Source: Mesotoga prima MesG1.Ag.4.2 (GTDB taxonomy: Bacteria; Thermotogota; Thermotogae; Petrotogales; Kosmotogaceae). From it: 64,000 bases of DNA. The stretch is from assembly GCF_000147715.2 (NCBI RefSeq), contig NC_017934.1:2666001-2730000 (forward strand), in the 5' to 3' direction. Each line of letters opens with the position of its first letter. Position 1 is the stretch's first letter. The notes below the pieces were generated by a model. It saw only the letters and a program-made list of their open reading frames with translations. It made no database searches and had not been told where the DNA came from. Below, piece by piece: positions 1 to 64,000 of this stretch. The translations under genes were made by a program, and so were the position numbers.

Positions 1-30
1 AGAAACCTCATTTTCGAAGGTGCTTTCTAA

Positions 31-60
31 CAAAAGAAAAGGCGCGACCTCAGTCGCGTC
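31..60 (-). terminator. Intrinsic terminator downstream of tRNA-Pro
   Basis: The stem is 41-48 (GGCGCGAC) with 53-60 (GTCGCGTC) and a four-base loop. The A-rich stretch at 31-40 reads as a T-rich tract on the minus strand, so the hairpin has intrinsic terminator form for the tRNA gene that ends at 107. A shorter T run on the other side could also stop plus-strand transcription. Confidence 0.75.
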
Positions 61-106
61 TTTCCTTTATAATGGTGCTTTTCGCTAGCATCGCGGTGCT
101 AACAGG

Positions 107-182
107 TGGTCGGGGCAACTGGACTTGAACCAGCGACCTTCTGCGCCCCATGCAGACACGCTTCCAACTGCGCTATGCCCCG
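107..182 (-). tRNA. tRNA-Pro (anticodon GGG)
   Basis: Read on the minus strand, the 76 bases fold into a full cloverleaf. The acceptor stem is CGGGGCA with TGCCCCG, including the C1:G72 pair usual for bacterial tRNA-Pro. The D-arm uses GCGC/GCGT, and the anticodon stem is TCTGC/GCAGA with loop ATGGGGC, giving anticodon GGG. The T-arm is GCTGG/CCAGT with loop TTCAAGT. The CCA tail is encoded at 107-109. It should read the proline codons CCC and CCU. The gene stands alone with its own promoter and terminator. Confidence 0.95.
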
Positions 183-191
183 TACTCGAAG

Positions 192-220
192 ATTTTATCA
201 CAGTTGGGATAACCTTTCAA
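192..220 (-). promoter_or_regulatory. Sigma70-type promoter of tRNA-Pro
   Basis: On the minus strand there is a TTGAAA -35 box (215-220) and a TAAAAT -10 box (192-197) with a 17-base spacer. They end about ten bases before the mature tRNA 5' end. Confidence 0.65.
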
Positions 221-273
221 GAGCAGAACGACGCCCAGGGCAACTTTAGGATAATTAAAATTGGCTCTGCAGG

Positions 274-737
274 CTACTCTCGGACCTCGAAGGTCAGGAA
301 GTCGATCTCGATGCCGCCGCTCTCGGAATCATTCAACCTGAAGTCGTAGAATCCGGCATCCCATGGAGCGGTGAATACTATCAAACCGTCTGCCATGCCA
401 CCGACGTAAGCATACTGAATGTCGTGCAGGTCGTTTTCCGACTCGCTTCCATGCGTAATATCCGAAGGAACGATTCCGATCCAGGCGTAAGCCCCAGTCC
501 CGAAGTTCCAAAGAAGTAGAGATTGATCTCTTCACCGGGAACGAAAACAAGTTTTTCGAAACTCATGTACTTAGGTTCAAGGGGCAATTCGTCTTCCGCA
601 ACGTATACTAGACTCTCGATTTCATCGAGGTAGAATTCGTAGACTGAACCGTCCTTCAAAGTTACGACCAGCAAACCATTCGCAAGCGCAGTAACACACA
701 ATGCCGCAATTATCAAAAAAGCAAGCGTCTTCTTCAT
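274..737 (-). pseudogene. Frameshifted small secreted protein with an Ig-like domain
   Basis: The start is the ATG at 735-737, six bases after GAGG. The first ~20 residues (MKKTLAFLIIAALCVTALA) form a clear signal peptide. The reading frame is coherent through VFVPGEEINLYFFG. It then continues naturally only in another frame (GTGAYAWIGIVPSD, then APWDAGFYDFRL) to a stop at 274-276. The shift lies between about 491 and 510, and the total length of 464 bases is not a multiple of three. The C-terminal half resembles small Ig-like beta-sandwich domains with a PGE...WIGI...AP..G.Y.FRL pattern, found at the ends of secreted enzymes; this is recalled from memory. Function is unknown. It is either a decayed gene or a single-base sequence error. 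Confidence 0.7.
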
Positions 738-863
738 GCCGGACCTCATCCATGAAGATTCTCTCACAATTGCTTAAGCGGAGGGCTGCTGTTTTGTGCC
801 TTCCTAAAATGACAGTTGAACCTAGATCGTCGATGATGTCAGAATCCAGTCCAATTCAGATGC

Positions 864-889
864 TATAATATATGGTAGTTGAATATATG
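864..889 (+). promoter_or_regulatory. -10 box and likely operator of the nifX-like/padR operon
   Basis: TATAAT lies at 864-869. It overlaps a 23-base element at 867-889 that agrees at 17 of 23 positions with the palindrome at 43033-43055, which sits next to the -10 box of the ferredoxin/NifX cluster. The PadR protein encoded just downstream is the obvious candidate to bind both. No convincing -35 box is seen. Confidence 0.45.
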
Positions 890-904
890 CAAGGAGGTTG
901 GTTT

Positions 905-1276
905 GTGAAGATAGCTATTCCAACAATTGATAACAAAGGACTCCAGTCACATATATCGGAGCATTTCGGTCACTCTCCGTTCTTTGCATTCGTGACTGTT
1001 GAGAACAACGAAATTGTCTCTCACGAAATCGAGGTAAATCCCTTTGAACAGCACGAGCCTGGTGAAATTCCGGGTTATGTGAAGAGTAAAGGCGCCGATG
1101 TGATCATAACGAGAGGCATGGGCGGCCGGGCGAGGCAGTTCTTCGAGACTCTTGGCGTACATGCCATTACAGGAGCCAGCGGGACTGTAGAAGAGCTCGT
1201 AAAAACTTACATCGAAGGTGAACTTTCCAGTCTTGAATACGAGCCCGAAGACCACGGAAAGTTCCACAATCACTAA
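905..1276 (+). CDS. NifX/NifB-type dinitrogenase iron-molybdenum cofactor family protein
   Basis: This small cytosolic protein of 123 residues has the dinitrogenase FeMo-cofactor domain (PF02579 type). It begins with a KIAIPT strand, followed by SEHFGHSPFF and a C-terminal GADVIITRGMGGRARQFF segment. The GTG at 905 is chosen because AAGGAGG lies seven bases upstream; the upstream ATG at 872 lacks a binding site. Stand-alone members in non-fixing anaerobes are thought to bind or move metal or Fe-S clusters, and no nif genes occur here. It is followed 20 bases later by a PadR regulator and is probably co-transcribed with it. A second family member is encoded at 41382-41738. Confidence 0.85.
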   Translation: MKIAIPTIDNKGLQSHISEHFGHSPFFAFVTVENNEIVSHEIEVNPFEQHEPGEIPGYVKSKGADVIITRGMGGRARQFFETLGVHAITGASGTVEELVKTYIEGELSSLEYEPEDHGKFHNH

Positions 1277-1296
1277 TTAATGACATGGAGTACGGC

Positions 1297-1659
1297 ATGA
1301 GAAACATGAGGGGAAGAAGAATGGGGATGGGCAGATCCTGGATTGAACTGTATCTGCTTCTTCTCATCGCCGAAAAGCCTGCGCACGGTTATGAGCTTTC
1401 TTCTAGAATCAACGATTTCGAGATACCGATCTTTGGTGTCGGTCAAATGGGAAGCCTCTATCGTGTGTTGGGCAGCCTGGAAGAAATGGGACTCATAACT
1501 TCCGAATGGGATACTGAAGACGCAGGCCCGGCAAAGAAGAACTACAAGATCACAAGGGCCGGCCTCGAATACCTGAAAACAGCGGAGGTCAAAATAAAGA
1601 GATTCAGGGAGAACGTCGACAAGTTTCTTGACAGACTGAACAACCTGAATAAAATATAA
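1297..1659 (+). CDS. PadR-family transcriptional regulator
   Basis: The protein has 120 residues. The winged-helix core is recognisable from LLLLIAEKPAHGYEL, through GSLYRVLGSLEEMGLI and the wing, to YKITRAGLEYL. A basic C-terminal helix (VKIKRFRENVDKF) fits the short type 2 PadR dimerisation helix. The ATG at 1297 has GGAG six bases upstream; the ATG at 1285 has none. The N-terminus is rich in Met, Gly and Arg. PadR proteins are ligand-responsive repressors that bind AT-rich palindromes. The shared element at 867-889 and 43033-43055 suggests that it controls its own operon and the 41-43 kb cluster. Confidence 0.88.
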   Translation: MRNMRGRRMGMGRSWIELYLLLLIAEKPAHGYELSSRINDFEIPIFGVGQMGSLYRVLGSLEEMGLITSEWDTEDAGPAKKNYKITRAGLEYLKTAEVKIKRFRENVDKFLDRLNNLNKI

Positions 1660-1684
1660 AGCCCTGCGATGCAGGGCTTTACTT
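1658..1684. terminator. Bidirectional intrinsic terminator
   Basis: The perfect stem is AAAGCCCTGC (1658-1667) with GCAGGGCTTT (1671-1680) and a three-base loop, followed by T-rich sequence. It separates the convergent padR-like gene and the PLP enzyme gene, and its flanks allow termination in both directions. Confidence 0.85.
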
Positions 1685-2641
1685 TACATAAGTGGCCGGA
1701 TTGTCGAACAGCTTGAACAATCCACCAGTATGGATGAAAACAACTCTCTTCCCGGCAAACCTTTCCCTTGAGATCTGAAGCATTCCCCTGAAGGCTTTCG
1801 CCGTATAGACGGGGTCAAGGAAGAAGGCTCTCTCCCTGGCAAGGCTCTTTATAAGCTCTATATCCTCTTCCGAAGGCACGGCATAAGCAGGGCCCGAGAA
1901 GTCGTCGACTATCTCGATCTCGCCGTCATCTATCGATACGTCTATTTCGTACTCCCTCATCTCGCCTATTAGTCTCTTTGTCTTTTCCACGAAAATTGAA
2001 GAAGGGTCCTTCGTAACGTTTATTCCTATGACTCCGGTGTTGTAGCCAAGTATTCTTAGCCCTGCCAGAATTCCCGCATAGGTTCCGGCGCTGCCAACTG
2101 CAGTGAAGATGGCTTCAACTCCGTCGAGATTGATCTGGCCAGAGAGTTCTTTCACGGCGTCCACGTAACCTCTCGCTCCCAGCGCGTTTGAACCGCCCTC
2201 CGGGATCAGGTAAACCTTCCTTCCCTTATTCTCGTACTCTTCCTTCTTCTTGGCGAAGATCTCGTCTATTCTCGAATACTCCTCCTTGGTCACATAATGA
2301 ATGTCGCTTCCCACCATGGTATCTAAAAGGACGTTCCCTTGAGGAATCTCCATCGGCCTCCCCCTGAGGAAGAGTACCGGCTGCATTCCGAGCGATCTCG
2401 CCGCCATCGCCGTCGCCCTGCAGTGGTTCGACTGAATTCCCCCGCAGGTGAAGACGGTGTCTGCCTTCTTTTCCAGAGCATCTTTCAGAAGATACTCGAG
2501 CTTTCTGATTTTGTTGCCGCTCGTGATGAAGCCAGTCAACTCGTCGTGCTTGCAGAAGAGTTCGAATGGAAGGCCAAGGTACTCTTCGATCCATTCAAGC
2601 CTGTTCACGGGCGTAACACCGTTAATGAACTTCAGTTTCAA
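1679..2641 (-). CDS. D-cysteine desulfhydrase / ACC deaminase family PLP enzyme
   Basis: This fold-type II PLP enzyme has 320 residues. It shows TSGNKIRKLEYLL with the PLP lysine, GGIQSNHCRATA, and the phosphate-binding AVGSAGTYAG loop. The family includes D-cysteine desulfhydrase (D-Cys to pyruvate, H2S and ammonia) and 1-aminocyclopropane-1-carboxylate deaminase; sequence alone does not separate them here, though the former is commoner in such bacteria. The TTG at 2639-2641 is preferred because GGGGGTGAG lies just upstream; the ATG at 2668 lacks a binding site and overlaps the preceding gene. The gene is last in a minus-strand run with the M48 protease and zinc-ribbon protein and ends in the shared terminator at 1658-1684. 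Confidence 0.85.
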   Translation of the reverse strand: MKLKFINGVTPVNRLEWIEEYLGLPFELFCKHDELTGFITSGNKIRKLEYLLKDALEKKADTVFTCGGIQSNHCRATAMAARSLGMQPVLFLRGRPMEIPQGNVLLDTMVGSDIHYVTKEEYSRIDEIFAKKKEEYENKGRKVYLIPEGGSNALGARGYVDAVKELSGQINLDGVEAIFTAVGSAGTYAGILAGLRILGYNTGVIGINVTKDPSSIFVEKTKRLIGEMREYEIDVSIDDGEIEIVDDFSGPAYAVPSEEDIELIKSLARERAFFLDPVYTAKAFRGMLQISRERFAGKRVVFIHTGGLFKLFDNPATYVK

Positions 2642-2645
2642 GTTC

Positions 2646-3908
2646 TCACCCCCTACTCTTTCTTTCATCTATATTAGAGACTATTCCGTTGAGTTTTTCA
2701 ATTCGCTCCCACGAGGGCGGATGCGAGTAATATAGTGCTGCATACAAAGGATGCGGGCTGAGGTTAGACAAATTAGATACGGATAGGTTCTTCAAAGCTC
2801 TTATCATCGGTTGGGTATCGCCTGTAATCATTGCCGCATAACTGTCGGCCTCGAATTCCCACTTTCTGCTTATGAACGAGTCTATCCAGTCCAGAACCGT
2901 GAAGATCGAAGACAGGAAGATCCCGGCATAAAGCAGAATCGCGTATTTCTCTGAGACACCGAAAATACCAGCGACGGTATCGCTTTCGACCATCATCCAC
3001 AGAAGAACCACTGCGAATATTGCGACCGCGTTGGATATGAGCATCCCCTTGAGAATGTGTTTGCGCTTGAAGTGGCCGGCCTCATGGGCAAAGATCGCCT
3101 CTATCTCCTCTGAACTGTGCTTTTCCAGGAGGCTGTCGTACAGAACAATTCTCTTTGCCCTGCCTATACCCGTGAAAAAGGCGTTTGTGTGGCCCGTCTT
3201 CCTCGAGGCGTCCATGACAAGGATCGACTTGACTCCGAATCCTGCCTTGTCCGCAATTTCTCTTATCCTTTTTGCAAGGTTTTCATCTTCAAGCGGCTTC
3301 AGTTTGTAGAAAAGCGGCAGGATCACTGTCGGGAATATCAACTGAGTAAGTATCTCGAATCCAACGACGCCTATCAGCAGATAGACCCACCAGTATTCGA
3401 AGGAATCAATCGCAAGGAGGGCAAGATATACGAGTGGGAGGCCGATCCCGGCCGCAAGAAGGATCTCTTTTATCTTGTCCGAAACGAATGTTTTCGGTGT
3501 TGTTCGATTGAATCCATATCTGTTCTCCAGGACGAAAGTCGAGTATATCGAAAAGGGGAGAGAGATAAAAAAGTAAATCGAGGCGATTAAGGAGAAAAAG
3601 ATGAGGCCACGCAGCGCAAAACCTTCGGCCAACTTCATCGAAAGAGATTCGATTACTCCGAATCCCCAGAAAATTCCAATGCTAAGCGCTACAAGGTTGA
3701 CAACAGACGAAACGATAACAAAAAGACTCTTCGCCCTTGAATATTCCACAGACTTTTCTATGAGATCATCGCTGAAGACGTCTCGCAAGTTGTCTGGAAG
3801 TGAGACCTTCGAGAGTTTCGCATTTCTGAAGTTTAGGGACAGCAAAAAGAGTTCGAAGAAAGCGATTCCATAGACAACGAGAATAAAGACTGTCTCGAAG
3901 CTAGTCAT
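2646..3908 (-). CDS. M48 family membrane zinc metalloprotease (Ste24-like)
   Basis: This polytopic membrane protein has 420 residues. Several hydrophobic segments occupy the N-terminal half. The zinc motif HEAGH lies in IFAHEAGHFKRKH, and the third ligand is probably the Glu in WEFEADSYAA. The N-terminal transmembrane module plus the M48 domain matches Ste24/CAAX-protease-like proteins, which degrade membrane or misfolded proteins in bacteria. The ATG at 3906-3908 is used; a TTG lies one codon upstream. It overlaps the end of the zinc-ribbon gene, suggesting translational coupling. Its own substrate cannot be told. Confidence 0.88.
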   Translation of the reverse strand: MTSFETVFILVVYGIAFFELFLLSLNFRNAKLSKVSLPDNLRDVFSDDLIEKSVEYSRAKSLFVIVSSVVNLVALSIGIFWGFGVIESLSMKLAEGFALRGLIFFSLIASIYFFISLPFSIYSTFVLENRYGFNRTTPKTFVSDKIKEILLAAGIGLPLVYLALLAIDSFEYWWVYLLIGVVGFEILTQLIFPTVILPLFYKLKPLEDENLAKRIREIADKAGFGVKSILVMDASRKTGHTNAFFTGIGRAKRIVLYDSLLEKHSSEEIEAIFAHEAGHFKRKHILKGMLISNAVAIFAVVLLWMMVESDTVAGIFGVSEKYAILLYAGIFLSSIFTVLDWIDSFISRKWEFEADSYAAMITGDTQPMIRALKNLSVSNLSNLSPHPLYAALYYSHPPSWERIEKLNGIVSNIDERKSRG

Positions 3909-4350
3909 CAACTTCTTCTTTCTCTCTCAGATACTCTTCGACCTCTTCCTTGTCCAGCCTCCGGATCTGACCTTCAACCACCGGCCTGAATTCCTCTGTT
4001 TCGTGAAGCGCTTCTCCCAAAGGACACCTCTTCTCCGGGTTCTCCAGCAGGTAGTTCATCAGTCCGTCTTTATCCTTGAAGATCTTATAGAAGACTTTCG
4101 CACCGTCAGTCAATTCGTAGATGCCGCAAGGCCCGTTGAATAATGCCTCGGCTGCCCGGAGGTAAAGCATTGCGTCATTGAAAGAACCGAAGGAGGATAA
4201 GGGACCGTGTTTTTCTCTTTCATCGCCCTCCATGCAAATCGCCCTGCCACAAGTGGAACAGATGTATTGAACATGGTTCGACAGGCAGTCTTCGGGATTC
4301 TTAAGCGGCGTCGCCCTGTTATCACTAGAGTAGCATTCGGGACATTTCAA
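3901..4350 (-). CDS. Zinc-ribbon protein of unknown function
   Basis: This cytosolic protein has 149 residues. Two cysteine pairs near the N-terminus (CPEC and CSTC) predict a zinc ribbon. They are followed by an acidic/aromatic region and a charged helical C-terminus (QIRRLDKEEVEEYLREKEE). The TTG at 4348-4350 has GGAGGTGA eight bases upstream. I do not recognise a named family. It starts the minus-strand run that continues into the M48 protease by overlap, so a role in the same quality-control process is possible but unproven. Confidence 0.7.
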   Translation of the reverse strand: MKCPECYSSDNRATPLKNPEDCLSNHVQYICSTCGRAICMEGDEREKHGPLSSFGSFNDAMLYLRAAEALFNGPCGIYELTDGAKVFYKIFKDKDGLMNYLLENPEKRCPLGEALHETEEFRPVVEGQIRRLDKEEVEEYLREKEEVDD

Positions 4351-4525
4351 CTCACTCACCTCCAATACACTATTTTACGACATTGTGGCGATCTCTGTAA
4401 CCCTCTGTACCGACTAATCTTTGGGGGAAGGCTCCCGCAATTATCAAGAGTCAGACTTACCCAGAACGCCGTAAAAGTAGCTGTGTCGATCCAGTGATGT
4501 TATCATTGTCTCTGGAGGCGATCAG

Positions 4526-5854
4526 GTGATAGACATCTTTGCCGGGTGGTTTTCGGCGCTCGGACTCAGCGAGACTTTCGACTTGGTACTTGCCAATATA
4601 GTTGTCGGAATAATAATGGTAGTCGTGGCCTTTCTCTCGAAATTCCTCTTCGAGAAGCTGCTGATCAAGCCCATAGAAATCATTGTGAGAAGGTCCGCGT
4701 TCAAGTGGGACGATTATTTAATCAAGCACAGACTTCTCTACAAGATAGCACTGATGATACCGGCAATAGTTATCGCTCTCTTCGCCCGGGCATTCCCCGC
4801 GATAGAGGACTTGATCTACAAACTGGTCGCCACGTATCTAATATTCATCGTCGCCGTCGTGATAGACTCCTTCCTGGACGTCTTGACGAGCGCCTATCAG
4901 TCCCTTGAAACCTCAAAAGACAAACCTATAAAGAGCTATATTACCGTAGTGAAGATCATGGTCTACATTGTGGCCGGGGTTATTGCGGTATCAGTGCTGA
5001 CTGGAATCTCTCCATGGGGAATCCTTAGCGGGATCGGAGCGATGACGGCAGTTCTGCTGGTAGTCTTCCGCGACTCGCTTCTAGGACTCGTCGCAAGCAT
5101 ACAGATTTCGAAGAACAATCTCGTCAGCATAGGCGACTGGATAGAGGTTCCGAAATTTCAGGCCGACGGAGACGTTATAGACATAACGCTTACCACAATC
5201 AGGATCCAGAACTGGGACAAAACGATCACCACCATCCCCTCCTACGCGATAATCTCGGAATCCTTCAAGAACTGGAAGGGAATGTTTCAGGCCGGAGGAA
5301 GAAGGATAAAGAGATCGGTCTTCATTGACACCTCGTCGATTCGCTTTCTCGACGACGAGCTTTACGAAAGGCTTTACAGGATCGAGATCCTCAGACCCTA
5401 TCTGGAAAGCAAAAAGAAAGAGATAGAGGAATTCAACAAGAAAAACAATGTAGATGTGAGCGAACCCGTCAACGGCAGGAAAATGACCAACATTGGAACC
5501 TTCAGGGCCTATCTCATGGCATATCTGAGAAATCTCCCGGGAACGAACAAGAACATGATAATCATGGTAAGGCAGCTTCAGCCAACCGACACCGGGCTTC
5601 CTCTGGAAATATACGCCTTCAGCAGCGATACTTCTTGGGTGAACTACGAAGCTTTGCAGTCGGACATCTTCGATCACGTCTTCGCCGCACTGCCACACTT
5701 CGGTCTCCGGGTCTTCCAGAATCCTACGGGAAGAGATGTGAGGGCTCTGGGCGAACTTTTCGTAAGCGGCAAGATGGCTGTTCCGCACCCGTCTGCCGGA
5801 GAGAAATCCGCCACTATAAACAACGACGAAGACCGGCAAATAGATTATCATTAG
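4526..5854 (+). CDS. MscS-family mechanosensitive ion channel (large form)
   Basis: The 442-residue membrane protein has about five hydrophobic segments in the first ~185 residues. The MscS pore/beta-domain follows (GIGAMTAVLLVVFRDSLLGL, then ISKNNLVSIGDWIEVP) with a long cytosolic C-terminus. This architecture resembles the YbdG/YnaI group rather than the 280-residue MscS type. Such channels open under membrane tension and release solutes on hypo-osmotic shock. The start is GTG at 4526 with GGAGG at 4513-4517. Its end faces the convergent osmoprotectant transporter operon, so uptake and release functions lie side by side. Confidence 0.9.
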   Translation: MIDIFAGWFSALGLSETFDLVLANIVVGIIMVVVAFLSKFLFEKLLIKPIEIIVRRSAFKWDDYLIKHRLLYKIALMIPAIVIALFARAFPAIEDLIYKLVATYLIFIVAVVIDSFLDVLTSAYQSLETSKDKPIKSYITVVKIMVYIVAGVIAVSVLTGISPWGILSGIGAMTAVLLVVFRDSLLGLVASIQISKNNLVSIGDWIEVPKFQADGDVIDITLTTIRIQNWDKTITTIPSYAIISESFKNWKGMFQAGGRRIKRSVFIDTSSIRFLDDELYERLYRIEILRPYLESKKKEIEEFNKKNNVDVSEPVNGRKMTNIGTFRAYLMAYLRNLPGTNKNMIIMVRQLQPTDTGLPLEIYAFSSDTSWVNYEALQSDIFDHVFAALPHFGLRVFQNPTGRDVRALGELFVSGKMAVPHPSAGEKSATINNDEDRQIDYH

Positions 5855-5872
5855 TTAACGACAGGTCCGCAG

Positions 5873-6616
5873 TCATCCCGACGATATAGTCTTCTCTAAA
5901 TTCCCCAGAAATGCGTCTACCGAAAAGGCGAGAAGAGCCGCCGGAATAGCCCCCTCGAGCACAAAGGCGGGATTCTCCGCAACGAGTCCTGCGATGATGG
6001 GCGATCCCAACCCTCCTGCCCCTATCGTTGCACCGACAGTCGCTGTGCCGATGTTTATCACCACGGATATCCTTATTCCCGACATTATGACCTTCAGCGC
6101 AAGTGGGAATTCCACTTTGAACAGCGCCTGCCATGAAGACATCCCCATACCGTATGCGGCTTCGCGAACATCGGGAGGAATGTTCTCGATGCCGGCAATC
6201 GTGTTCCTCACTATAGGCAGAAGTCCGTAGAGAAGCAGAGCGGCCACTGTCGGCTTGAATCCAAAGCCGAGTAGGGGAACGGCGAGAGCCAGCACTGCGA
6301 CGGGCGGAAAGGTCTGGCCAAGAGAGCTCAGGTTCGACACAAGCGGCAGATACTGTCTCCCCATCGGCCGCGTGACCAATACCCCAATCGATATGCCGAT
6401 AATCGTGGCAAGTCCGCTCGAGACAAGGACCATCCACATATGTTCTGCCACGAGTTCAAGCAGGGTTCCTCTCGGGTGGAGGACCTCCCTCTCTTCCGGA
6501 AAGAGCCAGCCTAGAAAGTTCTCCCATAAAGCCATGTTGGAAATGAGGAGAATGAACGCCAGCAGAAAGATCCCCAGAAAGATCCATGACGAAAGTCTGC
6601 TATTCTTCCCTGTCAC
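5873..6616 (-). CDS. Glycine betaine/choline ABC transporter permease (OpuCB/OpuCD type)
   Basis: The 247-residue integral membrane protein has the BPD transmembrane domain. The EAA loop is visible as DVREAAYGMGMSSWQALFKVEFPLALKVIMSGIR before the last membrane helices. Typical family stretches TVGATIGAGGLGSPI and LLPIVRNTIAGIENI are present. The GTG start overlaps the end of the ATPase gene by 17 bases. It forms one half of the translocation pore of the Opu-type importer, together with the permease at 7687-8862. Confidence 0.92.
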   Translation of the reverse strand: MTGKNSRLSSWIFLGIFLLAFILLISNMALWENFLGWLFPEEREVLHPRGTLLELVAEHMWMVLVSSGLATIIGISIGVLVTRPMGRQYLPLVSNLSSLGQTFPPVAVLALAVPLLGFGFKPTVAALLLYGLLPIVRNTIAGIENIPPDVREAAYGMGMSSWQALFKVEFPLALKVIMSGIRISVVINIGTATVGATIGAGGLGSPIIAGLVAENPAFVLEGAIPAALLAFSVDAFLGNLEKTISSG

Positions 6617-7694
6617 TTCTCGTCAACTCCTGAATCTTCGCTAGGCTTATCTGACCGAGAAAGCGTCCCGATTTCTCCACGACGGGGAGTGCCACTGTAC
6701 CGCTCTCAAGCATCCTAGAAAGCGCCTCTTTGACAGTGCTGTCGGGGCTCAAAACCTCCTCCTCGAGCATTTCAGTCAATGCCTCCCTGATGGGCAACTC
6801 CCTGTTTGAATGCGAGACATCCACCCAACCGACAAGTCTCCTCTCTTCATCCAGCGCCCAGATGAACTCCTCTTTCGTCATACCAAGCTGGTCCCAGTTG
6901 CCGTCGACGTCTATCGTCTCGCACTTTTCTATGTATTCTGTGACCGGTATTCTGGAGAGCCTCTTTAGGGCCCTGTCGGACCCCATGAAATCGTGAACGA
7001 ACTTCTCTTTAGGTCTTGCCAGAATCTCTTCGGGGGTATCGAACTGAAGTATCCTTCCCGCCCTCATGACCGCAATCCTGTCGGCAAGCCTTATCGCCTC
7101 GTCTATATCGTGAGTTACGAAGACTATCGTCTTATGAAGCTCCTCTTGAATCCTGGCGAACTCGTCCTGCAGTCTCACCCTCGTTAGGGGATCGACCGCC
7201 CCGAAAGGTTCATCCATAAGGATTATCGGCGGGTCGGCCGCAAGCGCTCTCGCGACGCCCACTCTCTGGGCTTCCCCTCCCGAAAGCTCTTTGGGGAGCT
7301 TGTTTGCGTAGGACCTCGGCTCAAGCCCGACTAATTCGAGCAGTTCGCTTACCCTTCTCTCTATCTTCGATTTTTCCCATTTCAGCAGTTTGGGAACGGT
7401 CGCGATGTTATCCTTCACGGACATATGTGGAAAGAGACCTACGTTCTGGATGACGTAGCCTATCCCTCTTCTTAGACTCATGACATCCATTTCCTTCACA
7501 TCTTCTCCATCGATGAGGATCCTGCCGCCGCTAGGTTTAACGATTCTGTTTATCATCTTGAGAGTCGTCGTCTTACCGCACCCAGACGGCCCAATAAGAA
7601 CGGTGAGCTCTCTCGAGGGTATTTCGAATGTTATATCTCTCACAGCTACGGTCTCTTCATCGTATTCCTTCGTGACATTCTCGAATCTAATCAT
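6600..7694 (-). CDS. Osmoprotectant ABC transporter ATPase with CBS pair (OpuCA type)
   Basis: The protein has 364 residues. The ABC domain shows Walker A GPSGCGKTT, signature LSGGEAQRVGVARAL, Walker B IILMDEPFGAVD and the switch His in VFVTHD. The last ~110 residues form tandem CBS domains (LGMTKEEFIWALDEE to SLAKIQEL), as in OpuA/OpuC ATPases where they sense ionic strength or cyclic di-AMP. GGAGGTGGCCG precedes the ATG. The start overlaps the preceding permease gene by eight bases, and the end overlaps the next permease. It energises uptake of glycine betaine, carnitine or choline. Confidence 0.94.
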   Translation of the reverse strand: MIRFENVTKEYDEETVAVRDITFEIPSRELTVLIGPSGCGKTTTLKMINRIVKPSGGRILIDGEDVKEMDVMSLRRGIGYVIQNVGLFPHMSVKDNIATVPKLLKWEKSKIERRVSELLELVGLEPRSYANKLPKELSGGEAQRVGVARALAADPPIILMDEPFGAVDPLTRVRLQDEFARIQEELHKTIVFVTHDIDEAIRLADRIAVMRAGRILQFDTPEEILARPKEKFVHDFMGSDRALKRLSRIPVTEYIEKCETIDVDGNWDQLGMTKEEFIWALDEERRLVGWVDVSHSNRELPIREALTEMLEEEVLSPDSTVKEALSRMLESGTVALPVVEKSGRFLGQISLAKIQELTRSDREE

Positions 7695-8862
7695 CGGCCA
7701 CCTCCGAAACGAGCCCTCTGGGCGTCAGAATAGCTATCAACAATTGCATAAGAGAATCGACTATCAGGGCAAGCGCCACGATCGGCAACGCTCCGAGAAG
7801 TACGAGATCCATGGCGGCCTGGCCAAGACCCTGAAAAACGAAGACCCCAAGACCCCCGGCTCCAATGAGCGCGGCCATCGTCGTATTGCCCACCGCCTGG
7901 ACGGCCGCCGTTCTTACTCCTGCAAGAACTACCGGCAGCGAGATCGGAATCTCCACCTTTCCTAGGACCTGCAACCTGCTCATCCCCATGGCCCTGGCGG
8001 CCTCAACCGTATCGGCCGGAATGACTTTCAGACTCGAGTAAGTATTTCTAACGATAGGAAGGAGTGAATAGAGAACGAGGGCTATCATAGCTGGCGCCCA
8101 GCCGACTCCCGTTATCCCGAGCTCCCTCAGGAAGGGGAGACTCCGAGAGAGATACGACAGCGGCGCTATGAGAAGCCCGAAAAGCGCTATGCTCGGAATC
8201 GTCTGTATGAAATTCACCACACCAAAGACCGGTTTCTCGACCTTTGGCAAGCTGTTGGCCGCCACTCCAAGGGGCACTCCGATTATCACCCCAGCCACTA
8301 CGGCTCCGCCGGCGATCAGAAGATGCCGTACAGTCTCTTCGAGAAACCTGTCGCTCCTGTTTGCGTACTCCTTCATGATCGCTAGCTCCCTGAGATGACC
8401 GGAGCCGAGAAGAACTGCGAACGAAGCGATTGGGATCAGAACGAGCAGTGACGACAGTATCCTCTTATCCTTCAGTTTCCTTCTTGCCGCAAAGACGACC
8501 ACATAACCGGCCAGAAGGAGAATCCACAAGCCGGTGGAAGGGGAGACTCTGGCAAACGGCCCCGTTTCCGAGGCGATTTGAATCGCGCTGCTACCTGCAA
8601 GGAAGAAACCGTATACCGGGGCGAGCCCACCTGCAAGGCCCATCAAGAAGTAGTATCCGCTGAAAGAAAGCAAGATGGTGACACCAGAGAACGCCAGAAG
8701 AACCACGAGGCCAATTACGGAAACCCTGGCCAGGCTGACCGGCAAAGCTGCGGAAATTCTCGTCTCCTTCACCGAAAGAAAACCTGGAAGCAGTATAGAA
8801 AACAACATGATGGCCACTCCAAGAATGGCCATCATATCTTTTCGTCGCGCAAAGGACGCCAT
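7687..8862 (-). CDS. Osmoprotectant ABC transporter permease with extended N-terminus
   Basis: The protein has 391 residues. The C-terminal ~210 residues are the BPD permease domain with the EAA-type loop (DTVEAARAMGMSRLQVLGKVEIPISLPVVL). Unlike the 247-residue partner, it carries about 170 extra N-terminal residues with five or so hydrophobic segments, a feature of some ProW/YehY-type permeases. A clear ribosome binding site is lacking before the ATG at 8862, so translation may be coupled to the binding-protein gene five bases upstream. An internal start at the MM pair (residues 10-11) is possible. Confidence 0.9.
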   Translation of the reverse strand: MASFARRKDMMAILGVAIMLFSILLPGFLSVKETRISAALPVSLARVSVIGLVVLLAFSGVTILLSFSGYYFLMGLAGGLAPVYGFFLAGSSAIQIASETGPFARVSPSTGLWILLLAGYVVVFAARRKLKDKRILSSLLVLIPIASFAVLLGSGHLRELAIMKEYANRSDRFLEETVRHLLIAGGAVVAGVIIGVPLGVAANSLPKVEKPVFGVVNFIQTIPSIALFGLLIAPLSYLSRSLPFLRELGITGVGWAPAMIALVLYSLLPIVRNTYSSLKVIPADTVEAARAMGMSRLQVLGKVEIPISLPVVLAGVRTAAVQAVGNTTMAALIGAGGLGVFVFQGLGQAAMDLVLLGALPIVALALIVDSLMQLLIAILTPRGLVSEVADD

Positions 8863-8867
8863 AGGCT

Positions 8868-9773
8868 TTAATCTATCAAAGACTTCGACTTGAGATACTG
8901 TTCGGCTACGTCGCCCGCGTCCAGGCCCTCAATCGCTATCGAAGCGTTCAAGGACTGAAGCGTCTCCAGATCGAGAGATTCGAAGACCGGCTTTAGCAGT
9001 TCTCCGATCTCGGGGTACATCTCGAAGATCTCCTTTCTCACTATCGGGGCAGGCTCATATACTGGCTGCACGCCTTTGGTATCTTCAAGGACGACCAGCC
9101 TCAGAGCCGAGAGGGCACCATCAGTACCGTAGGCCATAGCCAGATTTACCCCGTCGATGCTTTGCGCTGCGGCTCTGATCGTCTGAGCGGTGTTTCCTCC
9201 GGAGAAGGCCAGAAGCTGATCGTTGGAAAGCTCAAAGCCATATGCCTCCTGGAAGGCTGGCATCGCATCGGCTCTCGTAAGAAACTCCTCGGAAGCGGCA
9301 AGCTTGATGAAGCCTCCACCGTTCACATAATTCGCAAGGTCCTCGAGAGTCTTGATTCCTTCACCGTCGGAAATATCCTTTCGGATAGCCAGAGCCCAGG
9401 TGTTGTTTGCCGGGGCGGGGGTAAGCCACACGAGTCCGTTCCTTTCAAGATCGAGGGTCTTCACCGTCTCATATCCGGATTTCGCGTTCTTCCATACCGT
9501 GGGATCGGTGTCATCGAAGAAGAACCCTCCGTTGCCCGTGTACTCAGGGTAGATATCTATCTCTCCGGCAGTGATCGCCTTTCGAATGACGCTCGTCGTA
9601 CCGAATTCAGTCTTGTCTACAACCTCGAATCCATTCTTCTCGAGGACAGTTACAATCATCTGGCCCAGGAGCGCGCCTTCCGTGTCTATCTTCGATGCCA
9701 CCGTAATCGGCCCCTTCAGTGCAAAACCTGAAAATGCTATGAACAATAATCCAATTAAAATCAATCTCTTCAC
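8868..9773 (-). CDS. Glycine betaine/choline-binding protein (OpuBC/OsmF-like)
   Basis: This exported binding protein has about 301 residues. It has a signal peptide (VKRLILIGLLFIAFSGFA) without a lipobox, so it is probably free in the periplasm or anchored by the signal. The OpuAC-type ligand fold is visible from ITVASKIDTEGALLGQMI, through DIYPEYTGNGGFFF and NNTWALAIRKDI, to TDGALSALRLVVLEDTKG and the C-terminal EQYLKSK. The GTG at 9773 has GGAGG nine bases upstream; the TTG at 9782 abuts the binding site and is unlikely. It is the first gene of the four-gene Opu operon. Confidence 0.9.
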   Translation of the reverse strand: MKRLILIGLLFIAFSGFALKGPITVASKIDTEGALLGQMIVTVLEKNGFEVVDKTEFGTTSVIRKAITAGEIDIYPEYTGNGGFFFDDTDPTVWKNAKSGYETVKTLDLERNGLVWLTPAPANNTWALAIRKDISDGEGIKTLEDLANYVNGGGFIKLAASEEFLTRADAMPAFQEAYGFELSNDQLLAFSGGNTAQTIRAAAQSIDGVNLAMAYGTDGALSALRLVVLEDTKGVQPVYEPAPIVRKEIFEMYPEIGELLKPVFESLDLETLQSLNASIAIEGLDAGDVAEQYLKSKSLID

Positions 9774-10203
9774 AATAAACAACCTCCATCATTTGTATTG
9801 CCGATAATTATACTCCATTTAATTGTACACTATCACACTTGATTTTCAATGCTTCGGCGAGTATGTAGGTCCACAATACTCAGATCAGAATCGATAACGA
9901 TTTGAAAATAGCTTCAATCCTGAGATTCAGACTTTGTTTATAAGGTCTTTAGAGATCGCCTTTCTTGCATTCTTGAAAAAGAGCCAATAAGAATTTTTCT
10001 CTCCAAGGATAGATTCTTTTCGAAATACCATGACTGTCCAAAAAAATACTAAGAAGGGGTAGAATGCGAATTGCGGGGAAGCGAAGGATTTTCCTCCCGG
10101 TGAGGAGATAGTTTTACTAAGCGCTGCTGCCTTAGGAAGACTTCTAGTTTCTCCTTGCAGCTAAAATGCAGTATAGAAAATGAAGTAATGACGTTTTCTT
10201 CCG
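9774..10203 (-). other. Intergenic region with the Opu operon promoter
   Basis: TATAAT (minus strand, 9807-9812) lies about 35 bases before the first operon gene. No good -35 box is visible, so it may be activated. The rest of the 430 bases holds no supported gene or strong hairpin. Confidence 0.4.
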
Positions 10204-11601
10204 CTAAGTATCCAGTCCCATGAAAACATTGTTAAGAGACTCTGCAAACGTCGGGTGTGCGAAAATACCATCTCTCAGCGAAGTATAGGGAAGATTACCC
10301 ATCATTGCAATCTGAATTGCAGACATGATCTCGCCACCCTCCACTCCCAGAATCGCTGCTCCAATAATCCGGTCTGTCTTCGAATCTACAAGAGCCTTCA
10401 TCATTCCACGCGTCTCATTCGTTTCGATCGCCCGAGCCACTCTATCAAAGGGGAGAGTCGCCACACGGAATTGACGTCCTTGACTAACAGCTTGTTTCTC
10501 AGTAAGACCTATCCTGCCAAGTTGGGGATCTATGAACACCACGTATGGAACAAACCTCTCTTGTATCGTCAAACCCCTCCCGTTTACGAGATTCTCTTTC
10601 ATTACCCTGAAATCATCGTATGAAATGTGGGTGAAGGCGGGCCCGCCCTTGACATCTCCGATGGCATATACATTCTTGGTTGTGGTCTCCAGCTTACTGT
10701 TGACCTCAATAAAACCTCTACCGTCAACCTTAACTCCTGCCCTTTCGAGATTAAGATCAGGAGTGTTGGGTACCCTTCCGGTCGCCAGTAACAAGTGACT
10801 TCCGACTACCGGCTTTTCCTTATCCGAAAAACGTAACCTTACACTATTCCTGTTGCCTTCACAACTATCGATTTCTATCGGTTCTGATTCCAGTAGAACA
10901 TCTATGCCTTCACCTCTGAGAATCTCCAGAACCAACGTCGCAATGTCCTCATCTTCAAGTGAAAGCAACTGCTTATCCCTCTGAATTATCGTTACCCTGC
11001 TTCCAAAACGCCTGAACATCTGACCGAATTCAAGACCCACGTACCCACCACCAAGGACTATCAAGTGCTCCGGAAGTTCGTCGAGTTCCATTATCGACGT
11101 AGAGTCGTGTGCTTCAACTCGTTCAAGACCAGGTATTTTTGGAGTTGCCGGGCTCGTTCCTGTATTGATCACAATTGTCCTTGCCTCAATTAGCTCGGTC
11201 TCCCCCTCCTTAAGCCTTACTTCAAGCTCTCTGTCACCAACAAAACTTGCGCTGCCTTCAATCAGAGAAAGGTTAGGAGAATCAATAATCCTTTTCCTGC
11301 TGCCTTCTCTGAAGCTCTCAACAACTTGTCTCTTTCGCTGAATAACCTTCTGAATATCGACTGAAGATTCTCCCGCAACAACTCCGTATTCCTCTGATCG
11401 CTGGACAAGATGCGCCACTCTTGCACTTGCTATCATGGTCTTCGTTGGCGTACATCCTTCATTTACACACGTTCCTCCAACTGCCTTCCTCTCGACAAGG
11501 GCAACCCTCCATCCCTCATCTGCAAGGGAGAGTACGAGGGGAGTACCTCCCTGGCCGGAACCAATGACTATTGCATCAAATTCCCTTTTCCTATCCTTCA
11601 T
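10204..11601 (-). CDS. FAD-dependent pyridine nucleotide-disulfide oxidoreductase (mercuric reductase/RclA-like)
   Basis: The flavoprotein has 465 residues. The N-terminal FAD Rossmann motif is GSGQGGTPLVLSLAD. The redox-active disulfide is GGTCVNEGCTPTKTM (C-x4-C). The NAD(P)-binding GGGYVGLEFGQMF motif and the ATGRVPNTP and AIGDVKGGPAFTHI FAD motifs follow. The C-terminal dimerisation domain ends in FAHPTFAESLNNVF. TPTKTM after the disulfide is typical of the mercuric reductase/RclA side of the family rather than dihydrolipoamide dehydrogenase. There is no extra Cys pair at the C-terminus and no HMA domain, so a true mercuric reductase is unlikely. The ATG has GGTGGTGAA upstream. It stands alone. 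Confidence 0.88.
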   Translation of the reverse strand: MKDRKREFDAIVIGSGQGGTPLVLSLADEGWRVALVERKAVGGTCVNEGCTPTKTMIASARVAHLVQRSEEYGVVAGESSVDIQKVIQRKRQVVESFREGSRKRIIDSPNLSLIEGSASFVGDRELEVRLKEGETELIEARTIVINTGTSPATPKIPGLERVEAHDSTSIMELDELPEHLIVLGGGYVGLEFGQMFRRFGSRVTIIQRDKQLLSLEDEDIATLVLEILRGEGIDVLLESEPIEIDSCEGNRNSVRLRFSDKEKPVVGSHLLLATGRVPNTPDLNLERAGVKVDGRGFIEVNSKLETTTKNVYAIGDVKGGPAFTHISYDDFRVMKENLVNGRGLTIQERFVPYVVFIDPQLGRIGLTEKQAVSQGRQFRVATLPFDRVARAIETNETRGMMKALVDSKTDRIIGAAILGVEGGEIMSAIQIAMMGNLPYTSLRDGIFAHPTFAESLNNVFMGLDT

Positions 11602-12076
11602 TTCACCACCATCCTGATATCGTTACTTGTAGTTTCGTCCTTCGCAGACCCCTCGAGAGTTCATCTGAAACAGAGGGAACAAGTCGATGCTCTTCCAGTT
11701 ACCCCAATGAAGATGTGATACCCGGTTGTCCTCTAAAGAAGAAGTCAGATGATTTGCCCTTACAGGGGAGAACTACGAGGATCGGTATAAAGAAATCCAT
11801 TCTGCCGATTTCCAAATAATGATCGGAATTCCGAAGATTCTTCTCGGAAAAAGCCGTTTCCACAAAAACAGTATAGCATCGTTGAATCGGAAACGGCCGC
11901 AGTTAGCAGTCTCACACCGAAAGTTGTTCAGCAGAGAAACTGCAGCGCCGGGACGCTAATCCGTAATGAAGATTCTCTCCCTTCTTCACCTCTATACTCA
12001 ATTATAGGGCAGTCGAAGAGTGCAAAGGGACTGATTGTATAATTGAAAGACATATTGCAAATCGGTGGTGAAGAGA
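11602..12076. other. Intergenic region between divergent genes
   Basis: A TATAAT at 12038-12043 may be the -10 box of the plus-strand ferredoxin-type gene at 12077, though no -35 match is visible. No supported gene, RNA or repeat is seen in the remaining sequence. Confidence 0.35.
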
Positions 12077-13015
12077 ATGCGCAGATACGATGAGCGCAAC
12101 ACGATTTTTGCTCGGATGAATTATGAAGCCGGTACTCCTGAGTACTGCGACTACTACTCTAGACATCCCGAGTTGAAGGAGATAGATGACGAGCTTCGCG
12201 AAAGACCCGATCTCTGCGACAGAAATTCTCCTTCTTACGATCCTCTAGATGCTTCAGAGGTGAGTTCGAATTTCTCCCTTGTTGCCAGTCTACGAAGCCT
12301 GTGTGATGGAAAACCATCTAGTGAGAAGCTTCACGTAGATATAACAACCGCTACCGAGACAATCAAACGCATCGCTATTGACAGCGGCGCGGAACTCGTA
12401 GCCATAACGAATATGAAACCCGAGTTCTATTATAGCCACAGGGGAAGACATAGAGAGAATTATGGGGATGAAATAAGCTTACGGCTTCCCTTCGGAATAG
12501 TCTTCGCTGTCGAGTTGGACGGCGAAATGATAGATGCTGCACCGGCCATGCCAGCAATGGTCGAAAGCTCCAGGAAATACTTGAAGGCAGCCATGATCGG
12601 ACTGACTATCTCGTACTTCATTAGGGGGCTGGGTTACTCCGCCAGAAATCATATGGACGGAAACTATCTCGCAGTTCTACCGATAGTCGGTGCCGCCGCC
12701 GGACTTGGGTTAATAGGAAGGCATGGCCTTCTTATCTCCTCCAGTCTAGGACCAAGAATGAAGCTGGGACTTGTGACCACTGAAATGCCCTTGAAATGTA
12801 CCCCACCACTGGAAAAGAATCTCGAGCGATTCTGCAGCGACTGCGGAATCTGTTCCCGCGAGTGTCCGGTTTCCGCAATTCCCGGCTGCGAAGGACAAAA
12901 AGCCAATGATACGCCAAGATGGAAGGTTGACCACGAGCTCTGCTACTCCTACTGGAGAAGAAACGGGACGGACTGCGGTATTTGCATAAGAGTCTGTCCA
13001 TTCTCCAGAGTATAG
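12077..13015 (+). CDS. Reductive-dehalogenase-like 4Fe-4S protein
   Basis: The cytosolic protein has 312 residues. The C-terminus carries two cluster motifs, CSDCGICSRECP and CGICIRVCP, spaced as in reductive dehalogenases and epoxyqueuosine reductase. The middle part (YLKAAMIGLTISYFIRGLGYSA, then VGAAAGLGLIGRHGLLIS) matches the nitroreductase-like fold these families share. There is no Tat signal and no membrane-anchor gene nearby, so classic respiratory dehalogenation is unlikely and a corrinoid- or flavin-linked cytosolic reductase is more probable. The ATG at 12077 sits after GGTGGTGAAGAG; two GTG codons at 12065 and 12068 are alternatives. No operon partner is seen. Confidence 0.78.
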   Translation: MRRYDERNTIFARMNYEAGTPEYCDYYSRHPELKEIDDELRERPDLCDRNSPSYDPLDASEVSSNFSLVASLRSLCDGKPSSEKLHVDITTATETIKRIAIDSGAELVAITNMKPEFYYSHRGRHRENYGDEISLRLPFGIVFAVELDGEMIDAAPAMPAMVESSRKYLKAAMIGLTISYFIRGLGYSARNHMDGNYLAVLPIVGAAAGLGLIGRHGLLISSSLGPRMKLGLVTTEMPLKCTPPLEKNLERFCSDCGICSRECPVSAIPGCEGQKANDTPRWKVDHELCYSYWRRNGTDCGICIRVCPFSRV

Positions 13016-13180
13016 GTTTCTCAAAACTTGAAGATCATCTTGACGGAAAGCTCAAACAGTAGATCTTTCAAACTCCATTTCAGCTCTTCTATTGATCCAG
13101 AAAAGCCACCAGCCTCATCGGGGTTGGGTTTTCCAGGGATCTATGTAAGAATTGTTATATAGGAAGAAGGAGGGAAAATC

Positions 13181-14014
13181 ATGAATGATGTAATCCAAAC
13201 AATAATCGAATGGGCGATTAGAATCGGGATCAGCATCGCAATCCTTCTGGTTGCAAAATGGCTTTCGGGCATCTTCTACAAAGCATTCATTAAATTCACT
13301 GAGAAGACATCCGTTGTCTCCATTCAATATCGGAAGACAATGAGAACGCTGTTCAACCTCGCCTTCTATGCTCTGGCGGCCTTCATAATTATCTCGGTTC
13401 TCTTCAAGAATCTGGCTCCCGTTCTCGCCGGTCTCGGAGTATCCGGTATCATTGTCGGTCTCGCTGTCAAGGAGCCTCTAGAAAACCTAATCTGCGGGAT
13501 ACTAATAATGATAAACAAGCTAATCTACGAGGGAGAGGCAGTTGACATCGGAGGGACATCCGGAGGAGTCCAGGAGATCAAACTCAATCACGTGCTCATA
13601 AAGACATGGGACGGAAAGCTAGTCACGATCCCTAGCAAAAACGTCTGGGCAGCAACGATTATTCACTTCTGGCCCGACAACATAAGACGAAACGATCTCA
13701 ACGTCGGGGTTTCCTATTCGAGCGACCTGAACAAAGTCATGAAGATCCTGGAGGAAGCCGTAAATTCTTACGAGAAGCTTTACGTCGATGACAACCACAA
13801 ACCGATGATACAGTTCACCGGATACGGCGCGTCTTCCATAGACTTCGTCGTCAGGTTCTGGGTAGAGAAGGCAAACTTCATAGACTCAAGCACCGAACTG
13901 GCAAAGATCATAAAATCCAGATTCGACGAAAACGGCATAGAGATTCCTTTCAGCCAGCTCGATCTCCATATAAAGGACGGCCACACAGAAGGGAGAAACG
14001 AGGTTAGAGGTTAG
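13181..14014 (+). CDS. MscS-family small-conductance mechanosensitive channel
   Basis: The channel has 277 residues, the usual length for canonical MscS. Three hydrophobic segments (about 10-30, 55-80 and 85-120) end in the pore helix AGLGVSGIIVGLAVKEPLENLICGI. The beta-domain (YEGEAVDIGGTSGGVQEI) and an alpha/beta C-terminal domain follow. AAGGAGGG lies six bases before the ATG. The final codons (Val-Arg-Gly-stop) fall inside repeat family A, so the native C-terminus was probably replaced by repeat sequence. It is the second MscS-type channel in the window. Confidence 0.9.
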   Translation: MNDVIQTIIEWAIRIGISIAILLVAKWLSGIFYKAFIKFTEKTSVVSIQYRKTMRTLFNLAFYALAAFIIISVLFKNLAPVLAGLGVSGIIVGLAVKEPLENLICGILIMINKLIYEGEAVDIGGTSGGVQEIKLNHVLIKTWDGKLVTIPSKNVWAATIIHFWPDNIRRNDLNVGVSYSSDLNKVMKILEEAVNSYEKLYVDDNHKPMIQFTGYGASSIDFVVRFWVEKANFIDSSTELAKIIKSRFDENGIEIPFSQLDLHIKDGHTEGRNEVRG

Positions 14015-15560
14015 AGGTCAGTGGTCAGAGGTTGGAAGAGCAAAAGAGTGGTCCACCGTTGAATTGTTCTCCGTTCTCCGAAAAGAATTGTTGCAAGTTC
14101 CAAGATGCAAGTTGCAACAAGAAGAAAGAAGACCTTTTTCTAAAGGGCGATGAGGTAAGCTCGTTATTGGCATTCAACAAGAGAACATCATCGAGATTCT
14201 GAATCAAGTTCAGAATGACGAATTCTTTCGCTCAGCGACCAGCGGGTTTTTTCTCTTAAGCGCACAGCGGTTCTTAGGATAGAGATGCTGAAACAAGTTC
14301 ATGACGCGAAGAGCAGGGTATCGATTACAGGGTATGGGGTCTCGTGAAGAGAACCGGCAATCAATTCAGGGTTTCAATGCAACTGAGGAAGTTGTCCAGG
14401 CAGCGATTCGTGGAAGTCCCTCACTCTGTCATCCCGGACTTGATCCGGGATCTGGTTTTGATCCTCTCGGAGGACGGTGGAGCCTTGACGGACAACGCTG
14501 TTTTCATCAGCCACCAGCGGGTTTTTGCTCTTAAGCGCTCAGCGGTTCTTTTGTTCGCAATTTGGAACGGACTACTTGCAACTGCTCTTCTAAGGACGGG
14601 TCCATGATCTTGGAAGGACCAAGGACGGCTTCTTTCAGCATGACTGTAAGTGCCGTTCTCGCAATCGCGTAACACTGTCATCCCGGACTTGATCCGGGAT
14701 CTGGTTCCAAGAACGAACAACCTGGACGCGTAGCGTCGGAACGAAGAACCAGCGCTTCTTGGCGGCGGTGGACCGTTGACGGACAACGCTGTTTTCATCA
14801 GCCACCAGCGGGTTTTTTCTCTTAAGCGCACAGCGGTTCTTAGGATAGAGATGCTGAAACAAGTTCATGACGCGAAGAGCAGGGTATCGATTACAGGGTA
14901 TGGGGTCTCGTGAAGAGAACCGGTAATTAATTCAGGGTTTCAATGCAACTGAGGAAGTTGTCCGGGCAGCGATTCGTGGAAGTCCCTCTGTCATCCCGGA
15001 CTTGATCCGGGATCTGCTCTTGGAAGACCGGGTTGCGGGTAGCAGGTTGGGGGTTGGTCAGGAGCAAAAAAGAGATTGACCCAGTCCTCAAGAAGCAATT
15101 CAAAGCCATCTGATCAGAACCAACTTATTTCGTCATCCTGAAGCGCTCCTGTTCAGGATCTGGGTTTTTTCAGGAATTGTGGTTGGTGGTAAGAGGTTAT
15201 GGTCGGAAAGAGCGAAGTGAAACCGGTTCTCCGTTGGACGGTTCTCCGTTCTCCGAGGAGAACCCGTTGCTCGTTCAAGAGCGAGGATCTGTTCTTCGTT
15301 CTTGGTTGAAATCATAAGAAGTAGCATCAAGATTCCGACCAGGAGCTTTGTCGGAATGACAGAATCTAGCCCTTCCGCAATAACGATATGTTGGTATCCC
15401 ACGGAGCCTGCCCCAATGAGCCTGCCCTGAAATGCTCTTGTTCAGGGCTCCTGTTTGGGATCTCCTGTTCAGGGTCATCCCGGACTTGATCCGGGATCTG
15501 GTTCCAAGAACGAACAACCTGGACGCGTAGCGTCGGAACGAGGAACCATTCTTATGTTCT
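14001..15560. repeat. Mosaic repeat region I (families A, B, C, D)
   Basis: About 1.56 kb without credible genes, built from interspersed repeat blocks shared with 40.1-41.0 kb. Family A is at 14004-14220. Family C occurs twice, at 14238-14455 and 14803-15016, nearly identical apart from a 4-base deletion in the second. Family D is at 14477-14753. The palindromic core of family B occurs at 14428, 14677, 14990 and 15474. The blocks are stitched in changing order. No transposase, integrase or target-site duplication is seen, so this is a patch of non-autonomous repeats. Short ORFs here are chance readings of the repeats. Confidence 0.9.
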
Positions 15561-15575
15561 TTCCAAGGATGGCTC

Positions 15576-16775
15576 TTACCACTCTTCCCGCCGTGAGAAG
15601 CCCAGCCTTTCGAGGCCGTTTTTTATGTATTCGCTACCCATGGTCAGTTCCCAGATCATTCCGCTTCTGTAGTTTTCGATCATGAGCAGCGTTATTCCCT
15701 TGTCTATGCCGATGACCCTGTCCGAGATCCAGTTTCTGTCGAGGTTGTAGGCATCTAGAAATCCGTACTCGCTCCAGAGTTCCGGCACGTTTTCGAAGTA
15801 GTGTTTCACTGTCTCTTCGACTATCCCGGGGACGAATACGATCGAGCCAAGCGCTCCACAGGGTGGCACGGTTCCGTCGATTCTGTGAGCGGTGTTGGAT
15901 TTGGCCGAAGGCGGCGCTCCGAAATCTCCCCTGTAGCCATCCGGAGAGTCGCAGGCGGTGAGTCCCCAGGATCTTTCATGCAGGGTTCTGTAGTTTTTCC
16001 CCTCGCTTGAGCAGTACTTCCAGTTGGCCAGAGAGGCCCTGATGGAGTTCTCGAACCAGTCGATTCCGTCCCTGTCGCGGATTTTTCGGAAATCTATCCA
16101 GGCGTGGCTGAACTGATAGGTGAAGAGCGAGCCAGTGTATGTGTGGATCACTTCCAGCTCTTCGTAGGTCCCCCTGTCTCTGGCGAAGGAGTAATAAAGC
16201 GACGGGTCCGTCGGGCAGGTCGGAGAGGCGGCGCCCAGTACGTACATGATTATCTGTTCGGCGTAGCGATCCCACCCTCCCCAGAAGCCACGTTCGTAGC
16301 TGTAGCCCATATAGAAGCAGTTTCTCTCCCCATTCACGTACCAGGGGAAGTTCACCCGTCCGTAAATGGTCCTGAAAAGCTCCGACGTCTCCCCGCCGAA
16401 GTATTCGGCCGCGACGAGCCCGCCCATGAGAAAGAGCGCGGTGTCGATAACCGAGACTTCCGATCTGTAAGCCCTCCTGCCTTCGATCATATCTATGAAA
16501 TGCACAAAGAAGCCTTCTTTCTGTTCAACGTTGTTCAGGAAGCTCTTCAGCGTCTTTACCGCTCTTTCTTCGCCGCTCTTTCTGCTTATCCAGCCCCTTT
16601 CAACACCTACTGGCAGGGCCGATAGGCCGAAGCCCACCGAGGCGATGCTCGCAACGTTTCTGTCTTTCGTGTTGTCCCTTATCAGGCCGTAACCCCTGTC
16701 GGAAAGGGAGGACTCCTTCCAGAAGAAGTCGAACGACGATCTCTCCTCGAGATCCAGTATCTCTTCAAACTTCAT
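15576..16775 (-). CDS. Cytosolic GH144/PF10091-type glucanase
   Basis: This 399-residue enzyme of the 'putative glucoamylase' fold (PF10091) includes GH144 endo-beta-1,2-glucanases. It shows GYGLIRDN near the N-terminus, a VIDTALFLMGGLVAAEYF helix, WDRYAEQIIMYVLGAASPT with the conserved Glu, and a C-terminal GIDKGITLLMIENYRS. There is no signal peptide, so it probably acts on imported oligosaccharides. It overlaps the exported paralogue at 16772-18028 by four bases and is the last gene of the long operon. Identity with that paralogue is about half at protein level, yet a 94-base block is identical in DNA (see findings). The name glucoamylase should not be taken literally. Confidence 0.85.
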   Translation of the reverse strand: MKFEEILDLEERSSFDFFWKESSLSDRGYGLIRDNTKDRNVASIASVGFGLSALPVGVERGWISRKSGEERAVKTLKSFLNNVEQKEGFFVHFIDMIEGRRAYRSEVSVIDTALFLMGGLVAAEYFGGETSELFRTIYGRVNFPWYVNGERNCFYMGYSYERGFWGGWDRYAEQIIMYVLGAASPTCPTDPSLYYSFARDRGTYEELEVIHTYTGSLFTYQFSHAWIDFRKIRDRDGIDWFENSIRASLANWKYCSSEGKNYRTLHERSWGLTACDSPDGYRGDFGAPPSAKSNTAHRIDGTVPPCGALGSIVFVPGIVEETVKHYFENVPELWSEYGFLDAYNLDRNWISDRVIGIDKGITLLMIENYRSGMIWELTMGSEYIKNGLERLGFSRREEW

Positions 16776-18028
16776 CTTCTCTCCACCTCGAAACCCAGTC
16801 TATCGAGCCCGTCTACTATGTATTCGCTCTCCATAAGTATATTCCAGACAAGATCGTTTCTGTAATTTGAGATCATGAGCAGCGTTATTCCCTTGTCTAT
16901 GCCTATGTAATCGGAGGCGAACCAGTCGAGGTCGAGGTTGAACGAGTCCTTCAGGCCGTACCCGCCCACGAGGTCTGGCAGTTCGTAATAGGCCTCGAGA
17001 GCCTCTAGAGACCTGTCTGGCAAAAAGACTATCGATCCCAGCGCGCCGGCCGGGGCGAGCGTGCCGTCGACTCTGTGAGCGGTGCTGTTGTTTCCCGAGG
17101 GAGGCGTTCCAAGAAGTCCGTTGTATCCGCCCGGTCCGTCGCAGGCCGTGACTCCCCAGCCGATGACGAAGCCGGTGTACTGGTCGGCGTTGTCTTTGCA
17201 ATAGTTGTAGTTGGCCAGAGAGGCCCTGATGGAGTTCTCGAACCAGTCGATTCCGTCCCTGTCGCGGATTTTTCGGAAATCTATCCAGGCGTGGCTGAAC
17301 TGGTAGGTGAAGAGCGAGCCGAACCAGGAGTGAATGAACCGCTCCCCTTTGTAAGAGCCCTCGTACCTCTTGAAGGAGTAGTAAACGACCGGATCGATCC
17401 TGTATTTGGGATTGGGAGCTCCGGCCGCCAGGACATACATCATGAGCTGTTCGGCGTAGAAGTCCCAGAATCCCTGAAAGCCCTTCTCCGGGTAGTAGGC
17501 CATGTAGAAATAGTTGTTGCGGTAATCGATCATCCTGTTCCAGTTGACCCTTTCGTACAGGGCCGATGCCTTTTCGGCGACCTCTCCGCCGAAGTACTCT
17601 CCGGCCGTCAGGGCGCCGCAGAGGAAGATAGCCGTGTCGATCGTCGATATTTCGCAATCCCAGGCCCTCTCTCCTGTGTTGAAATCAAGAAAGTGAAAGA
17701 AGAAACCGTGGAAATTCTCAAGCTTCAGGAAGGTGTCCAGAGTTCTCGAAGCCCTTTCAAAACCGTCTTCGTAGCTGATCCAGCCTTCCTCGACACCGAT
17801 CGGTATCGCGGTCAGCCCGAAACCCACTGCCGCGATGCTGGCTATCGATGGATTACCGGGAAACCTGTCTCGAACCAGCCCATAACCTGGAGAATGATCC
17901 AGAGTATTTGTCTGTTCCCAGAAATAATAGAAGGAACCTTTGTATTCCCTCTCAAGATTTTGAGAACCTGTGGCGAAGACGCACAGCAGTATTAAAAGAG
18001 CGGTGAGGCAGCTTTTCAGGTTTTTCAT
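16772..18028 (-). CDS. Exported GH144/PF10091-type glucanase
   Basis: The protein has 418 residues, beginning with a signal peptide (MKNLKSCLTALLILLCVFATGS). The catalytic domain has the same landmarks as the next gene: GYGLVRDRFPGNPSIASIA, TIDTAIFLCGALTAGEYF, WDFYAEQLMMYVLAAGAPNP and YIGIDKGITLLMISNYR. It is predicted to cut a beta-glucan outside the cytoplasm, feeding oligosaccharides to the ABC importer encoded just upstream. GGGGAG precedes the ATG by eight bases, and the gene begins four bases after the permease stop. GH144 assignment is from motif memory; related PF10091 enzymes have other specificities. Confidence 0.86.
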   Translation of the reverse strand: MKNLKSCLTALLILLCVFATGSQNLEREYKGSFYYFWEQTNTLDHSPGYGLVRDRFPGNPSIASIAAVGFGLTAIPIGVEEGWISYEDGFERASRTLDTFLKLENFHGFFFHFLDFNTGERAWDCEISTIDTAIFLCGALTAGEYFGGEVAEKASALYERVNWNRMIDYRNNYFYMAYYPEKGFQGFWDFYAEQLMMYVLAAGAPNPKYRIDPVVYYSFKRYEGSYKGERFIHSWFGSLFTYQFSHAWIDFRKIRDRDGIDWFENSIRASLANYNYCKDNADQYTGFVIGWGVTACDGPGGYNGLLGTPPSGNNSTAHRVDGTLAPAGALGSIVFLPDRSLEALEAYYELPDLVGGYGLKDSFNLDLDWFASDYIGIDKGITLLMISNYRNDLVWNILMESEYIVDGLDRLGFEVERR

Positions 18029-18032
18029 TCGA

Positions 18033-18938
18033 TCACTCCCCGGTTATGCCGGTTCTGTCTATGCTTTCGACGAACCAGCTCTGCGTGAAGAAATATATCA
18101 TGAGCAACGGGATCAGAGTCAGGAAGGTTCCGGCCATTACTATCGCTTCGTTTAGGTTCTTGCCCACCACCGAGTAGGGATCGGCCGGGTAGAGTCTCCT
18201 GAAGGTGACGGCGAAATTCTGGAGCTTAAGCGGCAGCGTGGCCCATTTCTCTCCGAGGTAGAGGGCCGTGAGCGTCGTTTCGTTCCAGTACCAGACCAGC
18301 GAGAAAAGAAAGGCTATTATATACGCCGGGGTAGCCGAAGGCACGGCTATCCGGTAGAAAATCTTGAAAGTCGAGGCTCCATCTATCTTGGCCGCCTCTT
18401 CGAGCGAGCGCGGGAGCATGTTGAAAAACTGATAGAAGATCAGCACGAATATGGCGCTTCTGATTCCCTGCGTGAAGGTCGCCGGGAGTATGAAGGCCCA
18501 GATCGTCTCGAGGAGTTTGAGATCGCGGAACATGAGAAACTGGGGAATCATGGTGACCTGCGGGGGGATTATAAAGGTCGCCAGTAGCGCCGCGAGCATT
18601 ATCTTTTTTCCAGGGAAGCGGAAGCGCGAGAAGCCATACCCGACAATCGAGGCCGAGATGGTCTGGAGGATCGAGGGCAGGACCGTCACGATGAGCGTCT
18701 TCATCAGGGTGGGCGCGAAATCCAGCACACTGGCCGCCTCGCTGAAATTCCCGATATAGAGCTTCGTCGGCAGCCATCTCACCAGCGGGTTGACGAGATC
18801 CTCGGTGTCCATGAAGCTGTACGATACTATGTATATCACCGGGTATATAAAGACGAAGCCGATCAGTAGCAGGGTGAAATAGACCGAGGCAATGCCGGCC
18901 GCAGTCTTCACCTTCCTGTTCAGTCGCGGAACGTTCAA
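18033..18938 (-). CDS. Carbohydrate ABC transporter permease, MalG type (pair 2)
   Basis: The permease has 301 residues and about six membrane segments. The EAA loop is SLEEAAKIDGASTFKIFYRIAVPSATPAYI. The start is a TTG at 18936-18938 that overlaps the TGA of the preceding MalF-type gene (TTGA), with GGGCGAGAGG just upstream; a longer ATG reading would run 87 bases into the neighbour. It pairs with the 18935-19804 product to make one translocation channel. The C-terminus resembles MalG (IDRTGITGE). Two such pairs occur in this operon. Confidence 0.9.
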   Translation of the reverse strand: MNVPRLNRKVKTAAGIASVYFTLLLIGFVFIYPVIYIVSYSFMDTEDLVNPLVRWLPTKLYIGNFSEAASVLDFAPTLMKTLIVTVLPSILQTISASIVGYGFSRFRFPGKKIMLAALLATFIIPPQVTMIPQFLMFRDLKLLETIWAFILPATFTQGIRSAIFVLIFYQFFNMLPRSLEEAAKIDGASTFKIFYRIAVPSATPAYIIAFLFSLVWYWNETTLTALYLGEKWATLPLKLQNFAVTFRRLYPADPYSVVGKNLNEAIVMAGTFLTLIPLLMIYFFTQSWFVESIDRTGITGE

Positions 18939-19804
18939 GACCTCTCGCCCCCCTTCTTTCTGTATATCACGTTGATCAGAACGAACATCCCTATGATCGC
19001 GAGCATGACCAGAAAGTAGATCCATGAGAGGGCCGAGGCGTAGCCGAGCCCCTTTTCCGGTCTGTACATGTCCGTCTGTATCTTCTGGATCACGGCGCTT
19101 GTGGAGAAGGTAGAGACGGTCACTATCGTATATACGATGTTTATGAAGGTAATAGGGATGAGCGAAGGAATCGTCAGCTTCCAGAGGATCTGCCAGCCGG
19201 AAGCCCCGTCGATCCTGGCCGCTTCGTACATACTCCTGTCGATCTTCTGGAGTGAGGCGAGGTAGATGAGAATCTGCACGCCCGAGAACCAGAGGATCAC
19301 TATGAAAGAGCCGACTGCGAAGGCGAGCAGCCTGGCGATCGACGGTGGCAGTGTGGCCTGGAGATTTACGAGGAAACCGAGGTTTGTCAGTCCCTCGAAG
19401 GTCATCGCGCCTTTGTCGGTCAGTTCGGCCAGGACCGGCCCGCTGGAGATTATCACGGGGAGGAAGAAGATCGTCCTGAAGAGGCCCTGTCCCTTAATCT
19501 TGAGATTGAGCAGAAGCGCGACGGCCATAGAGAAGGAGATGATTACCGGTATATAGACTGCCATTTGCAGAGCGTAGTCGATCAACATTCCAGAAAACGT
19601 CACGTCGGTCAGGAAGGCGTCCTTGTAATTCTTGAAGTCCACGAAGAAGGTGCGGATCCCGCTTGCCGTAACCCTGACCTCGTTGAGGCTCAGCCAGAAA
19701 GTCCTAACCAGCGGTACGAGCGTGAAAATCAGAAAACCAATGAGCCAGGGTGATATGAAGGCCAGGCCCTGGAGCGCCTCTCTGGTCCTTATTTTCATTC
19801 TCAT
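18935..19804 (-). CDS. Carbohydrate ABC transporter permease, MalF type (pair 2)
   Basis: The permease has 289 residues and six predicted membrane segments, with EAA loop SMYEAARIDGASGWQILWKLTIPSL. The ATG overlaps the stop of the DUF5696-type gene (ATGA), and AGGTGAGC lies before it. It forms the second permease pair of the operon with the MalG-type product immediately downstream. Being directly fused by overlap to the DUF5696 gene suggests that the two work in one membrane complex. Confidence 0.9.
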   Translation of the reverse strand: MRMKIRTREALQGLAFISPWLIGFLIFTLVPLVRTFWLSLNEVRVTASGIRTFFVDFKNYKDAFLTDVTFSGMLIDYALQMAVYIPVIISFSMAVALLLNLKIKGQGLFRTIFFLPVIISSGPVLAELTDKGAMTFEGLTNLGFLVNLQATLPPSIARLLAFAVGSFIVILWFSGVQILIYLASLQKIDRSMYEAARIDGASGWQILWKLTIPSLIPITFINIVYTIVTVSTFSTSAVIQKIQTDMYRPEKGLGYASALSWIYFLVMLAIIGMFVLINVIYRKKGGERS

Positions 19805-21930
19805 CTGCTCACCTCGACAACGTAGGAGAGAGGCTCTATTTCGAGATCTCCCGCTCTCGCCGGGTTTTCGTTGTAGTTCAGCGTTATGGACGTTCCGTTA
19901 TCGTAGGTGTTTCTGAAGAGACCGTCAGCCACTTCGACGCGTTCGACGAGCCGTGAGCCGACCGTATTTTCGAGGGCCTTCGAGACGAAGTCGTAGGCGA
20001 ACTCGATCTTCTCGCTCCAGCTTTCGTACCCGGTGGAGAAGAGGTCGGACGAGGCGGTCTCTACAAGTTTCATCGAACTCTCGAAAGTTATGTAGAAGCC
20101 AGGGAAGAGCCCATAATCGACGGCCCTGAGCAGTTCACGTCTGAAGTCGGACGTGAGGTTTATGGGAGCGGTGAAGAGCCAGAAGGACTCCCTCAACACC
20201 AACGGCAGAAGCGGGACGACGCTGTCTTCTATGAGGTAACCCGAGTTCGAGACGGGGATGTCGGAGACGTGTGAAGCCCTGGAGATCATGTAAAGGTTGG
20301 GGTTGTACAGGATCGGCCCGTCGAAGAGCGAGACCGTCTCCAAAAGGGCTTCCACGTTTTCAGTTCTGTTACTGTCCCTGGTCGAGAAGGCCAGTTCGGC
20401 GAGGTTGGCGAGGGCGAACTTCTCGATCCCGAGTTTCGAGAAGCTCTCGAGTTCTTCGAGCACGAAAGAGGCCGTTTCCCGCGGATCTATGATGAATCTC
20501 GGACCGTCGATCATGATCTGTTCAGATCTGTTCTGAGCGTAGCGGGCTCTCGATACGCCCCCGGATCCTTCGTAAGCCGTCAGATAGTCCACATAGAAAT
20601 AGAAGTCGCTTAGCCTTGATATATCTTCTATCGCTTTCCTCTCCAGGGGCAGGTGATCGGGCGAGGAGGTGGAGAGCCCGCCGGAGGTGTAGCCCCTCAA
20701 AACGACCACGGTCCGTTGAGAGTATCTCCTGACGTCGGTAAGTATTTTCTCCAGTTCGCTCTGTGGAGTCATTATATGGACCTTTCTGCCGAAGGTGGTC
20801 TTTTCGCTTTCCGAAACCAGGAACTCCAGCTTCAGCGGGACGACCTGCTCGAGCCGGCGCGAGGGGATGAGTCCCCTCCGAAGGAAATCCTCCCTGGCTT
20901 TGGCGGCTATCCCCGACGGGGACGAGTTCTTGCCGTCGAGAAAGTAAAATCTCAACGTCGGCGACACGGCGTTCCTCTGAGCCTGAGGTATGCTTACGCC
21001 CTCGCCCTTCTTGTTCAGGAGCTTTCTGTACATTTCCCTGTATATGAATCTTGTGGTTATCCAGTTGAAGGGGGTGACTATGCCAGACTTGTAGGCCTGG
21101 ACCTCGGCGTAGAGATCGCCGCCCGCTATCACGCCTAGCATAGCCGAGTCGCCGGCCGTTATCGCGAAGAAGGGCAGGGTTATTCTCTCTGGATCGGTCA
21201 CCATATCCAGGCTGAAAGTAGTCGGAATATCTGTGAAGCCTTCGTCCCGTCCATACACCCTCGCGATGAAGGGCGAGGTAGCGATCGTCTTTTTCGAGAG
21301 GTTGAGCTCCGCGCCTATACCGTCGGGAATGAGGAAGCTTCCGGGAACCGTTCCTTTCGATGCGCCCATGAATGGGTAGAGGTAGAGTGAAGTCAATTTG
21401 ATCGCGCCCTCTTCGACCCGCGTGACCGATATATCCAGAGAATCGACCCCGAGTGTATATTTGACCTCGATTGCGGCCCCTACATCGGGGAAAGCGATGG
21501 CCACGCTGAAGCTATCCGAAGAGAGATCTACAAAGCCAGTCTCACCGTCCCTGACTGAGTTCAGCCGTCTGACGGTGTTCCTGGCGTCTATGTGTTCGAG
21601 CGTGACGCCCGAGCTAAAGAAGGCCTGCCAGACGTTGTTTAGCGATCTATCGGCCTCTTCCAGAACCGAATGCCAGACTTTGCCGTTTCTCAGATCGACG
21701 AGCTTTATCCCGGCCGACCTTTTGTCGAAGTACAGCTCCAGATTTTCGTTCCCAAGAATCTTTTCGAAGACCGGGCTCTCGAAGGTGTACGGCCTCTGAA
21801 CGAAGGCCACCGGGGGCGTTCCCAACGATTCGCCGGGCTCATAATCGAGCAGAAGGCCCAGAAGGACCGTCGCCAGAACCAGAAGCGCTATCTTTATCGC
21901 GTAACCGACCACTGCCCTGTTAACCCGCAT
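19801..21930 (-). CDS. DUF5696-type membrane-anchored protein of the sugar locus
   Basis: The protein has 709 residues. One N-terminal hydrophobic helix (about 8-28, ALLVLATVLLGLLL) acts as signal anchor and the rest is extracellular. The order of landmarks (FEKILGNENLELYFDKRSAGIKLVDLR, then GTVPGSFLIPDGIGAELNLS, then a TIM-barrel-like C-terminal half with LEFLVSESEKTTFGRK and ENVEALLETVSLFDGP) resembles the DUF5696 family found beside sugar ABC genes in Bacillota; this is from memory. No catalytic residues can be assigned. It may be a glycoside hydrolase-like or glycan-binding scaffold. Neighbouring genes overlap at both ends. Confidence 0.7.
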   Translation of the reverse strand: MRVNRAVVGYAIKIALLVLATVLLGLLLDYEPGESLGTPPVAFVQRPYTFESPVFEKILGNENLELYFDKRSAGIKLVDLRNGKVWHSVLEEADRSLNNVWQAFFSSGVTLEHIDARNTVRRLNSVRDGETGFVDLSSDSFSVAIAFPDVGAAIEVKYTLGVDSLDISVTRVEEGAIKLTSLYLYPFMGASKGTVPGSFLIPDGIGAELNLSKKTIATSPFIARVYGRDEGFTDIPTTFSLDMVTDPERITLPFFAITAGDSAMLGVIAGGDLYAEVQAYKSGIVTPFNWITTRFIYREMYRKLLNKKGEGVSIPQAQRNAVSPTLRFYFLDGKNSSPSGIAAKAREDFLRRGLIPSRRLEQVVPLKLEFLVSESEKTTFGRKVHIMTPQSELEKILTDVRRYSQRTVVVLRGYTSGGLSTSSPDHLPLERKAIEDISRLSDFYFYVDYLTAYEGSGGVSRARYAQNRSEQIMIDGPRFIIDPRETASFVLEELESFSKLGIEKFALANLAELAFSTRDSNRTENVEALLETVSLFDGPILYNPNLYMISRASHVSDIPVSNSGYLIEDSVVPLLPLVLRESFWLFTAPINLTSDFRRELLRAVDYGLFPGFYITFESSMKLVETASSDLFSTGYESWSEKIEFAYDFVSKALENTVGSRLVERVEVADGLFRNTYDNGTSITLNYNENPARAGDLEIEPLSYVVEVSR

Positions 21931-23902
21931 GGAAGATCAGCTCCTGGACGATCGAGACGAAGAAATCGATCTCCTCGCGCAGAAGTATGATCACGAGGAA
22001 GATCAGCAGGGCGAGAAGAAGCATCGCGAAGAGCGTCAGCAAAACGTTCTTCACCGTCTCGCCAAAGGTGAAGTTGTGAACCTGAGAAATTATGATCAGG
22101 AGCATAACGAGCGACCAGACGTTCAGGGCCTGCATCGAAAAGGTGTATATGAAGGCCTCGTTGAGCGTCAGCAGGTTGGTCACGAGCGCCAGAGGCAGGG
22201 CGAAGAGCAGGATTGGCAGGAAGGCTTCGATAGTGCCTATGTAGATGTGTTTGAAAGTCCCCTCGCCCTCGGAGATCTCGCTCACTAGAAAGTTTCCCAC
22301 TATCCAGAGAAAGAGCAGCCTGTAGGTGTCGTAGAAGAGCGCCAGAAAATCGATGTTGCGCGCCCTGAAGCCCACAAAGAGCGGCGACGCCAGATAGAGA
22401 ATCAATACGTTTTGAACGTACATCCATATGTAAAGCAACGTGGCAGTGGAGAAGGAAACCGCCCCGTTTCTCTTCATCTCGTAAACGGCGTCGAAGGGGT
22501 TCTTCAGGAACTTCAGCGAAGCCTTCAACTCCCTGAACAGTCTGAACCTTATCTCTCTGCCGGCCCTGGACCGCGGCTTTATCTTCCCCTGCCGCTTGAG
22601 GACCGAACGGACGAGATCGAAAACGGCCAGCGCCACAAGCGCCACGAAGAGAAGACCGACGACCTTCTGGAGCCAGTCGTTTCTGAGATGCCAGAAGGCC
22701 TCGGAGTAGCTGCGCTTATCCTGCGCCAGCGAGAAGTAGTCGAAGGCCTGCCCGTAGTTGTCCCTCTTGAACTCTATGTTGCCCAGCACTTTGTAAGTCA
22801 GGAGAAAACTGCTGTTCAGCTTCTGTATTTCACGCCAGATAGCCTCTCCCTCCAGATACATCCCCTGGTTGTAATAACTGACACCCTTCAGCACCAGGCT
22901 GCCGAAGGCCGTGGGCGAGAAAACCGTTATCGTTCCGTCCTCTTTGTCGAGAACGTAGATCCTGCCGTCCCCGGCCACGTCGATAGCCACCGGAGACCTG
23001 AGCAGCCCCCTCCTATTTTCGTAGTAGCTCTGACCGCCGAAAAGGAAGAGCAGATTCCCATACGAGTCGTAGATAAAGATCAGGCCCGTCGAGCTCAGGG
23101 CGTACACGTTCCCGAACGCGTCTATGTCGAGATCTATGAAATCGGAACTGGAGAAGTCGAGGTCGCCGTATATGTTGGTACCGGCGACGTTGAACCTCTT
23201 AATCGCCTTATCTGTGAGACCGGTGGTTACCGTCCATACCAGGCCGGAGTCTTCCACCACCAGGTTGCCTGGCGAGGGCGGCTTGATGCGGAGAAGCTGC
23301 TCTTTCTGAGACTGTGTGAAGAATAGCCTCTGGAGGATCATCCTCAGCGTTACGTCGGGTTCGTTCGCTCCGAAGAAACCGACGAACTTTCCATCTCTGT
23401 TGAAAACGACGAGTCCGTTCGTGACGCCCTGGCTGAGCACATAGACGTTCCCGCGCCTGTCTGCCGCCACTTTTAGCGGGATGAAGTCGTTGCTCTTGCC
23501 GTAAAGCGGCGAGTCTGGTCTGCTCAGCACACCGGTCTGGACTCCCTGTCCGTCGTATTTGTAAACGTTTCTGGCCCAGGAGTCGGCGATGTAGAGCGTT
23601 CCCGTCTCATCCACGTAGATCCCCTGCGGGTTCAGCACCTCCCATTCGGCCAGGTAGCTAACTTCTTTCCCGTCGAGCACGGCTATCCGAGAGTTGCCGG
23701 AGTCGGCGACGTACAGCTTACCGTCCCTGACGAAGAGGTCCTCCGGAGAGAGAAACTCCCCGTAAAGCACTTCGGTCGGCTCAAAGGCCTCCTGGGATTT
23801 GACGAGAAATGAGCCGATCCCGACGGTGTACGTGTTATAGGAAACGCTTGCGCATAGTACCGCCGCGGCCAGAAGGAATACGAGAGTGATCAGCCTCTTC
23901 AT
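21920..23902 (-). CDS. NHL beta-propeller / TPR-like / Yip1-type membrane protein
   Basis: The protein has 660 residues. A signal peptide (MKRLITLVFLLAAAVLCA) is followed by an NHL-type propeller of about 300 residues with repeated LYVADSGNSRIAVL, LYIADSWARNVYKYD and IYVLDKEDGTITVFS motifs. A short TPR-like helical stretch follows (YYNQGMYLEGEAIWREIQKL), then one membrane helix, a basic cytosolic segment and a five-helix Yip1-type membrane domain in the last ~170 residues. ATG 23902 has GAGG six bases upstream; a GTG lies four codons earlier. The job is unknown. Its place between two permease pairs suggests a sensor or assembly factor for the importer. Confidence 0.78.
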   Translation of the reverse strand: MKRLITLVFLLAAAVLCASVSYNTYTVGIGSFLVKSQEAFEPTEVLYGEFLSPEDLFVRDGKLYVADSGNSRIAVLDGKEVSYLAEWEVLNPQGIYVDETGTLYIADSWARNVYKYDGQGVQTGVLSRPDSPLYGKSNDFIPLKVAADRRGNVYVLSQGVTNGLVVFNRDGKFVGFFGANEPDVTLRMILQRLFFTQSQKEQLLRIKPPSPGNLVVEDSGLVWTVTTGLTDKAIKRFNVAGTNIYGDLDFSSSDFIDLDIDAFGNVYALSSTGLIFIYDSYGNLLFLFGGQSYYENRRGLLRSPVAIDVAGDGRIYVLDKEDGTITVFSPTAFGSLVLKGVSYYNQGMYLEGEAIWREIQKLNSSFLLTYKVLGNIEFKRDNYGQAFDYFSLAQDKRSYSEAFWHLRNDWLQKVVGLLFVALVALAVFDLVRSVLKRQGKIKPRSRAGREIRFRLFRELKASLKFLKNPFDAVYEMKRNGAVSFSTATLLYIWMYVQNVLILYLASPLFVGFRARNIDFLALFYDTYRLLFLWIVGNFLVSEISEGEGTFKHIYIGTIEAFLPILLFALPLALVTNLLTLNEAFIYTFSMQALNVWSLVMLLIIISQVHNFTFGETVKNVLLTLFAMLLLALLIFLVIILLREEIDFFVSIVQELIFHAG

Positions 23903-23910
23903 CGCGGGCC

Positions 23911-24780
23911 TCACTTTATACCGGAATGAGCCATGGTGTTCATCACCTTGCTCTGGGTGAATATGAAGATGACAAGGCTGGGCAGGAACATTATGAGGCC
24001 GGCCGCCGCAGCCACTCCCTGGCCGGCTATGGCGCTGGTGGAGCTGGTGAGCGTCGACATATAATAGGCGAAGTTCTTCAGGCTCTCCTGGTTTATATAG
24101 AAATTGGAGGCCTCCACAGAGCTCCAGGCCGTCTGGAAGGAGAGTATGGCAATCGTTGCGATTGCGGGTTTGGTGAGGGGCAGTATGATCTTGCCGTATA
24201 TGAACCAGTCGTTGGCGCCGTCGAGTCTTGCCGCCTCTATGAGCGAGTCGGGTATCTGGTCTATGAACTGCTTCACCAAGAAGAGGCCGACGGGCATGGC
24301 TAGGTTGGGCAGTATGTGAACCAGAAAGCTGTCCACCAGCCCGGTCCTAGCTATTATTATGTAGCGTGGTATCATTACCGCGATCGGCACGAACATGAGC
24401 GCCAGCGTGTTGATTTCGAAGAGCAGTTTCTTGAGCCTGAACTGCTTCTTGGATAAAACGTACCCGGCCGCCGTTCCAACCAGGATAGTCGCCAGAACAG
24501 TGAGGAGAGAGATCAACAGACTGTTGAAGAGGTATCTGCTCACCGGTATGCCTGACTGGGTGACCGTGTTGAAGAGAGCCTTGAAGTTGTCCCAGGTGGG
24601 GTTCCTCACGAAGATTCTCGGCGGAAAGGCGAATAGTTCATTCGGCGGCTTGAAGGCGTTCATGAAGATGAAGATTATCGGAAGCGACATGAAGAGGGCC
24701 AGAGGTATGAGAATCGCGTAAAACTTTATCTGGCTCCTGTGAAACCTCCGCGGGTTTATCTTCGTGCCCTGAAAGGCCAT
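23911..24780 (-). CDS. Carbohydrate ABC transporter permease, MalG type (pair 1)
   Basis: The permease has 289 residues and six predicted membrane segments, with EAA loop [29 protein letters not shown]. The C-terminus ([12 protein letters not shown]) matches the family. GGGAGTG precedes the ATG, and the gene begins four bases after the MalF-type partner. It is the inner-membrane channel subunit paired with 24785-25681, presumably fed by one of the two binding proteins upstream. Confidence 0.92.
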
Positions 24781-24784
24781 CTTT

Positions 24785-25681
24785 TCACTCCCTTTCCCCG
24801 AAGATCGACCAGACGAACTTCGAAGAGATCCATATCATGAGCAGAAGTACGACCGATATCGTGGCGGCGTAGCCCATCTCGTATCTCAAAAAGCCGTAGT
24901 CCTCTATATGGTTGACTATGAGCTGGCCGGCGTACTGGGGCGTCGGGTTCGAACCGGAAAGCAGAACGCCTATGTAACCGGCCTGGAAGGTCGAGACGAC
25001 CGACATCACCGCCCCGAAAAGCATTTGGGGCTTCATGAGCGGTACGGTGATATAGAAGATCTCCTGCCAGCGTTTAGAGATCCCGTCGACGTAACCGGCC
25101 TCATAAAGCTCCGGATCGGTGTTGAGCACACCTGCGAGCATGGCGAGAAAACCAACGCCCATGCTGCTCCAGAGGGTCACTATTATCATCGTGATCATGA
25201 GGTACTGCGGCGACTGGAGCCACTGCACGGGCTGGTTTATGAGACCAAGGTTCATCAGGAGGCTGTTCAGGTAACCGGACTTGTCACCACTGAAGATCGT
25301 CAGCCAGATTACCTGCATGGCCACCCCTACCGTCATCGAAGGCGAGTAAATGATGAGGGCCAGAATCGTTCTGGGCACCCTCGGAATCTGGGCCAGCATC
25401 CAGGCGAGGAAGAAGGAGAGGGCGTAACCCAACGGTCCGACTATGAGCGCGAACTTGATGGTGTTGGGAAGAACGTACTGCATGAAAACGTCGTCGTAGG
25501 TGAAGAGGGAGATATAGTTCTTCAGCCCCACGAAATCGGGAAACTGGATCGTGTTGAAATTGGTGAACGAGAGCAGTACCGCGATTATTATCGGTACGAT
25601 TATGAATATGGTGAAGATCACCGCGTACGGCCCCAGAAAGGCCACTATCCATCTTCCGTCGGATCTTTTCAGCTCACTCAC
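24785..25681 (-). CDS. Carbohydrate ABC transporter permease, MalF type (pair 1)
   Basis: The permease has 298 residues and six predicted membrane segments, with EAA loop [26 protein letters not shown], in which Gly-Tyr replaces the usual Ala-Ala. The start is a GTG overlapping the end of the giant binding-protein gene by eight bases, which indicates translational coupling. It is the partner of the MalG-type protein at 23911-24780. Confidence 0.9.
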
Positions 25682-28475
25682 TCCACCAGGCCAGTATTTT
25701 TTCGAGATCGGGGATATCGTACTCTTTGACTTTTTTCCCGTCCACGACGTAACCGAACTCCTCCATCTTCCTGAGGATCTCCCTGTTGATCCTCTGCACG
25801 GCCTCGTCGACGGCCACCCTTATAGGTTTTCCTTCGAGAACTATTCTGTTCCAAATGTTGCTTATCTCGCGCTCCAGGATGTAAGTTGCGGGACTCCTGG
25901 GGACTTCCTGGAGCCACTTCCACTGTTCGCGTATCGCTTCTTTGTCTTCATGGGGAAGCGGCACGTCCTCGAAGGCGAACCTGTTCGAGGGGAGGATCAG
26001 ATACTCGAGCCCGTACGTGCTGAGAACCTGGAAGACGAAGCGAGATTGAGTCTCCCGTGAGAGCCACCATTTGAGGAACTGCCAGGCCTCTTGCGGGTAA
26101 GCGGTATCGGCGAAGATCGCCACCGCCTGGGCCGAACCGGTCTGCCACCTCTCGACGTCACCTTGATCGACCCCGGGCGAGGGGGCCAGAGCCCAGAGGC
26201 CTTTCAGCTCGGGAGCGGCTATCATCAGCTGGACGTAGGTTGCAAGATTGCTTACGCCGATTGGGATGTCGGCCTTCCTGAAATGCTCAAAGAAGCTGGA
26301 TACCTGGAGGGGCATGCCGTATATGGTGAAGAGGTCGGTCATCTCGCGTATCGCCTCCAGACCTTCCTTCCTGTCTATCGCAGTGCTAAGACCGTCTTCG
26401 CTGTACAGCCGCGCTTGGTGCTGGAAGAAGAAGGGAGCCGTGGTCATGAAGGCCTTGGAGGAGGCCATCCCTCCGATCGGAATGTAGTAGTTCATGCCGT
26501 TTCTTTGCAGCTCCGGTAGTATGAGCTTTACCTCCTCCCAGGTCGAGGGCACCGTGATGTTGAGCATACCGAGCACATCTTTTCTGTAGAAGGTGAGATA
26601 GAAATCCTGCGTCTCGGGGAGACCGTAGACTTTACCTTCGTACATGAAGGGAAGAAAGGTTCCGGGCATGAAGTTGCGGGCGAAGAGCGGGAAGTCTTCG
26701 AAATCCGAGAGGGCAAGGGCCGCGCCCCTTATCCCCATCTCGAAGGGTATCCAGTTGCTTATCCCGAGGGCGATGTCCGGCGACTTACCCGCCGCGTTGG
26801 CCAGGATCAGCTTCTGTTCATCTTTGATGATCGATAGATCCACCGCTATCCCAGTTCTGGGGGTGAAATCGTCGTCCACGAGCTGCTGGATTATGTCAGA
26901 GTACTGTCTGGCCCTGTTTATCCACACTTCCAAAACCACCGACCCTTCACTCCCCACGGCTTTGTACCGGACCGGTTTGAAGGAATCGACGAACCTCTTG
27001 ATCCCCTCCCAAAGAGAGGCGAAGATGGAGGCCTTCTTGAAGGTGGGGGCAGCTTCACCGGAGTAGATGTATACGCGGTCTAGAGTGAGCGGCATATTCT
27101 GGAAACCGTTCAGGGCGACGGAGAGTTCCGAGACGATCGACCCGACGCTTCCAACCAGCAAATCGAGCTTTTTCGGTATATCGTCAGGGTCTTTCATAAG
27201 CCTCTCCAAGAACATTATGGCCGTTCTGAAAGAGGTCAATTCCTGCGAGTGCTCGTTGCCGTTTATCCGGGAGGCCACCGAGTATTCCCGAATGAGTGCC
27301 TCTCTCATGGCGGCCAGAGTTTCATCTATCCCGGGGAAGTAGTCCTCGATCTCCCACTCCACGTTCCTGTCGATCTCGCCCCCGCCCGTGAGGTATCTTA
27401 TCTGCAAGGCGAAGTCGTTTATTTGGGCTATCATAGTTTTCAAAGTCATCAGGACGCTCTCGTAAACGCTCACGTCGACGGCAATTCCGAGCGTATGCCT
27501 GCCCCCGGCGAGGTAGAGCTCCAGGCTCTCCCCGCCACTCTGGAGAGTTTCTATCTTCCAGTCGGTCGAGGAGTCAAAGGGGTAGCTTTCGAGCTCTTTA
27601 CATGGCACGGTGCCGTCTATCGTTATCCTTCTAAAGACTCTCATCTTCGACTTCGAATCCTGAATATATTTGAAGGCTATACTGTAGTAGCCGTCCGAGG
27701 GTACCTCAAATTCGTAGAAGACGGTCTGTCCACCGTTCTTCCAGGAGACCCCGCCAAAGGTATTGAGAAGCGAGCGGTAAGTGTCGAAGGGAACGACATC
27801 GAGACTCCTGCTCGAGGCCGAGTTGATGGTGGTGTCGCTCTTGTAAGAAGGGTGTTCGGCCTCCACTATCGTGATAAAATCATCTTTCGGCCGGTCCGCG
27901 TCGGGTTTCGTGTAATCGGGAATTACCTCGAGCGATAGCACTTCCAGCGAGTGCAGGGTTATCTCTCCAGAGAGGAGTGTCACTTTCACCGTGTTTTCAC
28001 CCTCCTCGAACGAGAAGAGCAGCGGTTCCCTGAAAAGGCTCGAGGAGTCACGCAGCGTGTAATCGAGCCGGGTCGAGAGCATCGTCTGAGAGGGTAGGAC
28101 TTCGTCTCCATATCTGTTCAGCGGGAAATCCAGCGTCTCGTATTTCCAGTACTGAACGAGCGGAACTCTCTGCGCCTCGAGGAACTGGTAAGCGCCGTTT
28201 ATCTCGACTGAAACTTCGGGTGGGAGGATCGAAGAGCCGGTAACCGTGTAACCGAGCCTGATGACGTAGTGGCCGCGCGCGCTCAGACTTATCTTCAACT
28301 CGAGGCCGTCGTTTCTCCGGAGGTTTTCAGAAAGGGGCGGCGAGGCCCAGACGGTCCCACCGCCGTAAGAAGGTTCAATATCCGGCAAGAGCGTGGAGTA
28401 CGGAACCGCGAGATTCGCGCCCATTGAAACGAGAGCCAAAAAGAAAAAGGTAAGCAGCGCTCCGCCCTTGCTTAT
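25674..28475 (-). CDS. Giant extracellular solute-binding protein with N-terminal glycan-binding-like domains
   Basis: About 933 residues, twice the usual size. The last ~420 residues are a family 1 sugar-binding protein ([66 protein letters not shown]). The N-terminal half has beta-sandwich stretches such as [11 protein letters not shown] and [13 protein letters not shown], like CBM6/35-type modules, then a helical linker. The frame extends upstream to a signal peptide only from an ATA codon at 28473-28475, seven bases after a perfect GGAGG (28483-28487). The first conventional start, TTG at 28439, would remove the charged part of the signal. ATA initiation, or a base error for ATG, is therefore proposed. 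Confidence 0.8.
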
Positions 28476-28489
28476 GGTTCAGCCTCCAT

Positions 28490-29800
28490 TCAGTCGGTCA
28501 TTACCGCGATCTTCTCGATAGCGTTCTTATACTGCTCGTTGGCCAGCTTGTTCAACTGACCCGCGTAGTCGGCTATGTTCACGTTACCCCTCATGCTGTT
28601 CCATATCACGTCGCCTATAGAGGCGTTGTCGTTGTCTCCGACTTTGATTCCGGTTGGCGCCGTCCAGCGTGACTGGATATAGCCTGGGACTATCTTGACG
28701 CCTTCGACTATACCCTCGGAGATCCTGGCGAAGGCTTCGTCGATTCCCGGGAAGAGTTTCTTGACCTTGAAGTATTCGTCTAGAACGGCCTGTTCTGTGG
28801 TCAGCGGCAAAGAGGTCCACTGGTTGGCCGTGTCGATCTCCAGTCTCTTGAGAATACCCTCTTTAGCGAAGGTTATGTATTTGGCAAATTCGTAGGCCTG
28901 CTCCGGGTATTCGGTCGTCTTAGAGATGATGAAGAAATCTCCCACAATGGTCACCTTACCTTCGGGAACGCCGATAAAGCGGCTCGGGAAGGGTAGCGTG
29001 GCGAAAGAGGTCGTGTCCCAGGTGCCCGACCATCTGATAGCTATCTTGCCCTGGTTCCAGACATCTCCGTACCAGCCGGCGTTGTACTGCTGTTTCTGCT
29101 CTTCCGGAAGGCTGTCAAAGACGAATTTGCCGTCGAACAACTGCTTGGCGATCTTGACGCCTTCTATGAAGGCCGGGTGATCAAGGTTGTACTTCTCGCC
29201 GTCCCAGGTAAAGTAGCCCAGCGCGGGATCTTTGGTCGCCGGGAACCACTCGGGGATCTGGACCTCTTCGGCTATCCCGAGAACGCCGTCCCTGGGGATG
29301 GTGAGTTTTCTGATCGCCGAGAGCATCGTGTTCCAGTCGGGAGCGTAAGGCAGCTGCGGAACGTTGTAGTTGGTGAAGAGATCTTCGTTGACGAAGTATC
29401 CGAGCATATAGAAGCCCGAAGGAACGGCGAAGACCTTTTCATTGTAAACGGTGGCTCCCCTCAGCGGGGCGGGTATGTTTTCCCACTCTGCATCTTTAGC
29501 CGTCATGGCCGTTATGTCCAGCGCCCAGTCGTTTACAAGAGCCATGGGGATGTTCGGAATCATTATGACGTCGGGCAGCTTTCCAGCGGCGGCCGCGGCG
29601 ATCAGGGAATCTTCGTACTTGCCGTAATCGAGATCGGCGAACTCTACCTTGATATCCGGGTGAGTCTTCATGAACTCCTCGACTATCTTCTTCTCGACGT
29701 CAAGACTAAGGTTCCAGTTGGCATAGACGATCGTTACGGCCTGGGCCATGGCCGCCGTAACGAGCAGGATCACGAGACCTATCATCACTAGCTTTTTCAT
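28490..29800 (-). CDS. Extracellular sugar-binding protein (family 1)
   Basis: The protein has 436 residues, normal for the family. A signal peptide (MKKLVMIGLVILLVTAAMAQA) leads into ITIVYANWNLSLDVEKKIVEEF-type strand/helix order. DVIMIPNIPMALVNDWALDIT and IAIRWSGTWDTTSF line the ligand cleft, and EYPEQAYEFAKYITFAKEG is typical near the C-terminus. There is no lipobox. GGAGGGG lies five bases before the ATG. Its stop is just before the giant binding-protein gene, so the operon makes two binding proteins for two permease pairs. The ligand is probably an oligosaccharide released by the GH144-type enzymes. Confidence 0.92.
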   Translation of the reverse strand: MKKLVMIGLVILLVTAAMAQAVTIVYANWNLSLDVEKKIVEEFMKTHPDIKVEFADLDYGKYEDSLIAAAAAGKLPDVIMIPNIPMALVNDWALDITAMTAKDAEWENIPAPLRGATVYNEKVFAVPSGFYMLGYFVNEDLFTNYNVPQLPYAPDWNTMLSAIRKLTIPRDGVLGIAEEVQIPEWFPATKDPALGYFTWDGEKYNLDHPAFIEGVKIAKQLFDGKFVFDSLPEEQKQQYNAGWYGDVWNQGKIAIRWSGTWDTTSFATLPFPSRFIGVPEGKVTIVGDFFIISKTTEYPEQAYEFAKYITFAKEGILKRLEIDTANQWTSLPLTTEQAVLDEYFKVKKLFPGIDEAFARISEGIVEGVKIVPGYIQSRWTAPTGIKVGDNDNASIGDVIWNSMRGNVNIADYAGQLNKLANEQYKNAIEKIAVMTD

Positions 29801-29820
29801 ACTTTCCCCTCCTTTTTCAG

Positions 29821-32202
29821 TCAGTCTTTACTTCTTCCCAATATAGCCACTACTTTGTGAGTTTTACCGTCGTTTACGATCGAGATCTTCGGACCGCCTC
29901 CCTTCCCATCGACCGTTACGGTTGCGACTGAGTGCGAAAGATTTTCGGGATTTCTTACCTCTATTTCGTACACGGTCTCTTTGAACTTCCTCGTATATTT
30001 GAAACCCTTCCAGTGTGGGGGAATTACGGGATCTATCTCCATGAAGCCGTCTTCCACCCTTATCCCGAGTATCCAGCTGACGGCCACTTTGTGGAGCCAC
30101 TGGGCCGAACCAGTGTACCAGCTCCAGCCTCCCCTTCCGTACATCGGCGAGACCGGTCCGTCGGAATTGCCACAAGTGACGTACGGCTCGGCCATGTATC
30201 TGTCTATATCCACGCTCCTGTTGGGCGGGCAGATACCTGAATAGGCTTTGTAGGCGCTGGCGGCGTCTTTCATGAGTGCGAAGGCCCAGACCGCCCAGGC
30301 GGCCGCGTGTGTGTAGACGCCGCCGTTCTCTCTCAGCCCGGGAGCGTATCTGGTTATATATCCTATATCCGGCGCCGGTTTCGTGAAGGCCGGGTAGAGC
30401 AGAAGGGCGCCGAAGTCTTTGAGGAGAATCCTTCCGACCGAGTCCATGGCGATGGCCTTCCTTTCGGAATCGGTTATATCGCTTATCACGGCCCAGGTCT
30501 GGGCGTTGAGGAAGATCTTTCCCTCTTCGTTCTCCTTCGAGCCAATCTTGCCGCCATCGTCTTTGGTCGCGCGGATAAACCACTCGCCATCCCAGGCGTA
30601 TTCGTTCACGGCGTCCTTCAGCGACTGCATCACGTCGCGGCACCTGTCGGCGAAGACCCCATCTCCCCGCTTCGTTGAAAGAGGCAGGAACCGCTCGAGC
30701 AGAAGGTACATGAATTGAGCAAGCCAAACGCTTTCTCCCTTCCAGTCGCTGCCCACGGCGTTCATTCCGTCATTCCAGTCATGCTCTCCTATAAGGGGCA
30801 GCCCACGTGGCGAGAAACGTTTGAAGGACTTCTCGATGGCAAGCCTACAGTGCTCATAAAGCGTCGCTGAACCGCCGTCGACGAAGGACAACTCTTCATC
30901 CAGTATGCCGTAATCGAGGGTTTCCCTCACGTACTGCGACGTGATGAAGGGAAGCCACAAAAGGTCGTCCGAACAGCCTGTCCTCGGACCGCCACCGCCT
31001 ATGGTAAACCACCAGTGAAAGACGTCTCCCTCTCTGAACTGGTGTTGTGCGTGGAGTAGGATCTGTTTCCTCATGAGGCCCGGGTCGGCAACAAGGAAGA
31101 TCTGCGAGTCCTGTAACTGGTCCCTGAAGCCGTAACCGGCCGATACCTGGTAATACCCGGACTTGCCCCATAATCTGCCCGAGATCGCCTGGTACTTCGA
31201 CCAGTAATTGGTCATTATATTCAGCCCCGGGTCGGGCGTTTCGACCTTCTCGGCCTCGAGCAAACCGTCCCACATCGCTTTTAATTCCGAGAAGAGTCGC
31301 CTGGAAGCCCCGACGGAGCTGTGAGACTTCAGCAGTTCCTCCGGGTCCTCCTCGCCGATGATCGCGGTGCCGGTGGTGAATACGACGCTCTTCGACTGTC
31401 CCGGAACCAGCACCATCTCCACCTGCAGGGCGGCGCAGGGATCGCCGAACCTATCGCACTTTCCCGTCAGTTCGTCCTCAAAAAGCGCGGCCGGTCTCTC
31501 CTGGGTGCCGTACATCCCGATGAAGGATTCCTTGTCGCAGGTGTAGGACTTCACCGGCTCGCTCGCACCGTGAAAGGCGATCTGGTTCCAGTCGGTGTTG
31601 TTCCACCTTCCCTTCCCGTCGGGGAACTGTCCTAGATACTTCCTTACGAAGATCGCGTTGTCTCTGAAGGCCGGTACTATGAAGAGCTTGTGAAACTCCC
31701 TGTGTTCATCGGGGAAGTTCCCGAGAACCCACTCGAAGTACGATGTGATATCGAGTCTCCGGCTGGTGGCGCCCTCGTTCTTCAGGGTTATCTCGGCCAG
31801 TTCCACCGGCGCCTTTGCCGATACGAAAACTTTCATCTCCGAGTAGATATCCTCCACGCGGTGGCGGTAGATGGTATAGCCCATCCCGTGGACCACTTCG
31901 TAAAGAGAGTACTGGGCCATTACCGGCTTCCAGCCTGCCGACCAGAATCTTCCGCTCTCCCTGTCACGTATGTAATAGTACTTGCCCCAGCTATCCTTGA
32001 TCAGGTCCTGGTAAGATCTGGTTATCCGGTTCTGGCCAGCGTTGCCCCGCCAAGAGTAACCGCTCCCCGTGTGGGAGGCGATCATGGAGTAATCTCCGTT
32101 ACTTATAACGTTCACCCAGGGGCGGGGAGTTCGTGGATCGACTATCACGTATTCCCTCCCGTCCGGGGTGAAATATCCGTACTTGCTCTCGAAAAGCCTC
32201 AC
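29821..32202 (-). CDS. GH94 glycoside phosphorylase (cellobiose phosphorylase-like)
   Basis: About 793 residues, close to cellobiose phosphorylases (~810) and shorter than 1,2-beta-oligoglucan phosphorylases (~1,100). The N-terminal beta-sandwich starts KYGYFTPDGREYVIVDPRTPRPW. The (alpha/alpha)6 domain carries YGFRDQLQDSQ and GEHDWNDGMN with the catalytic Asp of the DWND motif, and GGWSWYTGSAQW is at the end. It splits a beta-linked disaccharide with phosphate to give a sugar 1-phosphate in the cytosol. The GTG at 32202 is chosen by comparison with family N-termini, with GAGGAG ten bases upstream; a TTG at 32220 overlapping the GH35 stop is the alternative. The linkage specificity cannot be read from sequence here. 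Confidence 0.88.
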   Translation of the reverse strand: MRLFESKYGYFTPDGREYVIVDPRTPRPWVNVISNGDYSMIASHTGSGYSWRGNAGQNRITRSYQDLIKDSWGKYYYIRDRESGRFWSAGWKPVMAQYSLYEVVHGMGYTIYRHRVEDIYSEMKVFVSAKAPVELAEITLKNEGATSRRLDITSYFEWVLGNFPDEHREFHKLFIVPAFRDNAIFVRKYLGQFPDGKGRWNNTDWNQIAFHGASEPVKSYTCDKESFIGMYGTQERPAALFEDELTGKCDRFGDPCAALQVEMVLVPGQSKSVVFTTGTAIIGEEDPEELLKSHSSVGASRRLFSELKAMWDGLLEAEKVETPDPGLNIMTNYWSKYQAISGRLWGKSGYYQVSAGYGFRDQLQDSQIFLVADPGLMRKQILLHAQHQFREGDVFHWWFTIGGGGPRTGCSDDLLWLPFITSQYVRETLDYGILDEELSFVDGGSATLYEHCRLAIEKSFKRFSPRGLPLIGEHDWNDGMNAVGSDWKGESVWLAQFMYLLLERFLPLSTKRGDGVFADRCRDVMQSLKDAVNEYAWDGEWFIRATKDDGGKIGSKENEEGKIFLNAQTWAVISDITDSERKAIAMDSVGRILLKDFGALLLYPAFTKPAPDIGYITRYAPGLRENGGVYTHAAAWAVWAFALMKDAASAYKAYSGICPPNRSVDIDRYMAEPYVTCGNSDGPVSPMYGRGGWSWYTGSAQWLHKVAVSWILGIRVEDGFMEIDPVIPPHWKGFKYTRKFKETVYEIEVRNPENLSHSVATVTVDGKGGGPKISIVNDGKTHKVVAILGRSKD

Positions 32203-32216
32203 TTTCCACACGCTCC

Positions 32217-34307
32217 TCAAAAGACGGCCTTACGGGCCTCAAACTTTTTCCGCTCCCGGAAACTCCCGTCGAGCCGGACGATCAGGCCCGCTCGCCCCTT
32301 GACCGTCGCTTCAAATTCAAGATCTCCGGTCTTCACTGTGATTGTTTTGTCGTAGTCATCGTAGTTGTTGAGGAACAGAAAATCCACGCCTTCCCCTTTC
32401 CTGAGCCAGGCATCGATGAATTCTCCCTTTATCTCGACGTTTCTTTCTATTCCAAGATGCTCGCAGAGCCTGCGGAGGACTTCGAGCTTGTACTCCCTCT
32501 CAAGCTCTATACCGCAGCCGAGCATGACTATCTCGCCCTGCCCGACAGAACCGTAAAAGGCGCAGGCCGAACCTTCTTCGTCGAACCCGAAAGGCGACAA
32601 GCCCGAAAGTTCACGGTAGCTCTCGGTGTAGAAGGCGTTTATTTCAAGGCCAAATATCCGCGCCATCGACCAGTCCCTCTCTTTACCTTTTTCGACGTTC
32701 AGGCGGTCGCGTATGATCGCACACTCTCTACCGTGTTCTTCCCGCTCCGGCAGCGCGGGGAAGAGAACTAGCCTCCCGCCGCTTTCCATATACCGGACGA
32801 GCTTTTTCTGAACACCGGCCGGCATGAAGGGACCGGAGAAGACCCAGAGAATTGGCCGTTTCGTCGGATCGATCTCTTCGACCGCTTCCAGATCGACCGC
32901 TCCAGCGGTATAGTTCAAAAGGAAGAGCCCCCTGAGCAGCCCGTCGAACGTAGCCATGTCCCTGTGCGCTTTGGTCCGGGCGAAGGGGTATCCGTCTTGG
33001 GCGAAGAATTCGCCCGCATAGTAAGAGGAGATAAAACCGAACCACGTATCGAAGGCCGGTTTGGCGTTCAGCAACTCTTTCTCGGACGGTCTTACGGTAC
33101 TTATCAATTCTTTGATTTTGTTATAACTCCCCCTGAGCTCTCCACTGGCTCCGATGGGCGCCTGCCAGTCGTGCGCGCTTCCCATGAGGCCGCTCCCCTC
33201 GGGATTTCTCCCCCCGACGAAGAGATAGTAATTGATCGCGTTCATTCCGCCTGCTATGCAGAGCAGGCTGGAGAGATCTATCGAGGAGGGCATGAGTTTC
33301 GGCCTATCGTGCTGGAAACCGCTCTGAAACTCGGCCGAGAAGAGCGGTTGGGCAGGATTCTCGACGGCCGTCATGATCGAATTTGAGATGCTGATATCGG
33401 TGAAGTTCTCGTGTACTATGTTGCCTATATAGTAGTCGCCCGAAAGAACAGCCCGCGGTATGTCGGCAGCCGCCTTCAACTGAGAGACGCCGATAGGGTA
33501 ATTCTTGCCTCTCTTGGCGTACTCGAGCGTATCAAAGCCATGTATGTTTATTATCTTCGGCAGATCGATGCACTCTTCATCCATGAAACGGGAGAGGGTC
33601 TCGAGGTACTCCCTGAAGTATTGCCTCATGAACCTGTGATATTCTACGTTCAGGGGAAAGCCGAACTGTTTGCCGTAACTCCAGGCTTCTAACTCCGCAA
33701 GAAGCTCAGGTGCCCTGGCGGTGAGGTATTCGCGAAAATGGGCGAGGGCAACCGGGCTGTAATCCCCCGTGGAGGTCACCCAGTGGAGCATGCCCACTTC
33801 GTTGTCCAGCTGGATCATTATCGCGTCGCTCTCCCGGATAGCTTTCGCGATTGATGCGTACCACTTTCTCACGCAGTCGAGGAAACCCGGATGCAGATAC
33901 GAAAAGACTCTGGTGGGGTGCGGCTTTCCCTCGCTCGTCAACGCGATTCCGTCGGGGTGTTTCATGTAGAGCCAGTCGGGAAGCCCTTCGTTTTTGAGCT
34001 CGGACATTATGTACGGACCGGGTTTGATTATGAGGTCGAAACCGTATTCCATGGCCAGCCTTGTGAAACCCGTCAGATCTCTTTCTGGAGAGGTCCGGCC
34101 TTCGAAGTCTGTCTCGCCCTCTTTTGTCTCGTGCCAGAACCATGGTACGTAGAAGCTCAACGTGTCGAAGCCGGCCCGCCTTATCTTTTCCAGCCTGTCG
34201 AACCAGTCGCCGGCCGGAACCCTGAAGTAATGCATCTCGGCCGAGAAGAGAAACCTCTCCCGCCCGTCGATGACGAACTTCCCGTCTCTGCATTCAACGC
34301 GCTTCAC
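32217..34307 (-). CDS. GH35 glycoside hydrolase (beta-galactosidase family), first gene of the sugar operon
   Basis: The protein has 696 residues with no signal peptide. The N-terminal GH35 barrel shows SAEMHYFRVPAGDWFDRLEKI, GFDTLSFYVPWFWHE, KPGPYIMSELKNEGLPDWL, the acid/base Glu in MIQLDNEVGML and the likely nucleophile Glu in LFSAEFQSGF. The C-terminal half has a beta-galactosidase trimerisation-like fold and beta domains. The GTG at 34305-34307 has AGGAGG six bases upstream. The operator at 34331-34344 lies just before it. GH35 enzymes usually release beta-galactose, which does not fit a pure glucan, so the substrate or the specificity may differ. Confidence 0.87.
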   Translation of the reverse strand: MKRVECRDGKFVIDGRERFLFSAEMHYFRVPAGDWFDRLEKIRRAGFDTLSFYVPWFWHETKEGETDFEGRTSPERDLTGFTRLAMEYGFDLIIKPGPYIMSELKNEGLPDWLYMKHPDGIALTSEGKPHPTRVFSYLHPGFLDCVRKWYASIAKAIRESDAIMIQLDNEVGMLHWVTSTGDYSPVALAHFREYLTARAPELLAELEAWSYGKQFGFPLNVEYHRFMRQYFREYLETLSRFMDEECIDLPKIINIHGFDTLEYAKRGKNYPIGVSQLKAAADIPRAVLSGDYYIGNIVHENFTDISISNSIMTAVENPAQPLFSAEFQSGFQHDRPKLMPSSIDLSSLLCIAGGMNAINYYLFVGGRNPEGSGLMGSAHDWQAPIGASGELRGSYNKIKELISTVRPSEKELLNAKPAFDTWFGFISSYYAGEFFAQDGYPFARTKAHRDMATFDGLLRGLFLLNYTAGAVDLEAVEEIDPTKRPILWVFSGPFMPAGVQKKLVRYMESGGRLVLFPALPEREEHGRECAIIRDRLNVEKGKERDWSMARIFGLEINAFYTESYRELSGLSPFGFDEEGSACAFYGSVGQGEIVMLGCGIELEREYKLEVLRRLCEHLGIERNVEIKGEFIDAWLRKGEGVDFLFLNNYDDYDKTITVKTGDLEFEATVKGRAGLIVRLDGSFRERKKFEARKAVF

Positions 34308-34330
34308 CACGCACCTCCTGCTGAAACTAA

Positions 34331-34344
34331 TTGAAACGTTTCAA
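34331..34344. promoter_or_regulatory. LacI-type operator before the 12-gene sugar operon
   Basis: The perfect 14-base palindrome TTGAAACGTTTCAA is the same as the one before the lacI-like gene at 37532-37545. On the minus strand it lies just downstream of a possible -10 box (TATGAT) and 24 bases before the GH35 start. Position and identity predict repression by the LacI-family protein at 36498-37514. Confidence 0.8.
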
Positions 34345-34456
34345 CGGTATTTCAAGCTTATCATACCGGAGAGGACCGAAGAAAATCCCGTAAACTTCGA
34401 AGAAGGATGTATATTCCCGCTCACGGTTGAATAAATGAAAAATCCTTTGTGTCTCT

Positions 34457-36514
34457 TCAGATCAGTTCGAAATAGCCCTTCAGGTGTTCGACGCTGTTGC
34501 GCCCGAGGAAGACCTCAAACCGCCCCTTCTCGAGAGCCGGCTTCAAATTTTCATCGAGGAAAGAGAGCATCTCCCCCGTTATGTCGAACTGTACGTTCTT
34601 CGATTGACCGGCCTTCAGAAAGAGTTTTTCGAAACCTTTGAGCTCCATCACCGGTCTGGTGACGGAGGCCGTCACATCCCTTACGAAGAGCATAACCGTC
34701 TCCGAGCCGTCGTGATCTCCGCGGTTGGTGACACGCGCGCTCACTTTAAGCTCTTCCCCCATCTTCGGCGAACCGCTCGAGAGCGCGAGATCTTCGTAAT
34801 CGAAATCCGTGTAGCTCAAACCCCAGCCGAAGGGGAAGAGCGGTTCGTCCTGGATATCTATATACTTCTTGAACAGCGGACGGCCCGTATTTTTCCTGTT
34901 GTAGTAGACCGGTATCTGACCGACGGAGGCCGGAAATGTCAGCGTCAGTTTCCCCGAGGGATTGTGAATGCCGTAGAGGATTTCGGCGAGTGCGTTGCCG
35001 GCCTGATGGCCGGGCTGCCAGAGCTGGAGAATCGCCGGCACGTTAGCCTCCTCCCAGCTCAAAACCAGGGGCCGGCCGCTCACCACGACCAGCACTACAT
35101 TCTCGTTGACTTCCATGACCGACCTTAGAAGCCTCCTTTGGGCCGCGGGTATCGTTATGTCCGCCCTGGAGCGGTTTTCGCCGCTCATAGAGGACGTCTC
35201 GCCCAAAACCATCAGCACGACCTGCACCTTCGACGCGATCTCGCGGGCCCTGTCGATGCCGCCCTCTATGTCGGAGTTTATCTCGCAGCCCCTCTCGTAG
35301 CGAAACTCCTCTCCAAGGTTCTCCAGACCTTCGAGAACGGTCACACTCTCCTGCACCTCGACCTGTCCGGCCCAGCAGCCGAGCATGTCGGGCCTGTCGT
35401 CTGCCAGCTTGCCTATAACCGCAAGTTTTGTCCCCTTTCGCAACGGCAGGAGATCCCGGTTCTTGAGCAGGACTATGGATTCGCGCGCCGCCTTCAAGGC
35501 CAGTTCTTTCGCCGCGAGGTTTTCTAGGCTCAGCCGGCGTGCGTCTTCTATCCTGAACCTTTTTTTGCCGAAGAGCCCTAGTCTCTCCTTCAGTTTCAGG
35601 ACTCTCCCAGCCGCTTGATCGATCTCCTCGACCGTAAGCTTCCCCTCGCGGACGAGCTCTTTCAGATATCTCTCGTAGACTCCGGAGTTCATGTCTATAT
35701 CCACCCCGGCTTTGAAGCCGAGACGGGCCGCCTCCCTCCCGTCGGAGGCTATCGAGTGGTTCACCAGCTCTTCCACCGATTCCCAGTCGCTCACCACAAC
35801 TCCCCCGAAGCCTAGCTCGCCCCTTAGGATCCCCCGTATCGCACGCTCGTTGCCCGAGACGGGTATCCCGTTGAGATCGTTGAAAGATGACATCACCGAC
35901 ATCACACCAGCTTTAACCGCCGCGTCGAAGGGTGGCAGGTAGATCTCCCGGAGCGATCTCTCAGAGATATCGGCCCCATCGTAATCCCTTCCGCCCTGCG
36001 GTGCCCCGTAGGCAACATAATGCTTGGCACAGGCGGCGGTTTTCGGCAGGTCCTCCCAGTCGTTTCTCTGGTATCCCCTGACCCTCGCCCTCGCCACTTC
36101 GCTTCCCAGATAGGGGTCCTCGCCGGCCCCTTCGGCCACCCTGCCCCACCTCGGATCTCTCGAGATATCCACCATGGGGGCGAATATCATGTTTATACCC
36201 TCCATGGCCGCCTCGCGCGCCGACAGGGCGCACGTTTCCTCTATGAGTCCCAAATCGAAGGAACAGCTCAGAGCGAGGGGAATGGGAAAGATCGTCCTGA
36301 ATCCGTGAATGACATCGTCGCCCATTATCAGGGGGATGCCAGTTGGCGAGTCGAGGGCCAGGTTCTGCCTCATCTGCGTCTCTTCGCCCCTGTTGTTCAA
36401 AAAGGAACCGATTCTTCCCTCGGCCAGCGCTTTCTGTTGAGCTTCTCCATACTTGCCGTACATCACCAGCTGACCGATCTTTTCCTCGAGCGTCATATCA
36501 CTCAATCTCTTCAT
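34457..36514 (-). CDS. GH3 beta-glucosidase (BglX-like, cytosolic)
   Basis: The enzyme has 685 residues. The N-terminal TIM barrel includes GIPLIMGDDVIHGFRTIFPIP, APMVDISRDPRWGR, the AKHYVAYGAPQGGRDY substrate loop, and the nucleophile Asp in VVVSDWESVEEL. The second alpha/beta domain follows (SIVLLKNRDLLPL to NPSGKLTLTFP), then a C-terminal fibronectin III-type domain (LSYTDFDYEDL onward). There is no signal peptide, so it acts on imported oligosaccharides. GGGAGGG precedes the ATG. It overlaps the lacI-like gene by 17 bases and should share its autoregulated promoter. Listeria GH3 Lin1840, beside a GH94, hydrolyses sophorose; this is a family precedent only. Confidence 0.92.
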   Translation of the reverse strand: MKRLSDMTLEEKIGQLVMYGKYGEAQQKALAEGRIGSFLNNRGEETQMRQNLALDSPTGIPLIMGDDVIHGFRTIFPIPLALSCSFDLGLIEETCALSAREAAMEGINMIFAPMVDISRDPRWGRVAEGAGEDPYLGSEVARARVRGYQRNDWEDLPKTAACAKHYVAYGAPQGGRDYDGADISERSLREIYLPPFDAAVKAGVMSVMSSFNDLNGIPVSGNERAIRGILRGELGFGGVVVSDWESVEELVNHSIASDGREAARLGFKAGVDIDMNSGVYERYLKELVREGKLTVEEIDQAAGRVLKLKERLGLFGKKRFRIEDARRLSLENLAAKELALKAARESIVLLKNRDLLPLRKGTKLAVIGKLADDRPDMLGCWAGQVEVQESVTVLEGLENLGEEFRYERGCEINSDIEGGIDRAREIASKVQVVLMVLGETSSMSGENRSRADITIPAAQRRLLRSVMEVNENVVLVVVSGRPLVLSWEEANVPAILQLWQPGHQAGNALAEILYGIHNPSGKLTLTFPASVGQIPVYYNRKNTGRPLFKKYIDIQDEPLFPFGWGLSYTDFDYEDLALSSGSPKMGEELKVSARVTNRGDHDGSETVMLFVRDVTASVTRPVMELKGFEKLFLKAGQSKNVQFDITGEMLSFLDENLKPALEKGRFEVFLGRNSVEHLKGYFELI

Positions 36515-37514
36515 GTGCAGCCCTCCCGGTCGAATCCCTCACCACCAACGTAACATCGAGATTGATATTGCTCACCTCGTCGTACTTGCCAAAGATCAGG
36601 CTGATAAGCATGTGCGCGGCCAGTGAGCCGAGCTGGTACATCGGTCTCCGCACCGTGGTCAGTTTCGGGGTTATGTACGAGGAGAGTTCTATATCGTCGA
36701 AGCCGACGAGAGATATATCCTCCGGCACTCTCAACCCGTACTCGTTTATCGCCTTGAGCGCGCCTATGGCCGTTTCGTCGTTGGCGCAGTAGAAGGCCGT
36801 CGCGATCTTCCGGCCACGATTCGCCTCCAGGTAACCGCTCATCGAGCTCCGACCGGACTCTTCGGTGAAGTCGCCCTCCAGAACGTCCCCGGCCACAACG
36901 TTGAGTCCGAACTTCTTCATGGCTCCGGTGAAGCCGGAATACCGTTCTCTGGCATCCAGAGTGTCCTTCGACCCCTTTATGAAACCTATCCGCCTGTGGC
37001 CCAGTTCATGGAGGTGTCTGACGACTTCGTAAGAACCCCTTTCGTTGCCTATCCGAACGCTCCTCACCCTCTCGCTTTTCAACACCCTGTCGAGCGTGAC
37101 TACAGGGAAGTCCCGTGAGAAGCCTTCTATATCCTCGGATTTGACCGTCGGCGTCATGATGATGAGGCCGTCGACGATATCGTTTTTGAGAAACTTGGCG
37201 ACATCCTGACGGCGGTTCTCCAGCGTGCAGTAGATCAAAAGGTTGTAGCCCATGTTGTGAAGAACATCCTGAATGCCCTTCACCAGAGAATCGTAGAAGG
37301 GACCCTTTATTTCATGGACGATGAGCGATACGAGGTCGTACTTTTCCTTCTTAAGGCTCCTGGCGAAGGTATTGGGAACGTAGTTCAGTTCCTTCGCGGC
37401 CTTCAACACTTTCTGCCTGGTCTCTTCGCCTATCCTGTTGCTGTTGTTCAGGACGTAGGAAACGGTGGAGATCGAAACCCCCGCGAGTTTCGCCACGTCT
37501 TTTATAGTCGCCAA
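36498..37514 (-). CDS. LacI-family repressor of the sugar locus
   Basis: The regulator has 338 residues. The N-terminal helix-turn-helix and hinge are typical (ATIKDVAKLAGVSISTVSYVLNNSNRIGEETRQKV, then ELNYVPNTFARSLK). The periplasmic-binding-protein-like effector domain follows, with IIMTPTVKSEDIEGFS, GHRRIGFIKGSKDTLDARER and LVGFDDIELSSYITPKLTTV. The TTG at 37512-37514 gives the usual family N-terminus and has AAGGGA upstream; an ATG at 37532 would place the operator inside the coding region. The perfect operator in its own 5' region indicates autoregulation. The effector is probably a transported oligosaccharide. Confidence 0.92.
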   Translation of the reverse strand: MATIKDVAKLAGVSISTVSYVLNNSNRIGEETRQKVLKAAKELNYVPNTFARSLKKEKYDLVSLIVHEIKGPFYDSLVKGIQDVLHNMGYNLLIYCTLENRRQDVAKFLKNDIVDGLIIMTPTVKSEDIEGFSRDFPVVTLDRVLKSERVRSVRIGNERGSYEVVRHLHELGHRRIGFIKGSKDTLDARERYSGFTGAMKKFGLNVVAGDVLEGDFTEESGRSSMSGYLEANRGRKIATAFYCANDETAIGALKAINEYGLRVPEDISLVGFDDIELSSYITPKLTTVRRPMYQLGSLAAHMLISLIFGKYDEVSNINLDVTLVVRDSTGRAAHEEIE

Positions 37515-37531
37515 GGTTATCCCTTCTTTCA

Positions 37532-37554
37532 TTGAAACGTTTCAACAAATTATA
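37532..37554 (-). promoter_or_regulatory. Promoter and operator of the lacI-GH3 unit
   Basis: On the minus strand, a TATAAT -10 box (37549-37554) is followed directly by the 14-base palindrome TTGAAACGTTTCAA (37532-37545). The likely -35 box is TTGGCC, 16 bases further up. A repressor bound here would block initiation. Confidence 0.75.
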
Positions 37555-37600
37555 CTGTTTTTCTCACTCCGGCCAAAATCCCGGCGGGAAATACCTGGGC

Positions 37601-37622
37601 TATAATTGTTTAAAGGTTTCAA
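37601..37622 (+). promoter_or_regulatory. Promoter and degenerate operator of the divergent GH35 gene
   Basis: TATAAT at 37601-37606 is followed by TTTAAAGGTTTCAA at 37609-37622, which matches the perfect operator at 12 of 14 positions. The layout (-10 then operator) copies that of the lacI promoter, so weaker LacI control of the divergent GH35 gene is likely. No good -35 box is seen. Confidence 0.6.
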
Positions 37623-37646
37623 TGGCCGTTGCGAAGGTGATGAAGA

Positions 37647-39755
37647 ATGAAAAAAGAGAATTGGTCGAAGATCTGTGGAACTCCCCGGTTGATTTCGGCC
37701 GAGATCCACTACTTCAGACTCGAGCCCGGAGAGTGGAGAGAGAGGATTGAAAAAGCGAAGGAAGCCGGCTGCGACGCGATAGCTTCCTACATTCCCTGGC
37801 TCTGTCACGAGAGCGTCGAAGGAAGATACGATTTCACCGGGAGGCTAGACCTGAGAGCCTTCGTGGAGCTTGCTAAGGATTTGGGGCTTTACTTCATAGC
37901 CAGACCGGGTCCCTTCGTCATGGCAGAGCTAAAAAACGAAGGGATCCCACACTGGCTGTACGATAAGCACCCACATCTCAGACCCCTCAGCTGGGAAGGA
38001 AGAAAAGTCGAGAGCGCCATGGTCATCTACAACCACCCGGACTTTCTCGCAGAGGTCGAAAAATGGTACGACAGAGTGGGGGAGATCCTCGGACCGTTGC
38101 TGGTCGGTAGGGGAGGAAACGTTGTGGCCGTCCAGCTGGATAATGAGATAGGCATGCTTCAGTGGGTCAACAACACGCCCGATCTTTCGGACTTCACGCT
38201 CGCGAGGTTCAACGACCGGGTCTCGGAGAAGCGCGGCCGGGAGCCCTACGGCTTCGCGCTTGAGAAGCGCGATGAAACTTACAGGCTCCTCCGCAGCCCG
38301 GGAGAAGATTTCTCGCTGGAGTTCATACGCGACCTCGGCCAGTTCACGCGCGAGGATTACAGAGAGTACGTGCAGAACCTGAAACAGTTGGCCAAGAGGG
38401 CCGGCCTCGAAGGTATCCCCTATATAGTCAACATTCACGGTACGTCCGAAGGAAGGGGCTTCACCTTCCCGATAGGCATCAGCCAGCTTTACAAAGCCTG
38501 CGACGACGAGGAGGTCTTCCCCTCTAGCGATATCTATCTGGGAGATCTCTCCTTGAGGAACTTCCAGGACCTCTACACGATAAACGAAACGCTCGCGGCC
38601 GCCTGCGGGGGAGTTTATGGTTCCATGGAATTCGAGTGCGGCGACGGCAATTACGGGGACAACTACGGGCAGAGGATTGACCCTTACTCGCTGGAGCACA
38701 AGCTAAAGCTCTGCATCGCCCAGGGGAACCGATTGATCAACTACTACCTCTTCTCGGGAGGAAGAAACTATGTCCTTGATCCCGAGCCACTCGACGGCAA
38801 CGGAAGGATAGCCTTCACCGGCGAGCTCCACGGCTTTGCGGCCCCGATCTCTCCTACGGGCGCGGAAAACTACACCTACGGCTTCCTGAAGGAAGCGACG
38901 CTCTCCCTCAAACCACTGACGAGAAACATGGGCAATCTCTCGGTAAGCCATGATCCTCTGACGGTGGCCTTCATTCCGGACTATTTCATGAGCGAGTACC
39001 GTTACGGGACGAGATCCGGAGAGATGATTTCCGATCTCCAAACTCACCGGGCGGGCAACTTCTGGGACAGCTTCCTCAAGGCACTCCTGCTGCTGGGATA
39101 CCGCTACGACGTGAAGAATATACAGGATGGAGAAATCGATCCCGAAAGGCTGCTGATCCTTCCATGTGCGAGGTATCTGGACGTTGCGATCCAGAGAAAG
39201 ATCGCGGATCATGTCGAACGCGGGGGAAGGCTGCTGATTTACGGGGAGGTGCCTCTCTTCGATATGACCGGCAGAGTTTGCAGGGAACTGATTGAGGCTC
39301 TCGGCATAACTCCCGGGGAAGCTTACCGTTCCTCTAGCAAATATTTCCTCTCGGTGAAACCTTTGGGTTTGCCGGAACTGGCCACGCATTTCGCCCGGGC
39401 CTTCAGAATAGAAGGGGGCGAAGAGCTCGCCGTAATAGCCCAGAAGGGCGAAACGTGCGCCGCCAGAGTCGGAAGCACAACGGTCATAACTGCCCATTTC
39501 AACTGCAACACTGGCTTCTTCGGCCGAATTCTCGAGGGCTACGGATTGAAACCGAAGATCTCCATGACGGGCGATTCCTTCGGGGTTTTCCCCGTCGTGA
39601 GCGTCGGTGATCGTGGAGAGAGACTCGTTTACGTCTTCAACGAAGATAACTTCGAAAGGCGTATTGGGCTCCGCTTCGAAGAGGAGCCGCTTTTCGGGGG
39701 GAAGGAGCTACTTCTCAGGGCTAGGGAGGTGGCTGTGGAGATGCGTTACCCCTGA
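37647..39755 (+). CDS. GH35 glycoside hydrolase, divergent copy
   Basis: The cytosolic protein has 702 residues and is related to the GH35 enzyme at 32217-34307. It shows SAEIHYFRLEPGEWRERIEK, SYIPWLCHESVEG, RPGPFVMAELKNEGIPHWL, acid/base Glu in VVAVQLDNEIGMLQWV, and a likely nucleophile Glu in YGSMEFECGDGNYGD. The beta-rich C-terminal part ends in a galactosidase-like jelly-roll. GAAGGTGA precedes the ATG. It is transcribed away from lacI from a promoter with a degenerate operator. Two GH35 enzymes with the same unusual LDNE motif suggest two steps or two linkages of one substrate. Confidence 0.87.
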   Translation: MKKENWSKICGTPRLISAEIHYFRLEPGEWRERIEKAKEAGCDAIASYIPWLCHESVEGRYDFTGRLDLRAFVELAKDLGLYFIARPGPFVMAELKNEGIPHWLYDKHPHLRPLSWEGRKVESAMVIYNHPDFLAEVEKWYDRVGEILGPLLVGRGGNVVAVQLDNEIGMLQWVNNTPDLSDFTLARFNDRVSEKRGREPYGFALEKRDETYRLLRSPGEDFSLEFIRDLGQFTREDYREYVQNLKQLAKRAGLEGIPYIVNIHGTSEGRGFTFPIGISQLYKACDDEEVFPSSDIYLGDLSLRNFQDLYTINETLAAACGGVYGSMEFECGDGNYGDNYGQRIDPYSLEHKLKLCIAQGNRLINYYLFSGGRNYVLDPEPLDGNGRIAFTGELHGFAAPISPTGAENYTYGFLKEATLSLKPLTRNMGNLSVSHDPLTVAFIPDYFMSEYRYGTRSGEMISDLQTHRAGNFWDSFLKALLLLGYRYDVKNIQDGEIDPERLLILPCARYLDVAIQRKIADHVERGGRLLIYGEVPLFDMTGRVCRELIEALGITPGEAYRSSSKYFLSVKPLGLPELATHFARAFRIEGGEELAVIAQKGETCAARVGSTTVITAHFNCNTGFFGRILEGYGLKPKISMTGDSFGVFPVVSVGDRGERLVYVFNEDNFERRIGLRFEEEPLFGGKELLLRAREVAVEMRYP

Positions 39756-39765
39756 AGGTGAAGAG

Positions 39766-40082
39766 ATGAATTACGGACGGCTCAACGCAGACCTGATCGA
39801 AGAGTTACAATCACTACTCAACATCCCCGTCAAATACGATGAGGAAGTGTCGGAGATCATGAAATTTGCAAACAGGCACTTGATTCCAGTTACCCCAAGA
39901 GGTGCGGCAACGGGCCTTTCGGGAGGCGCGGTGCCCTCATACCGTGGAATCGTCATGAGTTTCGAGAAGATGAACAGGATTCTCAAGTTCGACGAAGCAA
40001 ACATGATGACCTGATTCGAGGCATAAAAAAGGCCTTTGATCGAAACAACATACTCAATCCGGGGAAAATAGTGGATCTTTGA
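39766..40082 (+). pseudogene. Internally deleted glycolate oxidase/D-lactate dehydrogenase (GlcD-type) remnant
   Basis: The first 82 codons match the N-terminus of FAD-linked oxidases of the GlcD type (YDEEVSEIMKFANRHLIPVT, then PRGAATGLSGGAVP, the FAD-binding loop) and stop at 40012-40014. Immediately after, in another frame, the sequence encodes the family's extreme C-terminus (LIRGIKKAFDRNN, ILNPGKIVDL) ending at 40082. About 350 codons of the middle are missing. The gene was therefore cut by a single internal deletion. The remnant lies 11 bases after the GH35 gene and directly before repeat region II. Confidence 0.85.
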
Positions 40083-40087
40083 AAAGA

Positions 40088-41030
40088 AACCGAGGGTAGA
40101 GGTCAGTGGTCAGAGGTTGGAAGAGCAAGAGCTGGTCCGCCGTTCAATGGTTCACCGTTCTCCGAAAAGAATTGTTGCAAGTTCCAAGATGCAAGTTGCA
40201 ACAAGAAGAAAGAAGACTTTTTTCTAAAGGGCGATGAGGTAAGCTCGTTTTTGGCATTCAACAAGACAGCATCGAGTGCCGAATCACGTTCAGATGACGG
40301 TATGTGACGTTTTCGCAATCACGTAACACTGTCATCCCGGACTTGATCCGGGATCTGGGCTTCGGTTTTTTCTCAGCTGAAGACGGTGGACCGTTGACCG
40401 GCGACGCTGTTTTCATCATCGTACTGTGGTTCTTTAGGATCCTCGAGATGCTGAAGCAAGTTCATGACGCCAAGCACGGGGTATCGATAACAGGGTATGG
40501 GGTCTCGCGAAAAGAACCGGCAATCGATTCAGGGTTTCAATGCAGCTGAGGAAGTTGTCCAGGCAGCGGTTTGTGGAAGCCCCTCACTCTGTCATCCCGA
40601 ACTTGTTTCGGGATCTGGTTCCAAGAACGAACAACCTGGACGCGTAGCGTCGGAACGAAGAACAGGTGCTTCTTGGCGGCGGTGGACCGTTGACGGATAA
40701 CGCTGTTTTCATCAGCCACCAGCGGGTTTTTGCTCTTAAGCGCTCAGCGGTTCTTTTGTTCGCAATTTGGAACGGACTACTTGCAACTGCTCTTCTAAGG
40801 ACGGATCCTTGCTCTTGAAGGACCAAGGACGGCTTCTTTCAGCATGACTGTAAGTGCCGTTCTCGCAATCACGTAACACTGTCATCCCGGACTTGATCCG
40901 GGATCTGGTTCCAAGAACGAACAACCTGGACGCGTAGCGTCGGAACGAAGAACAGGTCTTCTCGAAGGACGGGTCCATGATCTTGGACGAGCAACGAAGG
41001 ATGTCTCTTCACAGCGTTCAGTGGATCTTG
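40088..41030. repeat. Mosaic repeat region II (families A, B, C, D)
   Basis: Blocks shared with region I are found here in a different order. Family A is at 40092-40300, family C at 40428-40618 (more diverged), and family D at 40681-40957, nearly identical to 14477-14753 over about 277 bases. The palindromic core of family B is at 40331, 40591 (variant) and 40881. Family B cores are often followed by a second small palindrome (GACGC-GTA-GCGTC). No protein-coding gene or transposase is present. Confidence 0.9.
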
Positions 41031-41034
41031 TGAC

Positions 41035-41318
41035 CCGCGCAGCGGAACTGGCCACACAAAGTGCGACGGTCCTGATGTTCTGCATCAATTGTGTTTTTCG
41101 GTTTTTCTTGCCACTTCTTGCAGTGACTGGCCTCAGCGTTAAGCTGAGACTGGCACCACGAAGTGGCACTGGCGAAGGCGAAGCCTTCACTGGCGGCGAT
41201 GATTCTCGCCTTTTGACTGGCCTTGCGTCCCGCCGCAGCGGGAATTGTGTCTAACCTTTTTGCTCTTCCTCGCGCTAGCGAGCATCACTTCCTGGGATGG
41301 TCTTCCCAGCATCACTTC
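41035..41318. repeat. Array of dissimilar hairpins joined by constant linkers
   Basis: Eight short hairpins of different sequence follow one another: 41035-41045, 41132-41148 (CTCAGC/GCTGAG), 41156-41166 (CCAC/GTGG), 41174-41188 (GAAGGC/GCCTTC), 41195-41210 (GGCGA/TCGCC), 41229-41242 (CCCGC/GCGGG), 41269-41282 (CTCGC/GCGAG) and 41292-41309 (CTGGGA/TCCCAG). Six ACTGGC linkers (41047, 41126, 41149, 41168, 41189, 41216) connect the first six. The last two are each followed by CATCACTTC. No spacers of uniform length and no cas genes are present, so this is not a CRISPR array. Confidence 0.75.
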
Positions 41319-41381
41319 TGTTTTCCCGGAGAACGGTTGACCGCTGACGGACAACTTTGCTGTCCAGAAGGACGAACTTAT

Positions 41382-41738
41382 TCAGCGAACTGCCTTGTGC
41401 TTGCCATCGTATTTCTGCTCATTGAGATACGCCTTCAGTGCCTCGTCGATCGTCATGGGTTCCAGAACCACCGGCTCGTAATTCATCTCGGCAAGTTTTT
41501 TCAACGATCCCTTTCCCATGGCTGCGCCGATCCAGACTGGGCAGTCGCCGATGACCTGGAGGATCTCGTCAACCTCGGCATGCTTATGATTCTCATAATA
41601 GGGATTCGGCCTTGCTTCAACCTTAATGGCGCACTTTCTTTCGTCTAGCTCATAGATGTCGTAGTACCTTGACTGCCCGAAGTGGTCCTCGTTCAGTTTG
41701 AAACCGTCATTGGTCCCGATTGCGATTAGCTTTCCCAT
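41382..41738 (-). CDS. NifX/NifB-type dinitrogenase iron-molybdenum cofactor family protein
   Basis: The small cytosolic protein has 118 residues and the same family domain as the 905-1276 product: GKLIAIGTNDGF strand, DEDHFGQS-like LNEDHFGQSRYYDIYEL, and VIGDCPVWIGAAMGKGSLKKL. The ATG at 41736-41738 has GGGAGG eight bases upstream. It lies four bases downstream of the radical SAM gene and is probably the last gene of a three-gene unit with the radical SAM protein and ferredoxin. This combination is known in anaerobes without nitrogenase and may serve metal or Fe-S cluster insertion. Confidence 0.85.
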   Translation of the reverse strand: MGKLIAIGTNDGFKLNEDHFGQSRYYDIYELDERKCAIKVEARPNPYYENHKHAEVDEILQVIGDCPVWIGAAMGKGSLKKLAEMNYEPVVLEPMTIDEALKAYLNEQKYDGKHKAVR

Positions 41739-41742
41739 TTTT

Positions 41743-42693
41743 TCATCCTCCCGATCGCCTTGTTGCCAGGACGTATCTATAAAAGTTATTTCCGTGATAA
41801 GTCTTCTTCTCGACATTCGGATTCTCGGCCAACCTCTTCAGAAGACCCGTGACCGACTCCTCCTTGAACTGCGACTCAACAAAGCTCCTTATGTCCTTGT
41901 CCGACATTGGATGACGCTTGATGATCTCTATCACTGCATCCAGCGCCTCTTTCTCAGAAGTAGTAAAACTGCTGACTGGCAGGTTCTCGATGCTCTCTGC
42001 ATTAAGAAGAGTCCTCGCAAATTCTATCGCCGATTCTGAAGGCACTTCTATGCCGCTTTCTGCGGGAGGCCTTGCAGGCACATTGATATACACTCTGGCC
42101 GGCTTAATCTGATCGATTTTCTTCTTTAGCTCCCTCAGGAAGCCATCGCTGTCGTTGTAATCCTTTATCAACATCACTTCAAGCCAGATCTCCCCTTTGA
42201 ACTCCTTCGAGAAATCCAGCAGACCTTTATAGACCTTTTCATAAGTCAGCTTCCCGAAAGGTCTGTTTATTCTTTTGAAGCTCTCCTCATCTTTCGCGTC
42301 GAGCGTGGGCATCACAATATCGAAATCCTTTATCTCTTCCACCAGTTCTCTATCGAATAGAAGAGAGCCGTTGGTTATAAGAACCAGCGGCTTTCCCGTC
42401 ATTTCTCTAAGACCCCTCACTATAGCATCCAGCGGTTTGTAGAGGGTCGGCTCGCCCTCTCCGACAACCGTCACAACGTCGAACGACTCTTCACCGTGCG
42501 CCTCGATAAACCTCCTGGCTTCTGAGAGAATCTCCTCAGGCGGGTAGAAGGTCTGTCTCGTGTTTGTCATATTCGTCGTTCTTCCCAGCTGGCAGTAGAC
42601 ACAAGCGTAATTGCACGTCTTGAAAGGTATAGTGCAAACCCCCAGAGATCTTCCTAGCCTTCTTGAAGGGACAACCCCATATACATGACTCAA
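41743..42693 (-). CDS. Radical SAM protein
   Basis: The enzyme has 316 residues. The N-terminal VYGVVPSRRLGRSLGV leads to the cluster motif CNYACVYC (C-x3-C-x2-C), followed by VVGEGEPTLYKPLD and ITNGSLL, typical SAM-binding elements. The C-terminal ~90 residues form a helical domain. This PSRRLG group of radical SAM proteins is of uncharacterised function. A TTG at 42691-42693 is chosen, with AAGGAAG nine bases upstream; a GTG three codons earlier abuts the binding site. Encoded between a ferredoxin and a NifX-like protein, it may make or modify a cofactor they carry. Confidence 0.85.
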   Translation of the reverse strand: MSHVYGVVPSRRLGRSLGVCTIPFKTCNYACVYCQLGRTTNMTNTRQTFYPPEEILSEARRFIEAHGEESFDVVTVVGEGEPTLYKPLDAIVRGLREMTGKPLVLITNGSLLFDRELVEEIKDFDIVMPTLDAKDEESFKRINRPFGKLTYEKVYKGLLDFSKEFKGEIWLEVMLIKDYNDSDGFLRELKKKIDQIKPARVYINVPARPPAESGIEVPSESAIEFARTLLNAESIENLPVSSFTTSEKEALDAVIEIIKRHPMSDKDIRSFVESQFKEESVTGLLKRLAENPNVEKKTYHGNNFYRYVLATRRSGG

Positions 42694-42720
42694 AAAAAGC
42701 ACTTCCTTCCGTTCATTGTC

Positions 42721-43011
42721 TCAGCGACCTCCCCGTCTTCCTCCTCCCATACCTCGTCCAAGTCCTCTTCCTCGGCCGATGCCGGCTCCACGTCCTATGC
42801 CGTATCCTCCCCCACCCGCTCGAAGAGAAGAATTCTCGGAGTTAGGCCTTATGGCGTTCACGGGGCATGCGCTGAAACAGTCCCCGCACCTGGTGCAAAG
42901 ACTGTTGTTTATGTGTGCCTTGCCTCCCTGCATCACTATAGCTCCATCCACAGGGCAGGACTTCAAACAAAGAGTGCAGCCGGTGCATAGATCTTCACGT
43001 ACCCAAGGCAA
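42721..43011 (-). CDS. Two-cluster ferredoxin with Gly/Arg-rich tail
   Basis: The protein has 96 residues. Two 4Fe-4S motifs, CTGCTLCLKSCP and CTRCGDCFSACP, fill the first 55 residues. The last ~35 residues are almost only Gly and Arg (GIGRGAGIGRGRGLGRG), which is unusual for a ferredoxin and may bind nucleic acid, metal or a partner. The TTG at 43009-43011 has AGGAGG eight bases upstream. It is the first gene of the cluster that continues with the radical SAM and NifX-like proteins, and it lies behind a palindromic promoter element. Confidence 0.88.
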   Translation of the reverse strand: MPWVREDLCTGCTLCLKSCPVDGAIVMQGGKAHINNSLCTRCGDCFSACPVNAIRPNSENSSLRAGGGGYGIGRGAGIGRGRGLGRGMGGGRRGGR

Positions 43012-43032
43012 TTAAAACACCTCCTAATTCTT

Positions 43033-43060
43033 TATATATGTTTATTGCATATATATTATA
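43033..43060 (-). promoter_or_regulatory. -10 box and palindromic operator of the ferredoxin cluster
   Basis: TATAAT on the minus strand (43055-43060) is followed directly by a perfect inverted repeat TATATATG-N7-CATATATA (43033-43055). The element agrees at 17 of 23 positions with 867-889 before the other NifX-like gene. PadR-type control is inferred. Confidence 0.55.
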
Positions 43061-43188
43061 TCACTACAAAATCTGCTTTCACAAATCTCCGGAAGACTCC
43101 GACTAACATTCAGATAAGAAGCTGCTTCCATAAACTACCCAAGTGAGACGATCACATGCCATTCAGCTTTGCCAGTATTGATTGTTGC

Positions 43189-43216
43189 TTGTGAAAGGAC
43201 ATATATCGTCTAGAAT
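43189..43216 (+). promoter_or_regulatory. Promoter of the binding-protein/chagasin fusion gene
   Basis: TTGTGA (43189-43194) and TAGAAT (43211-43216) are separated by 16 bases and lie 35 bases before the start codon. Confidence 0.45.
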
Positions 43217-43251
43217 AGGAATCATTGACAGACTCAATTGGAGGTGTAAGA

Positions 43252-45027
43252 ATGAAATCTTCTATTCCCAAGAAAGTCGTTTTCTCCATTATTCTTGTCC
43301 TTTTTCTCTCATCAATTGCGCTGGCTCAGCCAATTACCTTCCTCGTGAATCCCGATTACGATCCCTTCAGCTACCTTGAGGAAGGCCATCTGAAGGGCTT
43401 CCTCGTCGATCTGATCGGATCGCTTGAAAGCGAAACGGGCATAGATGTCGAGATGAAGCCCGTCAAATTTGACGAAGCCCTCGAGATGTTACAGGGCGAA
43501 GGGAGTTACTGCATTCCCTCTCTTGTCTTCACGACACAGAGGAAAGCTCTTTATCAATGGGCGGGTCCCGTTGCCATAACGAACACTTACCTCTACACGA
43601 CCGAGGAACTTTCGGGTGAATTCAAATCACTCGAGGACGCCAGAAACGCAAACTCCGTCGGTGTGGTAAGCGAATACTATTCCCACAAACTGTTGGAGGG
43701 GCAGGGATTCGACAACCTTATCGTTTTTGAAGACGAAGGGTCGTTGCTTGAAGCCCTTCTTGAAGGAGAGATCGAACTGGCGCCTTTCAACTCGGCAGTT
43801 CTCCAGGAACTTCTCAAAAGGGAACAAGCCTCTTATAGTCCCGTATCGACAGTCGTGATCGACCTGGATATGACATACCTCGGTTTCTCGAAGGAAGTCC
43901 CGACTGAAATCGTAGACGCATTCCAGAAGGCCCTCGACGGGCTCAAGACATCCGGCTCCTTCTCCGAGCTCTACAGCGAATGGTTCCCCGGACAGCCCGT
44001 TCCCGGCATCTACACCTTCCTGACCGAAGAGTACCCGCCGGTAACCTTCAGGGGCGAAGACGGAGAACCGACGGGCTTCGTGACCGAAATGGTAAAGGAG
44101 ATCCTACGCAGAAACGACATGTCTGCCGAGATCCTTATCGTTCCATGGTCCCTCGGTTATGAACTGGCCTCGAATCTGCCCAATGTCTTCCTATTCAGCA
44201 TGGACCAGACCGAGCAGAGAAAGGAAAACTTCGAGTGGATCGGACCGGTAGGAAAGAACACCGCTTACCTCTACGGCCGCAAAGACACTCCAGCCACAGA
44301 CCTCGAGTCAGCAAAGCGAGTCGACGCCATAGGTACGACGACGAACTGGTGGACCGAACAGCTCCTAAAGGAAATGGGCTTCGAGAACCTCGTTAGCTCT
44401 CTCGATCCTCTGGACACCGTCGCGCAACTTGTCGAAGGCGAGACCGATCTCGCGGTCTTCACAGACCTTACTGTAGCAGAACTGGCAGATGAAGCAGGCT
44501 ACAGCATCGACGACCTGGAAGCTCTTGTGGAGCTCCAAACAAACTACTTCTACATCGCGGCTTCAAAGGGAACGAATCTCGGACTGATTTTGAACTTCCA
44601 GAAGACTCTCAACGAAATGAAGCGAGATGGAAGCTTCGAAGAGACAATCAGAGAATTCGTGCCAAACATGCTCGTGACATCCCTGCTCTGGAATTCCTCC
44701 CAGCTCGATGTAAAGGGTCTTCGAACCTCCATGAACACCCTCTCTGTAGGAGAGATAGCCACCATGGAACTCCAGGAGAACGGCTCGACCGGTTATGTCT
44801 GGGACGTGAAGATTACCAATCCAAACGTCGTTTCGCTGATCTACGAGGGCTCGATCTTCGAAGGGAAGTTTCTTGACGATTCAGAACTCGTTGGAGCTCC
44901 CTATAATGTCAAGTGGGTATTCGAAGCCAAACAACCCGGAGAGACAGTTGTCATATTCTCCCTAAGGCGCCCCTGGGAGAGCGTTCATCCAATACAGACC
45001 TTTGCGATAAACATAATAGTCGAGTAA
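43252..45027 (+). CDS. Tandem family 3 solute-binding protein fused to a chagasin-like protease inhibitor domain
   Basis: The exported protein has 591 residues. A signal peptide (MKSSIPKKVVFSIILVLFLSSIALA) precedes two family 3 binding domains, about 25-245 (ITFLVNPDYDPFSYLEEGHL) and 246-480 (GIYTFLTEEYPPVTFRGEDG). The last ~100 residues carry the three loop motifs of chagasin (I42) cysteine-protease inhibitors: NGSTGYVW, VGAPYNVKWVF and RRPWE. The ATG at 43252 has GGAGGTG just upstream; an earlier in-frame start at 43225 lacks one. The gene has its own promoter and terminator and no permease genes nearby, so it may be a sensor or surface protein rather than part of a transporter. Confidence 0.85.
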   Translation: MKSSIPKKVVFSIILVLFLSSIALAQPITFLVNPDYDPFSYLEEGHLKGFLVDLIGSLESETGIDVEMKPVKFDEALEMLQGEGSYCIPSLVFTTQRKALYQWAGPVAITNTYLYTTEELSGEFKSLEDARNANSVGVVSEYYSHKLLEGQGFDNLIVFEDEGSLLEALLEGEIELAPFNSAVLQELLKREQASYSPVSTVVIDLDMTYLGFSKEVPTEIVDAFQKALDGLKTSGSFSELYSEWFPGQPVPGIYTFLTEEYPPVTFRGEDGEPTGFVTEMVKEILRRNDMSAEILIVPWSLGYELASNLPNVFLFSMDQTEQRKENFEWIGPVGKNTAYLYGRKDTPATDLESAKRVDAIGTTTNWWTEQLLKEMGFENLVSSLDPLDTVAQLVEGETDLAVFTDLTVAELADEAGYSIDDLEALVELQTNYFYIAASKGTNLGLILNFQKTLNEMKRDGSFEETIREFVPNMLVTSLLWNSSQLDVKGLRTSMNTLSVGEIATMELQENGSTGYVWDVKITNPNVVSLIYEGSIFEGKFLDDSELVGAPYNVKWVFEAKQPGETVVIFSLRRPWESVHPIQTFAINIIVE

Positions 45028-45049
45028 GACGAATAAAATCTAGATGAAA

Positions 45050-45080
45050 AAACAGGAAGGATGTCTATCCTTCCTGTTTA
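45050..45080 (+). terminator. Intrinsic terminator of the fusion gene
   Basis: The perfect 13-base stem AAACAGGAAGGAT (45050-45062) with ATCCTTCCTGTTT (45067-45079) has loop GTCT and lies 22 bases after the stop codon. Confidence 0.85.
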
Positions 45081-45239
45081 TGAGTATAGCAATCTAAACA
45101 CCAAGATGTACACAGCTCTTGTCAAGTCTGCGATCCAGCTAAGGCATGTTCTTGGCAACTAGGAATACAGTATTTGGTCAAATAAAAATCCAGAACCCGG
45201 GATTAACTGTTTAGCCTCTAATGATAGAGTCTCCAATCT

Positions 45240-45420
45240 TTAAATCTGCAACTCTATCCGAGAAGAAATCAAATGACAATGATGACCTAGTCTTTCAATT
45301 ATTGCGCTTGTCAGTTTGTCGCCGTAGAATACGCTTTCCCATTTTCTGAATCCAATGTCTGTAGTTATTATCACTGCCATTTTCTCAGCGAGTCTTATAT
45401 CAATTAGAAGAGTATTCTTG
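45240..45420 (-). pseudogene. Remnant of an IS21-family IstB ATPase gene
   Basis: The minus strand reads one open frame of about 60 codons to TAA at 45240-45242. It resembles the C-terminal part of IstB helper ATPases (MAVIITTDIGFRKWESVFYG, then DKLTSAIIERLGHHCHLISS; compare the family's ITSN..F..WGEVFGD..L..AILDRLLHH). No start, Walker motifs or transposase (istA) are nearby, and the alpha/beta hydrolase gene begins its stop within six bases. A former IS21 insertion has been reduced to this piece. Confidence 0.7.
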
Positions 45421-45425
45421 AGAGG

Positions 45426-46214
45426 CTATGCTTCTTCGAACTCGGCTTCTACAATTCTGTAGAACTCTTCTCTGGCATGTTTTTCCATCCAGGGCATGTG
45501 GCCGCATCTTTCCAGAAGCCTGAACTTGAAATCTTTGATTATCCTTGAAAGCGGGATCTCAACACCCTCTGCAGGATTGGGGTCGAAATCGCCATGGACT
45601 GCAAGGACGGGACAGCGAATTTTCTTGCCACTCTCGAGAAGCTCTCCGCTGCTTCTCATCTCTGAGGCCTCAGTCCAAACGCTCTTGTATATCTCTGCAT
45701 CAATATTGACTTCTACTCTTTCTGCATCTTCGAGAAGATCAAAGTGGTCTGTCTTTGCCATGAGTTTTCTGAATTCAGATAGCATTTCTCTATCTTTAAG
45801 TTCTGCATTGCTCAAGAGGCTCATGAGCTCTTCGACTCTAGCCTTTTCTTTTGCGCCAAGACGGTTCAAGCGAGTATTCATAATACCAGAAGCGTAATGC
45901 TGTTCGAAAGGACCGCTGCTTATGAGTATTATCCTATTCACAAGATCGCTATACTTTGCCGCAAACAAGAAGACGAGCCATGCACCCCAAGAATGTCCCA
46001 AAAGAATAACCGGAGGAGAGCAATACTTCTCGACAGTCTCCCTCAATTCCTCTATTTGTCCGGATACTGTCTTCTTTGTCTGATAGGGCTCTACAATCCC
46101 CCGCTTCTTCCCCAGCTCTCTCGCAAGAGGCGCGACTCCTCCGGCCGCTCCTGGCCCTCCGTGAGCGACTACAACTCTGAATGGAGGATCGCCGTGCATT
46201 CTGAGATTTTCCAT
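45426..46214 (-). CDS. Alpha/beta hydrolase (proline iminopeptidase-like)
   Basis: The cytosolic enzyme has 262 residues. The oxyanion motif HGGPGA lies near the N-terminus. The nucleophile elbow is GHSWGA (Ser), the acid is the Asp in AVHGDFDPNPAE and the His is in CGHMPW, completing a catalytic triad in the proper order. A lid of helices lies at about 120-190. HGGPG is typical of prolyl aminopeptidases, but esterases share it, so the substrate is open. GGAGGCG lies five or six bases before the ATG. It stands alone. Confidence 0.85.
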   Translation of the reverse strand: MENLRMHGDPPFRVVVAHGGPGAAGGVAPLARELGKKRGIVEPYQTKKTVSGQIEELRETVEKYCSPPVILLGHSWGAWLVFLFAAKYSDLVNRIILISSGPFEQHYASGIMNTRLNRLGAKEKARVEELMSLLSNAELKDREMLSEFRKLMAKTDHFDLLEDAERVEVNIDAEIYKSVWTEASEMRSSGELLESGKKIRCPVLAVHGDFDPNPAEGVEIPLSRIIKDFKFRLLERCGHMPWMEKHAREEFYRIVEAEFEEA

Positions 46215-47213
46215 TTTTTCGCCTCCAGTTTGGAGTGTTCTTCTCTGCGCTTTGCAGTTACGTCTCTTTCACTGCTGTATTCTACTCCTCCTTCGACCGA
46301 CATGATACTGGCGTTATATTAACTCAACTTTGACAGCAAGGAATCTGAAGATAGCCTAGCAAGCTGGAAAATGAAAAGAGAAAAAAACTTACCACCACAG
46401 TGGTCAACTATGAAATATCTTTGAGTAGATCCGGTGGTCTTGTTTTGGGTTCTTTGAAAGCACCATGAGCATTGCCCGTTGTTTTGGTCCTTGAAAGAGC
46501 CTGTATCAAGGATCAGAAGAAAAACTTGACACGAAACGCTTTGAGATTCGCTAATTTCAATCAATGGATGGGAGACTCTCTCTTAAATTCTTCTATTTTC
46601 CTAATGAGTGTACTGAGAAGGAAATTGAAGGATACTTGACTGAATAAGGATTATTCAGTTAGAAAGCTGTCCTCGAGATGGGAACTATGGTGTGAGTCGA
46701 CTATTTGGGAAGATATGGTCATATTCTCAACGAGATTACAAAATCCCAGCGCCTTATCCAAAACGCTCTAAATCTGCTTGTTGATTAATAGTTATAATTA
46801 TGCGGTTTTTTTGGCTTTAACCCTCTCAAAGTAATGAACTCATGCATTTCAATTGTCTTCGTGGTGTCGAGCTGGCGGATAATGATGTCTCTGCCAATTT
46901 AGAAGACGTTTTCTCAGATTACTTCGAGTCTGTGGCTTCTTCACACGTGTATTCGTTGTTGGTTCGGATTCACATTGGGTACGAAGATGGTTCTATAAGA
47001 GTTTCTTTTTCAGGTGGTTTTACTTGTCGAAAGCTTCGTGTGCTAGACTACCCTTGTCGGTCATTGAATTGTTCTTACACATCGGAAATCTGAAATGATT
47101 TCCCGAAGAGCCGAGATTATTCAAGTTGCATTAGGCAGCAGATACTAAAGAATACATTAGCGAGATATACTCATAACCGATTCGTGAATTCATAACAGCC
47201 CCGGGAGGTAATT
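46215..47213. other. About 1 kb with no supported gene
   Basis: Short ORFs (46319-46564 minus, 46842-47093 plus) lack a binding site or recognisable family. The only structure seen is a perfect inverted repeat ACTGAATAA-GGA-TTATTCAGT at 46639-46659. AT content rises toward 46.8 kb. With the IstB remnant nearby, decayed insertion sequence is a possible origin. Confidence 0.4.
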
Positions 47214-47522
47214 ATGGCTAACAAGAAAAGAGAAGATGAATGGAAAGAAGTCAAGAAGAAGTGCAAGGTCGGTGACGAAACGATACGAATGGCGAAGGAA
47301 CTGGGTATAAATCCAAGGACGATGATAAAGAATATACCCAACAAAGCGGAGAAATGGAAGGCGCCCGTCGATGTCTGGATAAGAGATATGTACGATGACA
47401 TGAAAGAGAGGAGCGCAAAGAAAGCAAAAGCTAAGGCAAACCGATTGCGGAAAGAAAGTGAGAAGTTGGCCGACAGTTCGTCTCGACTGGATGACAGCGA
47501 CAAATCAGATAAGCAAGACTGA
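47214..47522 (+). CDS. Small basic conserved hypothetical protein
   Basis: The protein has 102 residues, highly charged and helical, with no membrane segment. The core (WKEVKKKCKVGDETIRMAKE, then LGINPRTMIKNIPNKAEKWK) looks like a conserved family seen in Bacillota, by recollection. The C-terminus is a Lys-Ala-rich helix with a Ser/Asp tail. CGGGAGG lies five bases before the ATG. No operon partner is present and no function can be given. Confidence 0.7.
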   Translation: MANKKREDEWKEVKKKCKVGDETIRMAKELGINPRTMIKNIPNKAEKWKAPVDVWIRDMYDDMKERSAKKAKAKANRLRKESEKLADSSSRLDDSDKSDKQD

Positions 47523-47767
47523 AGGTCGTTATCATAGTTGTGAAAAGCTCTATGGCAATCAAATAACACAGATCCCGATTGGTTCTCTAATCTCCAGAGA
47601 ATGGGGATAAGTAAGCGTAAATGGAATCACAGGCTCTTCTATAGCTCCGAGATGAAAGATCTTCCGAACAAAAGCCTCTACAGCTAGTGGAAACTATCAT
47701 AGTTCTCTTAAGTTAGTTCGATAGCCAGAATGGTTTTTGAGATCTTTCGAATGTCTAGAGATTCATT

Positions 47768-49588
47768 TCAGGCCGAATCAGGCGCCACAACACTTGAAAT
47801 CACAAAGAGCGTTCCAATTGACCAGAGCTGAGGGGAACAACTTGCGGGATATTCCAAAAGACTCCCGGCTGTTTCAGATGAGGAGAGACCGCTGAAGAGT
47901 TCGGGGAGGCGATTGTCACGATACTTTTCCTTCGCTCTCAAGAGATCTGAGGCGAGCCTCTTTGCCTTTTCGGAAAAGCCGTAATTGATAAGCCCAAGCA
48001 GAATCAGTGAGTTGTCGTGCGGCCAGACGCTTCCGTTATGGTACGAGAAGGGATTGTAGCGCTTCATCTTGCTCGAGAGAGTTCTTATTCCCCAGCCTGT
48101 GTACATATCCTCTGAGAAGAGTCTGTCTGCCAGAGCATCTGCTTTGTCTTCGTCCACTATTCCAATCATAAGGCAATGTTCGGGGTTAGAGGTTATCGAA
48201 TCTACCGGAGTTTTGTTCTTGTCGAGAGCCGTAGCGAAGTAGCTCTCATTTTCGAGCCAGAAATCACGGTTGAAATTGATCTTCAGAATTGCCGCTTTCG
48301 AAGCATAAAGAGAGGCCATCTCTTGTTTGTCAAAGAGAACAACGAGCTTCTCGAGGCATTTGAAAGCTTCGTACAGATAGCCCTGAACCTCTACGAGGGC
48401 AAGGAACGGTTCGGCAAACCTGCCGTCTGCAAAGTTCACCGAATCGGCAGAATCCTTCCAGCCCTGATTCACGAGTCCGCCGCCAGAAGGAGCAAATTCG
48501 ACATATCCGTCGTTATCGGGGTCGGCATATTCGTCGATCCACTTTGCGGCTGCCATGATGTTCTTCTCGATAGATTTCATGAAGTCAAGATCACCTGTTC
48601 GCCGGTAGTACCTTTGAGATAGCATTATGAAGAGAAGGGTCGCATCGATCGTTCCGTAGTATCTTTCGAAAGGCAATCTTCCTGACAGAGAAAGCTCGTT
48701 CAGGCGGGTCTCGTGGACAATCTTTCCCGGCTGAGCCTCGGAATGAGTCTCTTCTTCACAGCTCTGGAGAAGAGAATGGATCTTCAGTATGTTCCTCGTG
48801 ATCTCTGGAAGAAGATCGACTGTCTGTAGCCCGAAGACTAGGCTGTCCCTTCCGAAGACGGTGGCGTACCATGGAAGTCCTGCGCCTGGAAAATCGCCAT
48901 AGACCGTCGGAATCATAAGCATCTTCAGATCTCCAATTTCACTTTCGCCTATTTGATTGACGTTCCTAGTCAACTGGAGATTCCCCACAGGTCTCTCTGA
49001 AAGCATATCCTTGAAGATCTCTTCTTTCTTCACGGCCTTGCTCAATCTCAGTTTACCCGAGACCGTCGCGCTTTGCCCCGGCCTGAGCTTTAGAGAGAGC
49101 GAGGGTAGCGAGTTTTCTATGACATCCTTTTCGTAGTCGCTTTCATACTCGAGGCTGTTGAGTGAAGAAGCAGATACCGTTCTGGACGTTTCCAGCCCAC
49201 TGTAAGCATCGTTCTCTCCCCTTATCGTGAAGATATCTTCAAAGGCGCAGCTGATTTCGTAATTGAAAGTCAGCTGAACCTCTTCAAGCGAATAGTTTCT
49301 TACCGTCATTTCTGCGTACAACGTGTTTCCTTCCACACGTAGGGTTTCAGACAGAAGGATATCGAAATGAGGAACTTCGGGCCTTGACCTTCCCAGATAG
49401 ATAACTTCTATTCGATCCCATGAGAAATCTACATGGAGTCTCTTGAGGTAAATCGAGGCTTTCAGAATTATCCTGGATATGAAGCGGGTATCTTCCAGAT
49501 AAAGGCCGGCCGCCTTTTCGCTCTCACAGTCTATAATCCCTCTTTCATCGGTAACTGCCATGAGATTTCCGTTCTTGAAGATCTTCAC
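47768..49588 (-). CDS. Amylo-alpha-1,6-glucosidase / glycogen debranching-type enzyme
   Basis: The enzyme has 606 residues. The N-terminal glycogen-debranching beta domain (about 1-200: GIIDCESEKAAGLYLEDTRF) is followed by an (alpha/alpha)6 catalytic domain with PTVYGDFPGAGLPWYATVFGRD, GTIDATLLFIMLSQRYYRR, QGWKDSADSVNF and NPFSYHNGSVWPHDN. The architecture matches the bacterial MGH/GDE-type family. No signal peptide is seen, so a cytosolic role in splitting branch points or terminal sugars of alpha-glucans is likely. The GTG has AGAGGTGA upstream. It is monocistronic. Confidence 0.87.
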   Translation of the reverse strand: MKIFKNGNLMAVTDERGIIDCESEKAAGLYLEDTRFISRIILKASIYLKRLHVDFSWDRIEVIYLGRSRPEVPHFDILLSETLRVEGNTLYAEMTVRNYSLEEVQLTFNYEISCAFEDIFTIRGENDAYSGLETSRTVSASSLNSLEYESDYEKDVIENSLPSLSLKLRPGQSATVSGKLRLSKAVKKEEIFKDMLSERPVGNLQLTRNVNQIGESEIGDLKMLMIPTVYGDFPGAGLPWYATVFGRDSLVFGLQTVDLLPEITRNILKIHSLLQSCEEETHSEAQPGKIVHETRLNELSLSGRLPFERYYGTIDATLLFIMLSQRYYRRTGDLDFMKSIEKNIMAAAKWIDEYADPDNDGYVEFAPSGGGLVNQGWKDSADSVNFADGRFAEPFLALVEVQGYLYEAFKCLEKLVVLFDKQEMASLYASKAAILKINFNRDFWLENESYFATALDKNKTPVDSITSNPEHCLMIGIVDEDKADALADRLFSEDMYTGWGIRTLSSKMKRYNPFSYHNGSVWPHDNSLILLGLINYGFSEKAKRLASDLLRAKEKYRDNRLPELFSGLSSSETAGSLLEYPASCSPQLWSIGTLFVISSVVAPDSA

Positions 49589-49741
49589 GAGTTCACCTCT
49601 CTTGCCTACCGCTCGTAGATTCCGAAATCTTGTTTTGCATCAAAATTGGCTGCTTTCAGGATTTTGCTTTCAACAATTTCGACCAGCCGGCATTTCCGAT
49701 TCGAAATCAAATAAAACAACTATGATAGGTATTTCTATTGG

Positions 49742-51727
49742 TTACTTCTCTTCGGTCTTCTCAATCTCTGACTGTTTAAGCATTAACGCCTCTTCGAGCG
49801 GTTCGTCGAGTAGATAGTGACTGAACCAGGCGAGATTTTGTCTCATTATCGCTCTATGGAGACCGGGCTTGTCTGCGACGTGCCCCATTCCCTTGTATAT
49901 CACCAGCCTTACGGGAACGTTCATCTCTCTCAACCCCTGATAAAGCTCGAAGGCGTTCGGTGGTGGAACCCTCGTGTCCGAGCCGCCGTGTTGTATGAGG
50001 GTAGGTGTCGAAGCATTCTTAATGTAAGTCATCGGCGATGTCAGCTCATATATCTGAGGATCTTCCCAGGGGTTGTTGCCTAGGTAGCGGTGACAGAATT
50101 GATGAATATCGGTGTTAACGTGATAGGTAACCCAGTTGGATATTCCGGCTCCCACCGAAGCGGCTTTGAATCTGTTCCCGTAAGTCGCACAGAAGGCCGA
50201 GATGTAACCTCCCTGGCTCCATCCCATAACTCCAACGAGATCTTTGTCCACAAAACCTTTTTCGATAAGATGATCGACGCCACTAACCACGTCTTCGTAA
50301 TCTCCAACACCCAGGTTTCTGTAATTCAGCTTTCTGAAGTCTCTCCCGTAGCCTTCGCTGCCCCGGTAATTCGGCTCAAGTACGAGCACTCCTTTGGACA
50401 CAAGCTGCTCCACAGGATAGTAGCTGCTCGTGATCATCGCCGCTAGGGCCGTCCATGTCGGACCGCCGTGTACAAGCACGACGAGCGGGTATCTCTTGGA
50501 GCTGTCGAAATCTTCTGGAAGGTTGAGGACACCGTGTATCTCCGTACCGTCGTAGCTTTTCCAGGAGATCCGTTCCTTCATCACCCTTTTCCTCTCCGGG
50601 TAGGAAACGGCGGTTTTCGTGATTTTCTTTCCATTTAAATAGATTTCAAGAGGCTCCGCATTGGTCCCCATAGCAGTGGCTATATGTTCACCATCATAGG
50701 TAACGCTGGAGGCCAGAACCAACTCGTCCTGATCTGTCAGACGTTCGAGATGGCCGTTCATATCCAGAAGGCCAAGGCTAATTGTGCTGTTCTCGATCCA
50801 GCTTACGAAGAAGCCCCTCTCTGTCCATGAGACCAGTTCAACGTTCAGATCGTCTTCGACGTTGATCCGCTCTTTTGAGAGATTGGAGAGATCTACAATC
50901 TCGATAGCACCGTTATCCATCCAGGGGTCTTCTCCATCTGGCACCACGACGGCGAGTTCCTTCGAGTCAGGAGAGAAGACGAAGCCTCTCGGATGCTTAA
51001 AGGGTAGTTCTTTCAGTTTTCTTTCGCTGTCGATAAGCATGACCCTGGCTTCATCGAAATCGTTGACGTCGCTTGTTGGCGGAGCCATGAGTGCCACGTA
51101 ATTGCCGTCCGGAGAAAGAGAGATCGAAGAAACATGGAATTCCTTCTCATCTGTCAGTTTGTCGAAAAGGGTCTCTTCAGATCTCATATCCTTGGGCAGT
51201 TCGAACCTCGAAGAATACTTCTTCATCGCTCGTGAGAGATGAATGAAGAAAAGAGAGCTGTTTTTCGGTTCCTCGTCTATATATTCGAATTCACCGTAGT
51301 TCTCCTTCCTCTTTTTCAGTTCATCGCTTTCAGGAGAGGCGGCAACCAGGTAAAGCCCGTCGTTCTTTCTGCTCCACTTTATCTGACTAATGTCGTTTTC
51401 GAAAGTCAGCAGCTTGAACGTTCGCTTCTCTTCGAAATCGAAGATCATGACGTCGTTCTTGTTTTCGCCGCCGGTCTTCTGTAGAAATGCAAGTTTCTTT
51501 GAATCGGGAGACCAGTCGGGAAGAGAGCAGTCGAACTCATCGTTCGAGACATGCAAAGCGGTCTTAATTGCTGCATCATAAACCACAACTGTTTGCAAAT
51601 ACTTGTTTGTGTTCCAGTCGGCGCGCTTCAGTATATAGGCAAGTTTCTTTCCATCGGGCGAAATGACCGGATTGTTTACGATCGGAAGCGAAAGCTGCTC
51701 TTCAATCGTGAGATATCTGTCGCTCAA
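49742..51727 (-). CDS. S9 family prolyl oligopeptidase-type peptidase
   Basis: The protein has 661 residues. An N-terminal seven-bladed propeller of about 380 residues with repeated SPDGKKLAY, SPDSKKLAF, SPDGNYVAL and SPDSKELAV motifs gates the C-terminal alpha/beta hydrolase domain. The catalytic Ser lies in GVMGWSQGGYISAF, Asp in HGGSDTRVPP and His in GMGHVADKP. This is the acylaminoacyl-peptidase/DPP-like layout, cytosolic with no signal peptide. A TTG at 51725-51727 has GGGAGGGG six bases upstream; an ATG 42 bases earlier has none. It probably trims peptides. Confidence 0.92.
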   Translation of the reverse strand: MSDRYLTIEEQLSLPIVNNPVISPDGKKLAYILKRADWNTNKYLQTVVVYDAAIKTALHVSNDEFDCSLPDWSPDSKKLAFLQKTGGENKNDVMIFDFEEKRTFKLLTFENDISQIKWSRKNDGLYLVAASPESDELKKRKENYGEFEYIDEEPKNSSLFFIHLSRAMKKYSSRFELPKDMRSEETLFDKLTDEKEFHVSSISLSPDGNYVALMAPPTSDVNDFDEARVMLIDSERKLKELPFKHPRGFVFSPDSKELAVVVPDGEDPWMDNGAIEIVDLSNLSKERINVEDDLNVELVSWTERGFFVSWIENSTISLGLLDMNGHLERLTDQDELVLASSVTYDGEHIATAMGTNAEPLEIYLNGKKITKTAVSYPERKRVMKERISWKSYDGTEIHGVLNLPEDFDSSKRYPLVVLVHGGPTWTALAAMITSSYYPVEQLVSKGVLVLEPNYRGSEGYGRDFRKLNYRNLGVGDYEDVVSGVDHLIEKGFVDKDLVGVMGWSQGGYISAFCATYGNRFKAASVGAGISNWVTYHVNTDIHQFCHRYLGNNPWEDPQIYELTSPMTYIKNASTPTLIQHGGSDTRVPPPNAFELYQGLREMNVPVRLVIYKGMGHVADKPGLHRAIMRQNLAWFSHYLLDEPLEEALMLKQSEIEKTEEK

Positions 51728-51963
51728 ATCATACCCCTCCCATCTAAGATAAGAAAACAATACTATCATAGTCTATCCACTGGAAACAAACAAAAGGCCT
51801 GCCAACAGCCTTCTCTCCGAATCAAAGTCTATTTCATGCGCCATGTCATGACATCACTTTAAGACACTAGATTCCGGCTCACAGATATATAATCTTGAAG
51901 AAGATACGTAGGAGAGGTTTTCTCTATCGTTCATATTTGCTATTGAGTCCATTCTCTTGGCAG

Positions 51964-52012
51964 GATTCATTCGGACTTGAGATAGCAGGTGTCAATCCCG
52001 ACTGAATGAATC
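51964..52012 (+). promoter_or_regulatory. Inverted repeat before the DUF5050-type gene
   Basis: GATTCATTC (51964-51972) and GAATGAATC (52004-52012) form 9-base arms 31 bases apart. The right arm abuts the AAGGAG ribosome binding site at 52014-52019, so pairing could affect translation. It may equally be an operator. Confidence 0.35.
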
Positions 52013-52027
52013 AAAGGAGATGTTGGC

Positions 52028-53254
52028 ATGAAGATTACCTTCCTTCCTCACTCTCGATTAGGCAAGTGGGGCTTCTCTCTGAGTCTGGCCTTCATCCTTT
52101 TGCTCTTTGCCCAAATACAGTTCTCATTGATTCCTCTGCCAGTCTTCTCTGTTATGGCTCTAGGAGTGGCCGGCTTTGTCTTATCTATCATCGCTTTTAT
52201 AAAGAGAGATAGAGCATTGGGAACACTGCTTTCCATAATTATCGGAGCCGTTATTATCTTCGTCTTTGGATCGATACTGGTCATGTCTACCGACCTCTTC
52301 AAAGGTTTTCCCGTTGCGAAGGACTACCTGGAGAAGGCGGAAGGAAACGATATGTCCGGAGACGGAATGAATCTCGGAGATATTTCGCAGTCAGGAGAGC
52401 AGATCTTTTTCGTAGAAAAGAACAGGCTGTACACCATAAACATCGACTGGACGAATCGCAGAGAGGTAACGGATTCTCCGGTCAGTTCTATCTTTCTTTC
52501 CGGTGACTGGATTTACTTCACAAACGATCGCGATGTGAGCAACCTGTATAGAATGAAGAAGGACGGAAGCGAGCAAATGAAACTGAGTGAGGACAATGTC
52601 GCTCATTTCTACGTTCTAGGTGATCACATTGCCTATAGCACGAAGAAAACGCTGGCCGAGTTCAACGAAATAAAGAAGGAAGCGCTAAATACAGAAGACG
52701 CAACAGTGGAAAGCGATGTGGGGACACTATACATGATGAAAACAGACGGCTCGAAAAAAATCGCGCTCTGCAAAGTCTCCCTGGAGCCGGGCAGGGTAAT
52801 GATATCCGAAGAGTGGATATACTTCGAAGACTATCAGAAGCTGTGCAAAGTAAGGATCGATGGATCAGATTACACTGTGATCTCTGAAAAGGGGAGGTTG
52901 GGTTTCGTTGAGAATGGTTGGGTTTACTTCATATCGGTTCTCGATCCAGAAACTCGAGCTTATGATGATCTTGAGATCTGCCGTATGAAGAAAGACGGAT
53001 CCGAAATTACGGTTCTCTCCTCTGTGAACAAAGTTAGCAGCTCTTGTTTCGATAACGGTTGGTTCTATTACGTTCTCCATTCAGAAAAGGGTCTGTACCG
53101 AATGAGGCCAGATGGATCGGAAAGAGAGAGACTCAATAAAATAAACATCTGGCAATTCGACGGTGTAGCCGGAAACTGGATGTACATTACTGACTATGCC
53201 GGCCCCAGGTATCGCGTCAAGCTAGATGGCTCGGTAGGCACCAGAATAAACTGA
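52028..53254 (+). CDS. DUF5050-type beta-propeller membrane protein
   Basis: The protein has 408 residues. The first ~95 residues carry three hydrophobic segments; the remainder, beyond the membrane, is a propeller of repeated short units with GDWIYFTN, LYRMKKDGSE, GWVYFISV, RMKKDGSEI, GWFYYVLH and YRMRPDGSE. The W-YF...MKDGS pattern is the DUF5050 repeat, structurally like low-density-lipoprotein-receptor-type propellers. Function is unknown; ligand binding at the surface is likely. AAGGAG precedes the ATG by eight bases. It is monocistronic with an inverted repeat in its leader. Confidence 0.8.
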   Translation: MKITFLPHSRLGKWGFSLSLAFILLLFAQIQFSLIPLPVFSVMALGVAGFVLSIIAFIKRDRALGTLLSIIIGAVIIFVFGSILVMSTDLFKGFPVAKDYLEKAEGNDMSGDGMNLGDISQSGEQIFFVEKNRLYTINIDWTNRREVTDSPVSSIFLSGDWIYFTNDRDVSNLYRMKKDGSEQMKLSEDNVAHFYVLGDHIAYSTKKTLAEFNEIKKEALNTEDATVESDVGTLYMMKTDGSKKIALCKVSLEPGRVMISEEWIYFEDYQKLCKVRIDGSDYTVISEKGRLGFVENGWVYFISVLDPETRAYDDLEICRMKKDGSEITVLSSVNKVSSSCFDNGWFYYVLHSEKGLYRMRPDGSERERLNKINIWQFDGVAGNWMYITDYAGPRYRVKLDGSVGTRIN

Positions 53255-53574
53255 ACCCTTTCTTTTGACCGGGTTACACATTCCGCTTATCATCTTCAAC
53301 AACCTTGTTTTTGACGAAGACCCGCAGGTTCGAAATCCTTGTTCTTTTGCTGTATGAGTTTCCGGCAACGCTGAAATCTATGCAGTGGAGACAAAGATAG
53401 GAACTATCCAGGACGGGAGAAGTGTGTTTTCCTTTCTTCCTGTCTTGCATGTCTCTCACTTCATACTATCCTCGTAGAGATGATAGGCCTTCAAGCCGGT
53501 AGATTTGATTATCGAAGTGGGTAAAACGCATGAAAGACTATAATAGTTATGAATTGAGGATGAGGAGACTACAC
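53255..53574. other. Intergenic region
   Basis: No terminator, RNA or supported gene is seen. A minus-strand ORF at 53274-53459 is poorly supported, and a plus-strand ATG at 53530 lacks a ribosome binding site. Confidence 0.35.
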
Positions 53575-54282
53575 ATGAATACTGTTGTCTGTATTGGAGA
53601 TAGTATCACCTATGGCCGCGTGGGTGTGAGTTACTTCGAGATGCTGAAAAGCGAATTCGGGGGAAAGTATAGGTTTATTAACAGTGGAATAAACGGAAAT
53701 CTTTCTTACGACGTTCTCAAGAGAATCGACGGAGTAACCAGTTTGAAGCCAGATATTGCTGTTCTCCTGGTAGGAACAAACGACGTGTGGGCGACCTACT
53801 CAGAAAAAACCATGAAAGCCTATATCAGAAAGAATAGACTACCCGAGAGACCTTCAAAAGAGAGCTATGCCAGAAACTTCGCTGAAATCCTGCAAAGGCT
53901 CAAGACCGCTTCCATTGCTCATATAGGAGTGATGTCGCTTCCTTTGATTACAGAAGAACCCGAACATATTCTCTTCAAGAGAAGCGTGGAATACTCTGAA
54001 CTGATTAAGAAGATAACTTCTCAGATGGACTTGTGCTATATAGATCTCAATGAACGTCAACGTGATTATCTGACAAAGAATAAGAAAAGTCCTTCTTCAG
54101 GGCGGGAAGTCTCCTGGGAATTCACATTACGGATCATCTTCAAGCATATCCTATTAAGAAAGAGCTGGGACGCACTATCGCAGGAAAACGGATTTCTGTT
54201 GACGGTAGATCATGTTCATCAAAACAGCACGGGAGCAGCTTTGATCAAAGATTGTGCCTCGGAGTTCTTGAAAAGGCTTTAG
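53575..54282 (+). CDS. SGNH/GDSL hydrolase
   Basis: The protein has 235 residues. Block I is VVCIGDSITYG (Ser), block II carries GINGN, block III is VGTNDVW (Asn) and block V is TVDHVHQN (Asp-x-x-His), giving the full SGNH set in order. There is no signal peptide, so it is a cytosolic esterase or deacetylase of unknown substrate. The ATG at 53575 is preferred over the upstream ATG at 53530 because GAGGAG lies seven bases before it. No partner gene is seen. Confidence 0.87.
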   Translation: MNTVVCIGDSITYGRVGVSYFEMLKSEFGGKYRFINSGINGNLSYDVLKRIDGVTSLKPDIAVLLVGTNDVWATYSEKTMKAYIRKNRLPERPSKESYARNFAEILQRLKTASIAHIGVMSLPLITEEPEHILFKRSVEYSELIKKITSQMDLCYIDLNERQRDYLTKNKKSPSSGREVSWEFTLRIIFKHILLRKSWDALSQENGFLLTVDHVHQNSTGAALIKDCASEFLKRL

Positions 54283-54686
54283 CCTCCAGATAGCTGATTT
54301 CTTCAACGCACATACTTAGAATAGTGATCATTTGCTGTTCAATTATCCAATTCGATCGCGTTCCTGTTTAGGGGAGCTCTTCCTTCTTCATAAACATGTT
54401 AGAACGAATCGTCTAGAACGAACCGAAAGAGAGTGCTGATAACGGAACAATATCGACTGTTTGATTCATCAAAAACCAATAGATCCTGTGCAGAAGCACT
54501 CACGAGGATGACCCCGAAAAGGCGCGAAAAACGCGAGTAGTTAAAAGTTCCGAAATACAGGTTGTGAGTCAAAGAACAAATCCAAAAAAGAGGGCCTCGG
54601 GTCTGGAGTCTGGCGAAGATTTATCAGTTCACTATTTTAAATGCTATTGAGAACTTCATCTTTAGATCCGTTCCAGAATCTGGCCT
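54283..54686. other. Intergenic region before the amino-acid cluster
   Basis: No promoter or RNA is confidently recognised. The last ~90 bases can be read in a frame (AKIYQFTILNAIENF, then RSVPESGL) that leads by a one-base shift into the YheO-like gene, suggesting that they are the decayed 5' end of that gene. Confidence 0.4.
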
Positions 54687-55169
54687 TTGATTTTAGCGAA
54701 GAACGGGTTCATATCTGGGGACGTATACGGCGATCTTGCCAAGTACAAGTCATCATATCTGGAAGGTGATTTCATAAATCATCTAGCAGTGCACAAATCC
54801 GGAAAATTCATAAAGTCAACGACCTTTCATCTAAAGGGCGAAGATTATCACTATGCGCTTGGTATAAACTATGACTTCACCTACATGAGGGAGTTTTCAA
54901 ACGTTCTGGAGAACTTCATGAAGGTCGAATCCGATTTGCAGTCTGCTATAAGCGAGGCGGGAGAGAACAAGCTCTCTTCGATCTTTGACAGCTGTCTCGA
55001 GGCTGTAGGCAAGCCCATCGAAAGGATGAATAAATCGGACCGGTTGAGACTGATAAGTCTGCTCAAAAGAGAAAAGGCTTTCGACTTTTCTAAGGCAGTC
55101 CCGTACGTTTCAAGCAGGCTCAATCTATCTAGATACACGATATACAAATACATAAAGGAAATCAGCTGA
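54687..55169 (+). CDS. YheO-like PAS/HTH regulator, N-terminally truncated
   Basis: The protein has 160 residues from a TTG start without a clear ribosome binding site. It contains the end of a YheO-type PAS domain (AKNGFISGDVYGDLAKY, matching the family's NGHISGR...GDP) and the C-terminal helix-turn-helix (RLRLISLLKREKAFDFSKAV, then VSSRLNLSRYTIYKYIKEIS). Full-length relatives have about 210-230 residues, so 40-60 are missing. An upstream reading in another frame (IENFIFRSVPESG) may be the lost N-terminus after a frameshift at about 54683. It precedes ridA and may have controlled the amino-acid cluster. Confidence 0.65.
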   Translation: MILAKNGFISGDVYGDLAKYKSSYLEGDFINHLAVHKSGKFIKSTTFHLKGEDYHYALGINYDFTYMREFSNVLENFMKVESDLQSAISEAGENKLSSIFDSCLEAVGKPIERMNKSDRLRLISLLKREKAFDFSKAVPYVSSRLNLSRYTIYKYIKEIS

Positions 55170-55194
55170 CATAAATAAAGAAAAAGAGGAGAAG

Positions 55195-55665
55195 ATGATG
55201 CTTATAGAGAAGAGGATAAAGGAACTGGGAATCGAGCTACCGCCGTCTTCACCGCCAGGAGCCATGTATATTCCCGTCAAAAGGCTCGGAAACGCTCTTT
55301 TCGTTTCGGGTCAGGTACCGATGAAGGACGGAAAGCCTGCTTACACAGGGAAAGTGGGAAAGGAGAGATCAATCGAATACGCCGAGGAAGGGGCCAGACT
55401 GTTTATTGTCAACATGCTGGCAGCCGTCAAGGCTTACCTCGGTGATCTCGACAAGGTCGTAAACATCGTGAAGCTCCAGGCCTTTGTGAACAGCGAAACA
55501 GGCTTCGACAGGCAGCATATCGTTGCTAATGCGGCTTCGGAACTCCTTTATCAAATATTCGGAGAGGCTGGAAGGCACGCGCGCACTGCAATTGGAACGA
55601 ACCAGCTGCCGTTGGATTTCACGGTCGAGATCGAGGCAGTAATCGAAATCAGAGAGAACGATTAA
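55195..55665 (+). CDS. RidA-family reactive enamine/imine deaminase
   Basis: The protein has 156 residues. Landmarks are YIPVKRLGNALFVSGQVP-like sequence, VNIVKLQAFVNSETGF, and the active-site region HARTAIGTNQLPLDFTVEIEAV with the conserved Arg. It hydrolyses reactive enamines or imines made by PLP enzymes, which fits the PLP lyase encoded just downstream. GAGGAG lies directly upstream, and the second ATG (55198) has the better spacing. It is followed one base later by the MalY/PatB-type gene, so the two are co-transcribed. Confidence 0.9.
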   Translation: MMLIEKRIKELGIELPPSSPPGAMYIPVKRLGNALFVSGQVPMKDGKPAYTGKVGKERSIEYAEEGARLFIVNMLAAVKAYLGDLDKVVNIVKLQAFVNSETGFDRQHIVANAASELLYQIFGEAGRHARTAIGTNQLPLDFTVEIEAVIEIREND

Positions 55666-55666
55666 T

Positions 55667-56878
55667 ATGGACTACGACTTCGATACTCTGGTAAACAGGG
55701 AGAATCAGGGGAACATGAAATGCATGCTCACTCCCGATATAGTCAAGAAGATGAATCTGATCAGTTATGCCGGCGCTGAGATGGATTTCAAGACTGCTCC
55801 TGCAATAATCGACGCTCTTGTTGAGCGGGCCAGGAATGGCCTTCTTGGATTCACACTTGCCGACGAAAAGTATCTTTCCAGCGTACAGTGGTGGATGAAG
55901 AACATGCGTAACTGGGAGATAGAGAGAGACTGGATTGTGCCTACATATGGTACTATTCACTCGGTTGCGACGGCCATCAGGGCATTCACGAAAGAGGGAG
56001 ACGGTGTAATCGTACAGCCTCCTGTATACAACAGGTACGAACAGGCTGTAAGAAGGACAAACCGAGAGATAGTGAGCAATCCTCTTATCTACGGGGACGG
56101 AAAGTACTCAATGGACTTCGATGACCTAGAGAGATGTATGAGGGTTGAGAAAAACCGGCTTTTCCTACTGTGCAATCCTCATAACCCCATTGCAAAAGTC
56201 TGGCAGCGTTCAGATCTGGAGAAAATCTCCTCGCTTGCACAGAGATATAACGTCCTTGTATTCAGCGACGAAATATTCGGAGAAATAACCTTCAACGGCA
56301 ATTCGGCTATTCCGTACTCCACTGTTGCCGGAGATGAAAGCAACTCGATAGTTGCGACCTCACTTGGAAAGGTCTTCAATCTGACTGGCGTCAACAGCGC
56401 AAATATAGTTATACCCGACCCCTCCACAAGGAAGAGATTCAGGATCCAGCGAGACGCAGATCACTACGGAAGCATAGATCCCATGGTTCATGCGGCAGTA
56501 TGCGCAGGCTACGGACCCGACGGGGCCGACTGGGTTAGAGAGATGAGGGAGTACGTGTGGGAGAATGTCTCCATAATGAAGGATTTCTTCACCAGGAATA
56601 TTCCGGCAGTTACAATGACCGAAGTAGAGGGTTCATTTGTAATCTGGATAGACTGGCGGAGGCTTAAACTAGATGATGAGGAGCTGCACTCATTCCTGCT
56701 GAACGAGGCATATCTCGATCTGGATAGAGGCATAAACTATGGAGAAGGTGGTGAGGGTTTTACGCGAATGAACATCGCTGCACCCAGAAGGAAGATAGAA
56801 GAGTCACTGGGATTCCTTTTCGAAGCTGCCGCGAGACGTGGGTACGCAGTATCCGAGACTTTGAACAGGTGGAGGTGA
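55667..56878 (+). CDS. MalY/PatB-type PLP C-S lyase / aminotransferase
   Basis: The fold-type I PLP enzyme has 403 residues. It shows GAEMDFKTAPAIIDAL near the N-terminus, QPPVYNRYEQAV, LCNPHNPIAKVW, FSDEIFGEITF and the PLP lysine in ATSLGKVFNLTG. The MalY/PatB subgroup includes cystathionine beta-lyases that release pyruvate, ammonia and a thiol. The ATG is one base after the ridA stop. The reaction would produce the enamine intermediate that RidA removes. It overlaps the start region of the PepV-like gene. Confidence 0.92.
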   Translation: MDYDFDTLVNRENQGNMKCMLTPDIVKKMNLISYAGAEMDFKTAPAIIDALVERARNGLLGFTLADEKYLSSVQWWMKNMRNWEIERDWIVPTYGTIHSVATAIRAFTKEGDGVIVQPPVYNRYEQAVRRTNREIVSNPLIYGDGKYSMDFDDLERCMRVEKNRLFLLCNPHNPIAKVWQRSDLEKISSLAQRYNVLVFSDEIFGEITFNGNSAIPYSTVAGDESNSIVATSLGKVFNLTGVNSANIVIPDPSTRKRFRIQRDADHYGSIDPMVHAAVCAGYGPDGADWVREMREYVWENVSIMKDFFTRNIPAVTMTEVEGSFVIWIDWRRLKLDDEELHSFLLNEAYLDLDRGINYGEGGEGFTRMNIAAPRRKIEESLGFLFEAAARRGYAVSETLNRWR

Positions 56879-56889
56879 AGATCGTTCCT

Positions 56890-58290
56890 ATGAAGAAACT
56901 GATTGAAGAATACTTCGAACAGAATAAGGAGCTCATGATAAGAGATATCATGAGACTGGTAAGGATAAAGAGCGACAAAGAAGAGGCGAAAGAGGGCAAG
57001 CCATACGGCGACGGACCGGCCGAAGTGCTGGCTGTGGCCCTTGAGATGGCATCTGAGATGGGATTCAAGACCAAAAACTACGACAACTATGTAGGAGCGA
57101 TTGACTTCGACGATCAAAAAAACAAGCTTGACATTCTTGCTCATCTCGATGTGGTACCGGGAGGTGATGGTTGGTCGGTCACAGAACCCTTCAACCCGGT
57201 AGTCAAGGACGGAAGGCTCTATGGCAGAGGAACGATAGACGACAAGGGCCCCGCCGTAGCAGCTCTTTACGCCATGAAGGCTGTCAAGGATCTCAATATT
57301 CCACTGAAGGCCAGTGTAAGACTGATACTTGGAACCGACGAGGAGTGTGGATCGTCCGATATAAGATACTATTATGGGATCGAAGAAGAGGCTCCGATGA
57401 CCTTCTCGCCGGACGCCAGTTTCCCGGTTGTGAACATAGAAAAGGGAGGTCTACAGGGAAAGTTCGAATCGAGATTTGAAGAGTCAACTGAAACTCCCCG
57501 AATTGTAAGCTTCAAGGCCGGGATCAAGAGTAATGTGATTCCCGGTGAAGCAACTGCCGTTGTAGAGGGGATCGATCCCGAAGAGATCCGCGATTGCTGT
57601 GAAGCCGTCGACAAGATCAGCGGCATCTCGTTCAACTTATCCACCGAGGGAGACAAGACTACAATCAAGGCCAAAGGACTTCAAGGCCACGCTTCGACTC
57701 CAGATAAGGGGAGAAATGCTTTGACAGGTTTGCTGGAGGTAATCTCAAGGCTTCCGGCTTCTCAAAGCACCGGCTTTGAAAGACTTCGAGCTTTAAACTC
57801 TGTATTTCCTCATGGAGATTGGCTCGGTGAGGCTGCCGGTGTGGCGATGAGTGATGAACTATCCGGCAAGCTTACAATAAGCCTCAATATATTGGAGTAC
57901 GATGGTTCCAGCCTCAACGGGACATTCGATTGCCGGGCTCCTTTGTGTGCAACGAAAGAGAACCTTCTTGACGTTATCAAGGCAAAACTGGCCGGCTATG
58001 GCATAGATCTACAAAACGATGACATAAAACCTCCTCATCACGTACCGGGTGACTCCGAGTTCGTCAAGACACTTCTGAGATGTTATGAAAGTTACACCGG
58101 AGAGAAGGGGTACTGCATCTCAATGGGCGGCGGAACGTATGTACATCGACTGAAGAACGGTGTGGCATTTGGCTGTACTATGCCCGGAAGCGAAAACAAT
58201 ATGCACGGCCCCGATGAATTTGCTGTCATTGAAGATCTCCTGACGAGCGCCAAGATTTTCACACAGGCAATCATAGAGCTATGCGGGTGA
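56890..58290 (+). CDS. M20 family dipeptidase (PepV-like)
   Basis: The cytosolic zinc peptidase has 466 residues. The metal motifs are in order: DILAHLDVVPGGDGW (His, Asp), GRGTIDDKGP (bridging Asp), TDEECGSSD (catalytic and ligand Glu), SPDASFPV (Asp) and ENNMHGPDEF (His). The dimerisation/lid domain lies between about 185 and 390. PepV-like enzymes split dipeptides with a broad range including beta-Ala-X. The ATG at 56890 has GGAGGTGA upstream at long spacing. GTG codons at 56869 and 56875 are alternatives. Last gene of the amino-acid cluster; it supplies amino acids for the lyase. Confidence 0.9.
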   Translation: MKKLIEEYFEQNKELMIRDIMRLVRIKSDKEEAKEGKPYGDGPAEVLAVALEMASEMGFKTKNYDNYVGAIDFDDQKNKLDILAHLDVVPGGDGWSVTEPFNPVVKDGRLYGRGTIDDKGPAVAALYAMKAVKDLNIPLKASVRLILGTDEECGSSDIRYYYGIEEEAPMTFSPDASFPVVNIEKGGLQGKFESRFEESTETPRIVSFKAGIKSNVIPGEATAVVEGIDPEEIRDCCEAVDKISGISFNLSTEGDKTTIKAKGLQGHASTPDKGRNALTGLLEVISRLPASQSTGFERLRALNSVFPHGDWLGEAAGVAMSDELSGKLTISLNILEYDGSSLNGTFDCRAPLCATKENLLDVIKAKLAGYGIDLQNDDIKPPHHVPGDSEFVKTLLRCYESYTGEKGYCISMGGGTYVHRLKNGVAFGCTMPGSENNMHGPDEFAVIEDLLTSAKIFTQAIIELCG

Positions 58291-58319
58291 ACGAACCTGT
58301 TCTGTTAGCTAGAAACGAT

Positions 58320-58925
58320 AAGGGCTGTCCGTTATGGGATCTCCGTTCTCCGGGAATAACAACAGTTGCAAGTTGTAACCGAGGTTAGAGGTCAGTGGTC
58401 AGAGGTTTGAAGAGTAAGAGAAACTGGTTGACCGTTGAGCAGTTCTCCGTCCGCCGAGAAGAACATACAGTTGCAAGTTGTCTGTTCCAAGTTGCAAGCA
58501 TAGGACCCGCTATGCGCTTAAAAACGGAGAATCCGCTAATCGCTGGAAAAAACACTTTGCGCTGGACACTTGCTATGATACGCTGAACTCTTGAAAGACC
58601 AAAGGAACGGTTGCAAGTTGTGAGTTGTAAGACCGTGGTTGGGGGTCGAAGGTCGGGGGTTGGTCGGGAGCAAAAAACAAGAGCTTGACCCAGTCCTCAA
58701 GAAACAAATTACGCCCTCGGATCAGAACGAACTCATTTTGTCATCCTCGTGATCCTGTTCAGGATCTGGACTTTCTAGAAAAGATCTTCTCGGAGGACGG
58801 TGGACCGTTGACGGACAACAAATAGGAGTAGGAGCCGTCCTCGGTCCTTCGGGATCGTGAAACCCGTCCTTCGAAAGAGCAGTTGCAAGTTGTCTGTTCC
58901 AGTGTGCCAAGCTCTAGAGTAAAGA
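58320..58925. repeat. Mosaic repeat region III (degenerate pieces)
   Basis: Fragments of the same repeats seen at 14-15.5 and 40-41 kb. A family A start (gaggttagaggtcagtgg) is at 58381-58410. GTTGCAAGTTG-type pieces are at 58471, 58609 and 58880. A diverged family B core (CCTG-tt-CAGG type) is near 58744-58765, and an ACCGTTGACGGACAAC piece is at 58803-58818. It follows the PepV-like gene directly. No gene is credible in it. Confidence 0.8.
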
Positions 58926-59326
58926 AACGTCAGATATCGTCATGAACTTGATTCAGCATCTCGATCATTCTTTTTGTCGAATCTTGTTATTTCGCTCGGT
59001 GACCCCTTCGATAGATATAACAAGTGCGCATAATCGAATCCGCATTCATCAATCAACAGATTGTATTCAACAGAATGGTCTTACCAGCTTAAAATTGAGA
59101 ATCACCTTCGAAGAATTTGTGCATGGTAAACAGCTGTAGTCCCTGTAAAAAGCTTACCATCCAAAAAAACAAAGGTCGGATTCTCTTCATCGCATCCCTC
59201 TAAAACCGTCCGTCAAACTGATTGGCTGACGTATAATAGTCTTGGTGATAAAGTGAGCTTCAGCAGTTTTTCACTAATCTCTTTCTGATTTTTCCGTATA
59301 ACTTTACTATGAGGAGGGATACTACA
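58926..59326. other. Intergenic region with the promoter of the SLH-nucleotidase gene
   Basis: TATAAT at 59232-59237 is the likely -10 box, 90 bases before the start codon; no -35 match is clear. The rest shows no supported gene or RNA. Confidence 0.4.
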
Positions 59327-61354
59327 TTGAGGAACAGAATCATCCTGATTGCAGCGTTACTGATCTGTGCGCTTTCATTTGCCGGGCTCAAAGACATTTC
59401 GGCCAGCCCATATTCGGCTGCGATCGAAAAGCTATTTGCCGCGGGGATTGTTGAGGCAGAGGACGATCTCTTCAGTCCGACCGAAGCGCTTTCAAGAGCC
59501 GACGCTGCCGAGTGGATAGTAAAGACATTCAAGCTGTCGACAATCCAGTCCATGAAGCTCGAAGAAGAGGTCGAGAAGAAGTTCGTCTACACCGATCCAC
59601 TAGGAGTAATCGATGAGGCTTTCGTCGTTCCGTCTGCCAAAGATATCATCGATATCGAAGGAGAGGAGTACATCGAGGGGCTCATTAAGGTACGAGCCGA
59701 AGATGTCGTCGATGGGCTTTACAGACCATTTGAAGCAGTAACGGGCGCCGAATTCGCGCTCGCAGTAGCCAAGGTTCTATTTGGAGTTGATGAACCAATA
59801 GACTATTCGGCAAAACTCTCACAACTTGTCTATGTGCCGTCCCAGTTGCTCTCTCTGGAAAGACCGTTGAGGAGGGAAGAAGCCGCTCAGATTCTTTCGA
59901 ACTTCGTCGACAATCCAGATTTCAAGATAATCACAATGCTCGCAACCGCAGACATACACGGGCACATAGAGCCTTATTTACCAAGCGGGGCGAAGTACCC
60001 AGTGGGCGCGATGGAGAGGATGGCCTACTACGTTAAGACAGAACGAGCAATTCAGCCAAATCTTCTGCTTCTGGACGTTGGAGACGCTCCTTACAACACC
60101 AACGTCGCCAACCTCTTCGAAGGAGAGCCGGTAATTAAGATCATGAACATGATGGGCTACGACGCCATGGTTCTCGGTAATCACGACTTCGATTTCCCAT
60201 TCAACGTGATGGAAAGAAACAGCAAACTTGCGAATTTCCCATTCCTTGGCGCAAATACTTTATACCTTGGAGAATCCCCCTATTTCCTTGAGCCATACAT
60301 AATAAAAGAAGTCGACGGGATAAAGATAGCCATTGTTGGGCTTACTGACGACAGCAGCGCCTGGTACACCCATCCAAGGAACGTAGCGGGAATTACCTTC
60401 GAAGAACAGTATTCTGCTGCAAAGAGACTCCTGGATGAAGTGTCTCCACAGGCAGATTTGGTGGTCGCCCTCGCCCATCTGCACGGTGGCAACAGAGTAC
60501 TACCAGCAAAGGTTCCCGGCTACGATCTTATATTCGAAGGAGGAAGAGACGTTGTTGCTTTCCCGGAAAAGATAAACGGTAGTTGGGTGATCTCTTCAGG
60601 AAAACATGCGGAGCTGATTTCAAAGACGAATCTCAACATCTACAACGGAGAACTAATAGGTATCAACTTCGCCCACGTATTCATGAGTCAGAACCTTCCG
60701 CAGGATGAAGAAGTAGTCGAAGTGGTTCAGAGTTATGTTTCTCAGCTTGACGAAAAGCTCGGTACGGTGATTGGAAAAACCGAGGTTGATCTCGATGGGG
60801 AAAGGGGCACGGTAAGACTGAAGGAATCCAACCTTGCAAACGCGATTGCCGATAGCCTTCGAGAGATGACTGGAACTGACTTTGCCATACAGAACGGTGG
60901 AGGAGTTCGAGCCAGTATTCCAGCTGGAGATATTACGATAAAGGATGTCTACACGGTCTTACCATTCGACAACCTTGTCGTCGCCGTAAGAGCAACCGGG
61001 AAGCAAATATGGGACGTCCTCGAACACGGAATTTCGGCTTATCCGGCCGCTGCCGGCCAATTCTTACAGGTATCGGGCCTCGAATACACTTTCGACGCAT
61101 CGAAACCACCGTATGAGCGCTTGATATCTGTTACGTCCAACGGTGTTCCACTCGATCCGGATAAGATGTACACACTCACCGCCAACGACTTCCTAACGGG
61201 CGGCGGTGACAAGTTCACCATGTTCCTGGGGATGGAGAAAGTCATTGAAACAAAGTCCTTCCTCAGAGATGCATTTGCAGAATACATCGAAAGACACGGA
61301 ACAATCGCTCCCGTCAACGAGGGAAGAATAACTATTATCAACCCGGCCAATTAA
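59327..61354 (+). CDS. SLH-domain UshA-like 5'-nucleotidase/metallophosphoesterase
   Basis: The exported protein has 675 residues. After the signal peptide (RIILIAALLICALSFA) comes one SLH domain (LKDISASPYSAAIEKLFAAG, then FSPTEALSRADAAEWIVK), a linker of about 130 residues, and a calcineurin-type phosphoesterase with ATADIHGHIEP, VGDAPYN and VLGNHDFDF. The 5'-nucleotidase C-terminal domain has AIQNGGGVRASIPAGDIT and FDNLVVAVRATG. The SLH domain should tie it to the cell wall or Omp-alpha-type layer, where it can hydrolyse nucleotides or other phosphoesters. The TTG at 59327 has AGGAGGG eight bases upstream. A terminator follows. Confidence 0.9.
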   Translation: MRNRIILIAALLICALSFAGLKDISASPYSAAIEKLFAAGIVEAEDDLFSPTEALSRADAAEWIVKTFKLSTIQSMKLEEEVEKKFVYTDPLGVIDEAFVVPSAKDIIDIEGEEYIEGLIKVRAEDVVDGLYRPFEAVTGAEFALAVAKVLFGVDEPIDYSAKLSQLVYVPSQLLSLERPLRREEAAQILSNFVDNPDFKIITMLATADIHGHIEPYLPSGAKYPVGAMERMAYYVKTERAIQPNLLLLDVGDAPYNTNVANLFEGEPVIKIMNMMGYDAMVLGNHDFDFPFNVMERNSKLANFPFLGANTLYLGESPYFLEPYIIKEVDGIKIAIVGLTDDSSAWYTHPRNVAGITFEEQYSAAKRLLDEVSPQADLVVALAHLHGGNRVLPAKVPGYDLIFEGGRDVVAFPEKINGSWVISSGKHAELISKTNLNIYNGELIGINFAHVFMSQNLPQDEEVVEVVQSYVSQLDEKLGTVIGKTEVDLDGERGTVRLKESNLANAIADSLREMTGTDFAIQNGGGVRASIPAGDITIKDVYTVLPFDNLVVAVRATGKQIWDVLEHGISAYPAAAGQFLQVSGLEYTFDASKPPYERLISVTSNGVPLDPDKMYTLTANDFLTGGGDKFTMFLGMEKVIETKSFLRDAFAEYIERHGTIAPVNEGRITIINPAN

Positions 61355-61371
61355 TCAGAATCGCCAGTCGA

Positions 61372-61400
61372 ACGGAGAGGGAAACCTCTCCGTTTTTCTT
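61372..61400 (+). terminator. Intrinsic terminator of the SLH-nucleotidase gene
   Basis: The stem is ACGGAGAGG (61372-61380) with CCTCTCCGT (61385-61393) and loop GAAA, followed by a T-rich run. It lies 18 bases after the stop codon. Confidence 0.88.
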
Positions 61401-61735
61401 TGGCTTGCAAATTGGAGATACGATCTGAATTCTGCCAGGTAAAGCTACCGTTTTAGAGAAGCCTTCAGTAGCAAAAGTGAGTGATTGACATCCAGCGCTT
61501 CAATAACTGCATTACTTTCATGTGTTTTTCTTCTTCACAGATACCTTGGAATCATTGTTTACGTTTCGAAATCAGATCTCCAATTATGGAGCCTCATCTG
61601 ATAGCTGATTTCTGAAAGACACTTCATATATTCACTATCGCCTTGGATGACGGATTGTAACTTGAAGTTCCTCCCATCAGTAGAGTGATCTATAATTGGA
61701 GGGTCACGCCAGACAGTGAGCAAAAGGGGGCAGAT
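61401..61735. other. Intergenic region
   Basis: TATAAT at 61691-61696 may be the -10 box for the penicillin-acylase-type gene; a TTGAAG at 61662-61667 is too far to be its -35 box. Nothing else is recognised. Confidence 0.35.
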
Positions 61736-62977
61736 ATGAGGAAGCAAATGACGTTGTGGATGGTTTTAATCTCTATCATTGTGCTTCTTTCTATTCTTCC
61801 CGTAAGAATATTTGCCGGTCAAATCGAGATAGTACGTGATTCATGGGGAGTAGCACACATCTATGCCGACAATGACTCTGAACTATTTTTCGGGGCGGGC
61901 TATGCCACTGCGGGGGATCGCACGTTTCAAATGGAACTTTCAAGGAGAAAAGTTGCCGGGACGCTATCCGAGATTTACGGCAAGGACTTGCTCGAGTCCG
62001 ACAAGCTCATGCGCACACTCGGTCTCTACAAACACGCGCAGGAGCTTCCTGATGTTCAGAATCCTTTTTCGGGATTAGTTGCCAGTGCAAGTCATTTGTC
62101 CGTCAGAGACTGGTACCCGTATTCTCTAACTATAGGAACTGGAGAAACCGGCCATAACCCAAGAAGTATAAGGCTTTACGAGCCCCTTGATGATCAAAAC
62201 GAATTCACTTTCGAGAGCTTTTCGGAGATTCATCGAGATAATGTCTCGGCAATTGCCAGAGATTTTCTATCTCTCGCAGGCATTTTGTCTGAGAAGAACC
62301 TTCTGTCACAGAATTCAACGAGGCTTCTTAAAGCCCTGAGTCATTGGGACTATCGCCTTTTGAAGAACAGCAGAGCGGCCGATGTTGCCGAGACTGTAGT
62401 GCGGGAAATGCATCGCAGTCTGCGGCCCAATACGGTCACTGCTCTTGTTGCCTCGAAATACGGCGGGTGCCATTCCGGAAATATCTTCCTACTTCGTTCT
62501 GCCCTGGAAGAGTTTGAAAGAACTCAGAAGTTGCCGGAAGAGGAAGAATTGGCAGTCTGGGTCAACCAGTTACTTGAGGCTTCGGCTGGCAGTCTTCGAG
62601 AGGCCGTTTCTCAAGTTAGAAAGGTGGTTATGGTTTATCAGACTAATCTTGAAGGCCTCCCCTCGATTTACCCAGATGCGAATCGAAAAGCGCCCGATCT
62701 CGTAACCACCTCGGGAAATACCATCTGGTCGCAACTGGGAAACTCTTACACACAGATCGTCGACCTTTCAAACATAGACAAGTGCAGAGCGTTTCTGACA
62801 CCAGGAGCTTCAGAAGGTCCACGCAGCCCTCATTTCTTCGATCAAGTCGAACTATGGGTTACCGGAGAAACCAGACCCGCTTCTCTGAGTCGAGAAGAAG
62901 TCACTAAATATGTAGAATCGATTGAAACACTTTTTTCGCCAATTAATAAGACTATGCGTCAATCGGGGTCCGACTGA
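61736..62977 (+). CDS. Penicillin acylase family protein with an internal in-frame deletion, probably inactive
   Basis: The protein has 413 residues; the family usually has 650-800. The N-terminus is intact: signal sequence, then IEIVRDSWGVAHIYADNDSE, GAGYATAGDRTFQMELSRR and EIYGKDLLESDKLMRTLGL. The C-terminus is intact too (TSGNTIWSQLGNSYTQIVDL, then FLTPGASEGPRSPHFFDQVE). In between, near residue 115, it jumps to a region normally ~200 residues later (NPRSIRLYEPLDD). The GSN-type motif with the catalytic N-terminal Ser is absent. It cannot act as a normal Ntn hydrolase. GGGG lies five bases before the ATG. lipB follows two bases after its stop. Confidence 0.82.
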   Translation: MRKQMTLWMVLISIIVLLSILPVRIFAGQIEIVRDSWGVAHIYADNDSELFFGAGYATAGDRTFQMELSRRKVAGTLSEIYGKDLLESDKLMRTLGLYKHAQELPDVQNPFSGLVASASHLSVRDWYPYSLTIGTGETGHNPRSIRLYEPLDDQNEFTFESFSEIHRDNVSAIARDFLSLAGILSEKNLLSQNSTRLLKALSHWDYRLLKNSRAADVAETVVREMHRSLRPNTVTALVASKYGGCHSGNIFLLRSALEEFERTQKLPEEEELAVWVNQLLEASAGSLREAVSQVRKVVMVYQTNLEGLPSIYPDANRKAPDLVTTSGNTIWSQLGNSYTQIVDLSNIDKCRAFLTPGASEGPRSPHFFDQVELWVTGETRPASLSREEVTKYVESIETLFSPINKTMRQSGSD

Positions 62978-62979
62978 AA

Positions 62980-63687
62980 ATGGAGAATCGAAGTTGCTTT
63001 TCACTTAGACTGGACGGGCTCACAAAATACCTTGAAGGGCTGAATCTGCAGAATCTAGCTCTTGAAAAGGTTATGTCGGGGAAGGCCGATTGCATACTGA
63101 TTCTCCTTGAACATGAACCAGTCCTTACCGTGGGCAAATCGGGCGGAAGAGAGAATCTTCTCGTAGATGAAAGCGAGCTTGAGAGACTGGGGGTAGAGCT
63201 CCAAAGTACCGGCAGGGGAGGAAACATAACTTATCACGGTCCGGGACAGGTTGTTGCATACCCCGTTCTGAACCTTGGGAAATGGAAGAAAGATCTTCCA
63301 TGGTACGTGCACTCTCTCGAAGAGGTAGTAATTAGAGTGCTGGAAGATTATGGCATTGAAGCCGGAAGGAAACCGGAATACAGGGGCGTCTGGGTAAAAG
63401 AAACAAAGATTGCCGCTGTCGGTATTGCCGTAAAAAGATGGTTCACAATGCATGGATTTGCCCTGAACGTACGGGTGAATAAGGAACATTTCAAACTGAT
63501 CAATCCCTGCGGCATAAAAGACTATACGATTGCATCGATGGACGATTTTGTGGATAGTGTTGATTTACATGAGATCATAAAGAGTGTGGAAGAAAAATTT
63601 TCTCTTGTCTTTAAGAGCAAACTGATAGAAGTTTCGAGAGAATGGCTGGAGAGTGGTCAAAGTGAAGGAGAAACCAGACTGGCTTAA
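62980..63687 (+). CDS. lipB: Lipoyl(octanoyl) transferase LipB
   Basis: The enzyme has 235 residues and moves octanoyl from acyl carrier protein to lipoyl domains. It shows the family signature [20 protein letters not shown], the substrate Lys in [10 protein letters not shown], and the catalytic Cys in INPCGI. The ATG is two bases after the acylase-like stop, with GGGG about ten bases upstream, so it may depend on transcription through that gene. Its last bases overlap the lipA start. Together the two make lipoate from ACP-bound octanoate. Confidence 0.95.
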
Positions 63688-64000
63688 GAAGAAGCTCAAT
63701 GCCGACAGGAGTAAGCTTAGCGAAATAAAGGTCATGTTGCGAAGCCTGCGTCTTCATACCGTGTGCGAAGAGGCGAGATGTCCAAATATGGGAGAGTGTT
63801 TTGCATCCAGAACCGCTACATTCATGATACTTGGAAATATCTGCACAAGGAACTGTCGATTCTGTGCAGTCTCAAAGGGAATACCAGGCTCTCCAGATCC
63901 AAAGGAGCCGGAGAACATTTCCCACGCCGTCCATCTTCTCCAACTGAGACATGCTGTGATCACCTCGGTTACCAGGGACGATCTTAACGATGGTGGCGCT
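63662..64000 (+). CDS. lipA: Lipoyl synthase LipA, 5' part (cut by the window end)
   Basis: 113 codons are visible. The N-terminal auxiliary cluster motif [12 protein letters not shown] (C-x4-C-x5-C) is followed by the radical SAM motif CTRNCRFC (C-x3-C-x2-C). [10 protein letters not shown], typical of the family, ends the window. LipA inserts two sulfurs into protein-bound octanoate. The GTG at 63662 has GGAGAG eight bases upstream and overlaps the end of lipB by 26 bases, so the two are translated together; a GTG at 63653 is an alternative. Confidence 0.95.

Follow-up and report, generated by a model that had tools for sequence, protein, structure and literature searches.

Chagasin-type cysteine peptidase inhibitors (MEROPS family I42), which include chagasin, the ICP of Pseudomonas aeruginosa (2wgn), Cip1 of P. 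syringae and EhICP2 of E. histolytica, are small free proteins, and those of bacteria carry an export signal. P. syringae Cip1 inhibits papain with a Ki of 4 nM in a manner that depends on its NPTTG motif (PMC5014320), and in chagasin itself mutation of T31 or W93 lowers affinity 10–100-fold (PMC2607524). The Plasmodium ICPs (falstatin and PbICP; 3pnr with falcipain-2) have their chagasin-like domain at the C-terminus, after a signal sequence and a long N-terminal extension. Family 3 solute-binding domains (SBPs) in tandem are known from the transporter GlnPQ (6h30) and as the sensor domains of BvgS, EvgS and CdgH (PMC5431781).

Here we describe a gene of Mesotoga prima MesG1.Ag.4.2 that encodes two family 3 SBPs followed by an I42 domain (Table 1). 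It lies in a 64,000-nucleotide stretch of contig NC_017934.1 (positions 2,666,001–2,730,000), referred to here as the window, and coordinates are those of the window unless a locus number is given. The first-pass annotation had proposed this combination of domains, and Pfam bore it out: SBP_bac_3 matched two stretches (E=3e-31, well above the cut-off) and Inhibitor_I42 matched residues 496–588 (E=4e-18; 65.8 bits against a gathering cut-off of 27.2). Like the bacterial I42 proteins the product has an export signal, but unlike the described members of the family, in which the inhibitor is free, its I42 domain sits behind two SBPs, and it is known from sequence and predicted structure. The overall layout resembles that of the Plasmodium ICPs, although their extension is not an SBP pair and their L2 motif is unlike that of the fusion. 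Literature searches, which did not reach most subscription journals, found no published description of an SBP–I42 fusion, and the SBP–SBP–I42 combination is apparently undescribed. Based on its sequence and predicted structure we lean, with some reserve, toward reading the product as an exported orphan twin SBP with an active chagasin-family cysteine peptidase inhibitor at its C-terminus.

Table 1. Features of the SBP–SBP–I42 fusion gene and its product (positions in the window).
Feature	Residues	Position	Strand	Basis and remarks
Shine-Dalgarno-like GGAGGTG		43240..43246	+	Read from sequence
SBP–SBP–I42 fusion gene		43252..45027	+	ATG 43252, stop 45025–45027; read from sequence, Pfam, orthologs
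Signal peptide (...IALA^Q)	1–25	43252..43326	+	Read from sequence; hydrophobic helix 7–23 in model; lipobox cysteine absent
Solute-binding domain 1, family 3	28–246	43333..43989	+	Pfam, alignment to AncQR, ArtJ and GlnPQ, conservation, fold
Solute-binding domain 2, family 3	252–470	44005..44661	+	Pfam, alignment to GlnPQ SBD1, conservation, fold
Chagasin-type I42 domain	494–591	44731..45024	+	Pfam, AlphaFold2, Foldseek, phmmer to P. aeruginosa ICP and chagasin
Loop L2, ENGSTGY (chagasin SNPTTGF)	509–515	44776..44796	+	Alignment; 6/7 positions invariant in 9 orthologs
Loop L4, ELVGAPYNVKW (chagasin KLLGAGGTEHF)	545–555	44884..44916	+	GxGG variant; 3/11 positions invariant in 9 orthologs
Loop L6, RRPWESVHP (chagasin MRPWTGPSHD)	572–580	44965..44991	+	Alignment; 7/9 positions invariant in 9 orthologs
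13-pair hairpin		45050..45079	.	Just 3' of the fusion stop codon; terminator-like on minus strand

The gene is one intact open frame of 591 codons plus the stop, for a protein of 591 aa, and its ATG is the likely start codon because a Shine-Dalgarno sequence lies 5 nt ahead of it. All of the neighboring genes are on the opposite strand (ferredoxin, radical SAM and NifX-type genes to the left, an alpha/beta hydrolase gene to the right) and a hairpin follows the stop codon, so the fusion gene is most likely transcribed alone. The identity of these neighbors also led us to reject membership in an ABC transporter operon. Neither the protein nor the adjoining genes inspected supply an ABC permease or ATPase, and none of these genes encodes a C1 peptidase. 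Elsewhere in the window, the frame at 39607–40014 is a partial duplicate whose sequence corresponds to the beginning of the FAD-oxidase-like gene L082 1521–2927 (MNYGRLNADLIEELQSLLNIPVKYDEE) with an internal deletion, and several frames at 40304–40980 have repeated stretches reading CSSFRRYASRLFVLGTRSRNKFGMTE, probably an interspersed repeat of the genome.

The fusion protein is exported, judging by its signal peptide, which ends in ALA-Q and is without a lipobox, and by the lack of any second membrane segment discernible by eye, and its predicted place is the periplasm, the toga or the outside. The earlier suggestion that the protein acts at the surface is uncertain, as the signal peptide accounts for export but would fit any of these three places. 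The best PDB matches to an AlphaFold2 model of the whole protein, built on eleven orthologs (mean pLDDT 81.5), were the tandem binding domains SBD1–SBD2 of GlnPQ, followed by BvgS and EvgS. Although GlnPQ has the nearest fold to the SBP1–SBP2 half, it includes a transporter membrane domain, whereas the fusion is accompanied by neither permease nor ATPase. Like BvgS, EvgS and CdgH, the fusion places a tandem pair of family 3 domains beyond the inner membrane, but it has no transmembrane segment past the signal peptide and no kinase or GGDEF domain, carrying an I42 domain instead.

Alignment to GlnPQ SBD1 indicated that SBP2 keeps both of the contact residues, the Arg (R323) and the Asp (D405), and this domain likely binds an amino-acid-like ligand. 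In SBP1, aligned to AncQR, ArtJ and GlnPQ, the carboxylate-binding Arg is kept (R97) and an Asn (N180) takes the place of the amino-binding Asp; binding of an amino-acid-like ligand is less sure for SBP1 than for SBP2. These residues bear on an alternative in which an amino-acid- or peptide-like ligand would close the SBP lobes and thereby expose or hide the I42 loops, such that extracellular proteolysis is tuned by its products. The retention of the Arg in both domains and the Asp in one, the sensing role of tandem SBPs in BvgS, EvgS and CdgH (PMC5431781), which are among the closest folds, and the retention of the fusion through the divergence of Mesotoga are consistent with ligand gating; however, the linker, residues 471–493, is poorly conserved (35–48% identity between distant orthologs), unlike a finely tuned coupling. 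Argued from sequence and by analogy, gating appears to us quite unlikely, and still less credit can be given to its most specific form, in which occupancy of the twin SBP would switch the chagasin domain on or off so that products feed back on proteolysis beyond the inner membrane, with the cell's own dockerin-bearing papain-like peptidase (see below) as the target. Under the reading that we prefer, an active inhibitor attached to an exported SBP pair, the pair would bind small molecules and be a carrier or localizing partner for the I42 domain.

Structure prediction supported the proposed chagasin fold. The I42 domain alone, modeled with AlphaFold2 on 35 relatives (mean pLDDT 86.5), is predicted to adopt the chagasin Ig-like fold, and all 12 of the PDB matches found by Foldseek at E≤0.001 are I42 inhibitors (EhICP2, chagasin free and complexed, PbICP, amoebiasin and P. 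aeruginosa ICP), among them complexes of chagasin with cathepsin L and with falcipain, with TM values of about 0.7. The first-pass annotation had also reported all three inhibitory loop motifs. The positions of L2, L4 and L6 were upheld, as were the sequences of L2 and L6, but not that of L4, which reads GAPY here and G-x-P/S-Y in orthologs rather than GxGG (GAGG in chagasin). The domain shares the Pfam profile, the predicted fold and the L2 and L6 motifs of the chagasin family and departs from it in L4. The L2 sequence, NGSTGY, is a conservative variant of the NPTTG[FY] motif (consensus N-G/A-S-T-G-Y, with N, S, T, G and Y invariant in 9 orthologs), and the L6 motif RP[WF] is present as RRPW, invariant in the same 9. 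Conservation is higher in L2 and L6 together than elsewhere in the domain, with 13/16 invariant positions vs. 27/82 (Fisher p=4e-4, 9 orthologs). Chagasin Thr32 and Trp93 are kept as T513 and W575, and Thr31 corresponds to Ser512. We took GxGG as typical, not universal, and did not treat it as defining because GGP stands at this position in PbICP, a binder of falcipain-2 (3pnr), and because GAP is usual in the I42 domains of Kosmotogaceae; the classical GxGG occurs in those of family f6, more distant within Thermotogota. It is plausible that the chemistry for inhibition is present in the fusion with an altered L4 contact.

Full-length orthologs with the SBP–SBP–I42 architecture, which is kept at 55–95% identity, occur in eight Mesotoga genomes of our set (G000 included). 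In a ninth (G010) SBP2 and I42 are separated by a frame break (499 + 164 aa), a tenth (G014, 80% complete) has only a 28-aa piece, and another genus of the family (G015, about 90% complete) has a contig-end fragment with the second half of SBP2 and the I42 domain. We considered and rejected a frame or assembly artefact because the fusion recurs in independent genomes and the frame break is found only in G010; the fusion is real, conserved in the genus and old within the lineage. A further genus (G001) has an SBP–SBP gene without I42, adjoining NifX-like and Fe-S/ATPase genes that recall those of the window (named from their sequences by eye). Based on the fact that all ten fused I42 domains group together as a single clade in the tree (support 97/99) and that this distant relative has the SBP pair without I42, the inhibitor domain was probably added once to a pre-existing SBP–SBP gene; its loss in G001 is a possible alternative history. 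The dN/dS of the I42 domain within Mesotoga, about 0.07–0.17, is like that of the SBP domains and shows that it is maintained under constraint.

We dropped the conserved neighborhood as a clue to function, as close Mesotoga and G001 share NifX/Fe-S-type neighbors and the G006/G009 branch has others. A scan of genome contigs for relatives beyond Thermotogota turned up nothing but a single additional Mesotoga record, which is the same as the G013 contig; the nearest named relative was Mesotoga sp. WOFB36 (92% identity). The plasmid matches listed were all to SBPs, and each spanned less than 80% of the query. G012 has, downstream of its fusion gene, regular repeats reading FPYHYGSYAT (L114 about 7259–8784, minus strand), by look a CRISPR array.

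The genome encodes other I42 proteins, among them a free exported 2xI42 protein (L078 5331–6014) and an alpha/beta hydrolase that carries two or three I42-like domains in which the inhibitory loop motifs have been lost (L076 4964–7063, minus strand). The latter adds another unusual I42 fusion to this genome. Since the L076 domains are without loop motifs, not every I42 domain of the genome can be inhibitory. Another 2xI42 gene (L079 about 4825–5412, minus strand, and L016) is apparently a decaying paralogue: it consists of two short frames in G000 and has a stop in G011, while it is intact by frame length in G006, G009 and G012. Across the Kosmotogaceae I42 domains have multiplied in many architectures, some clearly without motifs, and this, along with the L4 variant, would fit a reading of the fused domain as an Ig-like docking or structural domain that has lost inhibition. 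We find this very doubtful, as conservation in the fused domain peaks at L2 and L6 and its L6 (RRPW) is the most classical among the I42 proteins of the genome.

If the domain is an active inhibitor, as we prefer, L2, L4 and L6 would insert into and block the active-site cleft of papain-like (C1) peptidases beyond the inner membrane. The likeliest targets would be exported enzymes of the cell itself, and those of community neighbors are possible too. A C1 gene was sought in the host genome and two kinds, both exported, were found. The first, L077 5663–7174 (minus strand), has intact Gln, Cys, His and Asn motifs, and its matches are to C1 enzymes, cathepsin B and falcipain-2 among them. It carries at its C-terminus a dockerin-like domain, a layout also seen in other Mesotoga; Pfam support for the dockerin in these peptidases is weak. 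The dockerin-like C1 genes lie directly after a lipoprotein gene of 446–496 aa (L077 5663–8483, minus strand; L110 3381–6332, minus strand; L111 793–6612, plus strand), an arrangement present twice in G009. By eye we suspected a cohesin in this lipoprotein, forming a cohesin–dockerin pair that holds the protease, but Pfam finds no cohesin. The second kind comprises large exported repeat proteins of Mesotoga (L080 1991–4840, plus strand; L107 3249–6044, L108 5725–10494 and L109 3956–7294, all minus strand), which end within about 15 residues past the His motif (NHANTIVGYDD) and have an Asn-type motif (KVANSWGxGGWE) that precedes the Cys by about 262 residues, an arrangement constant in four genomes. 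Judged by these motifs, they look like a circularly permuted papain-like domain with the order Asn–Cys–His; the Asn segment searched alone by sequence gave no C1 match.

Among 103 Thermotogota genomes, C1 genes are present in 15 of the 18 that bear I42 and in 20 of the other 85 (p=3e-6), and by genus in 5/6 with I42 vs. 12/32 without (p=0.05), kinship being ignored in both comparisons. This co-occurrence across the phylum is suggestive, and much of it is explained by phylogeny. No C1 gene was detected in three I42-bearing genomes (G015, G005 and G044), and for this reason foreign peptidases are possible targets, by analogy with what has been argued for Pseudomonas. P. aeruginosa and most Pseudomonas have I42 and no C1 target, and the accepted view is that their inhibitors are aimed at foreign enzymes (PMC5014320, PMC2845656). 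This precedent and the same three genomes would also fit a role in which the I42 domain shields the binding protein to which it is fused, or the periplasm generally, against cysteine peptidases of the cell or of foreign origin and has no part in signaling. We consider such shielding unlikely, given that a free inhibitor would suffice and the genome has one in L078.

Overall, we infer inhibition because the I42 Pfam score is far above the cut-off, the PDB matches are exclusively to I42 proteins, the Thr32 and Trp93 equivalents are kept and L2 and L6 are conserved, and because the genome has an intact C1 peptidase, I42 and C1 co-occur and the I42 dN/dS is low. Supporting this expectation is the fact that inhibition by a bacterial I42 protein is established for P. 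syringae Cip1. Weighing against an active inhibitor are the L4 without GxGG, the fall of the co-occurrence to p=0.05 by genus, the three I42 genomes, including the fusion-bearing G015, without a detected C1 gene, the absence of a C1 gene adjoining the fusion and the loss of loop motifs in L076; in addition, an Ig-like fold is readily co-opted to bind other partners.

Little is settled about what chagasin-type inhibitors do in bacteria, because the best-studied cases, those of Pseudomonas, are without a C1 target. The Mesotoga lineage has I42 domains in several architectures along with its own exported C1 peptidases, making endogenous vs. foreign targets testable in one organism. If it is true that ligand binding affects inhibition, the fusion would be a natural metabolite-controlled protease inhibitor.
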